Shown: one piece after another, positions 1 through 64,000 of the stretch | Layout of the letters: every line of letters starts with the position of its first letter | Numbering within the stretch: position 1 is the stretch's first letter | Source of the DNA: Linnemannia hyalina | Taxonomy: Eukaryota; Mortierellomycota; Mortierellomycetes; Mortierellales; Mortierellaceae | Direction: 5' to 3' | Assembly (NCBI GenBank): GCA_019671135.1 | Contig: JAHRHY010000022.1 | Span: 567,001-631,000, forward strand | DNA length: 64,000 bases | Translations under genes and position numbers: made by a program | Notes under the pieces: generated by a model | The model's database searches: none | What the model was told of the DNA's origin: nothing | The model's input: only the letters and a program-made list of their open reading frames with translations

Positions 1-1960
1 CTGTTCACTCTGCGCGTTTTTATCTTCATTATTTCGTGCGGGTTGAGCGAGAATTATTTTGAGTTTGGTCCCGATTTACAAGTGCCTTTTCTCCTTTTTT
101 TTTATGATCAACTTAGAAGACGATCCGAATGGCTTCAGATCACCTTGGATTTTCGCGTTTATGTAAGTCCCAGACCCTATCCATCGTTGATGAATCGCTA
201 TTACATCCTTCACGGATAAAAATACGCGTAATGAAACAGCCCTGTTTCCTACTCTTTTTGAAATGCGACGAGGATATGGATCCAGTATCGCCATCTTGAA
301 GGATAAAGTTTGTAAATGTTGCGCGGGTTTTTTTTGTAGGGTCATGAAAAAGAACGATGCGGGGAGGTCACGTTCGCCATACACGTTCCTTCTCTCAGTT
401 ACAACAACCGCTTCATGTCGTTCCTTTGTTTCGCATACTAGCCTTTTGGACGAGTACCGGATACGTGCTGCCGACCTCGCTTGCACGTTGCATCGCACTC
501 TTACTCATGAATGAGAATCGATGAAGCTATCGCGAGTTAGCCTTTCTCCATTAATCGTCTACTTATTGATCATATATGTTCCTGCTCAAGGGTTGGACTC
601 AAGTGTTTCTATTTATTTATAAGACAAGACGAAGTATTAAAGATTCGCTTGCTTTGTTACGTGTTCGAGTGTTCGGCTTCAACGGTAGCCGTTGTTCCTT
701 CAAGTGGAGTAGTTGGTTTCACCTCTATTCTTCGAAGTTGCTCAGTCGACTTCCGCTCTCTAGCTTTCATTTGGTCATCCTTCCATGGTTTCTATTAATT
801 TTGTGCTCAGGAATGAGAGACTTTGAACGAATACGCCTTACCGCCTTTTTGAATATTGCTTTTTATTCCTGCGGACAGGGATGTGGATTGGTGTTTAGTA
901 GATCTTTATCATGGTGGAGGAAGCGAGGTGACCGATAGGTGGAAGTTGTTGTACAGAACACACTTTTCTTCATGCTTTTGGAACCATTGGACAATAGTAT
1001 TGTCAACATCTCATGAGAATAAATCTTCGGCGTTATCACCCTCATCCATTCCACTCTTTGTTATCTTTTCAATGTGAATAATGGATCGTCAATGAAAAAG
1101 CGTCTACTTCGTGTCTAGAAAAAAAAGGTTGTAGGATTGGGTACGGGTGTCGGATTGTTCAAGAAGATTCGTTGTTTCAAGGTTCACTTTTGGCGATTGC
1201 AGGTATCGTCGTCACTGGGAAATGACTCTAACGATTTCTAGGTGTATTGGCTTCGAGGCGACTTTTTTTTCTTCTTTTGGGGTCTTTATCTTTCCCAGGT
1301 CATGATCGCGTGCACTTGTGATCACTCTGATCTTTCAAGCAACAAACGTCTCTTTTTTCTTTTCGTATAGAAGGATAACTCCGAGTCAGGTCTCTGGAAT
1401 GGAGCCTTTTTGCTTTCGATCTGTACTAAGAGAAGGCTGCAACGTACGTTGTTTCGTAACGTCCTAATATCAAGGTTTGATTTTTCCTCTAGGTGCTGTT
1501 TCAATAGAGAGCTTTGAACATGCATATGTCATTCTGTGTTTTTTCGAAGATAAGATAGTAGATCTTTGATCTTCAGGGATGCAGCGAAGAGTCACTTATG
1601 GCGTGAAAAATTCAACAATGCAAACTCGCGGCGATCGCCGATTGCCAGAGAAAGCTCGTTGCGTTTGACACCTTATTTCTTATTGAATGTAAGGAATGAT
1701 AAAGAAGATACACGCAGTATGTTTTTGTTGTGCTTTCGCATCATTAACGTGTTGTTATTGTTTATTACTATCTCATGCCCGATAGAGCCCGCGCGGTTAT
1801 CATTCGTTTTCTTCTTCGCGTAGGGCTTCAGATTATCTATTCTTTAATATGCTTTTAACACTTCTGTCTTCGCCCATTCGTAAATACGGACATCTCACGA
1901 CGGTGTTTGATATGTGCCGATGTGATGTCCTCAAACATTCATCGTTACATGAGAGCATCG
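1..1960. other. no gene recognised
   Basis: Both strands carry only short open frames of under 140 codons. None resembles a known protein, and none has a convincing ATG, splice signals and coding-like composition together. The base composition is AT-richer than the exons further on. It may be intergenic sequence or decayed repeat. I saw no rRNA, no CRISPR-like array and no tRNA-like cloverleaf, although a tRNA scan was not possible. Confidence 0.5.
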
Positions 1961-1966
1961 TTGCGG

Positions 1967-1975
1967 TATATAAAG
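1967..1975 (+). promoter_or_regulatory. TATA-box-like element upstream of the M13 peptidase relic
   Basis: TATATAAAG lies about 200 bases before the ATG of the M13 peptidase relic and on the same strand. The position fits a core promoter left over from when the gene was intact. The assignment is by motif only. Confidence 0.4.
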
Positions 1976-2053
1976 TGGAGGACGCCCCCCCCTGATCAAT
2001 TTTTCCATCATCGATCCTCCTTCCTCCTTACCTTACTTCCCTCTTCATTCCAT

Positions 2054-2056
<3 letters not shown>

Positions 2057-2094
<38 letters not shown>
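2057..2094. repeat. (TC)n microsatellite
   Basis: An uninterrupted TC dinucleotide run of about 19 units lies in the presumed 5' leader of the M13 peptidase relic. CT-rich leaders are common before fungal start codons. This pure run should be length-polymorphic between strains. Confidence 0.9.
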
Positions 2095-2098
<4 letters not shown>

Positions 2099-2172
2099 CC
2101 TAACGACCCCTCCCTCCCTCTTCATTCGTTTTGTATACAAAAAAACAATTCACATCAAAGTTACAATTGCTG

Positions 2173-3194
2173 ATGGCGATCGGTGTCGCCCTCAGCGCCG
2201 TCCAGGCCGGCCCTGTCGACAACAACCATGGCGGCAAAGGCCCATCCCCAACAAGGTCCAATTCCCTCCTTCTCCTCTCCTTCACCCCACGCTTCTTCGT
2301 GCTCCACGGCCGTGCGTTTGATTTTTTTTTGCTTGTCCGTCAATGCACATTTTTTTGATTCATGACTTTAACCCTATTCTGTTTGTTTTCTTTGCCAAAT
2401 CCATTTTTCTATTCCCTCTCACACACCCTCTTGCTAACAGGCCATTTGCACAACCCCCCAGTGCGTCCTCACAGCATCCGGTATCATCAACGACATGGAC
2501 CCCACTGCTGGCCCCTGCCAGGATTTTTCTAAGTTCACTTGTACTTAAACCCCTTCCGTCTCCCTTGCCTCCCCCCTGCACATGATCAAGTTCTTGCACT
2601 ACCGCGCACGCTTCATTCCCCTCGTTTTGTATAGGGGTGAAGATGCCAACAAACAAGGTGCACTGTCTGACCAAACGTTTAACATTCTCTCTCCCCCATT
2701 ATTTTTGTCATCATGCGTGAACCTTCAGGTGGTGGATTCAATGAGCAGCACGAGATCCTGTCGGATGGATCGTTTATCAGCCCCTTTGACATCTTGGGCG
2801 CCAGCAATAAGGTAACGCACGCATGCACTGACTTTTTTTCCTCTGCATTCCAGGCCAGCACAACCCTTATCTTTGCCCTTGTTTTTTCTTACCTTTTTTC
2901 TTACATGACAGCGAGTGCTCCGCTACATTGTTGACGCCTCCCTCGGAAATATCCCAAAGCCGCACCTAGAGAACGTCACCGCCCAAACACAACATCAAGA
3001 AGCTGCAAGACCTCTTCTCTAGCTGCATGCACGAACCTTTCATCCTCAAGGCCGGTCGTAAGCCCCTCGTCGACGAGGTCTAAAAGACCATTCAGGCCTT
3101 CCCTGCCTCTGCCTCCCCCACCAACAAGGCTACTCTCTTCAAGTCCCTTGCTCAGGTCACAAAGTTAGGATTCTGGCTTTCGACGCTTTCTTAA
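2173..3194 (+). pseudogene. M13 (neprilysin-type) metallopeptidase, N-terminal remnant
   Basis: Four exon pieces can be read. The first is a short secretory-like start (MAIGVALSAVQAG). The second, from about 2442, reads CTTPQCVLTASGI...CQDFSKFTC, the typical start of the M13 N-terminal domain. The third is joined by GT-AG at about 2539/2729 and continues GGFNEQHEI. The fourth, from about 2912, begins RVLRYIVDASLGNIP. Near 2990 the frame shifts: the coding sense resumes in another frame as NIKKLQDLFSSCM. A TAA then interrupts it at about 3080. Homology ends near 3190. The catalytic HExxH and ExxxD region, normally in the C-terminal half of this roughly 700-residue family, is absent. Intact members are secreted or membrane zinc endopeptidases. 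This copy cannot make one. Confidence 0.8.
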
Positions 3195-3531
3195 CATGAG
3201 AGTTGGACCAGATTCAGAACACCCTTTGGCGAATGTTTTGGCAGTGAATCAGGACGGATTGGGATTGGGGTCGTTATTGCGCCACGATCGTCACCTGTTG
3301 ATAAAAACGAAGGATGAAAAAGGTACGAGTGATAAGTCTGCGTCCGAATGGTTAGAGTAATGAGTGATAAAACTATTGACTCATTCCACCCCTCGCACCT
3401 GAATTCGATGAATCTTCATGGATTTTTCAATTCACAATTTTATTTTTTTTAGTTTACAGCAACACCTTGTTCTTCAAGGCCTCCAATTCTCTTTTGGCGC
3501 CCTTATGTCCTTGGCCGGCAGCCTCATAGAA

Positions 3532-5382
3532 TCAGTTCGCGGCCTTTGTATAATCCTGGGGAACACCGTCGCCATTTGTATAAAGTAGGCCGATGTTATA
3601 TTGGGCAACGTCGTTCTCTTTCTCGGCGGCCTTGAGGTACCATTTCATCGCTTGTGCAGAGTTCTGGGAAACACCTTGACCGTGATGGTAAAGGAGACCG
3701 ATGCTGTTAAGAGCAAAGGCAGACCTTAGATTGGCGGCCTTGAGAAACCAGTCCATCGCTTGTCCAAAGTCCAGAGGAGCACCTTGACCATGCTTGTAGG
3801 CGATGCCGACGTTGTACTGTGAGGCGGCATGTCCTTGATTGGCGGCCTTAAGATACCATCCCATCGCATGGGCGTAGTCTTGGGGAACACCTTGGCCCTT
3901 GTCGTAGAGAAGGCCGATGCTGTGTTGTGATCTGACATGTCCGTGCTGTGCGGCCTTGAAGTACCATTTCATCGCCTCTGCGTAGTCTTTGAGAACACCT
4001 TGACCATAGTTATAGAGGTCGCCGATGTTGTATTGTGAGGAGGTGTGTCCTTGATTGGCGGCCATGAGATACCATTCCATCGCCTGTGCGTAGTCCTCCC
4101 AAACACCTTGACCAAAGTAGTATAATTCACCAACGCTGTTCTGCGAACCTGCATGTCCTCCTTCGGTGGCCTTGAGGTACCATTTCATCGCCTCTGCGTA
4201 GCCTTTGGGAGCACCGCGACCACGGTTGTAGAGAACTCCGATGCTGTGTTGAGCGGAAGCATGTCCTTGATTGGCCGCCTTGAGGTACCATGTCATAGCT
4301 ATTGAGTTGTTCTTGGGGGCACCGATTCCGTCATCGTAGAGGGCGCCTACTCTCTGCTGTCCAGCTGCGTCTCCTTGCTCGACGGCCTTGAGGTACCAAT
4401 CCATGGCCAACTGATAGTTTGGCGGAAGCCCCTTGCCGTCCTTGTACATGTCGCCAAGCGCGACTTGCGAGCCCTTGTCTCCATGACTGGCGCTAATGCT
4501 AATCTGAACCACATCCCTCTCTATAAGAACGTTGGTGATTACGCTCTGCGGTCCTTGCAGCTGAGAGTCGCTGCTGTTGATTGAGTGAGAAGGGACGACA
4601 GAATCCTTGATGGTTGGCGGTTGATCGTCCAGTACTTCATGTGGCCCTCGAGCCGACGGGAACGCAAGGGGTCTATCGATGTGAGTGTAGTTTTCCATCG
4701 CCACCTCTACGAGACCGTAGACTGGGTTCCGTCGGATAGTGGAGTATGTGGTAGAAGGGGATGTTGCGCTGGGCGTGGATGTAACAGTCACAGCAATTGG
4801 CGTCGACATAGTCCTGGGTGTTGAGATGGCTTCCTGGGATACGACCTCAATAACCTCAACTTTTACCGTGCTGTCGTCCTGCAGTGGCACTGGCTGAATA
4901 TCCAGCTGTTGGATCTGGAGAGAAGCGACCCCCGCATTGTCGGTCATTGGAGTATCTACGACCACATCCAAGACAATGTCCGGGATGGCGGCTATCCTGC
5001 GAGGCTCAATACTAGGCGCGATGTGTTTCATTGTCCATGAAAAACAAATATTAGTATGCTTGTCACCTTCCTTCACTATACCATCGCCCACGACATGCAT
5101 TGTCACCAGCAGTAGCCCTCACATCTTCTACACATACATTATATGGCCTCTTCCTCTTAGGAACGTAACCACTCTCGCCTTGTGCCGGACTTGAACTGCG
5201 TAATCGAATGCCTGAACGATATCGTCCCAGAAAATGACCTCCTTTTGGGTGTCGGGGTCGAGTAGGGTGTCAACGTAATAAATATCATCAGGGTTGGCAG
5301 GAGGAATGGATTTGGGTGGGATACCCCTGTTGACGGAGCGTAGTACCTGGATCTGATCCTGAGGGCTGTTTCCTTGTAGCAT
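3532..5382 (-). CDS. Sel1-repeat protein A
   Basis: There are two exons, 5382-5138 and 5011-3532, giving 574 residues. The intron (5012-5137) has a GTATGT donor, a TACTAAT branch site and a CTAG acceptor, and the exon phases match (245 + 1480 nt). Exon 1 encodes an 81-residue domain (starts MLQGNSPQDQIQ) with no fold I recognise; it is shared with Sel1 B. A Ser/Thr/Pro-rich linker follows, then eight complete 36-residue Sel1 repeats (xIGxLYxxGxGVxxDYxxAMxWYxKAA) and a ninth cut short. Sel1 repeats form TPR-like superhelical protein-binding scaffolds. The partner is unknown and no signal peptide is evident. The stop TGA at 3532-3534 stands where Sel1 B has TGG, and the frame stays open and homologous for 25 more codons to a TAA at 3454-3456. 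This protein therefore looks recently shortened at its C terminus. Confidence 0.85.
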
Positions 5383-5803
5383 TCTGTGGCGAAGCGGGCG
5401 ATGGATGGATGGATTGATGAATGTGTGGATGTGTGGAGGGGTGGGAAGAAAATAAAAGGTGTGTTGTGGATGGTGCTTGGGGATGGGCATATGTGAAGAC
5501 GTGAAAGGAAAGTAGAAAAGAATGGGTGTGAGAAAAAAGTGAGAAGTTGCGAGAAGGGAGAAGGTGAAAAAAGCAAGGAGAGAGTGCACGAACACAGAAA
5601 GACAAAAAATAATATTCCCGACACGCATTCGCCCCGCTGTGTCACCATGGGAAGGACTGTGACAAGACAAGCATTAGCTACAACAATGGGTGGTCCTAAA
5701 CAACACTCTTGGTCTGTTTTGTGTGCTTCATTCAGACTGTAAACACAACAAACAAAATGTATTTGGAGGAACGTCGTTCTTTTTATGAGCCATGACAGGA
5801 CGG

Positions 5804-5819
5804 AGTTCGCACGAATGTG
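5804..5819 (+). repeat. 16-base motif shared with two sites at 17.1 kb
   Basis: AGTTCGCACGAATGTG occurs here and at 17142-17157 and 17195-17210, always in the same orientation. This copy lies about 420 bases upstream of the Sel1 A start, and the other two lie just beyond the 3' end of Sel1 B. It may be a piece of a dispersed repeat or of the duplication that produced the Sel1 genes. Confidence 0.6.
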
Positions 5820-6103
5820 TGGACTAATGCACACACGCGTCTATTGCTATTTGTGACTTGCTGTTTGCATCGTCCATTCTGGCCCATGCACTAACCTGTA
5901 GCACTCATCCATTTGTACCACCATAGTCCATGCACCTGTCCCTTCTCGAGCCTTGACTCCCCTCCCTGGCTCTCTCTCAGACAACTCTCGTCCTGGCACG
6001 CCGCTATCTGGTATGGACTCATTTATGCCTTTTTGTGCATTGTCGTTGTTATTCTTTCGAGCGTCAAGTGTTCTAACATCGCCTTTTAACCCATGCAAAT
6101 AGG

Positions 6104-7170
6104 CGACCTCCATGCTGACATCAAACGGATCACGGACAAGTTCTTTGCGCTAGGACCAATTGTCGACTTTCTCGACGCGTTTGTGAAGGGCGAAGGATCG
6201 TTGCCTACTACATCAGGATCCATTCGTGGATTACCAAGAGCATGGCGTCGTTCGTTCGGGAAGCCGGCAGATACGTCCAAGTCTGCTGTTCATGGACCTC
6301 CCCGATCCATCCACACCTGACTCAACATTAAGGAATCTCGCAGCGGGCTCTATTCTCGAACTTGTGAGAGAGAATAACCGTTACCATATACCCGGTAAGA
6401 AAGTCAGCGCGAATGACACTGGCTATGTTTTCCTATTCATCGCTATTGTCCGTTGCACTTACATCTTTCTGTCTTTTTCTTTCTTCCATTCTCATGAGAA
6501 AGTGTTCGGCGTCTCTGGTGAGCCACTTGCTGCAGCATGCGCTTTATGGATATCACTCAACGGCTTCGAGGCATGATACTGACTATTATTTGCGATCATT
6601 TGTGCTCATACAAGCTGTGGCAAAACTCTAGCTGTTATCGAGCTCCTATCGAGCTCCTATCTCAGCACTGGGGCTTTTACTTCAACGCGTCGAGCGACGA
6701 TTGGGGATCAGGGGACATGATGACTCTTCGCAACACCGTTCACAGTTACCTAAGGGAAGTCCAGGCAACCTCCGCCGTGGTGGACCTTGAGATCAACAAC
6801 CTCTTTGCACGGAAGACGACGCTCTTGCTGTTTCTCTCTCGGCTCCTCATCTTCAAGTACTGCTTAAGCGTCCCCGGCAGCAGTAAGACATTTACCAGCG
6901 CACGATGGGCTTTCTTGCAGGTGTGCCCGCATGTTCTATTCAAGGATATTTTCAACGCACTGTTCCTCAAGCTCCTCCCACTTCGACATCACCGTGAGCT
7001 TGACCTATCCGATTTCGTCCGCAACGTGCACGAGGATGCGAAGGATCGCCTTGTCAAGCATGGGTGTCTACCAAAGGTCAAGGATGACACCAGACTCCTA
7101 GTCTTCAACGATGGGGCACAGTTCCTTGGCGACCAGTTCGATGGCTCTTTCCAGTCGATGTCTTCATCGA
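6104..7170 (+). pseudogene. crinkler-like P-loop NTPase protein, broken copy
   Basis: Coding-like segments in changing frames match the layout I associate with crinkler (CRN)-type host-modulating proteins of Mortierella-like fungi. First comes a segment starting near ADIKRITDKFF, then PDPSTPDSTLRNLAAGSILE, a probable intron beginning GTAAGA near 6393, and a GVSG...SCGKT Walker-A region split by inserted sequence. A conserved stretch around FNASSDDWGSGDM follows, then a long helical NTPase core with LLVFNDGAQFLGDQF. Lesions include a frame change near 6290, extra sequence at about 6516-6610, an 11-base duplication at 6637-6658 and loss of homology at about 7169, where the transposase sequence begins. 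No N-terminal ubiquitin-like CRN leader was found upstream. The family assignment is from memory of sequence features and should be treated as moderate. Confidence 0.6.
6637..6658 (+). repeat. 11-base tandem duplication in the Walker-A region
   Basis: ATCGAGCTCCT is present twice in direct succession. The first copy follows the codons for the SCGKT lysine/threonine loop. Eleven extra bases shift the reading frame. This is a clear inactivating step in the crinkler-like gene. Confidence 0.85.
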
Positions 7171-8110
7171 AAAGAACACTCAAACGGAAGAAGTATCCCG
7201 CACGACCGTCCATGATCCTCATCACTGGCGACCATTTGCTTTGTTTAAAAAATTGGCTGGTGTATCCGATGGCCTGCTCGACGACGATGCGACCTGTTCC
7301 CATCACCTGGTTTTCGAGGACATGCCGAGCAGCCTGGCCTTGACCTCGGTCGCGAGGCCTTGCGATGTGAGTATCGCTAGCGTATGCACTATCGCCGTAA
7401 AGCTTGAGGGCATGTCCGTCCGGGTGATGAGCATACTGAGCGAGGATGCCAGGAAGAGCAGAGTCCTGCAAAATGACTGAGTCATTGCATGTCCCTGCAG
7501 CCGGCTCGCTGACATGGGCTACGATGCCGTCTGGCAGCATGACCAAATTGTACCGAAGATAATGCTTCTGTCCTTTGCTGCCAAACATGCACTGCTCATG
7601 ATGTGTTGGCTTACACATCTCAATCGATGTTCCGTCAAGGAAGCCAAAAACGTCACCTCTTGCATGGGCGGCGATCCTAGCGGCTATCGCTTGCGTGAAC
7701 ATGGCTAGCCTCTCGGGTGTCAGTCGTTCTGGGTCCCAGTCGTACAGGCGGTTCCAAGATGTATAGAACCATTCAATCATCGCCTTGAGGATTATCGACA
7801 CCGCAGCTTGGTCTCGATGGAAAAATTCAACAACATCAGTAAGTCTCTTGGGGTACGCGAGTCGACAAAGCAGCATGCAAAGTCCCTCCATGCCGGTGAA
7901 CATGTCGTTATTAGTGGTCCACAGCAGATCTGGGATCATTAGATGCCGTTTGAGCAGCAAAAGTTGGTCTTTGTCGAACCGCATATGAGCGATACAAGCT
8001 TCGTCGGACCAGGTGTCGATGTCAAAGGTCGGCGCGTCTGTGCGGCGAGGCTGGCTCCTGAGATGATGACGTAGGAGCACGGCTGCCTCGTGCTCAGCGA
8101 TATCGTTGTA
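7169..8110 (-). mobile_element. PIF/Harbinger-type DDE transposase (DDE_Tnp_4 / HARBI1-like)
   Basis: On the minus strand an open frame reads from about 8105 to 6989. It has a helical N-terminal part (LLLLKRHLMIPDLLW..., LCMLLCRLAYPKRLTDVVEFF) and then the three catalytic acidic blocks: GFLDGTSIEMCKP (D), LYGDSAYASD (D) and GRIVVEQAIG (E). The family C-terminal signature SKWSPVMRIMDGRAGYFF follows. Harbinger transposases cut and paste DNA by DDE chemistry and usually need a Myb-like partner protein, which is not seen here. There is no ATG at the 5' limit of the frame: the first upstream ATG (about 8152-8154, reading MLMHQHH) hits TAA, so a short first exon or a broken start is likely. The last 60 or so codons (7169 down to 6989) are antisense crinkler sequence. 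No clear terminal inverted repeats or 3-base target duplications were found. Confidence 0.8.
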
Positions 8111-8358
8111 GATGCCTTACATCAAGCGGTGATGTTGGTGCATAAGCATGAGGGCACCCATAAGAAGGGAGATAAGCAACAGATACGCAAGGAAAGATAG
8201 TCAAAAGATATTGGACGGCCGAATCCTCACTTTGACACATGAGAGCGCCTAAGACTCTGCCGTAGCCATAGGTAGTTTAGAAATAAGAGGGACACTTGGG
8301 ACTAATGGAAAAAGCAAAGATGAAACAATGCGCCAGTGACATTATCCCCTAGTTTGTT

Positions 8359-8380
8359 TGTGGTGCAAATTTGCACCACA
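8359..8380. repeat. 22-base perfect palindrome
   Basis: The half-site TGTGGTGCAAA is followed directly by its exact reverse complement. It lies about 180 bases upstream of the piggyBac-like start codon. It may be a sub-terminal transposase-binding repeat of that element or a dimeric regulator site. Confidence 0.85.
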
Positions 8381-8558
8381 TTTTTTCGATTTATCCAGGT
8401 TTCCAATAAAACGGGTTAGAAGACTACATCGTGGGAGTGTCCTTGTCGTCTTCGTCACATTACATTCATCACTCTCGAATTCAGCTCTTTTTTTCTCATC
8501 ATCATCCCGCAACCCATTACCTTTTTTTTCTCACACATCGACTTCACCCTACTCACTC

Positions 8559-9840
8559 ATGGACTCCAGTCTCGAGTTCCTCGGTTCCTTTGACGTTTCT
8601 GACTCTCAAGGCACCATAGTAGCATCTGCGGAGGAGGTTGACGAGGCACAGGAGGAGGAGTTGTTGTTTTCGGTCCGTTGTCGTACTCGACCAACGCCTG
8701 GTACAGATAGCTCTGGGGACGAGGAGGAGGAGGAGAAGAAGGCAGGAGATGAAGGGGTGATAGGTGCCCCAACTCCACCGACAAAGAAGAAGGCTGCCAA
8801 GAAGGCTGCTAAGAAGCCCGTTCGTGAGACTAGAGAACTCCCGCCTGTACTAGATTTCGACAATATCTTTCGCCACTACAAGGATGGACACCCAGCACAA
8901 TCCAACCTTCCCCGTGCACTTCGACTCGACAGTGAACTATCACCATTGACAATTTTCACACTCTTCTTCTCCGACCCAGTATTGACGGATTTGGCAGACA
9001 ACACTAACGCATATGCAGCATCAAAAGGAGCCGGCACAGGAGAGGGATCGCGCCAATGGGTAAAGACCACACCTGACGAACTGCGCACATTCCTCGGCAT
9101 CATTGTCTACATGGGCGTGTTCAGGCAGAACTCTGTCTCTGAGTATTGGTCAACCTTCCCTGAATGTCCTCAACACAACATCACTACCTTCATGTCCCTC
9201 GTCCGCTTCGAACAACTGAAGCGTTTTTTTCATGTCTCCAACCCCAACGAGCCTGAGCAACATTGGTTCTCAAAAGTAGAGCCTGTGATAGATAGGTGCT
9301 TCGCTTCCTTTTCTTTTATTTAACGAAGAGAGTTACCACTCTTGCCCTCTGCTAGGCTATAAAAGCTAACTGCGACAATCGCCAGACCCACTTCAGGTTC
9401 TTACCGTGTTCTGGATGGACAATAGACCTGTCTCCATACTCTTCACCGTCCATGCCCTCAGCCTCGGCGACAACGACTGATCCGTTGTCCAAGATCGCAG
9501 ACGCCCTCGAGAGACAAGCGCCAGCGCAAAGTCAGTGCGGGCTGCTCATAAAGGACGTTCCATGGCGTTACTTCCCATCCCAAAATCATCGATGACAATA
9601 ACCACCACATGAACGGAGTCGACATTGCCGACGAGTTATGCAGCTACTATTCGACTCAGCTCAGGACTTATCGCGCATGGGCTCCGATCTTCTTCTGATT
9701 ACTGGATACAACAATCATCAATGCGTACCTTATCAACAAACTCTTCGGCTCTTCCATGCATCAAAGGGAGTTCCGATAGTTCCTGGCTAAGGATCTGATA
9801 GTGTCCGCCAAATGTCGCGACACCCCTACCTAAGTATCCC
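8559..9840 (+). pseudogene. piggyBac-like transposase, internally deleted
   Basis: From ATG 8559 a 255-codon frame opens with an acidic/Lys-rich leader (DEEEEEKKAGDEG, KKKAAKKAAKK). It continues into the piggyBac (DDE_Tnp_1_7) N-terminal region, including DELRTFLGIIVYMGVFRQNSVSEYW and RFEQLKRFFHVSNP. It stops at 9321-9323. From about 9375 the sequence resumes with the C-terminal part of the family: VFWMDNRPVSILFTVHAL, then NNHHMNGVDIADELCSYYSTQL, then INAYLINKLFG. Two in-frame TGA codons lie in that part. The middle region, which carries most of the catalytic aspartates, is missing, so this is a dead, deletion-derived copy. A 10-base inverted match (8380-8389 with 9849-9858) may mark its ends. 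Confidence 0.8.
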
Positions 9841-9860
9841 CTTATGTCTCGAAAAAATTC

Positions 9861-10437
9861 AAGGGACCAAACGATGAATTACTGAACTACTCATGACTGG
9901 CTGCATCCTGTGCAGATAAAATAAACGAGAAGGCATAACACAAGCATATCCTCAACCCACCCAGCGAATCTGCTCTCCCTGCAAGGTCTTCTTTGCACCA
10001 AGAATGATTTAGGAGTATCATACGCGCCCTGAATTTTAGAAAGGGTCCTGTGCCCGCGCCGATAGCGTTGCATCTCAGTGTCTGTCCACTGAGGCTGAAA
10101 TGCATGGGATTGGTGCGAAAGAACCATCCTACCCCTTAATTCGCTCACCCCTAGCTCATAGCTCTGACGGTCACGGTGACTGAGTGAGCGCCTGAGGCTG
10201 AGTGAATGAAGACCACCAGCTTCTTTTTCACCGTTCTGCATCGCCTCGTGTCCCTTTCTTTTAAACTGCCCCCTTCTCCCCCTTCTCCTAAACTGCCCCC
10301 CTTCTCAATTGAGCTTCAACAGACCTATGTAAGGCCGATGTTGAAAGTGATTGCGACCCGTGCTATTGAGAGAATCTATGAAATCAGACTCGCGCTAACC
10401 ATCAACCTTCAATTGTGAATTACTTAGAATTACAGCA
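9861..10437. other. intergenic stretch, nothing recognised
   Basis: Only short open frames occur, the longest being about 116 codons on the minus strand, which I do not recognise. The stretch separates the piggyBac relic from the XPG-Fanzor locus. If that locus is itself mobile, its left end should lie here, but I saw no obvious inverted repeat matching the 15.07-15.3 kb region. Confidence 0.5.
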
Positions 10438-12004
10438 ATGGGCATCACAAATCTCACCGGGTGGATCAAGGCGACAGACGGAGTGGAGGAAGATCTAACC
10501 AAGAAGAGATGTGAAGTAGATTTTGCGTCGATGTTTTTTGCGTTGGTGAACTCGCTGAGTTTCCATAAAACAGTGCAGTTCGCTGCAAAGTCCGCCCGAT
10601 GTCAATTATCTACTCACACAACAACATCGACACAGCAGGCTTCATCCGGCCCAGAGCGAGCAGCCGACGTCGATGGCGCGGGCATGTCTACTCACACAAC
10701 AACATCTACACGGCAGGCTTCATCCAGCCCAAAACGAGCAGCCGACGTCGACGATGTGGACACCGCCGACACTGCTTCCTCTAACAAACGCCTCCGACCC
10801 CTCCAAATCAGCTCCGGGTCGTCGACTCTCGTTGAAGACATGCAGCGATTGCTGGCAACACAGCCATCCCAGATTCGGTTCGACGAGAGCGGCGCTCTGA
10901 CCACAATCTGCGCCCAGGAAAAGGTCATTGTAAGTACCATAAATCATACCATCTGGAGAAAAGCTAAATGGATTGTACTGATCTGGAAAAAAGTTAAATG
11001 ATTCATGCTATCTGGAGAAAAGCTAAATTGCTGTGACCAAAATAATAATTCGCTGTTTCCAATAGGATTTTCGATCTGTCGGAGCCGCAATTGAGAAGAT
11101 TCTCTCCTCACGATTGTCTAAGGACATCACAATGCTCCATATGGATGGTCTACGATCAATGGAGAAGGAATGGGCGCACGGCAAACGAGATCAGGCGCTG
11201 TCCAAGCAGTTGGAAACACTTGAACGAGATTACACGGAGGGCAAGCTGCACAACAAAAGACAGCTATACAAACGCCTGAAGGCGTCGTACCGAGCACCAC
11301 CGGAGGCATTGCGCGCCGTTTCGGAAGTACTGCGTCAGAGTGGATGGACGATTTGCCAATGTCTCAACCAAAGCGACACGTGCATTGCGCGGACAGTCAA
11401 CAACGCTGCCGTACCCGGAGATATCCGAGTTATCACCAAGGACTCCGATCTCATGGCATTCGAGTCAATCATGTCCGTCACCATGCCAGTCAAGAACACT
11501 TGGACTACTTTCCACAAAGATGAGCTTCTGAACGAGCATGGCCTTCCGACCCCTGTACATCTAACGCTTGCCGCTCTGGTATCGAACAACGACTACACCA
11601 ACGGAGTTTTTTCCTATGGCTTGACATCCAATGTCGATACGATCCGTCAGTTCAAGATGACAGGTCTTGATGGAACGGTTGGCCAAGATCGAGTGGAGGT
11701 GGTTCGGATCTATGTTAGGCGCTACCTTGACATAATACACCAAAAGGCCCGTACAATCAAGGACTCAGCCACCCAAAGCGCACGTCGTCGACTGCGATGC
11801 AATCCTAACCCAACGGTGAAGGCACACGACAAGGATCTGAGGAGGATCGAAACGGCCGATCGACAGCTGCGTGTAGATGTGACAGAATTCGGCCATGCTC
11901 TCAAGACATTCGTGCTTTGCGAGGAAACCACTCTGGACAACAACAGGATCAGCCCGGCGGCCGATACACACACACGACTGATGGCCATAATTAAGGAAAC
12001 ATAA
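10438..12004 (+). CDS. XPG/FEN1-like (PIN-fold) nuclease module of a XPG-Fanzor locus
   Basis: Exons are 10438-10929 and 11066-12315, joined by a GTAAGT...AATAG intron. The in-frame TAA at 12002-12004 gives 476 residues. The start MGITNLTGWIKATDG followed by KRCEVDFAS resembles the XPG N-domain start (MGxxGL... then a metal-binding Asp). The later block GDIRVITKDSDLMAF matches the XPG I-region (TxDxDxLxF), and LAALVSNNDYTNGVFSYGL matches the GxDYxxGxxGxG helix-hairpin-helix entry. The EAEAQ glutamates of true FEN1 are not obvious: the aligned stretch reads NQSDTCIA. Catalysis may be altered. FEN1/XPG enzymes cut flap and bubble DNA. Between the two halves lies a low-complexity linker with a 26-residue tandem duplication. 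Coding sense continues in the same frame past the TAA into the Fanzor module, so this may be the front half of one protein. Confidence 0.65.
10611..10766 (+). repeat. in-frame 78-base tandem duplication
   Basis: Two copies start at 10611 and 10689, each encoding 26 residues beginning STHTTTST and containing RAADVD. They differ at several positions but keep the frame. They lie in the disordered linker of the XPG-like module, after its first conserved block. Confidence 0.8.
10951..11038 (+). repeat. three imperfect ~30-base repeats inside an intron
   Basis: Copies begin at 10951, 10981 and 11010, each starting ATCTGGA and followed by A-rich sequence and GCTAAAT or GTTAAAT. They fill most of the first intron of the XPG-Fanzor locus. 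The last copy contributes the GCTAAAT that could serve as a branch-site region. Confidence 0.7.
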
Positions 12005-15000
12005 TTCAACAAAGCCTACAATGATTGGCGTCGCTTTTCCGCGAGTCGGACGGGATCGTTGCCGCCTGGGCTGCTAGTAGATCCAGCTTCTCAGGGGGCG
12101 GCGACAGACGCAGAGGCAACGCCACCACCACTCCCAACGGCACCCAAGGCAGGATCAGCACCATATCCGCAAGCTACATCAGCGGGATCACCTTCCATCA
12201 GGCAGACGCATGGCCCAGCCGAACATCCACCATCGCACAAGCAAAAGATTAAAAAACAACGCCGACATGGTTCACGTGCCCTCCAGCGGCGACGACAGAA
12301 GTGGCGTCGTTCCAGGTATGTCTTTTTTCCTGGTATTTTTCTCCGCCTTGTCCAGCTATATACATATATTTCCACCTTAACACAACTCATTGCAAAATCG
12401 CATCTAGATTCCGCTCGCGCACAGACGTGCAAGATCGCTATGTGCCGGACACTGTTTTCCTAGAAAAGGCCAGCCCTGTTGATGTCGTGGAACTTTCAGG
12501 ATTGAAGCCGTCGATCCCCCGTCCTTCAAAGCCCAAGGAGCAATCCCCCCGTATCGACCAAGTGCCTGCCCCCGCTGCCAAGAAGAAAAAGAAAAAACTC
12601 CTTGGCGAACCTAAAGGAATAGCTGGACCCAAGGCCTTGAAGAGAGCGTTCCAGTCTGTTTTCGCAACGGTCACGCTCACGACTGGATCCCTGCAAGGCT
12701 GCCTAGGAAGATCAACCAATCTGTCGAAAGCAGAGGTTGCGCAGCTAACCCAACACGTGAGTTCGGCAGTCTCTACCGTCAATAGCGCCAAACACATTGT
12801 GTACAAGCTTATCGAGATGCGCATTCTACAGCCGCTGATCGAGACTGGACTGAACCAGGCAGAGGATGGACCGGACGAGAGCTTCCTAGAGAAGATCCTG
12901 GATTCCGATTGGGCGGAAAGGTTTGTCCAAAACCTACTGTCCTTCGTCTTGAGGAATTCCATTGTCCCCCAAGGACGTCCACCCGCGTCGGACAAGAGCA
13001 AGGATGCTGTCGCTGAAGCAATCTCGACGTTTAACGAGTTCAAGAAGACGCTGTGCCCAGGGTTCAAAGCCCTCAACTCAACGGATCTGGCTTTGAGTAA
13101 TATCATCGCGGAACTTGCACCCAAGATCTGCCTAGATCAGAAACTGCATTACAGGAGAATACCGGAGACTCTTAGAACAAAGGTACCATCTATCCATATC
13201 CGTTCAGTTTGTCAAATATTTTCAATGGGGTGTAAAACATATTTTAACACTCCTTTTGTTTATGCAATGCCAGCTCTCCAAGCTGTCCATTGATTGCGAT
13301 GGTCTTCCTGAAATAGATCAAGATGACACCGACGCTGGTGGTGATGCCGGGGCTGCTGACGTTAACGAGGGTGTGGACGACGACGACGCCCTCAAGCGAT
13401 CCAAGAAGATCATTTTCAAGCCGGGTCATATTCAACTCTGCTGGCGATATTTCCTCCTCTTACCATCATCCAAGCGGCCCCGGTTCTGCACCCAGGCCAA
13501 AATGAGCGATTCCTTCATCGACATCAACGAGGAAGCGTTGGTTGCGCTTCTCTGGGGAGAGAAGGCAGTTCAGTTGGACAACGTATGGGAGGACACCCGC
13601 TACACTCACAACTGGGCAGCGGCAAAACAGCGTTCTTCGTACGGAGAGGTGATCAAAGAACTATTCATCGGTGACCGAGATGTCATCAAGGAAGCCAGGA
13701 ATAAGCAGCAGACGACATACGGGAAGAGGACAACAACCATGGCTGAGCGTGAGGAGGCCCATCCACACATCTACGGACAGTTAGAGCTCGCACGGTATTT
13801 GACGAATAAGGTCAATTTTTTCCGAGAGCGGCACAACGCCTCCCTCACGGCCCCGACACCACCGTTGCCATCATCAACGCCATCGTCATCGACGACCTCC
13901 ACCCCACCGCCTCTTCCCACCCCACGTCAGCAGCCGCGTTCTTACCGCTACGCCCTCAACAACTATATCAGGACGGATGGCCACCAGCTGCAGATTCTCG
14001 CGTATGACCTTACAAAACCCCGCCAATCCCCAAATTACAGTGAGTTTCTTTCTAGGATCGAGAAGCTTTATCCAACGCGGCAGCATCTTATCGACGCGTT
14101 TGGCGACGACCTGGATTCAGTCATTGTCGTCGGTATTGATCCCGGAGAGGTAGTGAGTGGTGCATTTTGTTTGACACTTCCCGGTGGAAAAGTCATCAAT
14201 CTGCTGATCAAGAGGGCCTCCCTATACCAGCCTACTCTGGCCTTCCGAGATTGGGAACAGCATTGGAAAAGGCGACACCCAACAGCTGGTCCAGGCGATG
14301 TTGTCGACTCATCCCTTTGGACACGGATTACCGACCTGGACAAGCTCACCACTCTCCCGTCTGTCCACGACCTAGAGAATTCTCTCCCCTCAACGAACTA
14401 CGACACCTCGTTGGATGCTTTGACGGCAGCTCACAAGAAGTACTACGAGCAGGAACCGCTGATCCACGGGATTTACGCGTCAAGAGAATGGAAGGTAGCG
14501 GCTCACGAGCACAGAATGGCGAAAATGTCGGAGTTGGATCTGGCCGTCGCTGGCGTTTTGCGGATGGTGGATGAGGCATGTGAGGGCGTACCCGTCCACC
14601 AAAGAAAAGTTTTTTTTGCCCTGGGGAATGGAACCTTCCGGTCTGGCTTTAATCTCTCTTCGGTGCACACCACGTTTCTCAGACGTCTTTTACAGCAGGT
14701 ACGAAAGGCAAAAAAATATTGTGAAAGGCATGGTTGTATCTTTTTGTCTTGATTGTGTGCACTCATGATGCCATGGCAAATCTATGGAACACAATTTTAT
14801 TATTCCTGCACCGATAGAGTGCTGCGCTCGGATACAAGGCTGCCCTGGTCGACGAGTATCTTACTTCCACCATGTGTCCAACATGTGTGGTTGAGAACCG
14901 AGCCACCCGCCTCGCCAAGCCGTCGATGAGGACATGCGCCTGTGTTGAGTGCACTCGGTGGATTCACCGAGATGGAGTGGGGGCGCACAACATCGCTTTG

Positions 15001-15069
15001 ATCGGAGAACAGTACCTCAAGTCTCTAGGACGGCCCGAGCCCCTTGCAAGACCCCCCAAACAAACCTAA
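12005..15069 (+). CDS. Fanzor-type (eukaryotic TnpB) RuvC nuclease module
   Basis: Coding continues in frame from 12005 through introns 12316-12407, 13183-13273 and 14699-14817, with all phases matching, to the TAA at 15067-15069. If the upstream TAA is read through or is a mutation, the protein has about 1,396 residues. Otherwise the start is internal; ATG 13502 is one option. The order is a Pro/Lys-rich linker with a nuclear-localisation-like KKKKKK, a helical region, then the RuvC parts. RuvC-I is VVGIDPG (Asp at 14138-14140), and the RuvC-II-like segment is FFALGNGTF (about 14612-14638). VDEYLTS follows, with a Glu at 14854-14856. A zinc finger with CPTC and CACVEC comes next. RuvC-III is HRDGVGAHNI (Asp at 14971-14973). 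Fanzors are TnpB homologues that cut DNA guided by an RNA usually made from the element's 3' end. The GNG form and the downstream Glu agree with the rearranged Fanzor active site. All expected catalytic residues seem present. Confidence 0.8.
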
Positions 15070-15072
15070 CCT

Positions 15073-15091
15073 CTATAGATAGAAACTATAG
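15073..15091 (+). other. small inverted repeat just after the Fanzor stop
   Basis: CTATAG at 15073-15078 and CTATAG at 15086-15091 can pair over a 7-base loop, extended slightly by flanking A/T pairs. Fanzor and TnpB guide RNAs typically overlap the 3' end of the gene, so this 3' region is where such an RNA would be sought. The hairpin itself is short and could be chance. Confidence 0.25.
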
Positions 15092-15334
15092 TTTACATTA
15101 TCCCCTTCTACGGATTAAGGGATAGAGACAGATTGAACATCATTCCCGATGGTAAGCCAACGGATATTGTGGATCGCCACTTTATTAGATAGTCGGTCCT
15201 GCTATCGCACAACAACGTAGGATGTGAGTGTACAGACAGTGAGGTGAACGTTGAAGAGGCGTAGAGGGGTAAAGTAAGATGAGGGAAAGAAGAATAGAGT
15301 CCAGGGTTGGGAGAGGAGTAGGGCCTGTTCAAAT

Positions 15335-16553
15335 TCATCGTAGAATCTCGTCGATCCTCTTCACGATAGCAGGTAAGACCTTGTCCTTGTTGAGAGTCCA
15401 GATCTCGCTGCTCAGCTTGGGCACCAGTTCTGTCAAATGTTTGTTGGCCTCTTTCGATACTGGGGCTCCCTCCTCCTCCGCCATGACATTTAATATATGT
15501 CCAACAATGTCGAGGATCTTGCATGGCTTGTCTTTACGCTGCTTGAGAGCCTCCTCCATGCAACTCTGCACCTCAGCTTTGTTAATCTTGTGTTGGTCGT
15601 TGTATAGTTGGTGGAAAACGAATGCTCCCACTTTGAGACCTGACCATGCATTGTCCGTCTTGAACTCGTAGAGCGTCTTTAACATAACCGGTAAAGTCCT
15701 GAAGTCATTCAGTAATGGATCGACAGCGGCAAAGTCCCCAAAGGTCGACTTGACATCAAATTTAGACCGAACCTGTCGCTCCATGGTGTTGAAAAGGGGT
15801 GTTCTCTTGTCCTTTCGGATCCACAGACGGGAGTCGAGGTGCGGATAAAAGAACTTGTTATTTGGGCCTACAATGACTCTGCCGTTCGTCAAGATAACTG
15901 CCAGTGTTACCAGCGCGTTCCACTTCACGGTACCAATCATGACCTTATGTGCCTCGTCATGCCACTCGTTGACAACGATGAAAGACCTCTTGCCTATTGG
16001 GTGGGCGACTTCCAGCCTGTGAGGATCCTCGCTAGGAGTTCGACCGAAAACTTCTACCTTGTCAACAAGTAGCACCATGTCGCCCGATTGGAGAAGAAGC
16101 CCTTCGAGGCTCGTAGCGAGAAATTCTCCGTTGCTAGCAAATCCCATGTGCCACATCTCGTCGCCGTTTTCAAGTGGCCTGTAATCGTCGATACAGACCA
16201 GGTCCCCGTAACTGTGACGCTTGAGTGCCGTCTCAAGTGCAATGTCGACTATGGCTTGAGACTTGCGCCGCTTAATGGGCCGTACAAACGTCATGGATCC
16301 GTCCTGCGCCCGTTTGGTGACTCCAGGGAAATGAAGACCGAAAGACTTTCTCCGTTCTTGTATCTCAGCTCGACTGGCTCCAACAGCGTCTTCAAGTACT
16401 GGACGCCTGCCATGTTTCCGACGACGCAGACCGGCTCTTCATCAAACTCTCGCATGACATCGATATCGCCATCAGTGTCCTGCTTCCACACTTCGCAACT
16501 CTCACTATGCATCAATAGGTCTTTGGTTGTCTGGCTGTCACAGTATCATAGTC
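15335..16553 (-). CDS. unrecognised protein, convergent with the Fanzor gene, frameshifted
   Basis: One 319-codon frame (ATG at 16294 to TAG at 15335-15337) has strongly coding-like composition. It includes LVCIDDYRPLENGDEMWHMG, then SGDMVLLVDKVEVFGR, then KRSFIVVNEWHDEAHKVMIG. Upstream, 16553-16291 in another frame reads LLMHSESCEVWKQDTDGDIDV and DEEPVCVVGNMAGVQYLKT and ends in TGA at 16291-16293. The two frames overlap by a few bases near 16,291 and look like halves of one protein split by a one-base deletion. I recognise no domain. The mixed beta/alpha pattern suggests a folded globular protein. Its 3' end is 265 bases from the Fanzor stop and convergent, so it could be a neighbour or cargo of the same element. 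It could equally be unrelated. Confidence 0.45.
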
Positions 16554-16679
16554 TGTTGTAACCCTAGATCATTAGCGTCATCTAACCGCTGTCCCACCTA
16601 ACCACATTATCACCTAATTACATCCCCACCTAACCACATCACCACCTCACCATATCGCCACCATTCTGGAGCCCATAGC

Positions 16680-17072
16680 CTAGCACATATAAATAACCTG
16701 GCTCCCCTGTACAATAAACACTATCCGTTTCTGCCTCCTGCTCTTGTATGTTACCCTTCTTCTGTTGCTATTACACTGGCACTCATGGTTGCAATGCGGA
16801 CATGTCAACGGAAACGAATGGCCAAGCACCTTCTGATAGTTGCTTACATGCTTGGATAGTCCCTTGCGAGTCTTTATCGCGCGAGAGCACCATGTGCACT
16901 TGAGGGGATGAAAGCGCTCAACCAACCCGTCATGGCAGTCCCTTTTATGACTGCGAACGCTGTCCTTGCTAAGCCTTTTGGAGTAAACGCAGCAAAAGAC
17001 GCCATCATCACTTGAGTTGTCTGTGCTGTTTTTGGCCACGTCGACAGGGTGACATGAATTGTCCTTGAGCAT
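16680..17072 (-). CDS. small Cys/His-rich (C2H2-like zinc-finger) protein or first exon of the gene above
   Basis: A frame of 130 codons starts at ATG 17072. It contains CCVYSKRLSKDSVRSHKRDCH and CTWCSRAIKTRKGLSKHVSNY, both spaced like C2H2 fingers (the second is weak), followed by CPHCNHECQC. Near 16750 a GTAACA-type donor could splice this to the QTTKDLLMHSESC stretch at about 16550, where an AG acceptor is present. That would make it the N terminus of the neighbouring unrecognised protein. DNA or RNA binding is suggested by the fingers only. Confidence 0.4.
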   Translation of the reverse strand: MLKDNSCHPVDVAKNSTDNSSDDGVFCCVYSKRLSKDSVRSHKRDCHDGLVERFHPLKCTWCSRAIKTRKGLSKHVSNYQKVLGHSFPLTCPHCNHECQCNSNRRRVTYKSRRQKRIVFIVQGSQVIYMC

Positions 17073-17141
17073 GCTGGCAATGGGAAAAGGAGATGATTCT
17101 CAATGACCAGCTCACACAAAGGTGGGGTAGAGAGATGGCCC

Positions 17142-17210
17142 AGTTCGCACGAATGTGAGAACCGAGAGAGAGAGGGGAATGGCCAGAGAGAGGGAGTTCG
17201 CACGAATGTG
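17142..17210 (+). repeat. direct repeat carrying AGTTCGCACGAATGTG twice
   Basis: Two copies (17142-17157 and 17195-17210) sit 53 bases apart within a GAGAGA-rich stretch, each followed by AGAAC and a GAGAG run. The same 16-mer occurs at 5804-5819. Confidence 0.6.
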
Positions 17211-17352
17211 AGAACAGAGAGAGAGAGCACTCCTTGCCCCACATCGGCTCACTTATCCGCCTTTTTTTATTCACAATTGATAAGTCTGCGTTGACTCATT
17301 CCACCTTCGCATCTGAATTCGATGAATCGTCATGGGCTACAGTTTTATTTTT

Positions 17353-19231
17353 TTAGTTCTCAACAACACCCTTTTTCTTCAAGGCCTCCAATTCTCGCTT
17401 GGCGTCCTTATTTCCTCTGTCGGCTGCCTTAGAGAACCACTTCGCGGCCTTTATATAATTCCGACGAACACCTTGGCCATTCCTGTAGAGCAGGCCGACG
17501 TTGTATTGAGCAACGTCGTACTCTTGCTTGGCGGCCTTGAGGAACCAATCCATCGCCTGTGCGTAGTCTTGGCGAACACCTCGGCCGCTGTCGTAGAGGA
17601 GGCCGATGCTGTTCTGAGCAAAAGTATCACCTTGATTGGCGGCCTTGAGGAACCAATACATCGCCTGTGCGTTGTCTTGACGAACACCTTCGCCGTTTTC
17701 GTAGAGAAGGCCGATGTTGTATTGAGCGACAGCATATCCTTGTGTGGCAGCCTTGAGGTACCATTCCATCGCCTGTGCGTAGTCTTGGCGAACACCTTCA
17801 CCGTTTTCGTAGAGAAGGCCGATGTTGACTTGAGCGACAGAATATCTTTGTGCGGCGGCCTTGAGGTACCATTCCATCGCCTGTGCGTAGTCTTGAGGAA
17901 CACCTTCACCGTTGTCGTAGAGACAACCTATGCGGCATTGCGAGATAGCATATCCTTGTGCGGCGGCCTTGATGTACCACTCCATCGCCTGTGCGTAGTC
18001 CTGAAGAACACCGCGGCCATGTTGGTAGAGAAACCCGATGCTGTATTGAGCGACAGCATATCCTTGTGCGGCGGCCTTGATGTACCAGCTCATGGCTGCT
18101 GAGTAGTTCCGCGGGACACCGAATCCTTTATGGTAGAGGGCGCCTACTCTCTGCTGACCAGCTGCGTCTCCTTGCTTGACGGCCATGAAGTACCAATCCC
18201 AGGCGGCCTGATAGTCTTGCGCAACCCTCTTGCCGTCCCTGTACATGTCGCCAAGCGCGACCTGGGCGTCCTTGTCCCCTTTACTTGCACTAATGATCGT
18301 CCGTGCCAATCGCAACGCCACGGACACATTAGCTGTTGCGCTCCGCGGCCCACGCTGCTGAGAGTTGTTGTCGTTGTCAGGACGAGGAGTGGTTGGAGTA
18401 TCCTTGACAGCTGGATTTTGATCGTCCAGCACTGCTTGCGGATCTCGAGCTGACGGGAACGTAAGGGGTCTGTCGATGCGAGTGTAACTTTCCTTCGTCG
18501 CCTCTACAAGTCCGTAGACTTCTACAAGACCGCAGACCTCTACAAGACCGTAGACCTCTACAAGACCGTAGACTGGGTTCTGTCTGACGGCGGATGTTGT
18601 AGTTGAAGGGGAACTGGATGAGGACGTTGTGTTGGGTGTGGAGGTAGCAGTCGTAGTAATGGGTATCGACGTAATACTGGGTGCTGAGATGGTATCCTGG
18701 GATGTATCCTCGATCTTTATGGCGCTGCCGTCCTGCGGCGGCACTGGTTGAGGATCCGGCTGTTGGACCTGGAGAGAAACGGCCCCCGCATTGTCGGTCA
18801 CTGGAGTATCTACGACCACATCCAAGACAATATTCGGCACGGCGGTGATCCTGCGAGGCTCAAGGCTAGGGGCGATTTCATTGTCCAATAGAGAAAAAAT
18901 TAGTATGGTTGTCTTCTTCCTTCACTACCATCGCCCACGACATGCATTCTAGCCAGCAGTAGCCCACACAACCAGTCTATACATACATACTATGGTCTAT
19001 TCCTCTCTGGAACGAAACCACTCTCGTCTTGTGGCGGACATGAACTGCGTAATCGAATGCCTGAACGATATCGTCCCAGAAAATGAACCCCTTTTGGGTG
19101 TCAGGGTCGAGATGTGTGTCAACGTGATAGATCTCATCAGGACCGGCAGGAGGGATGGAGTTGGGTGGAACGCCCTTGTTGACGGAGCGGAGTGCCTGGA
19201 TCTGTTCCTGAGGACTGTTTCCATGTAGCAT
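17353..19231 (-). CDS. Sel1-repeat protein B
   Basis: There are two exons, 19231-18987 and 18865-17353, giving 585 residues. The phase-2 intron has a GTATGT donor, an ACTAAT branch site and a CCTAG acceptor, in the same place as in Sel1 A. Exon 1 encodes the shared 81-residue N-terminal domain (MLHGNSPQEQIQ..., with FWDDIVQAFDYAV). Then come a disordered linker, eight 36-residue Sel1 repeats and a lysine-rich tail (RELEALKKKG). The repeats should fold as a solvent-exposed alpha solenoid that binds other proteins, but no partner can be inferred. The linker contains a local expansion of GLVEVY units absent from Sel1 A. The 3' flank (GATAAGTCTGCG, then GAATTCGATGAATC) is also shared with Sel1 A, so duplication included flanking DNA. 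This copy keeps the tryptophan codon that is a stop in A and appears intact. Confidence 0.88.
18502..18573 (-). repeat. 18-base coding tandem repeat (GLVEVY x4)
   Basis: Four 18-base units within Sel1 B encode GLVEVY-type hexapeptides; one unit reads CGLVEV. Sel1 A has a single YGLVEV at the corresponding place. The array is in frame and lies in the disordered linker. Confidence 0.85.
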
Positions 19232-20262
19232 TCTGTGGAGAAGGAGACGATAGAAGGATGGACGGATGTGTGGGCGGGTAAGAAGAAAATGAAAAGTATA
19301 TTGAGGATGGTGCTGGGGGATGGGTATAGGTGAAGTCAAAGAAAAGAAGAAAGCATGGGTGTGCGAAAAAGTGAGAGCGAAAGTGGGAGAAAAGGAGAGG
19401 GTGATAGAAGAGAAGTTACGGGAAGGGAGAAGAAAGTAGACAAAGCAGGGATGGAATGCATGAACAGGGGAAGAGAAAAAAAATCCTCACATGCATTCGT
19501 CCCGCTGCGTTACCATGGAACGGGCAGTGACAAAGACTTGGAAACGAGAGTGAGAGTGATAGCGGAGAAGTTGAAGAGGAAGTTGTCCCAGGATCAGATT
19601 ATGTCAAGGTCAGCGAATGGTGCACCGAGCCCACCTGTGCGACGCGCGGCATGCATGCTGACCCAGGGCCGCCAAAGACACTTCACCATCGGAGGTAATC
19701 AAACAAAGACGCCCTCTCAAAGATAGCTCTATCTTGCTCTTTCCCTGCAGGGTCCGTTTCCTCGTCTCAAACTACCGATACGTCCTCCGCGACCAGGAAA
19801 GTCACCCCCCTTCAAAAACTAACTATACATCTCATGCATCCCATCTGTAGCCCTTACTCACCTTCTCGTAACCTTTTTTTTTTTTTTTTTTTTCTAACAT
19901 CCGTCTGTGCTACCTGGCAATCGTCCATAATGCCGCCACTCAGGACATAACCATCCCTCACTCCTATCCACTTCTCTCCCCTCAAAATAAGCTAAATTCT
20001 GCTCTTCCCTGCGACCTCTCGAGGGCTTTTAACTCTCAAGACCTTGCACGCGTACTTTTTACCTCACTCACATACTCGCACCTTTTCCCAATCCCTCACC
20101 AACATTTCCCTCCCCTCAATGCCAAAGAAAAGAAGAAAAAAAAAAAACAGACAACAATGCGTCCAATAAAAATATACAAAAGTGCTTGTATTTGATTTGA
20201 GAATCCTGCTTTGATCTCCGTCTTGGCCGGGCTGTCATAGTACCAATGCGTACGCCACTTGT
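19232..20262. other. intergenic region with a 20-base T run
   Basis: The first part is the upstream region of Sel1 B and is purine-rich on the plus strand, as is the matching region of Sel1 A. A 123-codon plus-strand frame (19355-19726) ends in an Arg/Lys-rich sequence I do not recognise. Its composition follows the local purine bias, so I do not call it a gene. A run of 20 T occupies 19874-19893. The remainder is probably 3' flank of the flippase gene. Confidence 0.45.
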
Positions 20263-20404
20263 CTATCCTGTGAGCTTGGAGTAACTGGGTGGTGCAAACT
20301 TTCTCCGGAGCATCTTGATCACATACAGCGGGAAACTGCTCACCATCGTGATCACAGCCACCTTCCACAAAAACGTCTTTGTCAAAATGAAGTTCATATC
20401 TACC

Positions 20405-20437
<33 letters not shown>

Positions 20438-23400
20438 CGTAACGGTCAGCGTTTCAGTTTCATATCATATGTTCACACGAGAAAACAACAAGCGAGAAAA
20501 AGAAAGGCATGCGTTACCAAAGTAAGTGGGGAGGAAGACCATGGAGCCGACATAGATGATGAGAGTCGCAATCTCGGACAGGATCATGAATCGGTGCCAG
20601 GTGTTAATTTCCAGAGCGACCATCAACAACTCGTTCAACACCAGTGCTGTGAATGAGATCGACACGATGTTCACAAACTGGTTCTCAAACAGCCAAATTG
20701 ACAAAATCATAATCGCACCACCTATTACAAACGATGAAACGCACAATAAGGACTGTTAGTTTCCACTTGCAATACCAAATAATTCAACAACAGTCATCAC
20801 GACGGCCGAAATGAAAGAAAGTAAGGTTACCTTGGTAGACACTGATGAGGAGCCAGCTGAAGAAGGTCTTGTAGGAGAGAGAGCGTCCCTTGGTGAGGTC
20901 GCGGTAGAGCTCAGGGTACAGCAACGCAATGTCCTCGGGAACATCTTGATCCAGCACCAGCGAGAACACAGGTGCGTTGGTGTAAATGGTAGTATATCCA
21001 ACAATCAGCATGCCCTGGTACAGTGCAATGGGCGCAAAGTAGAACATAGCCGAAAAGACCGCCTGCATGATCGAGATGATCAATCCACGATGGATAACAA
21101 ACTGTGACAGCTTGGCCGATCGCTTGTACGAGTTGCGTCCATGCCACAACAGCAGCTTTGTCAGGTACGAAAACTGATTTACCGAGAAATCCGCTGCCAA
21201 CGACGCCTGTTTGCCCTCCTTGCCGACAATACCGACACCGACATCCGCCTGCTGGATCATCGACACGTCGTTACCACCGTCACCGATACAGCAGATCCTC
21301 TTCTTGGTGTACTGCTTGATGAGACGAGCAATATCGGCCTTTTGAGTGGGCGAACAACGGCAGCAGACAACAACAGGTAATCGGACGGTGATCTCGATGA
21401 ACTCCTCGCGCAGGTAGTCCAGACAAAGTTGAATCGATTCTCCGTCAATGACCAAGCAGCAATCCTTCTTTCCCCTCAACAAGTCCAGTTCATCCTGAGC
21501 ATCCAGCGCATTCGTCACTATATTTTGTAAGTGGCGAAAGTATACTTGTTAGTCAAACTTCTAGAAAACAATGACTTTTTGCCACCAAAACTGTCTCGAT
21601 AACTTACGTTTGGCGATTTGATGGATGCTCTGGTTGCGAGCGACGAGTTTCGACGAGATGGCGATACAGGTGGCGGTCTCGATCTTGTCTCCTGTCAACA
21701 TCCAAATCTTCAGACCAGCGTTCCTCAGCAGCTCAAGTGTCGTCTTGACGCCATCCTGCAGTTTATCCTCGACACCGGTCAGTCCTAACAATTCTAGATC
21801 CTGTTCCAGCACCTGATTGACAACGGCATTCATAGAATTGGTACGGTCGGTGATGTTGGTCTTGGCGACATGATACCTGGCCTCGAACTCCTGGTAAATC
21901 TCCTCAGACAGTCTCTTGCGGGCGACCACCAGCGTTCTTAGACCCTCACGAGCCATGTTGCCGCATTCCTCCTCCAGCCAGTCGTTGTACTGAACAATCT
22001 TGGCCATCACAACATCGGCTCCCTTCTCGTAGAACATAATCTCGCCCGTTGTCAGATCGCGGACAATGATTCCCATGCGCTTGGTCTCACTGGTGAAGGG
22101 AAAGACCTGGAGCACCTCAAACTCGAAAATCTCGCCGCCGGCATTGCGCACATGGATGTTGCTTATGTCTCTGAACACAAGGGTCAGTCCGACGCTCTCG
22201 GTCCAGCGCACAATGGCAACCTCATCGGGAGATGAAGCTTGGTATGTGATACTGCCGTTGTCCTCTGTCACAGGTGTAACGTTGTGGCAGACTGCCAATG
22301 CCTGAACAATATCCCGAACTCGCGACGAGATATCGCGGCGAGCCTTGCTGCCTCCAATGTGTGTCGGCGCCGTTGAGATTCCACGCGTCCTGTTATATCC
22401 GCTCGCTAAGGATAAGTAAATGATTATAGTCTTGGCGTCAGGTTCCGGTGCCAGGTATGAAGAGTGCCATGTTGACAATCGAAGACCGTTCTGAGCTGTT
22501 ACTTACATTGCTGAGAGTAGGCAGTATCAAGGTGAGTAGAAATCTCGTCCATGGTATCAACACTGTACGACATAGTTCCCATATGCAACTTTTTTAGTTC
22601 CATATCTATCGTAGATTCAATCGCGTGTTGTGTAAATTAGTATGCTGACTCAACGGTATCGCATTCTCTATACATAGGACAAGAACACTTTAACATTTAT
22701 CTCCTTACCGTTCTTTGTCAAGGTTCCAGTCTTGTCAGACAAAAGGTACTCAATGCGGCCAAGTTCCTCGGGGATGGTGCTAGTGCGGACAATGGTTCCG
22801 GGAATCTCCTTGTCGTTCATGATTTGCCATCCATAAACGGTCTTGCCCATATCCAAGTTGACACGAAGCGAGATTGGGATAATGGATGAAAACAGAATCA
22901 AGAAACGGAACAGGTAGATGTACCATAGCCCCTCAAATCCATTGAGAGCAATCATCGCTAGCGACAACGTAAGCGTGAATGCACAAAGAATCTACACATT
23001 TACAACAGACACAGTGTTAGTTTCTGGTGAAAGAGGTAAAATGTGCCCCGACAGCTGAGACCTCACGATAGAAACAAATACGTACCTTGGAGAGACGGTT
23101 GACTTCATTGTCCAAGAGTCCAATTTTTGTCTTGGGGTGGTTGGTGTTCATAACAGCGCGGGTGTCCCTGCCAGTGTAGATAACAAATCCGATCGCATTT
23201 CCAGAAGCCACAACAGTGTTGGTCCATAACGTGTTGTCTACGCTCAACGATTCCATGTGTTGGCCCTACATTTTAACAACGGAAGGATACCGAATTGGTC
23301 AGCCAGTGCCACAGCAACCTAGCAGTATCCCCTGCAAAATAGTGACCGTCTATTATCCACTTACAGGACCATCGCCTTCCCGAGTAAAGTTTCCGATAAA

Positions 23401-25753
23401 GCTGTGAATGTCTTTGTGAGGCGAATCGGCATAGATGGATGCGTTGAGTTCGAGCAAAGCCTCGTCACTAGGTAAAGCTTGACAGGATGGCACTGCGAGT
23501 CGCAATTTCCAGTCAGTCTCTCCGTCGAGTTGATCTGTCCTGATAAAGCAAGCGCCAGACTCCTCGGTTGTCCTCAAAAGAACCATGTCGGCGGGCACGT
23601 TCTGGTTCTTCTTGACCACAATCATGTCTCCAACGCGGATCTTTGACGACGGGACCATCTTCAATCCTGAAGGGGTGAGTATCTGGTAGCGTTGAGAGTT
23701 GGCTTCCTGATCCCTGCGATACCGCTTCATGTCATCGATGGCCTCCTTGCCTATCGTCACTGCCAGGACAAAGCACAATGGTGCCACATAGGTCACGATG
23801 TAACCTAAGCAGAGTAATGAAAGAAATAAAAAGACATAATCGTAAGCATGCATATCGATCAGGTCGATGCAAGTGACATTCATGCAGTTGCTCTGTTGTT
23901 TTCCCAATTGACGCCTGTGCTTTTTCCAATCATTCTTTCAACTCCCATGACGCCATTGCAACTCCGCGGTCCACGGGAAAAACGTACCGATCTTCAAGGC
24001 TGGCACGAACTGAGACAAGGCGACCAAGAGGAAGTACAAGTTCAAAAAAAACTTGAACTAAATGATTCAGTGAAGAGAACAACAACGAAGAACACGATCG
24101 TGTGATGTGAGTAAGGGATGTGGTACTTTCCAACTTATGCGCAAGGATGTGATGCATAATGACAAGGATAGAGTACCTGTTCCCAGAGAACCACGGGCAA
24201 GAAGCTGAAGATGTTGTATTTGGTGTTGCGGGTGACATTGGGAGGGTATCTTTTCTTTTCCTTGGCTATCGAACAAAGAGTCAACGAGCAAAATGGCAAA
24301 CGCGTGAGCACAAGCAACCCTTACAACAACAACAACAAGACGTGAGCATGAGACTGAATAGACACGTAAAAAATCACGCATCGACCGGTAATACCAACTC
24401 CCACTTACCTGATGCGTGAAAGTCGATCGTCCGTGATTTTGCTGCCTTGGAGTCTTTGGAGGGTTTGAGTTCGTCCATGATGGCCGATAACCTTTGTCTG
24501 CTGGGTCCTTTGCCCTATGGAATGTCCCCGAGGAAGATGATATAAAGTGTTGCCAGGTAGAAATATTAGCCGGCTGTTGTATTGCTGCTGCAAGAAGAGT
24601 TTGTGTAGTTCGTATCGGTTCGTTTCTGGGTCCCGGTTGTCGAAGGGGCGTGTGCTCGATAAAGGCGGTTGTGTGTGAGGCGTGAAAAATGTGCGAAGGA
24701 AAGGGAAGTGTGGTGGGTCATTTCATGAATTGCAAGACCAAGAAGAGAGGGTGCTCATTGTCGAATGAGACAGAGTGAGTACCTCGATCGTCAAGGATGA
24801 ATGAGAATTGCGAGGAATAAAATAGGGGAGTGTGATTCACATAGGCGTCCTTGTCTTGACGTGTCTGTCAGTCTGTCAGTATGCATGACAGTTGCGATCG
24901 GAATCCCATACCACGCGCTTCCTTCTGCTCAGGAATAGCAAACAAGTGATCACTACACACTACACGAACAACGTTCATAACAAAAAAAAAGGGACGAAGA
25001 GTGACAGAAACCCCTCCTTGCCCCCTTTGTCCCTGTCTGTGTCCCTGGTTCGTCTCCTTTGTTGTCCTTTGTTCGCCCATTGCTGTTCTGTGAGTTGTTT
25101 ACCAACAACGAATGAATCCTGCTTGTCTTGACAGTTGGAAGGAAGGGTAGTTCATAAAAGAAGCGCGAGGGTATTACCTGTGCTGCACCATTATTGTTGT
25201 TGCTGTTTCCACGAGTGGCTCCAGAACTCGAACTGCCCGCAAAAGAAGTGCTGCTATGAAGCAACAAGGGTTCCTCGTCCTCGTCCTCGTCGTCCGAGTA
25301 ACGATACTTGGAATGCTGCCTGCTGTTACTGCTGCTTCCGCTGAGTCCAAGTGCCATGCCTGATGAGCCCGCTGCAGGTGATTGTTGTTGTTGTTGTTGT
25401 TGTTGGTAAAGAGGGGCGGAAGTGGAAGAGGAAGAAGGAGAGGAAGGAGAGAAACCTTGGCCAAAGGTTCCAGGTGAGCCGTCCGAGTCGTGTTGTTGTT
25501 GTTGTTGCTGCGAAGAGGCGGGCGATGCAAAAGCGAGTTGCTTAGGGTAATACGAGTGCTGTTGCGGGGTTGTTGTTGTTGCGGAAGAGGAAGAGGGAGG
25601 TGAGCGTGGACGAGGACTTGTTCTATTGTTGTTGGTTCCTGTTGCAATGGTGGATGAGGATGAGGCTGAGCGTGATCCGTCCCTGTTGAGGGCGATGGTG
25701 TGGCTGTTGGGAGGTAAGGGGTTGAGCGCAAAGGATTCTGTGCCCTTTGACAT
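20263..25753 (-). CDS. NEO1: P4-type ATPase, NEO1/ATP9A-B subfamily (phospholipid flippase)
   Basis: Twelve exons: 25753-25178, 24514-24409, 24265-24177, 24057-23988, 23804-23365, 23265-23086, 22991-22709, 22605-22507, 22405-21608, 21517-20831, 20721-20518 and 20399-20263. They total 1222 codons with every junction in phase. Exon 1 encodes a 192-residue Ser/Asn/Gln-rich tail with an acidic dileucine-like [11 protein letters not shown]. The entry motif RYPPNV and the [19 protein letters not shown] segment begin the membrane domain. The actuator loop carries LDGETDWK. The phosphorylation site is DKTGT at about 22737-22723. The nucleotide domain includes SSPDEVAIV and the hinge includes [23 protein letters not shown] and the very short C-terminal tail point to NEO1/ATP9 rather than the Drs2/Dnf types. 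Such enzymes move aminophospholipids to the cytosolic leaflet of Golgi/endosomal membranes, and the NEO1 class works without a Cdc50 subunit. Residues look complete. Confidence 0.93.
20409..20437. repeat. 29-base poly(A) run in the last flippase intron
   Basis: An uninterrupted run of A on the plus strand (T on the gene strand) lies just upstream of the acceptor for the last exon. It would serve as an unusually long polypyrimidine tract for that splice. The length is prone to slippage and to sequencing error. Confidence 0.9.
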
Positions 25754-26319
25754 TTAGCGGGAAGGAGGATCCTCTCTGTTGAATCGGATGGTAGAAAGTT
25801 TGGAGGTGGGGAGTTGAAAGGTGGAGTGGAGTAGAGGGAGAGAGCAGTGTGAAGTTGAAAATGGATGAGCAAGGTGATTGGAAATGGAGGAAGAAGGAAG
25901 AAGGGAGAAAGAAGAGGAAGGATGGAGCAAAGGTGTAGAAACAAAACAAAGGAAGAAGAAAGAGAGAGGGATAAAGAAGAGCCAAGAAAAGTGGATAAAT
26001 CGACGGAAGGAAGAAGGAGATGAAAGATAACTAGCAACAGCCAAGATACAACGACAGCCTGCTGCTCTTGTTGTCAGTACGGGTACCGGGTTCGATACTG
26101 CAACGGGTGCAAAGGAATGAATCTGTGCACTCTAAGAAGAACAAGTTGCTGCCAAGACAAATAGACACAAGAGTAGCTCTTTCTCCTCTTTCTACTCCTT
26201 CTCCTCCTCGTCTCTTCTCCTCTTCTCCTCTTTCTCCTTGCAACGGACAATAATCGATGATGCGTGGCTGCACCACAGTGGAGAGACACACACACACGGC
26301 ACAATGGTCACGTGATTAT
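25754..26319. other. flippase promoter/leader and APC1 3' flank
   Basis: Both neighbouring genes run leftward, so this 566-base gap holds the APC1 terminator region and the promoter of the flippase gene. It is strongly purine-rich on the plus strand at 25760-26030, i.e. a CT-rich leader on the gene strand. No separate gene is supported. Confidence 0.55.
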
Positions 26320-29300
26320 TTACTCTTGATCAAGAACGAGATACTCAAGCACCTTCAGGCTCACCCGCGGATACGCCACAGAGAACACCTGCGCGAGCAG
26401 GCCATTCATCTCACTCCCACCTGCACCGCTGCTGCTGCTCTGGCCACCTCCCTGACCCAAATGGGGCTGCCATTGGTCCACCGTGTTCTCTAGGGCTCGT
26501 TTCATCGATCGGATCTGATCTGGCCCAGGGATCCTATTCAACTCGAGCCACACTTTGAACCAGTCAGTCTTCACCACCTTCTTCTTCTTACTACTCATAA
26601 CCTCTTCTTCTCCTTCCATTTCCTCTTCTTCTTCTTCTTCGTCGTCTTGCTGCCGCTGCTGCTGCTGCTGTTGCTGTTGCTGTCCGCGACCTCTCGAATA
26701 CGACTTGGCTCCAGACTCACGTTTCTGGTGACCACCACTTCCACCACGCGCTTCACTCTCAGTAAAGGAAGGAAACGTCCCATTTGCAAAGTAGTGGCGC
26801 GCCTTGCCTCGCGTCGTCTTCCACAAATCATCACCAGCATCCTCCTCCTCCCTTTCTCGCTCCATAAACCGCGCGCCCTCATCCTCGACAGGCACCTTCA
26901 TCGCTTGGTCAACCCGCTTCGTCACCTCAGAGTACAGCTCCGTAATCCGGCTGATCTTGACCAACGTCTGGCTCCCATCGTCCTCAATCATCCGAATCCC
27001 GCTGTCACTACTGCCACCACCTCTCGGCCCAGCCGTCCGGTGTCCAAGATCACCACCACCACCAACGCCTCGGCGATCTTGTATCTCCAAGAGTCGGCGC
27101 CCCATCTGCATCTCATAGTACTGCTTCAGGATCCTCAGCTCCCAAAGACTCCTCCACGAGATCTCATCCAGATCCTCCAATCGATTCGCAACATCGTACA
27201 ACCACACATGGGCACCCAGCATCTCCACTTTGTCCATCGTCAGACACTCGTACAGCACGCTCGTAAAATAACTCGCTCGCAGCTCCTCTTTGGCCAGATC
27301 CTCCGTGTCATCGCTTTCAACCATAGGACGCAATCGACAAAGGTACTTTGCAAACGACGCCACCTGAGGATCTTTCAAGAGTGTCAATGAAAAGTCCTGT
27401 CCAAACAACGCAGAGTCAGGCTCAAGCTCATCCTTGAGAGATCCAATGTCAAAGGTATCCTGCAACGAAAACCGTCCTCCGCCCTCTATCGATCGACCAG
27501 CACCACCAGCGAATGAGCCCGCAGTCTTCGAAAAAGTCTCTGCACTGGAATGGATAAATGTCTTTCCCAACGTCCGCTGCCTGCGCATCTCGACCAGACG
27601 CTCCAACTTTTTTCGCCTCTCCCGTCTCGGCCCACCACTCTCCTCAACACCATCGCCCTCCATTCCTTCGCCCGTAAGAACCTTAGGAAATGGCCGTGCA
27701 AGGATCCCACGCATTCCGGAGTGATCCTCGGAATAGCTCAAATGTCCAATCCGTCTCATCACCGCGATCGATCCAGACTTGAGAATCCTCCACATCTGCG
27801 CATAGTCCTCCTTCTCATTGTTGAAATCCAACGTAATCGGCCAGTATCGAGCCCCTTTAATCTCAATCTTGGAGATGGTCGATAGCTCCGGGAGAAGGCA
27901 AGGGGTCATCATCGACAGCTTGGAGGTCGAGTACGGCGTCCTGGCTATGTCTAGCGTAACATTGGGGTTAAGACCAGTGTACTCTGATTCCTGAGAAGCC
28001 GGAATAACTGGCACTTCAGGAACCAACATAGCATCCTGGCCTTCGCCTGCTTGTGACTGGGGTTGATGGACCGTTGGCTTAAGATGGACTGTCACAGGAA
28101 CAGGACAGTAGGCGCCAGTACTGGCCTCCCTTGTCACTAAACATCTTGGCTCAACAGCTAGAACCCACAAATGTCGAAACGCCTGCAAGTGACCGCGATT
28201 GTCCATGGGATCGATGGGCAGGCGTGGATAAAGACTGCACAGAAGTGCTGCCACACACCGGTTGGTGGTTCCGAGGGTACAGCTTCCTCCGCCGAGGAAC
28301 AAAAAGCCAAGGGCCATGTGATAGGCCATATGGCTGCCGTAGTTGGTGTCACCCTTTATCCGTTTGTGCAGCTTGCGAAGCGTGCGGAGGAAATCGATTC
28401 GGCCCGAACCAGCAATCACCATCGAGGTAGCCATTGTCGTCACATCCAAGCATGTCCGCATAGTCGCCATTGTAATGCTGTCCTCGTACGACTCGTCTAA
28501 ATCGCAAATTACACAGAAAAAAATGGTTAATAGAGAATACTACGCCACGGTGCAATTGACTTGGAAGCTGAAAAGAAAATATACCTTGACTGACGCGCCC
28601 GAGCTCGAGAAACATGTCGAGATGCTGATGGATGCACTTGTAGGCTGCCTCGTTACCGCTGCCTGCGAACCGGAGACCAATTGCGAAGCAAGCACCAGCG
28701 CGGATACTGTAGTAGGACTGAGGTCCAGTTTCTGTCTTTGGTGGTCCTCCTGTCTTGACGTCTCGCAGGAACTCTGGCACTTGGGAAAGAACCCAATCCT
28801 CGGAAGGGGTGATCTCGTCCCAAAGAACAATCGCCCTGCAGATGACTCGCAACATGAGAGAGTTGGGGTTGAGGTAGTCCAGCAAGTACTGCGTCTCGGG
28901 CACAGCCAATTTGGCAGCAATAGATCGGCTGCTTGTCTTGAGATACATCAGACCCATCGCAATGGTTGCGCCAGTGCCAGTCAGATCTACTCCCGTATGC
29001 CTGCGAGAGCCGCTCATATCGTCCATCCCTGGGTATGGAGCATTTCCATCTGCCATTCCGTAGTTCTGAGGCCGCCGTGGCCTGTCTGCGCTTCCAGGCA
29101 TGTAGCTCAACAAGACATCGACAATCTTCATATCTCGGAGACCCATAGGCTTGTTTCCCTGTCCGAGTGTAATCAGGCCAAGCCCGAATCCTGCAGCAAC
29201 CGAATGAGCCTCCTGCAGGTTACTCGACAGCTCCAAGAAATGACCCCACGTCGACCCAATCTCTGTCAACATCACCTCAGCCATCCGTCGATTCGAGGTC

Positions 29301-32300
29301 TCCGCATAAACGAGACCGATTCCCAACACGCAGGCAACCTGTGTCAAGAGCGACAGGTTAAACTCGGACCCATCCTTGGGAAGCAAGGCAGGTGCATGCA
29401 GGAACAATAACTTGGTGGTGGCAGTGTTCATGGTGCCGACATAAGCGCACGAGAGGCCGAGAAGGAGTCCAGTCGAGGTCAGCTCGTGCTTGTATGAGAG
29501 ATATCGCCAGACATGTGACCAGGCGAGTTTCTTGAGATGACCAGTTAAGCCGAGGGCGAGCAGAAATCCAGCATGGTTACAGCTGAGGTTGTCGGGTCGA
29601 TTGTAGATGATCCACGAAGGGCTCACATCCTTGCTGGTCGACGAGATCCTGAGTCCTGCAGCGACGCCATTGTTGAACAATGGCCAACTCATGGCCTGGT
29701 CTCCACCAAGAAGGGAAATGTCAAACTCGGTCTCGCCGTACACGGGTAAAATTTTGGCCGTCAGCGTAATATCTGGAAAGGGGCACCGCTGGGTCAAGAT
29801 TTGGGTCACGGTTCCAAAGGTCAAGATCGCACGTCCAACAGGCAAGGCCAAAGTTCGCAGCGCAAGTTTTCGAAGAACCTCTTGATGAGATATCCTCAAA
29901 TCGTCCTCGTTCAAACCGGGTTCGTCCTTGGGTCGAATTTTGAGCATGACTGAAGACTGGAGCATCTTTTGTGTCTCCTCTATCCGCTTGTCGGCTCCGA
30001 ATCGCATGTTGGTGATCTCTGCCTCTGCAATCTCTGTTCCCGTACTCTCCATATCGTTCTCTCGTTCCTGGGGTGTGTCCTCCTTGCAGAGCGTCGCGAT
30101 ATCCTGGCGCTTCGGCGCATCCTATATAATGACCGCGGAATTCCGTTATTATCACTACCATAATGCGATGCGAGGTTTCCATTGAAATATAAACGAGAAG
30201 AGACGTCAACTTACGGTCACTTGAGAGATGGGCTTTATATAATACCCGGGCATCCGGTTGGACTTTAGCTCTGCAAGATCGTTCCTGCCGATAAAGGAGA
30301 GCGCGTATGAGTCCATGTCTGGTGGCGGATTGTTGCGGCACTTCCAGAGAGCCTCCCTGAGAGGAACTGAAATCCCAAAAGGTAGTTGATCCAGCTGTGT
30401 GGTGCTGAACCTTTCCTCGACAATGGCTCTAACTGCACTCTGGTCAGCAGTCTCGCCATCCATCAGCGCAGTATAGAAAGTTGTGACCTTGCGAGTCAGC
30501 TCACATGGTACAGCAGCTGGGATGAGCGAAAGGCCTGGTTCTGGTTCGCGAATCGAAGAAAGGGCGTCCAGAGTGGGAAAGACTGGGGTCTCTTGTGGTC
30601 GTGTTACCATGTCGACGATCCAGTTGAATATGTCCGGCGGATCAAATTGGAACAGCTCCAGCGGCAAAGTTTCTCCTTCCATGAACACCTCTATCATATT
30701 GATATGATCGTTTAGAAGACATTTCATTTCATTTCATACACTAAACTAATGACCCAGATCCACAAGTTGCATCGTTTCGCTACGTTACTTACCAGGCATC
30801 TCTACCCGCTTGGTCGTGGAAAAATCCCGCCGGGCGTAAAAGTCTTCCCACGTCTTCCATCCTACGAGGCGAGCCAATTGCTTCAGCAATGGCTCTAGCT
30901 CCCGTTGCTGAGAAGTGACAATGTTCAGACTACGGTCCACGTAGACGAGATGGAGTGCGACGAGAATAAATGTGTAAAACTTGACCAGGTCCAGATTGAA
31001 CGACTGCCGCGTGGATGGGCCTCTGAGTCTTGCCATCCGTTGTGCTCGAATGACCACCTCTGTGTACGGATTACTCGTCGATGTGGGAAGGTCAGAGGCA
31101 TCTCCTTGAAAGGCTGGATGGTCGAACATGCGCTGGTGGACGTCTGAATCCAAGAAAAAGTTCCAGTCGAGTTCCGACACGTCAGGTTTCTTGGCGACCG
31201 AAGGGAGAGACCGAGACGAGAGGGTTGGTGACGTCAACCCGGTAGGATGGAAGCTAGGATCGCAGTACGAGAGAAGTGTGGCAGAAAAGTTTCCCCATTC
31301 GTCCGTGGCTGGCACTGTTTCGTACTTGGACTCACTGCTGTACTGCAGCTGGAGAAATCGGTGACGAAAATCCCAGAGAATCTCGATTGGCATGGCGAAA
31401 CTGATGGCGTCCAAACACTCCTGCACTAGACTAGACCTGACTACAAAGTCGAGTCTTGCCCGGATGATGGTCCCGCTTCCAAGAATGATATTGAACCTGT
31501 CTTCGACTGCATCTCGGACCTCTGTAATGATGGCGTCCTTGTCCTTTTTAAAGATTGAACTCTTGATCCGGAATGACCCAAGATGATCAATCGCATGTGA
31601 CTTGGGCGGTTGTCCAGAAGTGCTATTCTTGTGGCGCTTGAACTTCTCGATATCGACGTCGACATGACACGGAATGAATTCGTCCGCGTATCCAGTCCAG
31701 AGTAGGAGAGCTCCTTCGGGGGTGACCAACAGAATGTCGCGATAAAACTTGCGAGTTCCTTCCAAAGAAATCGCCGAGCGAGCGGGTCTTGTCCAGAGAT
31801 GAATCGTAAGCTGGTTGGCGATGATTCGGTAACAAGAGATCTTGTCGGCATCCTGGTCGAACACGCAAACAACAGGCGAGCCATCGAGTGCATGAGCACT
31901 CATAATCTTGGAGTTTGCCCTAAACAAATCAAACACAGCAACACTCTCATTATTTAGAATCGCGCACTGTCAGAAAAGTTGCTGCACCTTTGCCCATACC
32001 ACATAATGTGACTTACGACGCTGGGTGGATATCACTCGCGATTTCGTAAAAGTAAGTGTCAGTACGCATCTGAAGGTCCGTATCCAACTCCTCATCATGA
32101 TCGCCAGATATTTGCATCCCCTCCTCGGGCACGATCCTTGAAAACGGCAGAGAAGTCGGCATCTTGGACCCGTACCGCCAAACACGGTGATGCTTGAGCA
32201 GAAGGTCGAATGTGACTACAATATTGTCCACTGTCTCGTAGGAGGATATGAAGACACAGGTGTTGAGAATGTCGCCAACTGTGCCACCCAGATGTCTGAT

Positions 32301-33161
32301 CCGCGGCACATCCTCCTGCGACAGTGTCACCGGTGAAGACGCATCTTTGGCCGGTAGTCTGAAGAGCGTCACGGCTTGGAACTCGTTCAAAGGATCCATG
32401 GTCATATAAAACCGCGCCAGTCCCGAACCATCCTCAATCTCCTCTAGGTCCTCCTCGGGCTCTGTTTTTCGCTCCAGCATCAAACCGAGATCGAGTGCCC
32501 AGACATTGTGGACAGCAAAAGGAAGATGAACTGAGTGTGTCTCGCCGCCCGTGAAGTAGACGCGAACGGTATCTTTGAGGACCACCACAAGAGCCTGTTG
32601 TCGACATTCCCGGTCCATGGAGGCTGTGTTGTTGGTCGAAGGTCGCTGTTGGTTTTGCCCGAAATTATATACATCATCGTTCTCCATCTCGCGATCAGGT
32701 CCGCGGACCGATTTTGTTTTGGAGGAGTTGTTGACCAGGAGCCAGGCAATCAGAGTGTGTTGGACAACCTCGTTCTCGGACGAGAAATCGACGGACATAC
32801 GAAGTACGCCTCCCTGAGCCCAAGTGACCTTGGCGCCCCTGACGACGATTTCAGTATCATACCCTCGAGGACCTATCCTGCTGAGCGAGCTTGCCCCGCT
32901 GTTGTTGTTTGTGCTGGGTTGATAGTTGCTGGCGTCGGTGGCTCCGTTCTGGGCATCAAGGTTGCCTTGGACAATGTCGTCGTATGTCGGCGGGTACAGT
33001 CCATAGCGTGGTCTCGCTCGGCTGGTAGATGCAAAGGGCGTATGTGCACTAGAGCGTGCTGTTTGTGAAGAAGGTCCCTGTGTGGGCTTTGTTGTCGTTG
33101 AGGTTTTAAGAGAGGGTTCAGACCCGAATGGTCTGTATTCTCCGAGGATGGTGATCTCCAT
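26320..33161 (-). CDS. APC1: anaphase-promoting complex subunit 1 (APC1/BimE/Cut4)
   Basis: Five exons: 33161-32017, 31919-30793, 30690-30215, 30121-28585 and 28496-26320. They total 2153 codons with all phases agreeing, slightly longer than the human protein (about 1.9 k residues). The N terminus MEITILGEYRPFG is the typical APC1 start and leads the WD40-like domain (exon 1 and part of exon 2). The proteasome/cyclosome repeat region lies in exon 4 and early exon 5: NHAGFLLALGLTGHL, HELTSTGLLLGLS, VACVLGIGLVYAET and MALGFLFLGGGSCTLG. A C-terminal domain follows and ends in LEYLVLDQE. APC1 is the large scaffold of the APC/C ubiquitin ligase that drives exit from mitosis in the nucleus. The C-terminal part carries a disordered insertion with polyQ and DDEEEEEEEMEGEEE (about 26,600-26,700), unusual for the family. 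It is divergent from INTS3. Confidence 0.93.
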
Positions 33162-33671
33162 GGTGGCTCGACTGTCCAATTCTATTAGTTCGTGAATGTG
33201 TGTTCCTTGAACGAGGGTTTCCTGGTCCCCGAGCTTGTTGTCCCGTGTGCGGTTCTGGAGAGATCATGAATAGACGAAAGAAGTGGTGGCAAAAGTACCG
33301 AGCAAGAAAAGGGCACACAAAGAGACGGCCAGCCAACTGCGCGTCTCTTGGGATATATCACGTGTGCCGTGTGCCTGGACTCTGGATGTGTGTGGAGAAG
33401 TCACAAATCAGCACACTATAAAAGCGAGGAGTGAACCTTTTCGCTTCTTTTTTCTCATCAATCCCATTCACATCGCGTCGATCCTCCCTTTTCCCACCCA
33501 CCGCTCTGCTGGGGCACTCACTCATTACATCACCCTCAGACAGCTCCACAGCGAGTGTCTCCCATTTGTACATTACCCTCTCCAATAAGGCACCTTACAT
33601 ACGCACATCCACGCACACTTCTCCTCACGCTCACTTTTTTACCCGGAAACAAGAAATTTGATTAGCAAAAG
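33162..33671. promoter_or_regulatory. shared APC1/INTS3 intergenic promoter region
   Basis: APC1 (minus) and INTS3 (plus) start 510 bases apart. TATAAAAG at 33417-33424 points toward INTS3 and lies about 250 bases before its ATG, followed by a CT-rich leader. No matching TATA element is obvious for APC1. Co-regulation of the two genes is possible but not shown. Confidence 0.5.
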
Positions 33672-36600
33672 ATGGCGAACCCTGAGCAGCTGCATGGGCC
33701 CTCCTATATCCTCGACCTACGCCTGTATGACGACGAAGACCCCACCGATGCGGTTAGTGCCACAGCAAATAATTACTATCGCATTCGTCGCCTTATATAT
33801 GTATCATGAAAAGCAAACACGAATGCGTGTCTAACCCATCATGTATTCCGTGCGCTTATAGGATCTGGCAAAGGACTATAACACACTAGTGGCGATCTTC
33901 CCAGGCAAATCAGAGATGGAGATTCAGCACCACCTCCAGGAGATCGTATCTGCGGACATGTCGAAGCACGCAGAGATCCTGAACGGACTTTTCTACGCCA
34001 TCCTCACATACCACACCCACCCTGGAAGCCCATCATTTGGATCAAACGACCCTTCCAACAGTGTCAACGGAAACGCCTCTACACCAAACCTCAACCGTCA
34101 ACATTCTTACTCCTGCCAGGCCTTAGCGCGACTTATGAGGCTGGTCCAGCGCGACAGCTATGGCCATGTTTTCAAGCAGACGCGGTACTTTTGTTCATAC
34201 CCTAACTTCCCAAAGATCCGACCCGCCGTGCGAGAGCAACTGATCTGGATTGTCGGCCATATCACAGACGCACGGATGCCAGCGATCCACTCTATCGAGC
34301 AACTCTACACTGCTTTGATGAAACAGATTCGTGGAGGAGATGTCTCGATCCCCAACGTACAGCATGCGGAATCTATTCTCCGCTTACTCCAAGGCAACCA
34401 GGAATTTGTGGACGCATCGACAGTCTTGATCGCCTACTCGTGCTACACTTATTTGCGTATCATTCTGGATCACGGCAGTAGTCGACTAGCAGTTCTTCGC
34501 CAGCAGGAAGTGAACTATTGTGTCAGGCTGTTGCGAGAGAAATTCCGGGAGTGCACAGAGCTTGGCCGAGATCTCATCCGAGCGCTGCAAGACGTGGGCA
34601 GAGGGATCCCGGAGTTTGAGGCGATTTGGGTCGACCTACTGTACAATCCCAGGTCCCTTAACCCGCAACTGGAAAACATCCGACAGATCCTTGCTGTGCC
34701 TTCTCAAAAGATCTACCTGGCGAGCAGACTTTCTTATGACATGGAGCAAAAGCTCCTGCACATCCTGGAGCACGTAAGTCACTGCACAGTTGACTCGGCA
34801 CGTTGTATCTAAATTAACACGGCGATGAATGCTAATATATCCCGCTCTCTTTTTGTGCACTCTCCGCTTGTAGATCCACAATGGACAGCACTACAGGAAT
34901 GTCCAGTGGTTCACCGAGCGGTTTCTGCCTACCCCTGAGTCTGACACCCTTTATCCGGATATTATGCGCTATATCTGTGGCGTTTATCACCCTGCCAACG
35001 CAGTATTGGCTGGCCCTACTGTACCGCGCTATGCTCTTATTCAAACCTTTCTCAGAAACATCAGGGTAACTCATCTTATGGCAAAACTACCATGTACTTG
35101 TTACGTACGAGAGATATTAAGTCAAAAGAACAACATACTAATTTTCATAGCATTTTTTTTAGTCTCCTGTTACAGCTGCCAATGTCAAGCTGGCACTGAT
35201 GTACGACTGGTTGTTCTTCGAGCCATTAAGAGACAGCATTATGAACATCGGTATGTACTCCGTTCAAATGGCGGGCAATAATGAAACTTCACCTCAGTGT
35301 GCTCCAACTTTGCAAAGATCATAACATTTTATTATTTTTTGGCGTATACTTATGATAGAACCCGCGATGCTTCTTATGGAGAGATCGCTTGAGCGAGCAC
35401 CATACTTGACCGCCATCATGATGGAGTTCTTGTTCTTTGCAATTGAGAACTATTGTCCACCACTGCGCGAGTACATTCAAGAGCACGTCGCCAAGGCAGC
35501 TCAGTCGATCACCGAAAAGGGCGTCATCAGGTATGAACGGGCACCATGCTTATTCTCTACTGAATTCATGGCGATTGGACTTTACTCTAACTTATCGCCT
35601 TTGCACTCTGCACTACCAATAGGTCTTTCAAACTTATATACAAGGCCCCTCAATTGAATGAGTTTCCACTTATCCGTGAATACATGCGCTCCATGTTTCA
35701 CGCTCACGTGGCCGACCCAGCCGATCAGAACCAGGGACTACCTTTGTCAAGTGGTCTTACATCAGACAATCCGGACGATCTGGGGGAAGGAGATGATGGA
35801 AACAATGGTTCAGGAGACTTTGATGGCTCACGGGATGAACCTCAGACTGGTTTGGAGTGGGATGATTCTGACGATGAAGGCTCACTTCCCCACAAGGAGT
35901 CAAAGAAGTCTGATCCTACAACATCATCGTCACATCGTTCCCGTGAATCGTCAAAGGAGCCGATGCAGGTGGATGAGTCAGGAGCGCCCTCAAGCAGCAC
36001 GTCGTCATCTGCTTTGGCTCAAGGCGACGAAGATGACCAGGAGGAAGATGAGGTGATGGAATCCTCTGCAGACATTGGGTCGGGCAGCAAGAGCAGCAAC
36101 GTCCCGCCACAAGTTCAGTCACGCACTCTGTTGGACTGGACCATGACGGACGAGGATGGCGCAGGCGTGTCAGAGTCGGGCACAGGCGACAACAGCAAAA
36201 ACGCTTCAACCACTGGCACCCCAGATCCGGAAGCCTCCCTCTGGATTTTTGGTGGTCTTATCCATTCATTTAAAAGCGCATACGAGGCGGATCCCGATTC
36301 ACAGGAGACAATGTCTACCTTCCGGCAAGTCTGTGAGGTTTATGAAGCAGGAGTCGGTGTTGAGAGCGCTGATATGGCTCAGATGTTTGGACAGGAGATC
36401 TGCATGTTCGCCAGGAAATGCCGTATCCCAGAGTCGTATGCGGCAGTACGGATTCGCTCCAAACCACTTGTCAATGGACGACGCTCCCAGGATCAGGACG
36501 AGCCAATGGAGGAGGACCCCGATGTTATGGGAGCTCTGATGGCTTGTCTCTGGAGAATCACCGAGACGGAAGGATGGCAGGGTGCTGAAAGGGTTGCACA

Positions 36601-39007
36601 GATGCTATCGAGTTGCGAGGCCTCTGTCGAACCGAGCGCGCGTTTACTCAGCATGTGGTACCTGATTGGTCTCGTTCATGGTTGCCGGAGTAGCGCCTCA
36701 TCCGGAGCACCCATCACCCTGGAGGATTCACTCTCATTATATGGATCGTACCTTCAGAACGCCGCTGAGCGCGACTTTGCTCAAGCACCGGACGAGGAAG
36801 GAGCTGAGATGGATCGGGAAGAGCGCGTCAAATCGTTGGTCCAAGAATACCTTGTCAGGGATCTCCAAAACGTGCAGGATCGACAGCCGAGCGTCTTCGA
36901 TGCCCTCGTGCCCCTCGTTCTCCAGTACTTGCCCAATTATATCCCCAGGACCGACTCGTTCTTGCGCATGGTGATCTTTTTGGCGACACCAACCCAGATC
37001 TACTGTCTTTCGCTTGGATTATCACAGCGGCAGTTTATCTTGTTTTCGTCGCTCCCGTCGGATGATCGCGCACCAGCCAAGAACAAGGGCAAGAAGAAGA
37101 ACAACAACTTGCAGGAGGACTGCGGATCACCCGGCTCGATTTATTCATCGCTAGCGAGCGGATGGGAACCCAGGGTGGGGACAGAGACGGTGGAAGTCAT
37201 TGGGCGGACGTTGGAGTGGGGCACATTCGACCAGATGGGGATTTGGCAATTGATTGTTTCTGAGTTCGGAGGATTCAACAAGGCTATTACAGGACTTCTC
37301 AACGCGAGCTGGGTTCCTGCCATGACCTCGGTTACTCAGGCTGAGGCACTCGGTGGACTTCTTAACCTGATCCGTACACTGTCTGTGAGCCCACCGGATA
37401 TCCGCCTTGGAACCACAATTGTGCGGATTGCCAGCAGGGCCGACCTTGTCTCGGACGACATGACGCAGTTCTGTCAGAGATGGGTCGGTCAGTCGGCAAG
37501 CACCTACCCAGACCATCTTGGGGCCATTCTTCTGTCGTTGAGTGACAAGACTGCAGCGCCGATCTGGGAGGATCTTGACGATCTTAATCTGGGAACTTCT
37601 AGCAGCTCGGTACCGACAACACCAACAACCAAGACCACTCGATCCAGGATTGGCAGCGGCGGTCAGTCCAAGAGAACCAAGTTGACTGTGAAGCAGCGGA
37701 AGGAGCAAGGAACTCTACTCAGAACGGCGCTCTCCCTTATTCGAGGTTGGTGTGAGGCTTTGTCTGGAGAAGTAACGCAGCAACACTTTTTGCGAGTGTG
37801 GTCCGCACAGGTGCGCAGTCAAGTCCTGGAGGCCCTCACGGAGAACTTTGGCGCCAATGAGAAGGAGGCTTGGCCCAAGGACTGGTGGATCAAGGACGAG
37901 GACAATGTCAGCCAAAACGATGAAGACATGGAGAGCCGGCACAGTGAAGAGGACGATGACGATGATGACAAGGAGGACGATGACGATGAGGAGGATGGTC
38001 GTGGCGGCAGCAATAGCAGCAACAAGAAGAAGAAGAGCGAGGATGATGAAGACGATGAGAGTGATCAGGACCAACAGAGCAGCGACAGCGACCGGCGGAA
38101 AAAGGACAAGAAGCGCTTTGGAGGAGCTGCATCTGGATCGGCAAGTTCTAGTCGTCGCAATAGCCCCAAGATTGGATCGGGATCCTCTTCTACCATGGGC
38201 AGCAATGCTTCTACTCCTGCTGCAAACAAGAAGGGGTCCTCTGCTGGTGTTTTGAACTCCAAGTCACGTTCTACACGGGCCACAACTGCCAGTACCAAGA
38301 AGGCAACTCCTGTCAAGAAGGCTGCTGCCAGTCGACGACGCAAGATTTCGGAGGAGGATGACGATGAGGAGGAAGAGGATGAAGAGGAGGCACGGGGTGA
38401 CGAGGAGGAAGAGGAGGAGGAGGAGGAGGCGCAGGACGAGGGAATGGATGAGGATGAAAAATCGGAGAAGGATGATGAGGAGGGAGGAAGCAACGACGAA
38501 GAATCTGAGGAGGAGACCAAGGGTAGGAAGGGTAAAGGCAAGCGACCTGCCAAGAAGGCAGCAGCACCTGCCACTCCTGCCAAGCGAGCTGCGACGACGC
38601 GGTCTCAAGCCAAGAAGCCAGCAGCTAAGCCGTTGACTCGCAGCAACCGCCGAACTCGAAAACAGGAGGAGGACGAGGAGGAGGAGGACGAGGAGGAGGA
38701 GGACGACGATGAGGATGAAGAAAAGGATGCCGATGATGGTGAGGACGAGGGTGGCGATCAGGAAAATGGGGATAGCGAGGACGCGGATGAAGACGAGGAG
38801 GAGGAAGAAGAAGAGGAGGAAGAGGAGGAGACGGCGAAGAAGGGTAAGCTGCCTGTGTACACTCAACGCCGGGCAGCTGCCAACGCCAACTCGAAACTCA
38901 AGGCCGCATCTGCAGCAACAGCTTCCTCCGCATCCAAGGCCAAGGCGTCACCCAAGTCCCGAGCCAAGAACAGGCGCCGCATTGTCACTGACGACGAGAG
39001 CGAGTAA
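33672..39007 (+). CDS. INTS3: Integrator complex subunit 3 (INTS3 / SOSS-A)
   Basis: Six exons: 33672-33752, 33862-34773, 34874-35065, 35163-35250, 35359-35530 and 35623-39007. They total 1609 codons with all phases consistent. The INTS3 helical-repeat core covers exons 2 to 6, including [57 protein letters not shown] and LNEFPLIREYMRSMF. The second half of the core (ALMACLWRITETEGW, VPLVLQYLPNYIPRTDSFLRMV, WVPAMTSVTQAEALGGLLNLI) resembles the INTS3 C-terminal domain. INTS3 scaffolds Integrator (snRNA 3'-end processing and transcription attenuation) and the SOSS single-strand DNA-binding repair complex in animals. The protein is much longer than the roughly 1,040-residue human form because of an acidic insertion after the N-terminal core. 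It also has a C-terminal tail of about 380 residues alternating D/E runs with Lys-rich, Ala-rich patches (KKAAAPATPAKR). Confidence 0.85.
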
Positions 39008-39754
39008 TCAATTCCCTCCTCTTTCCCACTTTTTTTTGTTAGACTTTCAACTCACTCATTAAAAACAAACCACACACAACAAAGCAATTCTAACCATGTT
39101 TTTTTGAATTGTCTTGTCTGGTGCAGCTCACAGGGATGCTCCTAGTACATTTGTACACTATATTGCAGCGTGATATACACTATCACTGGTTCGACTTGAC
39201 GCACCAAATGGATTGCTGGGAGCTGAGGACAAGAGTAAATAAAGGCCAGGGCAAAGCAGTGATGGACAAAGAGCGACGAAAGCAGGAAGGGTAGGGTGGT
39301 TTTTCTTAGTGGTTGTAGTAGGGCGAATAAGCAGAGTTAGACTTGTCGGTGAACTCTATTAGGAACCAGTTGAATTGAAGGGGGACTCCGATGGCAAGGT
39401 AAGAAGGCGCGCCTCGGTATCTCCTTTCTAGATCGATGATGGCGAGCCCTTGGACGCGGTTCGCGTGCTGACAAGTTAGAGAGGGAAGGAAAGACACGAA
39501 CGAAGCATGACACCGCTGTGCCTCGCCAAGTCAGGGACATGATAGTGTCGTGTCCATTTTTTCCACCTGCATTCGAATCCTGCATGGACCGTATCTATTT
39601 TGCATTTTGCTCGACGCCTTCTTTTTCCTACATGATCCTCGGCTCTTTTCTTTATCTAACTCCCCCTACCAATTTACAACTGCAACCAAGAACCAAACCA
39701 ACATCGACAAGCAAACCAACATCAACAACTATACCAACATCAACAAAAAGCAAC
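39008..39754. other. INTS3 3' flank and promoter of senescence-domain gene 1
   Basis: No separate gene is seen. About 39395-39505 matches 48180-48290 upstream of the second paralog (TTTCTAGATCGATGA, TTGGACGCGGTTCGCGTG and GAAAGACACGAACGAA are shared). The duplication thus included promoter DNA. These conserved blocks are candidates for regulatory elements. Confidence 0.6.
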
Positions 39755-41676
39755 ATGTCAGAACAACAACCCCCCGCGTACGACGGGGCTGCAGACAACA
39801 CGCCCACAGCAATGATCCAAGTCGTCCTCACCATCCCCAACACTACCATCACCCAGCTCACAAGTGCAATCGCCAAAAAAAAGCTCATTGGAACGGGAGA
39901 GCTCAAAGTCTATTCCACATCCACCGTCCCCTCCAAAGGTTCTTCTTCCTCCCCAACATCGGCAGGAACAAAGGCGACAAAGGGTCATCATCACACGACA
40001 TTCATGACGCTGGAGACCAATGACATTCCGACTGGATCTTACAAGAGTCTGGTTACTCACCCTTTAATGCCTAGCTCGCATGCTCAAAAGACTGGGAACC
40101 ATACTTGGAGGTTTTCTGTCCCCGGAAATGGCTACTTGGAGGTTCATGTCCCTGAGTAAGTTTTTCCTCTGATATGCTAGGGAGTGAGACAGCTTCAGGA
40201 CAAACTCATTATGTCTTCTCTTGTGTGTGGCCCGTGTTGTGTCGTAAATATTTTCATTGTCACTCACCAACCAATTACGAAAACACCAATAGGACCTCAC
40301 AAGCATCAGACATTGCGGCATTGGAGAACTTGCTCACAGACAGAATTGTCTACACGAACCAGTACAAGCTCCGGCACCAATTGGCCATCGTCGACGATGT
40401 GGGCCAGATCTATGGTGTGCTGGACAAGGTGAATGTCGAGGTTGTGGACGACGATAATGTTTCCTTGTCAGAGAATGCCAAGTCTCCTGTTGTTGTCGAG
40501 GCTATTGAGGAACCTGATGAATCTGTAAGTTTTTTCTTTGGCTGTGGGGGGAGGGTGTTGTGCATGAGCGCGTGGTAGTGTTATTCTTAGTTTTTTATGT
40601 TGAGACCCGAAACCGATTTAAGCGGAAAAATGGACCATTGCTGATGCCCACACTAAACATTATCTTACATAGGACGGCACACCATTGCGAATCAAGATCT
40701 CGGTTCCCTCGGCTGACGACATGACCGACTACCTCACAAGTGCATCCCAGTACTTTGGCGAAGTCATGATCAAGGGTGCCACTGTCGTCGCCGGAGGCAT
40801 CACCACGTACGCTCTCTGCCTGGCTGTTGCTTTTCACCTTTCGGTCTTATACCCTGATTCACACCAAGAACCCAACTGGAGCTGACGAATATAATGCTCC
40901 ATCTCTACACTCCTTCTAGGTCGAGCACATACCTGAACTCAAAGATCCCAGAGACACAACACCCACTCAGGATCTCACCCTTCATTAAGAACCGCATCCG
41001 AAACCTAATCTCCGTCAGGAGGAAAACCTCAGGCGTCACCAGCGACCTCAAATCCGCCGTTATCCAGGGCGCCCTCAGCTCTGGCTACCGTGTCATCAAA
41101 TACAGGACGGTCAAGGATGACCCCGCATCCTACTCGACCATGCAGAACATGGCCTATTCCATCCTCAATTCGGCCGGTATCTTGATCCAAGCCGCAGAAG
41201 AATCCATTGATATCGTCACCACCCCTGCCATCTCGGCAACTCAGGATCTGGCTGGACGTGCATTGGGACCCGACGCCCGGGAATTAGTAACCGAGGCTCT
41301 GGGGGGATTGAATAACTTCACGCTGGTGTATTTTGATGGCGCGGGGGTGTCTAGAAGAGCATTCTTGCATACTTCGAGGGTTGCGGCCCTGCAGACGGCG
41401 CAGGAGATGAAGGAAGGAAAGCTCAAGATGAAGGAGCGCAAGAAGCATGCAGAGGAGCATGCTCAAAAGTCGCTTAATATCTCTGTCCCTGCCTCTGCCC
41501 AAGCGGCTGCTGCTTCTGCACAGACCGCTGCTGCCTCTGCGGGTGCGACTGTGACTCATGCCAAGGAGTTAATCTTTAGTTATTTTGGTCGTGGTGAGGA
41601 AGCTCATGGGTCTACTTCTAGTGCTGTGCTAAGGACAAGAAAAAGGTTGATTAATGAATGGCGATCCCGACTATAA
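39755..41676 (+). CDS. senescence/spartin-domain protein, copy 1
   Basis: Four exons: 39755-40155, 40293-40524, 40673-40806 and 40920-41676, totalling 507 codons in phase. The N-terminal half (MIQVVLTIPNTTITQL..., TWRFSVPGNGYLEVHVPE) and the middle (LENLLTDRIVY) resemble the front part of plant senescence and animal spartin proteins. The C-terminal half, from ATVVAGGITT through RISPFIKNRIRNL and SAVIQGALSSGYRVI to ISATQDLAGRALG, matches the alpha-helical senescence domain (PF06911 type). That domain associates with lipid droplets or membranes in spartin. A coiled, Lys/Ala-rich tail follows. Relative to copy 2 one base is missing at about 41627. This changes the last residues from AVAKDK... 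to AVLRTRKRLINEWRSRL and lengthens the tail slightly. The domain itself is intact. The lipid role is inferred from the family. Confidence 0.75.
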
Positions 41677-41770
41677 TGACGGCTGAAACCTATTACTCGA
41701 CATCTCCATGGACTCCAGATATGTGTATCTCTATTATAGCCATGATTGTCTGAAAATAAAATAAAAAAGG

Positions 41771-41795
41771 GAGTGCTTGCCACTATAAAAGGGGG
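41771..41795 (+). promoter_or_regulatory. duplicated TATA-containing block, copy 1
   Basis: The sequence GAGTGCTTGCCACTATAAAA followed by a G run is repeated at 47569-47594. It contains a good TATA box. Here it lies about 100 bases beyond senescence gene 1, and at 47.57 kb about 970 bases before gene 2. It could be a fragment of a mobile element promoter. Confidence 0.5.
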
Positions 41796-42049
41796 ACCTC
41801 CAGATACCTTCCTCTCTATCTCTTGTCAGAGAAACATGAGATGGGTGGGACATCTAGAGTCCCTCGAGATGTCTAACAATTGGCTTCAGCCGTCATTACA
41901 TGCGACATCGTCTTTCATTATTCTTCCTTTCCAGGGACTCCATCTGTATATCCAGTTGGAGAAAAAAAAATGAAGAAAAGAATTGCCGCTGCTGCTGCTG
42001 TTGTTGTTATTGTTACTGGGACTCTTGGCATTGTTGTTCTTGGGCTAGT

Positions 42050-42760
42050 CCTTGGACTTGTCGTTGGAGTTACCAGACTTGGTCAAGTTGTGTTTGTCCC
42101 GAACCTTGTTAGGAGGATTGTTGTGCCTTTCTTGATAGGAAATACGGTATTGATGGCATCCATGGCCGCTTTTCTCTCGGCGACGTCTGCAAGAGTAACC
42201 GCGGCAGGTTTGGACAGACCCATTTGTCGGTAGAGGATGTCTTGTCGAGACTCGTTCGCTTGAGCTGTGATGTCGCCTGCGAGGTATCAGATTATGCTGG
42301 CGAGTGCAGCTGCTCGATCCTTCCATATGTTCTCAGTGTCATCCTTGGCTGCCATGAGAGCGAGGGTATCCAAAAGGGAGCGTGAGATGGGCCAGTCCGG
42401 TCAAGATCCTAGCCAATTTTCTTCTCTGAGAGACCGTTGTTCATCGTCGAGTCGGAGCCCCTTGCGCTGAACGCGCAGAAGTGGATGGGCGCCGTAGTCC
42501 GTTCCCCTCCGCGACGCGAAGTGGAAGTCGGACATGTCGATGAGTTTCTCAGCAAGGTGTCGAGCTTGACTTTGAAAAAGTCCATCTGGAGGGCAATGAC
42601 AGCATAGATAGCGAGGAGTGATTTTTGCGGGGACGATGTAAGTCGGTCGAGGTTTGGTGATAACGAAAGTGGAGTCATCGATGTGTGTGTGTTGTTGTAC
42701 TTATTCTGGTCGATAGCTTCGGAAAGTTGATCAATCCGTGCCATGATAACGGTAAGTTGT
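42050..42760 (-). pseudogene. unrecognised decayed coding sequence
   Basis: On the minus strand, coding-like stretches run in shifting frames. They are MARIDQLSEAIDQNKYNN and SLLAIYAVIALQMDFFKVKL near 42700-42560, then DTLALMAAKDDTENIWKDRAAALASII near 42380-42300, then NESRQDILYRQMGLSKPAAVTLADVAERKAAMDAINTV near 42260-42150. A TGA and frame changes separate them. The amphipathic helical character suggests a once-real protein. It may be the C-terminal part of the P-loop pseudogene upstream on the same strand. Confidence 0.4.
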
Positions 42761-43169
42761 CCTTAAGAGATTCATGCGACATAGAGACGGATCGATCGAT
42801 GGAATTGAAGGCGGAATACTGGAGACGGAAAGCAGTGCGTTTCTCTTTCCGAACCGCTTCATTTTACCAATAGCCGTGGTAAAGTGGAATTGTGATGGAG
42901 GAGAAAGAGTGACCGATTAGAGATCGTGGCAAAGGCTATGACAAAAGGCGGTCAACTATTTTTATTTCTCAATGTGGTAAGGAAATATGGAGTATGATTT
43001 TGTCTGAATGGCGAAGACGAAGAGGAGCATTTCCGCAGCGCCAACACGTGGTTAACGTGGGAACACAGTGTATCTGTTGTATCTATCTCATCATGCCGCC
43101 ATTTTGTTGCAACGGAACCTGCAATCCAGGTGATTTGCCACAAACTGCTGACTTTAGATCGATCTTCAG

Positions 43170-43630
43170 TGCATACTGCTTCACACGCTGCGCATCCGCA
43201 GGGGCGGTGCAGTAAACTTCCCCTCAAGGGTCAAGTATCTCTGCATCTTGAAATCGGTATAGACATGACTTGGGACGACGAAGATAAGCCGAGTATCATC
43301 AGGAGGGGGAATACAGCTTGTTTGGTTGAGGCGGTTGATAAGCTTTAAGAGCGGTGGTCTTTTGATGAGGTGGGTCTTGGATACCCTGCACTAGCAATGC
43401 GGGTTTGCCGATCCCAGATGTACTTGTAACAACGACATGGTTCTACACCTCGTCTCCAGTGCACGGTTGATTGCTCTCAAACATCCGGAGGATTGTGTCG
43501 TGAAGAACTTTGTAAGCCTCTCTGACAATGAGATCGTTTGTACCGACGATAGGAAGCTTGATGCTGGGAGGAGCCGATAAATAGTTGTTGTCGATAGCAG
43601 TTTAGTTCTTCAGTTTGATAACTTAAGTCT
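43170..43630 (-). pseudogene. crinkler-like P-loop NTPase fragment
   Basis: The minus strand reads APPSIKLPIVGTNDLIVREAYKVLHDTIL, then after a TAG in the same frame HVVVTSTSGIGKPALLVQ (about 43435-43387). In the next frame it reads DDTRLIFVVPSHVYTDFKMQRYLTLEGKF. The GxxGxGK-type loop has proline where the Walker-A Ser/Thr belongs. I associate this VxTSxxGIGK arrangement with crinkler-type and related P-loop proteins of Mortierella and Glomeromycota. A stop codon and frame changes show it is dead. Confidence 0.5.
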
Positions 43631-43659
43631 TTATTAAACAAAACACGCCCATATAATCG

Positions 43660-43738
43660 TTCTCATTGTTCCCTCGCTTCTCCTGTTCCCTCATTTCTCT
43701 TGTTCCCTCGTTCTCTTCGTTCCCTTCATTCTCCCTCT
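43660..43738. repeat. degenerate GTTCCCTCnTTCTC tandem repeat
   Basis: Short pyrimidine-rich units built on TTCCCTC followed by TTCTC recur about every 13-18 bases. They look like a degraded minisatellite. No coding role is seen on either strand. Confidence 0.5.
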
Positions 43739-44080
43739 AGTTCGCCCTCGCCTTGTTACAGGTAACATCTCCATCAACAAGACAGAGCAGGGTCAGAGGG
43801 TTGTCGGTCGTACTGATGATGAGAAACAAACGGAAGTCAAGTCGAACGGAGGGCGTGGGAGCCAAAGGCGCTGCGGGATTAAAAAGACAGTAACGAGATG
43901 AGGGAAGAGCAAGCGTGGGAATGACAGCGAAGCAAGGGCGAAGAGTGTCGTCATGTTTTGCCTTGTGCTTTTGCCAAGGCTCCCACGCGTGACATTCTCC
44001 CTCCATATACATACCCCTTCATCTTTCTTCTTTCTTTTTTTCTTTCTTTCTTTCCTCACCGCTCCCTTCCTCCCTTGCCC

Positions 44081-44376
44081 ATGTCGACCGGTAAGTTCTC
44101 TATTGTCTTGTTTGTCTTCTTGTGAACCATCCCCATCCCCACTCTACCATCCCCACTCTACCATCCCCACTCTCCCATACCCACCCCCACCCTACCATAC
44201 CCACCACTCTCCCATACCCATCCCCACTTTCCCATACCTATCCCCACTTTCAATACTAAGACGCAGCACCGCATCTCCTTGTATTTTCAGGTACCCCTGG
44301 AGTTGAGGTCAAGCAAGGTGCCGCGTTTCGCCCCCAGGTTGTCAGGTGTCGTGTTTGCCTCCGTTGCCAGGTATAA
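44081..44376 (+). CDS. possible small two-exon gene (or 5' exons of an unresolved gene)
   Basis: ATG at 44081 follows a CT-rich leader. A 10-base first exon (ATGTCGACCG) is bounded by a perfect GTAAGT, and TTTTCAG at 44290 is followed by an open stretch reading GTPGVEVKQGAAFRPQVV and RCRVCLRCQ, with a TAA at 44374-44376 (31 residues). Alternatively the GTATAAG at 44371 is a donor that leads on to AAQFRGTPPCTSSPFG at 44458. The CxxCxxC-like cluster could bind zinc. I do not recognise it. Confidence 0.25.
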
Positions 44377-44722
44377 GCGAGAGACCGCTTTGTCCCTCTG
44401 TTGAGACCGCCTTCCATTTTGTTCGTTCGTGACTCCCCCACTGGACTTGTACCGCAGGCCGCCCAGTTCCGAGGTACCCCCCCTTGTACTTCTAGTCCTT
44501 TTGGCTCGTTGGGTCTGGGCTTGCTTAGAACCATTCTGTCCTTCTTTGCTTTTTTTTCTTCGTTGTTCATTTGCATTTACCATTCGTTTCGCCATTTGCC
44601 TAATAAGAGGGTGGCAGGAAGGGAACAAGAGGGGGAGAGGAAGGGAACAAGAGGGGAAGAGGGAGAGAGTGGGAAGGGAGGGTGGGGAGGGTAGGGAGGA
44701 CAAGAGGGTGGCAGGAGGGCAA

Positions 44723-44794
44723 CAGGACTGGAAGCAGGACTGGAAGCAGGACTGGAGACAGGACTGGAAACAGGACTGGAAGCAGGACTGGCAA
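44723..44794. repeat. 12-base tandem repeat (CAGGACTGGAAG x6)
   Basis: Six 12-base units with few substitutions encode QDWK on the plus strand and a Cys/Ser-rich repeat (SCFQ type) on the minus strand. Both frames are open because the period is a multiple of three, so the long open frames here are not evidence for a gene. Confidence 0.85.
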
Positions 44795-45200
44795 ATGGCA
44801 AAGCGAATGGCAGAGGCGAATGGGTGATGAGGAAAAATGGCAAGGCGGTTGACGTTGAGGAATGGTTCTAGGAGTGGAGGTGTGTAGCCCTTACGCCAAC
44901 GAGAAAAGGACAGAGGACAAGGCGAGCGAGGTACCGCAGGGAACTGGAGCCGCCGATGGTGGCAAGGATCAGGTAGGAGGTTGATGTCACATGTAACGAA
45001 CAAATGGTAAAGGTGTGCGCTCCAGAGCAGGACGAAGCTGGCTCTCGTATAAGCCTGGCAACCTGAGGTGGACGCGGGGCCCGGCAGCCAAGGGTGGAAC
45101 GTGGCACGACCCCCTCTCTCACCCGGTCGGCCCAGCGGCAAGTCGGGAGCGGCAAGCGGCAAGTGTCCGTCTCCAGACTTCAAGATATCAAGACCCCCAG

Positions 45201-45330
45201 GCCATCAGCCATCAAGAACCCCAGGCCTCCAGCCATCGAGGACACCAAGCCTATAGCCATCAAGAGCCCCAAGGTCTCCAGCCATCAAGAGCCCCAAGGT
45301 CTCCAGCCATCAAGGACCCCAAGCCGCAAG
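45201..45330. repeat. ~25-base minisatellite (GCCATCAAGAGCCCCAAGGT type)
   Basis: At least five imperfect units follow one another, the last two full ones being almost identical. Each starts GCCATCAAG or GCCATCGAG, followed by CCCC-rich sequence and CTCCA. The period is not a multiple of three. Confidence 0.75.
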
Positions 45331-45689
45331 CCCAGTATTAGTTGGCAACAATGCCATTCTACAATAAATCCTTTTTTTCTCAGAACTTTTTTCATTGTCT
45401 TCTGTTTCTGTTTCTGCTTTCAACTCTGCTCTTGATTATGTACTGTGTGTTATTGAATGTCCCGAACTTTTAACTTTGGTACTTTTACGCTTTTCAACAA
45501 GTGGCTGACTGGTATACAAAGCATAAGGAAGTTGCTTCCCATTGTCTTCGGTACCATGTCCACATGAGTGTGTGTGGCCTTTTTTTATTTATTTTGAACC
45601 GACGAAAACTCCCTTTAGCAATCCACTGCCCTCAATTGGGATCTCCCCTCTCCAGTTGATCGTTCCTCACCCTATCACCACTTTGAACA

Positions 45690-46612
45690 AGTTTTGGTCA
45701 AGATTATCAGACGACAAGCCCCCGGAACAACTCGTCTTCATCTCTGCATAGTCCTGGCACACTCCGCGACCAAAGTAGTAAACATCGAGAGGAATGACTT
45801 GGCCATGCCTGTGGAGATAGCCGATGCTGCCTGAGAGGTGACATATCCTTGCCCAGCTGCCTTGAGGTACCACTTCATTGCTCGTGCATAGTATTGAGGC
45901 ACACCATGAGCAAAGCAGTAGAGATCGCCGATGTTGCACTGAGCAACTGCTGCTCGGCGGACTTGAGATACCAATCCATGACTGACTGGTAGTCCTGCGG
46001 AGCTTCCACCCCATCCTTGTACATGTTTCCAAGAGTTACCTAAGCGTCCTTGTCCCCTTGGTTGTCACTGATGGCCGTCTGGGCCATGTCTCTCTCCATG
46101 GGTCTCTCAGTCGTTGCCCTCATCGTGCTTTTGTAAGTTGCTGGTGGTGGCTGTACCGGATCCTGCTGTTGGATTTGAGGAGTCGCAATCCTGTGGTCGA
46201 TTGCTGTAAGTATCCACGACCACATCTAGAATGGTGTCCGACATGGCGGTTATCCTGCGAGGCTGAAGACTAGTGATTTGTGTTCATTTTCCAAGCATAC
46301 GGACATTAGTGTACATGTCTTTCCTGTCACTCCGCAATGCCACTCCCACGCCACATGTTGACAAGTTACAATGGTCACCTTGTTAATGTACATTGTGAAA
46401 TCTTCGCCTTTCAGGAACGGGACAATCCTCGTCTTGTGCCGAATCAACTTCGCATACTTGAACGCCTAGAGGATGTCCACCCAAAGGACAATTTCCTTCT
46501 GCGTCTCGGGATCGGGGTGGGTGTCGACATGGTATATCTCGTCGGATGTAGCAGAGGGAACTGCGTTGGGTGGGATACTCTTATCGATAGATCGAATTGC
46601 CTGTGCACTCTT
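45690..46612 (-). pseudogene. third Sel1-repeat gene copy, degenerate
   Basis: The minus strand retains the shared N-terminal domain (IRSIDKSIPPNAVPSATSDEIYHVDTH, then AFKYAKLIRHKTRIV) at about 46612-46381. A TAG stands where Sel1 A/B have a CAG glutamine, after the WDDIV-equivalent WVDIL. A second part, RRITAMSDTILDVVVDTY, near 46265 corresponds to the start of exon 2. Below it the Sel1 repeats survive only in fragments and in several frames, for example AQCNIGDLYCFAHGVPQYYARAMKWYLKAAGQGY. Stops lie in the linker. It records an older duplication than Sel1 A/B. Confidence 0.75.
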
Positions 46613-46632
46613 TTGAGGATAATCTCAGGTTA

Positions 46633-47095
46633 ACAAAAAAAAAACAGCGTTCAGTGTTCGCTGAAAAAAAATAATTCGCTGAGAAATCGCTGAGAATTTG
46701 CTGAGTGTTCGCTGACAATTCGCCGAGAATTCGCTGACTGCTCGCTGAGTGTTCGCTGAGAACACCTCGAGGCACAGGGCGAGAGACACCATTTTTGCCG
46801 TCACCTTTTTTTTTTGGTGACGGGTTGAGAACAAAAAAAAGAGTCCGGCGCAAAAGGATGTCTCCCGGACAAAAAAAAAGTCACGCAGAAAAGAGTGTCT
46901 CCCGCCCTGTCACGAAAAGAAAAAGACAGCGAAAAGGGTGTTTCTCACCGTGTCACAAAAATAACAGGAAAAAGGGTGTTCCTCACCGTGTCACGAAAAA
47001 AAAAATAACAACGTTCGCAAAAAAAAAAAAACGAGCGTTCGCCGAGTGTTCGCCGAGTGTTCGCTGAGCTGAGTGTTCCGCAGTTGTTCAAAAAA
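46633..47095. repeat. field of GTTCGCTGAG-type and GTGTTTCTCACCGTGTCAC-type repeats with A runs
   Basis: The stretch starts and ends with clusters of TTCGCTGAG, TTCGCCGAG and GTGTTCGCTGA at irregular 9-19 base spacing. Its centre has three related units, each with GGGTGTnnCTCnC followed by GTCAC and an A8-A12 run. There is no coding signal. The symmetric layout (repeat cluster, core, repeat cluster) differs from ordinary microsatellites. Confidence 0.7.
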
Positions 47096-47568
47096 AAAGA
47101 AGGAAGAAGAACTTACCGATGACGGCCCCCAAAGATCAGATGAGGTCAGCTTTCAATTCACAGAACAACAAACAAGGACTTGAGGATTTTATTCTAACTC
47201 TGAACTTTTGTTAGTTAAATAACCAATCACGATCTTCACCTCATCCGTGATTGTAGTTTTGTTGATGTTGAGTATGTATGTAGGTGAGGAGAGCAAAGGG
47301 TGTAGTAGAACTTAATGACGTTTGTTGTGATCTGCGAGGGAGAAGTGAATGATGATGGTGATGGTCTTGAGAAAGAAACGGATGCTGCTGATGACGATGG
47401 GAGAGGGGTGAATGAGTGAGAAGAATAAAAGAAAGAAGGGAAGGAAGGAAGGAGGAACATAGGGGCAGAGGAAGGTGGAAAGAGCAAAGTGGAAGAAGGA
47501 TGGACTAACTGTGCTTTGGCCCATGCTTGGTCAGTCAAGTGAATGAAAGGCGATGCTGATTGTTAAGA

Positions 47569-47594
47569 GAGTGCTTGCCACTATAAAAGGGGGG
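47569..47594 (+). promoter_or_regulatory. duplicated TATA-containing block, copy 2
   Basis: This is the second copy of GAGTGCTTGCCACTATAAAA plus a G run seen at 41771. A 100-codon plus-strand frame follows it but is not recognisable. Its promoter function is inferred from the TATA box only. Confidence 0.45.
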
Positions 47595-48179
47595 CTCGTT
47601 CTCGTTACCGGGAGCGAGCTCCATGATCTCCTAGATATGGCTGGAGATCCGATCGGTGCCGATGGCCACTCGCTTGCGTTGGATAGGACGAACGAGAGGC
47701 GTGTAGAACCTAGCGGGGTTCTTGGGGTGTGCTACTGCACTATCACCATCTTGGGTACGACGGTGCTATTCGATGAAGGCTTCACTGAGCAAAGCGCCCC
47801 ATCTGGGTGGGAACGGATGACCACGGGCTTGACGATCGTCTGTCCTACTCTCATCTCATTGGGGAAGAGAACCTCCAACTCGAGGTTCCCATCGACGATG
47901 TGAGAGGCTCTTGCATCTGTGCACAGGAGGTCGTCTGGGCGAAGGAGACCGTATGTGACGAAGGGCCAACACAGCTTTTTGGTGAGGCTGGGCAAAGGCA
48001 TGGTTGTGTTAGGACCAAGGGTTCGGCAGTCCTCCTGAATCCTTTGTTGACCCATGTCGAACCCGTCAGGTCCCTCCATGCCTTTTGAAATTGGTAATAT
48101 GGCCTCCCACTGTACAATACAGAGACGAGATCGAGACAAGAAAAGATGGGTGGAGGAGGAAAGAAATGCTATGGGGATA

Positions 48180-48290
48180 TGGTAAGGTAGGAATGTATGC
48201 CTCGATATCTTCTTTCTAGATCGATGACGGTGAGATCTTGGACGCGGTTCGCGTGAGATGGAAGGAAAGACACGAACGAACACGACGCGA
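48180..48290. repeat. promoter-region duplicate of 39395-39505
   Basis: This block upstream of senescence gene 2 shares several 10-18 base identities with the region upstream of gene 1, in the same order and orientation. They include CTTTCTAGATCGATGA, TTGGACGCGGTTCGCGTG and GGAAAGACACGAACGAA. Confidence 0.7.
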
Positions 48291-48540
48291 CGTGTCTCAG
48301 ATCCTTTGAAACATTTTGATATGCAGCAAATAAGCGTAAAGATCATGATTGTTGATCTAAACATTACGTCGGTGTGTCTGTTAAAGCTCGACGCATTCTT
48401 TTTTTTTTATAATGTGACCCTCGGTTCGCTCATTCTTTCGTTTTCCTTTTCCTTTTTCTTTTTCATTGTTCTCTTTCCTTTATCTAACACCCCCTACTGT
48501 TAAACAACTACAACCAAGAAGCAAATATCATCAAGGCAAC

Positions 48541-50473
48541 ATGTCAGAACAACAACCCCCCGCGTACGACGAGACTGCAGACAACACGCCCGCAGCCATG
48601 ATCCAAGTCGTCCTCACCATCCCCAACACAACTATCACCCAGCTCTCCAGCGCAACTGCCAAGGAGAAACTCATTGGAACGGGAGAACTCAAAGTCTACT
48701 CCACATCTACCGTCCCCTCCGAAGGTCCTTCTTCCCCCTCAGCATCGGCAGAAACAGAGGCGATAAAGGGTCATCAACACACGACATTCATGACGCTGGA
48801 GACCAATGACACTCCGACCGGATCTTACAAGAGTCTGGTTACTCACCCTTTAATGCCTAGCTCCAGTGCTCAAAAGACTGGGGACTATACTTGGAGATTT
48901 TCTGTCCCCGGAAGTGGCTACTTGGAGGTTCATATTCCCGAGTAAGTTTTTTTTTCCCTCGATAAACTAGGAGTGGAGAAGAACGGCATGATGACGATCG
49001 GTGATGAGCGAATCGAGAACATACCGTATGTCATCATCATTTGACGCAATTGTTTTCCCTGTCACTTACCAACCAATTACGAAAACACCAATAGGACCTC
49101 ACAAGCGTCAGACATTGCGGCATTTGAGAACTTGCTCACAGACAGAATTGTCTACACGAACCAGTACAAGCTCCGCCACCAATTGGCCCTCGTCGACGAT
49201 GTGGGCCAGATCTATGGTGTGCTGGACAAGGACGATGTCGAAGTCGAGGACGACGATAATGTTTCCTTGTCAGAGAATGCCAAGTCTCCTGTTGTTGTCG
49301 AGGCTATTGAGGAGCCTGATGAATCTGTAAGTTATTTTCTTTGGCTGTGGGAATGTTGTGTGTATGTTGTGCATGAGCGCGTGTTGGTGTTATTCTTATT
49401 ATTTTTTTGTCGAGGTGAGGCCGAAACCTATCTTGGCAAAAAAAAGGGGGACCGTTTGCTGATGCCTATTCCAAACATCACCTTCAATAGGACGACAAAC
49501 CATTGCGACTCAAGATCTCGGTTCCCTCAGCTGACGACATGGCCGACTACCTCACAAGTGCATCCCAGTACTTTGGCGAAAGCATGATCAAGGGTGCCAC
49601 TGTTGTCGCCGGAGGCATCACCACGTACGTTCCCTGCCTAGTTGTTGCTTCACACTTTTTGGTCTCATATTATGATTCGCACTAAGAAACCAACTGGAGC
49701 TGACGAACATGATGCTCCATCTCTCCGTTCCTTCTAGGTCGAGCACATACCTGAACTCAAAGATCCCAGAGAGACAAATCCCACTCAGGATCTCACCCTT
49801 CATTAAGAACCGCATCCGCAACCTAACCTCCGTTAGCAGGGTAACCTTCGGCGTCACCAGCAAGCTCAAATCCGCCGTTATCCAGGGCGCCCTCAGCTCT
49901 GGCTACCGTATCATCAAATACTGGACGGCTAAGGATGACCCCGAATCCTACTCGACCATGCAGAATATGGCCTATTCCATCCTCAACTCGGCCGGTGTCT
50001 TAATTCAAGCCGCGGAGGAATCCATTGGTATCCTCACCGCCCCTGCTATCTCGGCAACTCAGGATCTGGCTGGACGTGCATTGGGACCCGACGCCCGGGA
50101 ATTGGTAACCGAGGCCTTGGAGGGATTGAAGAATTTCACGCTGGTGTATTTTGATGGCGCGGGGGTGTCTAGGAGAGCATTCTTGCATACTTCGAGGGTT
50201 GCGGCCCTGCAGACGGCGCAGGAGGTGAAGGAAGGAAAGCTCAAGATGAAGGAGCGCAAGAAGCATGCAGAGGAGCATGCTCAAAAGTCGCTTAATATCT
50301 CTGTCCCTGCCTCTGCCCAAGCGGCTGCTGCTTCTGCACAGGCTGCTGCTGCCTCTGCGGGTGCGGCTGCGACTCACGCCAAGGAGTTGATCTTTAGTTA
50401 TTTTGGTCGTGGTGAAGATGCCCATGGGTCTACCTCTAGCGCTGTAGCAAAGGACAAGTTGAAGGTCGATTAA
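48541..50473 (+). CDS. senescence/spartin-domain protein, copy 2
   Basis: Four exons: 48541-48941, 49095-49326, 49491-49624 and 49738-50473, totalling 500 codons in phase. Intron positions and phases are identical to those of copy 1. Most residues match copy 1, including the front module (MIQVVLTIPNTTITQL), the LENLLTDRIVY-type middle region and the helical senescence domain (RISPFIKNRIRNL, SAVIQGALSSGYRII, ISATQDLAGRALG). The C terminus ends AVAKDKLKVD and is taken as the ancestral form. Family members bind lipid droplets or membranes and function in lipid turnover or stress. The acidic EVEDDDNVSLSEN loop and the Lys/Ala-rich tail are disordered. Both copies are plausibly expressed. Confidence 0.78.
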
Positions 50474-52087
50474 TTGTATGTTGCGGTTCTCTTTTTGTCT
50501 TTTTTGTACAGTTTCTATTACGTTAGTCGATAAACCAGTCTGTTTTTCATTGCCAATACTTTATGCTTTTTATTCATGGATATGAGAATTTGCGGTGTAG
50601 TTGAAGTGGACTCAAGGGAGACATGATACTTTGAAGATTATGCTGTATGCCATAGGGTAGACACGATGACACCATACCCCCTTCCAATGTGACGAGTCAA
50701 AAAAATATGTTTGACTAAGTGGGCGCAAAAGGTCCAGGCTCGTCTGCCACAGTGAAAAGCAAAGTCCAAAGGGGGTGGGTAAAACTAGAGCAGACAACAG
50801 CGAGAGCGAGCAAGGCAAGGATGAAGGAGGAGGATGTGTGTGCGTGTGTAAAAAAGAGGAAAGGGACTTGACCTGTATGGCACACCCTACCCTTTTTTTG
50901 CCATAACACAGAAGTGTCCTATCATTTGGAGGGCTGAAAAAAAAACGCAAAAAAAAGTATAAAAAAACGGCGGGGAAGAAGGCCTTTTTGTACTCGTTTG
51001 AAAGCCAGGAGGAAGGAGGTTATGGTGACGTTGATAAGATCATCAACGGTCGTTTGTCGGGCGTTTGCTGTCCCTGAGAAACAAGAGCATCAACGGTGAA
51101 CGATGCTTGGGTATTCACTTTGTGTTTTCCGGGGGGAAGGGAGGCGGATGAGTAGGAGGAAACGGTATTATTTTCTTTGTTGACAGCTGATGCATAACAT
51201 GCGCACTGCCCCCTTTTTGTAAGACTTTTTTTTTTTTTCTTTTTCCTTCCTTTTGCATTGCAGCAGGGTGACATGCCCCTGACTTTTTTTCTTTCCTTTT
51301 CTTTTGAGTGAATCCCGTGCACAATCACACACACAGAGAGAGAGAGAATGGCGAGGAAAGAGCAGGAAAAGAAAAAAACTACCGCGCAATTTAAGGTCAA
51401 GTAAACCAATGATATACCATGGTTTTCCACTGCGCCATTGCCATTGCCATACAAATACCCCATGGACGCATGGGTCGAATGGATGAGATCTTGTTTGCGC
51501 CTTCCACCTTTGCCGCATAAATTGACACTAGCTCTTCTTCCCTTCCCTTCTTTCTTTTTTTTTTTCTTGTTTTTTTTCCCCCTTTCCGTCCTTTCATCCT
51601 TTCTCACATATACCACTCACGCAAACACCCTCCCTCATCCTGTACCCTCCCTTCCCCTTTTTTGTTTGTTTTGGAGGTCCGTTCTTCGATTTTATCCGTG
51701 TGTATGTGTGTGAATAGACTCCAGTTTTTGTTTTTCTTTTGGCAGTAGAGAGCGGTGCCACCAATTATCGATTAATGAGTCCCTTTCTTCGCCCATTCTA
51801 CCAGCAGCATAGACAACAAGAATAAACGAGTGGCTTTGCAGCAGCCACCATCCAGCCTCTGCCTTCATTCTCGGCTCGACGCGTCTTTTTTCCCTATATA
51901 AGCTTCCTTCTTCCCTTTCTTTCGTCTTTTCCACTTCTTTTTTTTCTCCTCTTTTCTTTTCTTTTCTTTTCTTTCTCCTCTTTTCTTTTCTTTCTTCATC
52001 CTTATACCCTCCTTCCCATCCTATATTTAAAACAACCCATCACCCATTATCCCTATCTACACATATACCCCGCAAGCATAGCGATCA
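50474..52087. other. intergenic region with strong strand bias and a TATA box for the next gene
   Basis: About 1.6 kb holds no supported gene. The open frames on both strands are Lys- or Phe/Ser-rich and follow purine/pyrimidine tracts. TATATAAG at 51895-51902, followed by long CTTTT-rich sequence up to 52020, fits the promoter and leader of the disordered-protein gene at 52088. Confidence 0.55.
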
Positions 52088-55000
52088 ATGACCGCCATCA
52101 AACCCATGGCATCATCAACGGATACACCCCGAAAATCCCGTGCCCATCCTCCTCTGCACTCTTCACCCGCTCTCATCAACCAACAACAACATCTCCCTTC
52201 CTCTGCTTCTCCTTCCCCACCCATCTCCTCTTTCTCTCCTCCTCCCTCACCTTCAACTACCCCTCTCACTCTCACTCTCACTCACCCTCGCGACACTACT
52301 GCTACGTCCACAAATAACAACGCCACTACAGCAACAACAACAATAACAAGCCACTCCCCCAACAACACGCGCACTAGAAGTAACGACAAAGATACACATC
52401 CCCTCCCACACCAAGCAACCAAACAAGACCATCGAACCAGATCATCCAAAAACAACAACAACCATATTCATACCCATCACCACGGCCACCATCACCACGG
52501 CCACCATCGACACAACCAACATCTCCACAATAGCCCTACCAACAGCAGCAACAGCAGCATCTACAGTCGCAGAATCCACGTCCGCCGCCACAGCGCATCG
52601 GCTTACTACACTGGCCCAGTCGATCACGACAGAGCCATCCATACCGCAAATGCCCATGCCCAAGCCGCTGCCTCTGGAATTCTCTCTCCTCGTTTACGCA
52701 ATTCTCGATTACTACCTTCGCCCAAGGGACCACAACCTCAACGTCATTTACTTCGACAACAACGGCAACAACAGCAGCAACTTCGACGACATCAGCAACA
52801 GCAACTATTACAGTCATTTACCTTTGACCTCCCTCATCAGTTCCATCGTCAGCAACAACAACAAGAGCAAGTACAAGTGCAAGAACAGCAACCGGAAGAG
52901 CAACAGCATCACACAAATCGCCGAGGATCTTGGTGTTCGATCCAATTACCATCCATCTCCCCTTCCTCATCAGTCTCTGTCGTCTCGCCTCTTGCCCTCC
53001 ATCGAGCATCATCCATGCCCCTCGTTCATACCCGACCCTTCGAGAAGCAAGATCAGGAAGAAACCGTCCCATCAGCACTTCAACAGTCCCAGCCACTGCC
53101 TCCACAACCTTCCTTCTACCGATTACTCCAACGACCACCACAGTTGCGGCAACAACAGCAACAGCGTAAACAGGCTCTAGCGTTGGGATCGGACGATCAG
53201 GACAAACCCATTGACGAGCCTCCACCAGATCCACGTCTGATCAGTCAGAGACTCCTGCAGTGGCAGGAACAACAACAGCACAGGGAGCGGCAGGAAGAAC
53301 AGAGGCAGATGCAGGCCTTTCGGATTAAAAAGTTCTCGGACTCTAATACCGATCTTGATTATCGGCCGGTGGCAACGACGATAACGGTGTTGAAGGAGGG
53401 ATTTCAGGAACATTGGGGCGGCCCTATGGCGGAGCATCAGCAGGAGGAGCTGGAGGACGGACAACAACACTCGAGACGCAGTAGTATTCAGCACGACGAT
53501 CGTGACGTTGATTTGGTAGGGTCAAACGATGAGCACGGTGACAACAACCTCTGGGAAGAACGGCGGCGGCGGCAACGACAACTGGCGCAAGAGCATGAAA
53601 TGATGGAGACCGACAGTGTCATGGAGACTGACAGGACTGGGGATGGGGATGGGGATGAAGAGATGAGCCCACGGACAAAACTGCAGCGTGCTCGTAAAGC
53701 CAAGGAGGACGCCATGAAGGAGTATCAAGAGGCAGGACGAAATTTACAGCGTGCCCAAGAACGGGAAGAAGCGATTTTGTTCGAGAACGAGATGATCGAG
53801 GTCGAGGTTGGGTCTAGTGTCAGTCAGCAGCTTCATCGTTGTCAGGGAGGACATACACATGGAAATGAACAGCATCGCCGGCTTCTTTCTTCGCCGCCCG
53901 TTCAACCGCCACAGCGGCAACAGCAGCTAGAAGAGCGAGGGAGACACTCGTCGCCTATAGCCGCCGCCGCAGCAGCAGCAACAGAAGCAGCGGTCACCTG
54001 CCTGACTCAGGACGACAACAACATTGAGACCATGATGAGCTCACAGATTGTCCCGCAGGTCAACGACACACCTTCTATCATGAGCGAGACACCACATGCA
54101 GTCATGGCACCGACACCATTGCTACCGGTATCGGCGCCTTCTGGATCTGTCCCAAGACGAGCTCTGACACCTATGAAGAATATAACTACAACAACTACAG
54201 GGAACCAGGTCCCGAATCAGACGAGGAGCGGGAGTCAGGCCTGGCGTCGTAGCCTGAGCGTGACCAACAATGAGATTCAATCGGCACCCACTTCTCCTCA
54301 GACTCGACATCACTCCAACTCACCTCGTATCAGGATCAAGTCTGAGGAGTTGGACGCACCGCTCTTCAAGACGCATGTCCTTAGTGGTGATGGTGCCGCA
54401 GGACCAGATGGTGATAGCAAGACATGGCGGGGACCCAAATACAAGGATTACGATGTCTCGATCGTGATACCGAGCTCTGTTGGATCCTCTGATGTAGGTA
54501 TGAGTGGACATCCCGAGTCGAGCAACGCGCAGGAACGACGAGAACAAGCAAGAAAGTCGGAACGTCGCCTTCCTGACAAATGGCGATCCCCTACACCAAT
54601 GCCAGGTTCCATGCATGCGAAGCGCGAAGCAACAACAAGTCGTCAACAAGGAATATTTTGGGAGTCGACGCGTCCACCTCTTAGATTCGGACCAGGAGTA
54701 GCAAAGGTGGCGCCAGTCGATCTCTTTGGAGCACGAAGCGGGTACTCTCAACAACGACACCAACACCGGCAGCATGGACCGTCTTCTTCTCGTCCTGCAC
54801 TGTTGTCGCCCAGATCGTCTGTTCCTAGGCCGAGACCGTACCCGCCACCAGCCATCTCACCAACACGACGGGCTTCTGAGGCTCAGACTCATGCGCCAAT
54901 AGGAGGAGGACTGCCTCCGAATTTTTTTGCGCGCAGGATGCCCATACGACCACTTCCACCACGCCCATCATCATCATCATCATCATTTCAACAGCGACGA

Positions 55001-55564
55001 AATCAGGGTCAAGGGCAAAGTCGATCTTCGCCTATGATGGCACCACCCGCCAATCAGTCAGCATCCGCAGCATCCGCATCGGCATCCGCAACTGCACCCG
55101 CGTTTACTGGCCCAGAACAAGCAGCGCCCACACCACGCTACTTTAATCCTCCTCCATATTCACACCCACAGGGACAACCCGCCTGGAGACTCCCAGAATT
55201 CATGGACGAGAACGGACACCCACACCCTCCAGTCGTCTTTTACACCCATATTGATCGTGTCGACAACTTTTATCATCAGCATTATCCTGCTTCGACGGCT
55301 TCACGGTCACGGGATGTTTCGTTGTCTCCCAGGTCTGCGAGGAATTCACCGAATTTCTTTGCGAGGCGCTCTGAAGGTGAGAGGATGGAGGACGTTAGTG
55401 GAGGTGAGGGGCATGAGGATATGGCGATGGAGGGGGAGTCCCATCACCACCAGCGACAGGGTCGGAGTCGGACGACTAGTCGTCAAGCGGATCGTGATGA
55501 GCGAAGAGAGGAAGATAGACGCGAGCGTAGACCCCTCGCCAAGAGCGAATCGCCTCAGCTCTAA
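52088..55564 (+). CDS. large intronless Gln/His/Ser/Pro-rich disordered protein
   Basis: A single 1158-codon frame runs from ATG 52088 to TAA 55562-55564. The N-terminal 350 residues are Ser/Pro/Thr-, His- and Gln-rich (HHHGHHHHGHH-type and QQQQQ runs). Around residues 500-560 there is a charged heptad-like stretch (TKLQRARKAKEDAMKEYQEAGRNLQRAQEREE) that should form a coiled coil. A better-ordered island follows around residues 770-830 (RIRIKSEELDAPLFKTHVL, GPKYKDYDVSIVIPSSVG), which could be a short interaction module. The rest is Arg/Pro/Ser-rich with an Arg-rich tail. I recognise no catalytic domain. An open frame of this length, with TATA and CT-rich leader upstream, is very unlikely by chance. 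Such proteins often act as transcription or signalling scaffolds, but no function is claimed here. Confidence 0.75.
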   Translation: MTAIKPMASSTDTPRKSRAHPPLHSSPALINQQQHLPSSASPSPPISSFSPPPSPSTTPLTLTLTHPRDTTATSTNNNATTATTTITSHSPNNTRTRSNDKDTHPLPHQATKQDHRTRSSKNNNNHIHTHHHGHHHHGHHRHNQHLHNSPTNSSNSSIYSRRIHVRRHSASAYYTGPVDHDRAIHTANAHAQAAASGILSPRLRNSRLLPSPKGPQPQRHLLRQQRQQQQQLRRHQQQQLLQSFTFDLPHQFHRQQQQQEQVQVQEQQPEEQQHHTNRRGSWCSIQLPSISPSSSVSVVSPLALHRASSMPLVHTRPFEKQDQEETVPSALQQSQPLPPQPSFYRLLQRPPQLRQQQQQRKQALALGSDDQDKPIDEPPPDPRLISQRLLQWQEQQQHRERQEEQRQMQAFRIKKFSDSNTDLDYRPVATTITVLKEGFQEHWGGPMAEHQQEELEDGQQHSRRSSIQHDDRDVDLVGSNDEHGDNNLWEERRRRQRQLAQEHEMMETDSVMETDRTGDGDGDEEMSPRTKLQRARKAKEDAMKEYQEAGRNLQRAQEREEAILFENEMIEVEVGSSVSQQLHRCQGGHTHGNEQHRRLLSSPPVQPPQRQQQLEERGRHSSPIAAAAAAATEAAVTCLTQDDNNIETMMSSQIVPQVNDTPSIMSETPHAVMAPTPLLPVSAPSGSVPRRALTPMKNITTTTTGNQVPNQTRSGSQAWRRSLSVTNNEIQSAPTSPQTRHHSNSPRIRIKSEELDAPLFKTHVLSGDGAAGPDGDSKTWRGPKYKDYDVSIVIPSSVGSSDVGMSGHPESSNAQERREQARKSERRLPDKWRSPTPMPGSMHAKREATTSRQQGIFWESTRPPLRFGPGVAKVAPVDLFGARSGYSQQRHQHRQHGPSSSRPALLSPRSSVPRPRPYPPPAISPTRRASEAQTHAPIGGGLPPNFFARRMPIRPLPPRPSSSSSSFQQRRNQGQGQSRSSPMMAPPANQSASAASASASATAPAFTGPEQAAPTPRYFNPPPYSHPQGQPAWRLPEFMDENGHPHPPVVFYTHIDRVDNFYHQHYPASTASRSRDVSLSPRSARNSPNFFARRSEGERMEDVSGGEGHEDMAMEGESHHHQRQGRSRTTSRQADRDERREEDRRERRPLAKSESPQL

Positions 55565-55701
55565 CTCCACAAAATAAAACAAGAAAAAAAAAATACACCC
55601 TCTCTCTCACATATCCATTATGCAAACGCAAACAATGCCAAAGAGTTTTACATCGAGATTGCAAATGCAAATATGTACAAGTGTTTTTTATGTCTCCTTC
55701 G

Positions 55702-56483
55702 CTAGTTCTTAAAAACAGAAGAGCGATAATACTTCAACTCTCCAATGGATTCCTTAATATCATCCAACGCCCTATGAGCTTCCTTCTTCCTCGGGACGTT
55801 CTCAAACTCCGTTGGGAACCACCTCCTCGCAAGCTCCTTCACCGTCGAGACATCCACAATCCGGTAATGCAAATGTTCAATAATGGGGGACATCTCGCGT
55901 TCGAGAAAGACTTTGTCGGCGTGGACAGAGTTTCCGGCTAGGATTCCGTGTCTGGCTGTGGGGATGTGGGACTTGATGAATTGGAGGACCTGGGTGCAGG
56001 CTTCTGAGGTTGAGATCTTTGAAGCCAGGACTGAGGCTGTCAGACCGGACTAGTGTTTGGTATGGAGAAGAGATAGAGGAGAGGTAGATGTATGAGTGGA
56101 GGGGAAGGTTGAGTAGACGTGCGTGTTGGGTGCGAAAATGAACGCGTTAGAGGCGTGTAGGATAGACATACGGCGCCGTGGTGGTCGATACACCATTGGT
56201 TCATGTTGTCCATGACCTCCTTGGGCTGGTGGATAATCAGATTAGGCCCTTCGGCGACGATGTTGAGGTCGTCGTCGGTGATGATGACTGCAATTTCGAT
56301 CAGTTTGTCGGTTGACGCGAGACCTGTCATCTCGCAGTCGATCCAGACCAATGAGGGTTGCTGCTTCTGCTGTTGTGCCATGATTGTTGTGCTTGGTTGT
56401 GTGGTACTGGTATATGCCCTGCTAATCCAGCTTGCCCTGGGAGTTGTGAGAAGAAGGTTTGGTAAAAGAACGCGGCGAAGCAT
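55702..56483 (-). CDS. REX2: oligoribonuclease (REXO2/Orn-type 3'-5' exonuclease)
   Basis: Two exons, 56483-56172 and 56049-55702, give 219 residues with phase-0 joining. The DEDDh exonuclease set is complete: Asp and Glu in VWIDCEMTGL, Asp in GNSVHADK, Asp in HYRIVDVST, and His/Asp in KEAHRALDDI. The first 35 residues (MLRRVLLPNLLLTTPRASW) are basic and hydrophobic, typical of a mitochondrial presequence. An internal ATG before AQQQKQQ could give a cytosolic form. The enzyme degrades 2-5 nt RNA fragments to mononucleotides, finishing RNA decay. The gene symbol follows the yeast orthologue. It is divergent from TCTP. Confidence 0.93.
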
Positions 56484-56755
56484 ATGGAGTGGGATAAAGC
56501 ACACAAATAAAAGAAAGTCTCATGCCACTTCAAGAGATATGCATTATTTCCATTCTCCTCAATCCGCCATTTCCTCCGCACAGTAAAACAAAGAGTTGTC
56601 ACGGAAGGGAGTCAAATCGCATGTTTAAGAAACGTTGTTTTGGACCTCCGACGTCTTTTTTTTCTGTTATGGGCAAAAGTTGAAAAAGTTGAAAATTTTT
56701 CTTTTCGTCCCTTCTCTCCCTCCCTCCACACTCAATCCCACAACTCTCATCAACC
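56484..56755. promoter_or_regulatory. shared oligoribonuclease/TCTP promoter region
   Basis: Only 272 bases separate the two start codons. A CT-rich leader precedes the TCTP ATG, as expected for a highly expressed translation-linked gene. No clear TATA box was seen on either side. Confidence 0.5.
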
Positions 56756-57933
56756 ATGCTTATTTACCAGGATATCATCACCGGGTAGGTCATCAGCCTG
56801 TTGTTGCTGCGTCTCATCTCATCTCACTGACGCAGTTTGTTCCAAAAAAAGACAGAAGTCGAGAAAGAAGGATAACAAGAATGAGCATAAAAAAGCAATG
56901 GAGAAAAAGGGGAGGGGTGATGTTGATGACAACGATGCAGCAGGCAGTAAGAGCAATAGTAGAAACAAGGAATGCACCACCTTTTTCACCGTGAAGCACT
57001 GTTACCGCAGTCCGCGCATATTGAACGACAATGTTTGATGTGCGTATGTGTTGTCTCGGTATGACCCAGACGGGACCACGAAGACAAGGAAGGACAACAC
57101 CGGACAGCACCGGATACGATAGCGCCATACGATATCACCTTCTCAACCATGCACTCCTTAGACTCTACCCACCCCTTTGCTCAACAGTAACACGTTTTCC
57201 TTTCCTCAAGAACTATGCGATCCCCCCACACATCCTCCATCATACCCCGAAATTCTCGTGATTCAATAGTACCCTGTTTTCTAATACCTTCATCTTTAAA
57301 CCTGAAATCGTCTTATAGCGACGAGCTCTTCTCTGATGCTTTCGATATCAAGGAGGTTGACGGTACCTACCAGATTGAGTGCGCCATGATCCAGGTCAAG
57401 GAGGGCGCCGATGTCGATATCGGAGCCAACGCCTCTGCTGAGGAGGCCGCTGAGGACCTTGAGGACGGTGTCACCGTCGTCAACAACGTTGTCTACTCTT
57501 TCCGTCTCCAGTCCACCCAGTTCGACAAGAAGGGTTACACCACCTACATCAAGGGTTACCTTAAGCAGCTCAAGGCTGCCAAGAACCTCACTGAGGAGGC
57601 TGATATCAAGGCTTACGAGAAGGATATGACCGCTGAGGTCAAGAAGGTCCTCGGTTCCTTCAAGGACTTCGAGGTATGATGACGGCGATGACATGAGGAT
57701 CATGCGTTGTTTGAGTATGCACGAACTTCATAGCCCTGATGTGAATCTCGTTTTGACCCTCTTTTTTTCTAACGCTCATGTCTCCCAATTGCCTTGTTTT
57801 TCCGACTTTATAGTTCTACGTTGGAGAGTCCATGAACCCCGATGGCGCTGTCATGCTCCTCAACTACCGTGAGGATGGTGTCACCCCCTTCTTCACCGTC
57901 TACAAGCACGCCGTCAAGTCCGTGAAGGTCTAA
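56756..57933 (+). CDS. TMA19: translationally controlled tumour protein (TCTP/TMA19)
   Basis: Three exons, 56756-56784, 57319-57673 and 57814-57933, give 167 residues, the normal family size, with matching phases. It starts [20 protein letters not shown], a hallmark of the family. The central region [14 protein letters not shown] belongs to the helical hairpin. The end, [22 protein letters not shown] followed by [15 protein letters not shown], holds the second TCTP signature. TCTP is an abundant cytosolic protein binding ribosomes, eEF1A-type factors and microtubules. The first intron (534 bases) is long for this genome and lies directly after codon 9, a common position for regulatory introns in highly expressed fungal genes. 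Confidence 0.96.
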
Positions 57934-59076
57934 ATTGGATGCTGTTCTCTGTTCGGTGTCCTCATTGTTTTCTTTTTCGTCAGCTAGATAATAAACTTCA
58001 TTGCATTGGAAATCCTCTTTTCTGATAACCGACCTCTCCTTGTTTCGGGCTTCTTTTCGTCATATCGTTATTGTTTTCTTTTTCCTTCGTGCGTCTAACA
58101 ACATTTGGGAGTGGTACTTTTTTTGTCACTGGCAATAAGGGAGCGGATTAAGCATGGTGAAAGAGTGCGACAGGAATAGACAAAATTGTCGGACAAAGGC
58201 AAAGTGCGCAAGTGCAGAAGACAACAGCGATCCCCATTCATTCCAAAGTCCGCACCTGGTGAGAGAAGGTTCTTTTCTTTTCCGAGAGTTGTGTCGTGAA
58301 AAGCTGGAGTGGAGGAGACGGCGGTAATAGGCATGAAAGATTGGAGACGGGGGACGTTTAGAGCTATGCCCTCCTATTTTTTCATAGTCCTCAATATGGG
58401 ATAGGGGGGGGGGTTTTGGTGCTTGAGAGTCAATGCTATGCGTAGATGAGCCAACCAATGGTCCCTTCCTTCTTACCTGACAAAAAAAAAATAAATAACA
58501 ATAACTGGCCGGGCGCATCGTCGTGTTTTCCCTTGTTCAGTTTTCCTTCCTCTTAACAACATCATCGTATGATATGCGCAAAGTAGAAATGAATGGCTTT
58601 AATTGTTGTTGTTGTTTTTTGGCTAGGGAGTGAACTCTTCTTTTTTTTTTCTACCCACAGCACAAAAAAAGACTTGACGAAAACGGCCTTTTTTTTTTTT
58701 TCCTGCTCGCGTGTATCAAAAAGAAAGAGTGGATACAGTGCATCCTACCCCTTTGTTCCATGAAACAGCAGAAAAAGAGAGGGTGTCCTGCCCAGAGTCA
58801 TCTCTCTCCATCATCCACAACAAAAATCCAACAGAGAAAAAAAGCTGTCGGGTGTGTTGGATATGGTGGGAAGAAAGATACCTCTCTACATCTCTCCTCT
58901 CCCGGCCTCCCGTCTCACAAGCAGCCTCTCGATTGGGGTGGTGGTGTTGGTGGTGGTGTCATTGTTATCGTTGCATTGATGTGTGTGCCCAAGGGATGCA
59001 ACCGCCAAGGAAAAAGGCAGAGGAGGTGAAAATCGACAACAGGAATCCAAAAACCTCCCGTTGCCAGAACACCCTT
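57934..59076. other. 3' flanks of TCTP and UPF1
   Basis: The genes converge on this 1.1 kb gap, which should hold both polyadenylation regions. It contains several A/T and G homopolymers (a G9 run near 58405, T runs near 58640 and 58690). The short open frames are not supported. I saw nothing else. Confidence 0.5.
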
Positions 59077-62000
59077 CTAATACTGGGTAAAGTTCTGGGA
59101 CTGGAAGCCGTTGGGTGCAAACGAATCCTGGCTGAGGTAGTCGTCCTGCTGAGACTTGTAGTCGTCCAAGTAGCCCATGCTCTCCTGACTCATCAACGAG
59201 CTCATACCGTGACCCATTCCATGAAGGCTGGCCGAAGTGTGGATCCTGTCCGACTGTGACACGTTGATCGAAGCCTGGGTTGAGTACGTGTTCTGGGTCA
59301 ACGGGCGCTGGCTGCCATTGTTGTTACTATTGGACTTGCCCTTGCGCCCACCGCTGTACGAAGCCTGCGAGAGATCCTGAGTAAAGGGTGCCTGAGATCC
59401 CAATCCCAATTGCGTGTTGTTGTTGTAGCGAGACGAGCTGCTCGAGTAATCAGGGGTGTACTGGTTGTTCATCCTGCGAGCTATGGTATTAAAAACAAAA
59501 TAACTTAAATATCAGCACCCATTCAAAACTCGTACATATACACACTACAATATAAACAGTGCTTAGTAAAACTTACCAGCGCTGGCCAAGGGTGGGCGGG
59601 CAAACATCTCGCGGGCATCAACAGCATGGGCTTGACCGTTCAGGAAGCGCTCGTCGGGGTTGTATGCCTTGCGGGGCTTGCTGAACTGGATCATACTAAT
59701 CTTCAAGTTGTTCAAGGGTCCCTCGACCAAACAGTCGTGCTCCTTGTAGTGAACCAGCAAGTGATGCCACAAAGGATGCTGTAAACGTCAATAGATTGGG
59801 AATTGAAAGTTAGAGATGAGATTTCGAGCAATACACCAAATCACAGTCCATGCAATAATATCAAATGATATGATAGAAAGACATACCTTGCTGAGAACCT
59901 TGGGGTTGCCGAGGATGACAAGTCCATATTTGGCACGGGTCAAGGCGACGTTCAGACGACGAGGGTCGTTCAAGAATCCAATGCCCTGGTGCTCGTTACT
60001 GCGGACACAGCTGACAATGATATAGTCCTTCTCACGACCTTGGAAGGCGTCAACACTGGCGACCTCAATTTCCTTGTAGAGCTCCTTGCGCATTGTGCCG
60101 CTGAAGCCCATGTAGTTGACCAAGTAAGAGCGCTGACCTTCGTAGGGTGTGATGATTCCAATCTGCTGAGGCAAGACTCCCGACTTCAAGAACTTGGTGA
60201 CGACCTTCTCACAGTTGGATGCCTCCGTGCGGTTCAGGTACGATGTTCCCGAAGTCGAAATCTCCTCCTGACCAAGACAAGAATAAAAGAACATGGGCGT
60301 TTCGGCAACGGGCCAGGGAAAGTCGACGTGTTTCCTCAGACGCTCGGCCGTGGTGACACCGTTCTGAAGAGATCCTTCATAGAACATGTTACTGGGATAC
60401 TCTGACAGACAAGGGTGCATACGGTACTGGACCTGAAGACGAATAGGGTGAAGACCCAAAATGATCAAACGCTCAAACAACGATTGGCACAATCCGGCCC
60501 TTGCGGCCTTCTTGTTCATAATGACGGGTCCGAGCTGTTGGTGATCTCCGACAAGAACGGCCTGCTTGGCACCAAGAACCAAGGGGATCATGCACTCGGG
60601 CTCCGTCGCCTGGGTCGCCTCGTCGATCAACACAGTCCTGAACTTCAACTTTGACAATCGGGGGTCGCCAGCACCGACGCACGTACACAAGATAACATCC
60701 GCGTTCTAATCAATGCAATATAAAAATAATAAAAAAAATTGATAACGAGTTAATTCAAACACCAACTTGAACATGTCACTTCTGCTCTCCAAGACAAATT
60801 GAAAACCAAAGATGGCTTACGTTGAGAATCTCGCGCTCGCACTGCTTCTTCAAGGATTTGTACTTCTTCTCGTCGCTGCTGCTCAGTTCTCCCTGCTCGT
60901 TCTTGAGTTGAATCAGCTTTTGAAGCTCAGGGTTGGTGTCGTTGTTGATGACCTGCTCATGAAGGGTGAGTGCCTTGACGGGGGAGTCAAGAGCCTCACG
61001 CGACTTGGCGGTCATACGGACAACCTTGAGGCGGGTGGCGTTGATCTTTTCAGTCAACTGATCGACAGCGACGTTACTGGGCGCACAGACCAAAACCTGG
61101 CCCATGTTCATCTTGGCAAGATGGTAGACCAACGAAGCAGACGTCACCGTCTTTCCTGTTCCTGGGGGGCCCTGAATCAAACTAAGAGGTTTCTGCAGGA
61201 CACTCTTGACAGCAAAGACCTGCGAGTGGTTGAGCTCGGGAAGGTTGGGAGCCGAAAAGCGCTTGGGCATCTGGGTTTTGAGGATCTGTGACTCGATCTC
61301 GTGTCCAAGGAGTCGGTGGTAGATGTAACCACTAACCGATGACTCATCCACAGCAAACGTCTTCATCGCCAACTGCATGCGGTCGAAACTGGTCGATTTC
61401 CAGACAAAGTCGATCGAGAAATTGTGGTTGATCTCGATAGGCGTGTCGTCGCTGCGACGAAGCTCCAATCCCACGTCGTCATTAACGTCTATAAACATTA
61501 TAAGTTGTGTTGTTAGTTTCGCCTTGCTAAAGTACTCGTCGCATATGTTAGCCGAAAATGAGGACACGTACTGTTGGGCAGCTTAATGACATGACCGGTG
61601 CACTCCCAGGGCTTGCGCAATTCGCCGTTGTATCTGATCCTGAGCTCATCTCCAACAGCGAGGCGCAACTCTTCCAGTTTGGCGAACGAGAACCAGGCAA
61701 CGCGCTTCTGGTTCAATCCCATGTCCCAGGTAACACTTATGCCCTCCTGAGTCTGTGATTCTTTCAGACGTTTGTCGTAATCAGCCTCCATCTTGACAAG
61801 TGGTCCAAAGATGTTCTGATACTGGTACGCGTCCTCGTATCTACATTCCATTTGACAAGCAAGAAAAGGCTAGTTTTAGCATTGACGTGATCTCTGGTCT
61901 GTAAAAAATCAACAGAAAAACAGCTTTGACATGACACAAGTTGTAGACAATCAAAAAGATTGACATGATATCCCAAAGTGACTATTACCTGGTGAGAACT

Positions 62001-63187
62001 GACTGCGGCTCATCATCTGCTCCGGGACGCTCAAGGTCATCCAGGGTAGCATTGGCGTTCTCCCTCCAGAGATCCTCAAGTTTGGTGATTTGCATGGCGG
62101 TGATTTGGCGAGCACGGAGCTGCTCCTGCTCGGGAGGAATCTTGACCAACCAAGGCAAGAAGCATCTGTCGTCGATCAAAGGAAGCCACTGCGAAGTATC
62201 CCAATTCATGTCCTTGCTACTGGGCATTGAGGCGCATGGTTGACTAATAGTTGGACAGAGTATTGTTGGTTCGCTGTGTTAGATATCAAGAACGGGAGAA
62301 AACATCTAAGATCATGTGTCGTGCTGCGATGAGATAAGAAAAACATACCGGCACAGCAAGACAACGACGGTGTCGCTCTTGGCGGGGATGAAACCGAGTA
62401 AGAAGACGTTCTTGCATCCACAGTTATAGCACTCGAGCGTTGTTTCTCCGAGAGGCGAGAGGGCGTGGAGGACGACCTCCTTGTGCTTGGCACGGACCAG
62501 ATGGTTGATGATGTGTGAACCCGAGGTGTTTCCACGCGAGTTGCAGAACCACTTTTTGCAAGTCTCGCACTTGACCACCGATGCTGGCGAGTGAATACCG
62601 CAGTACCTATGAGAATTGTTTTTCTTAGTATGTGTGCTTTCTATTTGCTCTCCTTGTCATTTTCTCTTCTTCCTTTTCTATCTCTTGTTCTTCGAGCTGC
62701 CCTCTCTTTTTTTTTTCTTTTTCTTTTTTTCTTTGTACGTTTGTTATACTTTCAGGCAAGAACCCAAAAGAAAGAAAAGTGAGACTTACTTGCAGGCATG
62801 AGGCGGCAACTCGGTCAAAGCAAGAGGCTGATCATTAGGATCGTGCTCGTCCGTCTCTTCAAAACCTCGCTGATCTCCATTTCCCGAAGGATGACCACCT
62901 TGGTGATTATGATGTTGGTGGTGGTGATAGTGGTCGTTCTGTCCGAGGTCAGACTGAGACTGCGGACCATTCAAAGACAAGTTCATGAAGTTGAGGTCAT
63001 CCTGATCCTGGGTAGAGTTGTTGTTGTTGGTATGGTGGTGCTGCTGGGAGTGCTGCTGGGAGTGAGAGTGAAAGTCAGAGTATTCGTATTGGGAGTCCTG
63101 GGTGCCGTGGGCTTCGAATTCGAGGTAGCCAAAGTCAGCGCCGTCGTCGTCGCCGCCCTGCGACATTGCGTACTCAGGGTAGGCCAT
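59077..63187 (-). CDS. UPF1: UPF1 (NAM7/RENT1) RNA helicase of nonsense-mediated decay
   Basis: Eight exons: 63187-62790, 62606-62349, 62273-61989, 61840-61572, 61488-60821, 60705-59887, 59778-59577 and 59480-59077. They total 1100 codons, all in phase. An Asp/His/Gln-rich tail is followed by the Cys/His-rich CH domain that binds UPF2 ([22 protein letters not shown]...). The 1B domain leads to the SF1 helicase core: Walker A GPPGTGKT (about 61172-61149), [11 protein letters not shown], Walker B DEAT in [32 protein letters not shown] and LNVALTRAK. The last exon is rich in SQ and TQ sites ([20 protein letters not shown]). These match the SMG1/ATM-type kinase target tail known from animals and are notable in a fungus. 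UPF1 unwinds RNA and triggers decay of transcripts with premature stops. Confidence 0.96.
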
Positions 63188-63725
63188 TGTTTTCCGTTTG
63201 TGTTTGTGTATGTGCGGAGTGAGGGGAGGGGGTGGATCTGTGAGGGTTGATTGTGTGGGCTGTGTGTGTGGGATTGTGTGCGCAAGGCAAGGGGTGAGGG
63301 GTGAGGGGAATAAGGAAGATCCAAGTCTTGAGAGGGTCCAAGAAGTAGAAGAGGAGAGACAGAAGGAGAGGAAAAGAAGAGAAGAGAACAAACAAGAAAA
63401 AGAAAGGAAGGCTGAGGCCTGTCAGCCAAGACTCGAACTAACAAGGGCTCGGTCGTCATAGTCATAGCAAGACGACCAATGTGACTGTCTCTTCCATGAA
63501 AGGAACGAACGTCCAAAACACTCAAACCCATCGAACCCAAAACGACATTCATGGACCACCACCCGCAGCAACTCTTCTTTCCATTCTCTTCTTTCCATTC
63601 TTGAACCATCGGAGGCGTTTTTCTTTTCTCTCTTTTTTTTTTTCTTTTCCCTTTTTATCCTCTTTCCTCTTCACTCCCTCCTCCTCCCTCCACTCACCCT
63701 CCCATTCATAAACAAAACAAAAACA
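63188..63725. promoter_or_regulatory. shared UPF1/eIF2D promoter region
   Basis: UPF1 (minus) and the eIF2D gene (plus) start 538 bases apart. Long CT-rich leaders face each start codon: purine-rich on the plus strand near 63320-63420 for UPF1, pyrimidine-rich at 63590-63700 for eIF2D. No TATA box is evident. Confidence 0.45.
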
Positions 63726-64000
63726 ATGTTCAAGAAACCTCTCGCGTCCATAAAGTCCTTCTCGTCCCTGAGGTCCAGCGACAAGCGGAGACTGCGGGAC
63801 GAGATCCTCGCTAGCTTCCCTGCCCTCAAAGATATGGAGCCCATCAACGACACCCCCATCAACGCCATTATCACCCCCGATGGCTTACAGGCTGCCAAAT
63901 TCACTTCTTACATCGAAGAGCCAGGCACCCTCTACACTGACGCCGACGGCACCCCTCTCTGGTTCAAGATCAGCTCCAGCAAAAACCACTCTCTCATCGT
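63726..64000 (+). CDS. TMA64: translation initiation factor 2D (eIF2D/TMA64), 5' part
   Basis: The frame from ATG 63726 stays open to the window end (91 codons and 2 bases). It begins MFKKPLASIKSFSSLRSSDKR and continues RLRDEILASFPALKD, typical of the N-terminal pre-PUA/DUF1947-like module of eIF2D/Tma64. The stretch GTPLWFKISSSKNHSLIV should be the strand leading to the PUA domain. The full protein has about 600 residues with a later SWIB/MDM2 and SUI1 domain, all beyond this window. It releases deacylated tRNA and mRNA from 40S subunits during recycling. No intron is seen in the visible part. Confidence 0.85.
   Translation, partial: MFKKPLASIKSFSSLRSSDKRRLRDEILASFPALKDMEPINDTPINAIITPDGLQAAKFTSYIEEPGTLYTDADGTPLWFKISSSKNHSLI

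Follow-up and report, generated by a model that had tools for sequence, protein, structure and literature searches.

XPG-Fanzor: a predicted 5'-nuclease joined to a predicted RNA-guided nuclease in transposons of Mortierellaceae

Gene model and fused reading frame

Fanzors cut DNA guided by RNA from the end of their own element, and enzymes of the XPG superfamily cleave 5' flaps and nicked junctions. In the window, a stretch of 64,000 nucleotides from Linnemannia hyalina, motifs of both kinds of nuclease follow one another on the same strand. Do they form a single protein, and if so, what might a 5'-nuclease contribute to an RNA-guided one? A sequence-only reading had linked them through five exons (492+1250+775+1425+252 nt), and the spliced translation agrees with it in that all introns are GT..AG, the phases are compatible and every motif it listed is found (Table 1). 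The claim of one frame linking XPG to Fanzor did not stand for the window copy, where an in-frame TAA at codon 477 falls between the modules, but it did for two open copies of the same gene, L011 and L012. This stop means that the open fusion is seen in other copies and not in the window one, which could give at most the XPG half as a product.

Table 1. Features of the window copy and its mobile element (positions within the window)
Feature	Position	Strand	Description	Basis
Whole mobile element	8344..15123	+	ATCCC...GGGAT ends, short imperfect terminal inverted repeat	
Broken piggyBac-type transposase (DDE_Tnp_1_7)	8559..9323	+	profile positions 1-115 of 349 only	Pfam, E 1.2e-23
Exon 1	10438..10929	+	XPG N-region (MGITNL..., VDFASMFF), then low-complexity insert with tandem duplication	splice model
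Exon 2	11066..12315	+	XPG I-region (HMDG, QSDT, TKDSDL, NNDY), helical C-part, basic linker	
In-frame TAA, codon 477	12002..12004	+	interrupts window copy between XPG and Fanzor modules	
Exon 3	12408..13182	+	linker and start of Fanzor part	splice model, alignment
Exon 4	13274..14698	+	Fanzor body, RuvC-I GIDPG, GNGTF	
Exon 5	14818..15069	+	alternative glutamate (DEYLTS), C4 zinc finger, HRD (RuvC-III)	Pfam, regex
Putative omega-RNA 3' scaffold	15070..15124	+	hairpin 1 15073-15091, hairpin 2 15099-15124	
Putative guide	15125..15144	+	host flank directly after element end; copy-specific; length assumed	

All five exons are enclosed by a mobile element of ~6.8 kb, of which the 51.5-Mb L. hyalina genome holds 11 near-identical copies besides the window one. 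Across these 12 copies (family A), codon 477 is GAA in seven and TAA in five, which implies that copies without a full-length product spread or were converted. L011 and L012 are open over 1398 codons, with the final stop alone; L013 also has an open frame, but it runs through the terminal stop. TAA477 is the sole defect of the window copy, L015 and L016, and is accompanied by frameshifts in L014 and L019. L017 has one stop other than TAA477, and L009, L010 and L018 have frameshifts. For the window locus, NCBI annotates P0002 (KI688_007005, Linnemannia hyalina), a model that begins in the transposase, omits the first XPG part and splices out the stop codon as part of an intron. P0001 has this intron as well. 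Since P0003-P0005 keep the spliced-out region as protein, we took the intron in P0002 to be a mis-annotation.

Open frames are also found beyond family A. Family B (L023) has one of 1352 codons with the exon order of the window, and family C (L027) one whose length, 1445-1460 codons, varies with the splice sites chosen; their XPG exons are 43% and 45% identical to that of family A, respectively. In both, the order is XPG-N, XPG-I, basic linker, Fanzor body and zinc-finger/RuvC-III. Homologue searches, each scoring the ~8000 candidates with most shared words, returned 29 proteins (P0001-P0029), and within that scope they span nine genera, all Mortierellaceae by taxonomy: Linnemannia, Podila, Dissophora, Entomortierella, Modicella, Haplosporangium, Gryganskiella, Benniella and Mortierella. 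By regular expressions, an XPG SDSD-type motif together with a RuvC-I or zinc-finger motif is present in 23 of the 29, covering all nine genera. When the two domains were sought separately by HMM, as the sequence-only reading had proposed, both exceeded the Pfam cut-offs in one protein, P0011 (L. gamsii BGZ96_004069; XPG_I 28.1 vs 24.9, TNB 52 vs 26.3), whose RuvC-I regex matches fall in the XPG part and whose zinc-finger motif is correctly placed.

The open frames in L011, L012 and families B and C, along with the annotated single proteins from nine genera, support the fused reading, and we are nearly certain that this two-nuclease architecture exists. TAA477, present between the modules in the window copy and in four more of the 12, would fit two adjacent, separately expressed genes in one transposon with no fusion protein. 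Such an arrangement is extremely improbable, given that frame, exon order and basic linker are conserved across families and genera, that single proteins with motifs of both modules are annotated throughout the nine genera, and that the first in-frame ATG past codon 477, read from the translation by eye, lies in exon 3, already inside the Fanzor part.

The two nuclease modules and their linkage

Fanzors are characterized by DPG in RuvC-I, by a C4 zinc finger with an alternative glutamate six residues ahead of it, and by a D after the finger (PMC10711439, in part). Family A agrees with this published description, since GIDPG, the glutamate six residues ahead of CxxC and HRD are all present; the segment EYLTSTMCPTC...CVECTRWIHRD matches the alternative-glutamate/C4-finger/D pattern in a regular expression with slightly widened finger spacing. 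Exon 5 of the window is matched by Pfam Cas12f1-like_TNB (E 8.9e-8). Families A and B and proteins P0001-P0006 carry GIDPG or VDPG. In the larger clade, the alternative glutamate is retained, but DLG, DAG or DGG stands in place of DPG where the regular expression matched. In P0026, a Fanzor fold extends over residues 460-1135, the match beginning at residue 460. The C-terminal part thus appears to be a Fanzor RuvC nuclease, predicted to be RNA-guided.

The XPG fold was one of the points at which the sequence-only reading had laid itself open to refutation, and structure searches support the fold in relatives, with fold analysis carried out on an Entomortierella relative. When aligned by structure, solved enzymes show low sequence identity to these proteins (12-22%). 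Pfam XPG gave no match at E 1 on the window's own exon and a weak one on P0006 (E 0.17); the XPG_I cut-off was reached by P0011, P0012, P0024 and five genome loci of the wider family. A profile built from five proteins close to the window family reached EXO1 in PDB at just E 0.54. Pfam is silent on the window exon itself, and its XPG identity is read from relatives. The acidic set was matched to FEN1 by eye, and the seven metal-binding acids of the site are those that we take to correspond in FEN1 numbering. In the larger clade, the full set (xDVLG, YIDG, TEAD, SDSD, NDY) is present in most of the rows that include the site. In families A, B and C and in P0003-P0006, Q replaces the E of TEAD, one metal-ligand position; families A-C retain the remaining acidic residues. 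The N-terminal part is predicted to be a FEN1/EXO1-type 5'-nuclease. Some XPG-like proteins, such as Mkt1, are inactive, and both the Q at one ligand in the window family and the low identity to solved enzymes would suit a non-catalytic module that binds DNA junctions or serves as a scaffold. We consider this quite unlikely in view of the other acidic positions retained in families A-C and the full acidic set of the larger clade.

The physical linkage of the modules is not confined to a few loci. With the window exon as query, 57 of 65 merged XPG loci in the same genome are followed on the same strand, after 1.3-3.9 kb, by a TNB match. Pairing required a TNB match over the Pfam cut-off within 6.5 kb, expected by chance at ~0.006 per locus, and chance adjacency can therefore be ruled out. 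Adding a second, divergent query gave 62 paired loci out of 82 and used 62 of 90 TNB matches; a host FEN1-type gene accounts for at least one of the 82 loci. The other 28 TNB matches above the cut-off have no XPG neighbour. Four of these 28 loci were read and all four were interpreted as fragments or frameshifted, without XPG, so that no intact XPG-less family member was seen among them.

The modules also diverge in parallel. Across 24 proteins (276 pairs), identity in the XPG part correlates with identity in the Fanzor part (r 0.92; 0 of 2000 permutations as high), as expected if the two are inherited jointly. When families A and B are compared, their proteins are 41-42% identical in the XPG part and 57-77% identical across the Fanzor exons. 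At conserved residues, just 31-44% of codons agree by exon region (54% over the final 60 codons), values that we interpret as near saturation. With codons nearly saturated and protein identity kept, purifying selection seems to act on both modules.

Element ends, insertion sites and the putative guide RNA

The 11 further copies match the window from ~8340 to ~15125. Nine do so in two blocks (8342-8788 at 95-96% and 8965-15125 at 99%), while L013 and L017 match without interruption at 99%. The element ends are defined by copies with differing flanks that share them: the left end is common to all 12 copies, with unrelated flanks around them, and the right end to 11, L016 ending ~25 bases earlier. 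The terminal inverted repeat (TATCCCTTCG/CGAAGGGATA) is more distinct in families B and C.

Empty paralogues were identified for at least two of 15 insertion sites among the 40 matches scored, namely L021 (six paralogues) and L017 (four). The empty site has 6-10 extra bases at the junction for L021 and 11-13 for L017, counts that vary with the paralogue and with the placement of the last element bases. In other words, these insertions replace 6-13 bp, a small target deletion, and at both resolvable sites a target duplication, including the piggyBac TTAA, is absent. C at -5 before the element is found in 10 of the 12 family-A copies; together with the junction bases, it might provide leads on target motifs, the candidates being CNTT(A) at the left junction and NATA at the empty sites.

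Judged against the transposase of family C, which has open frames (DDE_Tnp_1_7, E 5.6e-52), that of family A is damaged in all 12 copies. No transposase was detected by tblastn in eight family-B loci of 10 kb each, although longer copies may extend further. As the transposase adjoins the nuclease gene, it might alone move the element, with both nucleases as passengers irrelevant to mobility. This is improbable: XPG and Fanzor are conserved where the transposase is broken (12 of 12 family-A copies) or undetected (the family-B loci), and the TTAA duplication of piggyBac is missing at both resolvable sites.

Just 55 bases separate the stop codon from the element end in family A, and they fold into two hairpins, in the second of which TATCC pairs with GGGATA, the final bases of the element. 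Among the six RNA ends folded, the same two-hairpin layout recurs in families or variants B, C, D, D2 and E with mostly different stem sequences. There is one clear case of compensatory change (CTGCG/CGCAG in D vs CTCCG/CGGAG in D2), and families A and B have one difference in the 22 bases after the stop, while their synonymous sites diverge widely. MAFFT alignments of the RNA ends misalign the first stem. Folding z-scores against shuffles are -0.90 for the window and -3.71, -2.23, -2.31, -3.40 and -1.19 for the other five; a simple hairpin shuffle test was weak (Fisher p 0.087 and 0.031), and Rfam gave no match at 14600-15400. A two-hairpin RNA structure at the 3' end of the element is plausible from these comparisons. 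The flank past the last element base is different in each copy, as expected if it serves as a guide, a role that we infer from known Fanzors. RNA guidance in at least some members seems likely.

A possible mechanism and relation to known systems

Fused open frames, the two folds in relatives, conserved catalytic residues (but for one position in the window family), linkage, parallel divergence and the spread of the element constitute the computed support. On balance, we lean towards XPG-Fanzor being one transposon product with an N-terminal 5'-nuclease and a C-terminal Fanzor, guided by RNA from the element 3' end and flank, and processing 5' ends after the cut. The guide RNA would comprise the 3' end of the element and flanking host DNA, and the ribonucleoprotein would recognize an element-free site, whether on a sister copy, on an allele or in the donor once the element has been excised. 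There, RuvC would make a staggered break, and the tethered XPG module would remove 5' flaps or overhangs or resect 5' ends. FEN1 trims away 5' flaps; resection of 5' ends by EXO1 favours homologous repair. By analogy, such 5' processing might channel repair towards copying the element back (retention or homing). End processing would also account for the small target deletions; the 6-13 bp losses are compatible with it without proving it. A resection or repair role of the XPG module is suggested by analogy, and the full version, in which a guided cut is followed by tethered EXO1/FEN1-type 5' processing that leads the cell to copy the transposon in, is a tentative proposal that we put at somewhat below an even chance.

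The same fusion might act elsewhere, with the XPG module mainly processing guide RNA ends or flaps left by transposase excision rather than a guided target break. XPG enzymes do cut 5' flaps and nicked junctions, the family C element also carries a piggyBac-type transposase with open frames, and neither resolvable insertion has a target duplication. However, the guide end is the 3' end of the RNA, whereas XPG enzymes act on 5' ends, and XPG is conserved between families even though the transposase is broken in every family-A copy. Overall, this option strikes us as unlikely. If the cut-and-resect reading is true, XPG-Fanzor would be an RNA-guided nuclease with its own repair-pathway selector.

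Described Fanzors act on their own as RNA-guided nucleases, and what they do biologically is unsettled (PMC10432273, in part). A widely conserved natural fusion to a 5'-flap/exonuclease fold suggests what follows the cut, and through its active sites the idea that these nucleases help the transposon spread becomes directly testable. It might also serve as a natural model for designing genome editors in which an RNA-guided cut is coupled to end processing and repair is thereby biased.

XPG-Fanzor resembles the Fanzor1 proteins SpuFz1, GtFz1 and PpFz1 (structures 8gkh, 9cez, 9cer and 9cf0) in the Fanzor fold of P0026, in the C4 finger and, in family A, in DPG and the alternative glutamate. The omega RNA of SpuFz1 has two stems and a linker, a two-stem scaffold at the transposon right end like the one proposed here (PMC10432273, in part). 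In contrast to Fanzor1 proteins, for which an XPG nuclease goes unmentioned in the portion of Saito 2023 used here (PMC10432273), XPG-Fanzor is ~1350-1400 aa long and has an extra N-terminal nuclease, and its larger clade has D(L/A/G)G rather than DPG. Unlike FEN1, EXO1 and XPG(Rad2), its XPG module is fused to a Fanzor and transposon-borne, and in the window family Q replaces one of the acidic residues. The element shares with piggyBac-type transposons a DDE_Tnp_1_7 transposase, encoded on the same strand, but the two resolvable insertions replace 6-13 bp without TTAA duplication. The sequence-only reading knew of no described system combining Fanzor with XPG, and indeed no publication pairing them was found in a literature search that covered mostly open-access papers. 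The nearest precedent found is the Mariner element PGv-1, likewise a transposon with a Fanzor plus another nuclease, where the two are separate proteins and the partner, GIY-YIG, is unrelated to XPG (Bao & Jurka 2013, PMC3627910, in part). Against this background, we rate XPG-Fanzor as a new domain architecture within Fanzor transposons.

Sequence variation among the element copies

A TAA at codon 477 (window 12002-12004), between the XPG and Fanzor modules, is common to 5 of the 12 compared family-A copies, namely the window copy and the genomic copies L014, L015, L016 and L019. Of all the columns in the alignment, it alone is fixed in the five carriers and absent from the other seven copies, a distribution that suggests gene conversion or recombination among the element copies. 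The right end of L016 (G000:C44:2225923-2235922) lacks the last hairpin, and its match to the other copies ends at ...TTTACATT. The DDE_Tnp_4 frame listed below is presumably Harbinger-like.

Features within and beside the element
Feature	Window position	Strand	Details
65-bp duplication (91-92%)	10609-10751		within exon 1; in 12/12 compared family-A copies
DDE_Tnp_4 transposase frame	6992-8116	-	E 2.3e-12; just to the left of element
Protein with eight Sel1 repeat stretches	17356-18921	-	E 9.8e-77

Gene models and the larger sister clade

The proteins KI688_007005 (P0002) and KI688_003228 (P0001) bear database names that call them piggyBac-derived; in both gene models the N-part of the transposase runs into the XPG-Fanzor gene, and the first XPG part is skipped. 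The larger sister clade of XPG-Fanzors (loci L029, L030 and L031, proteins P0007-P0029) has D(L/A/G)G rather than DPG at RuvC-I. Its 3' ends (L043-L051) are longer and of another kind, and the CTTCGGTGACGT motif recurs in 8 of the 9 ends read.

Insertion sites and the putative target motif

Compared with their empty paralogues, the L021 and L017 insertions lost 6-13 bp and show no target duplication, and in both respects they differ from typical DDE transposons. The putative guide, that is, the host flank directly after the element end, is preceded by AATA in 5 of 6 empty sites of L021 and by CATA in all four of L017. CATA is also the TAM of SpuFz1 (PMC10432273).
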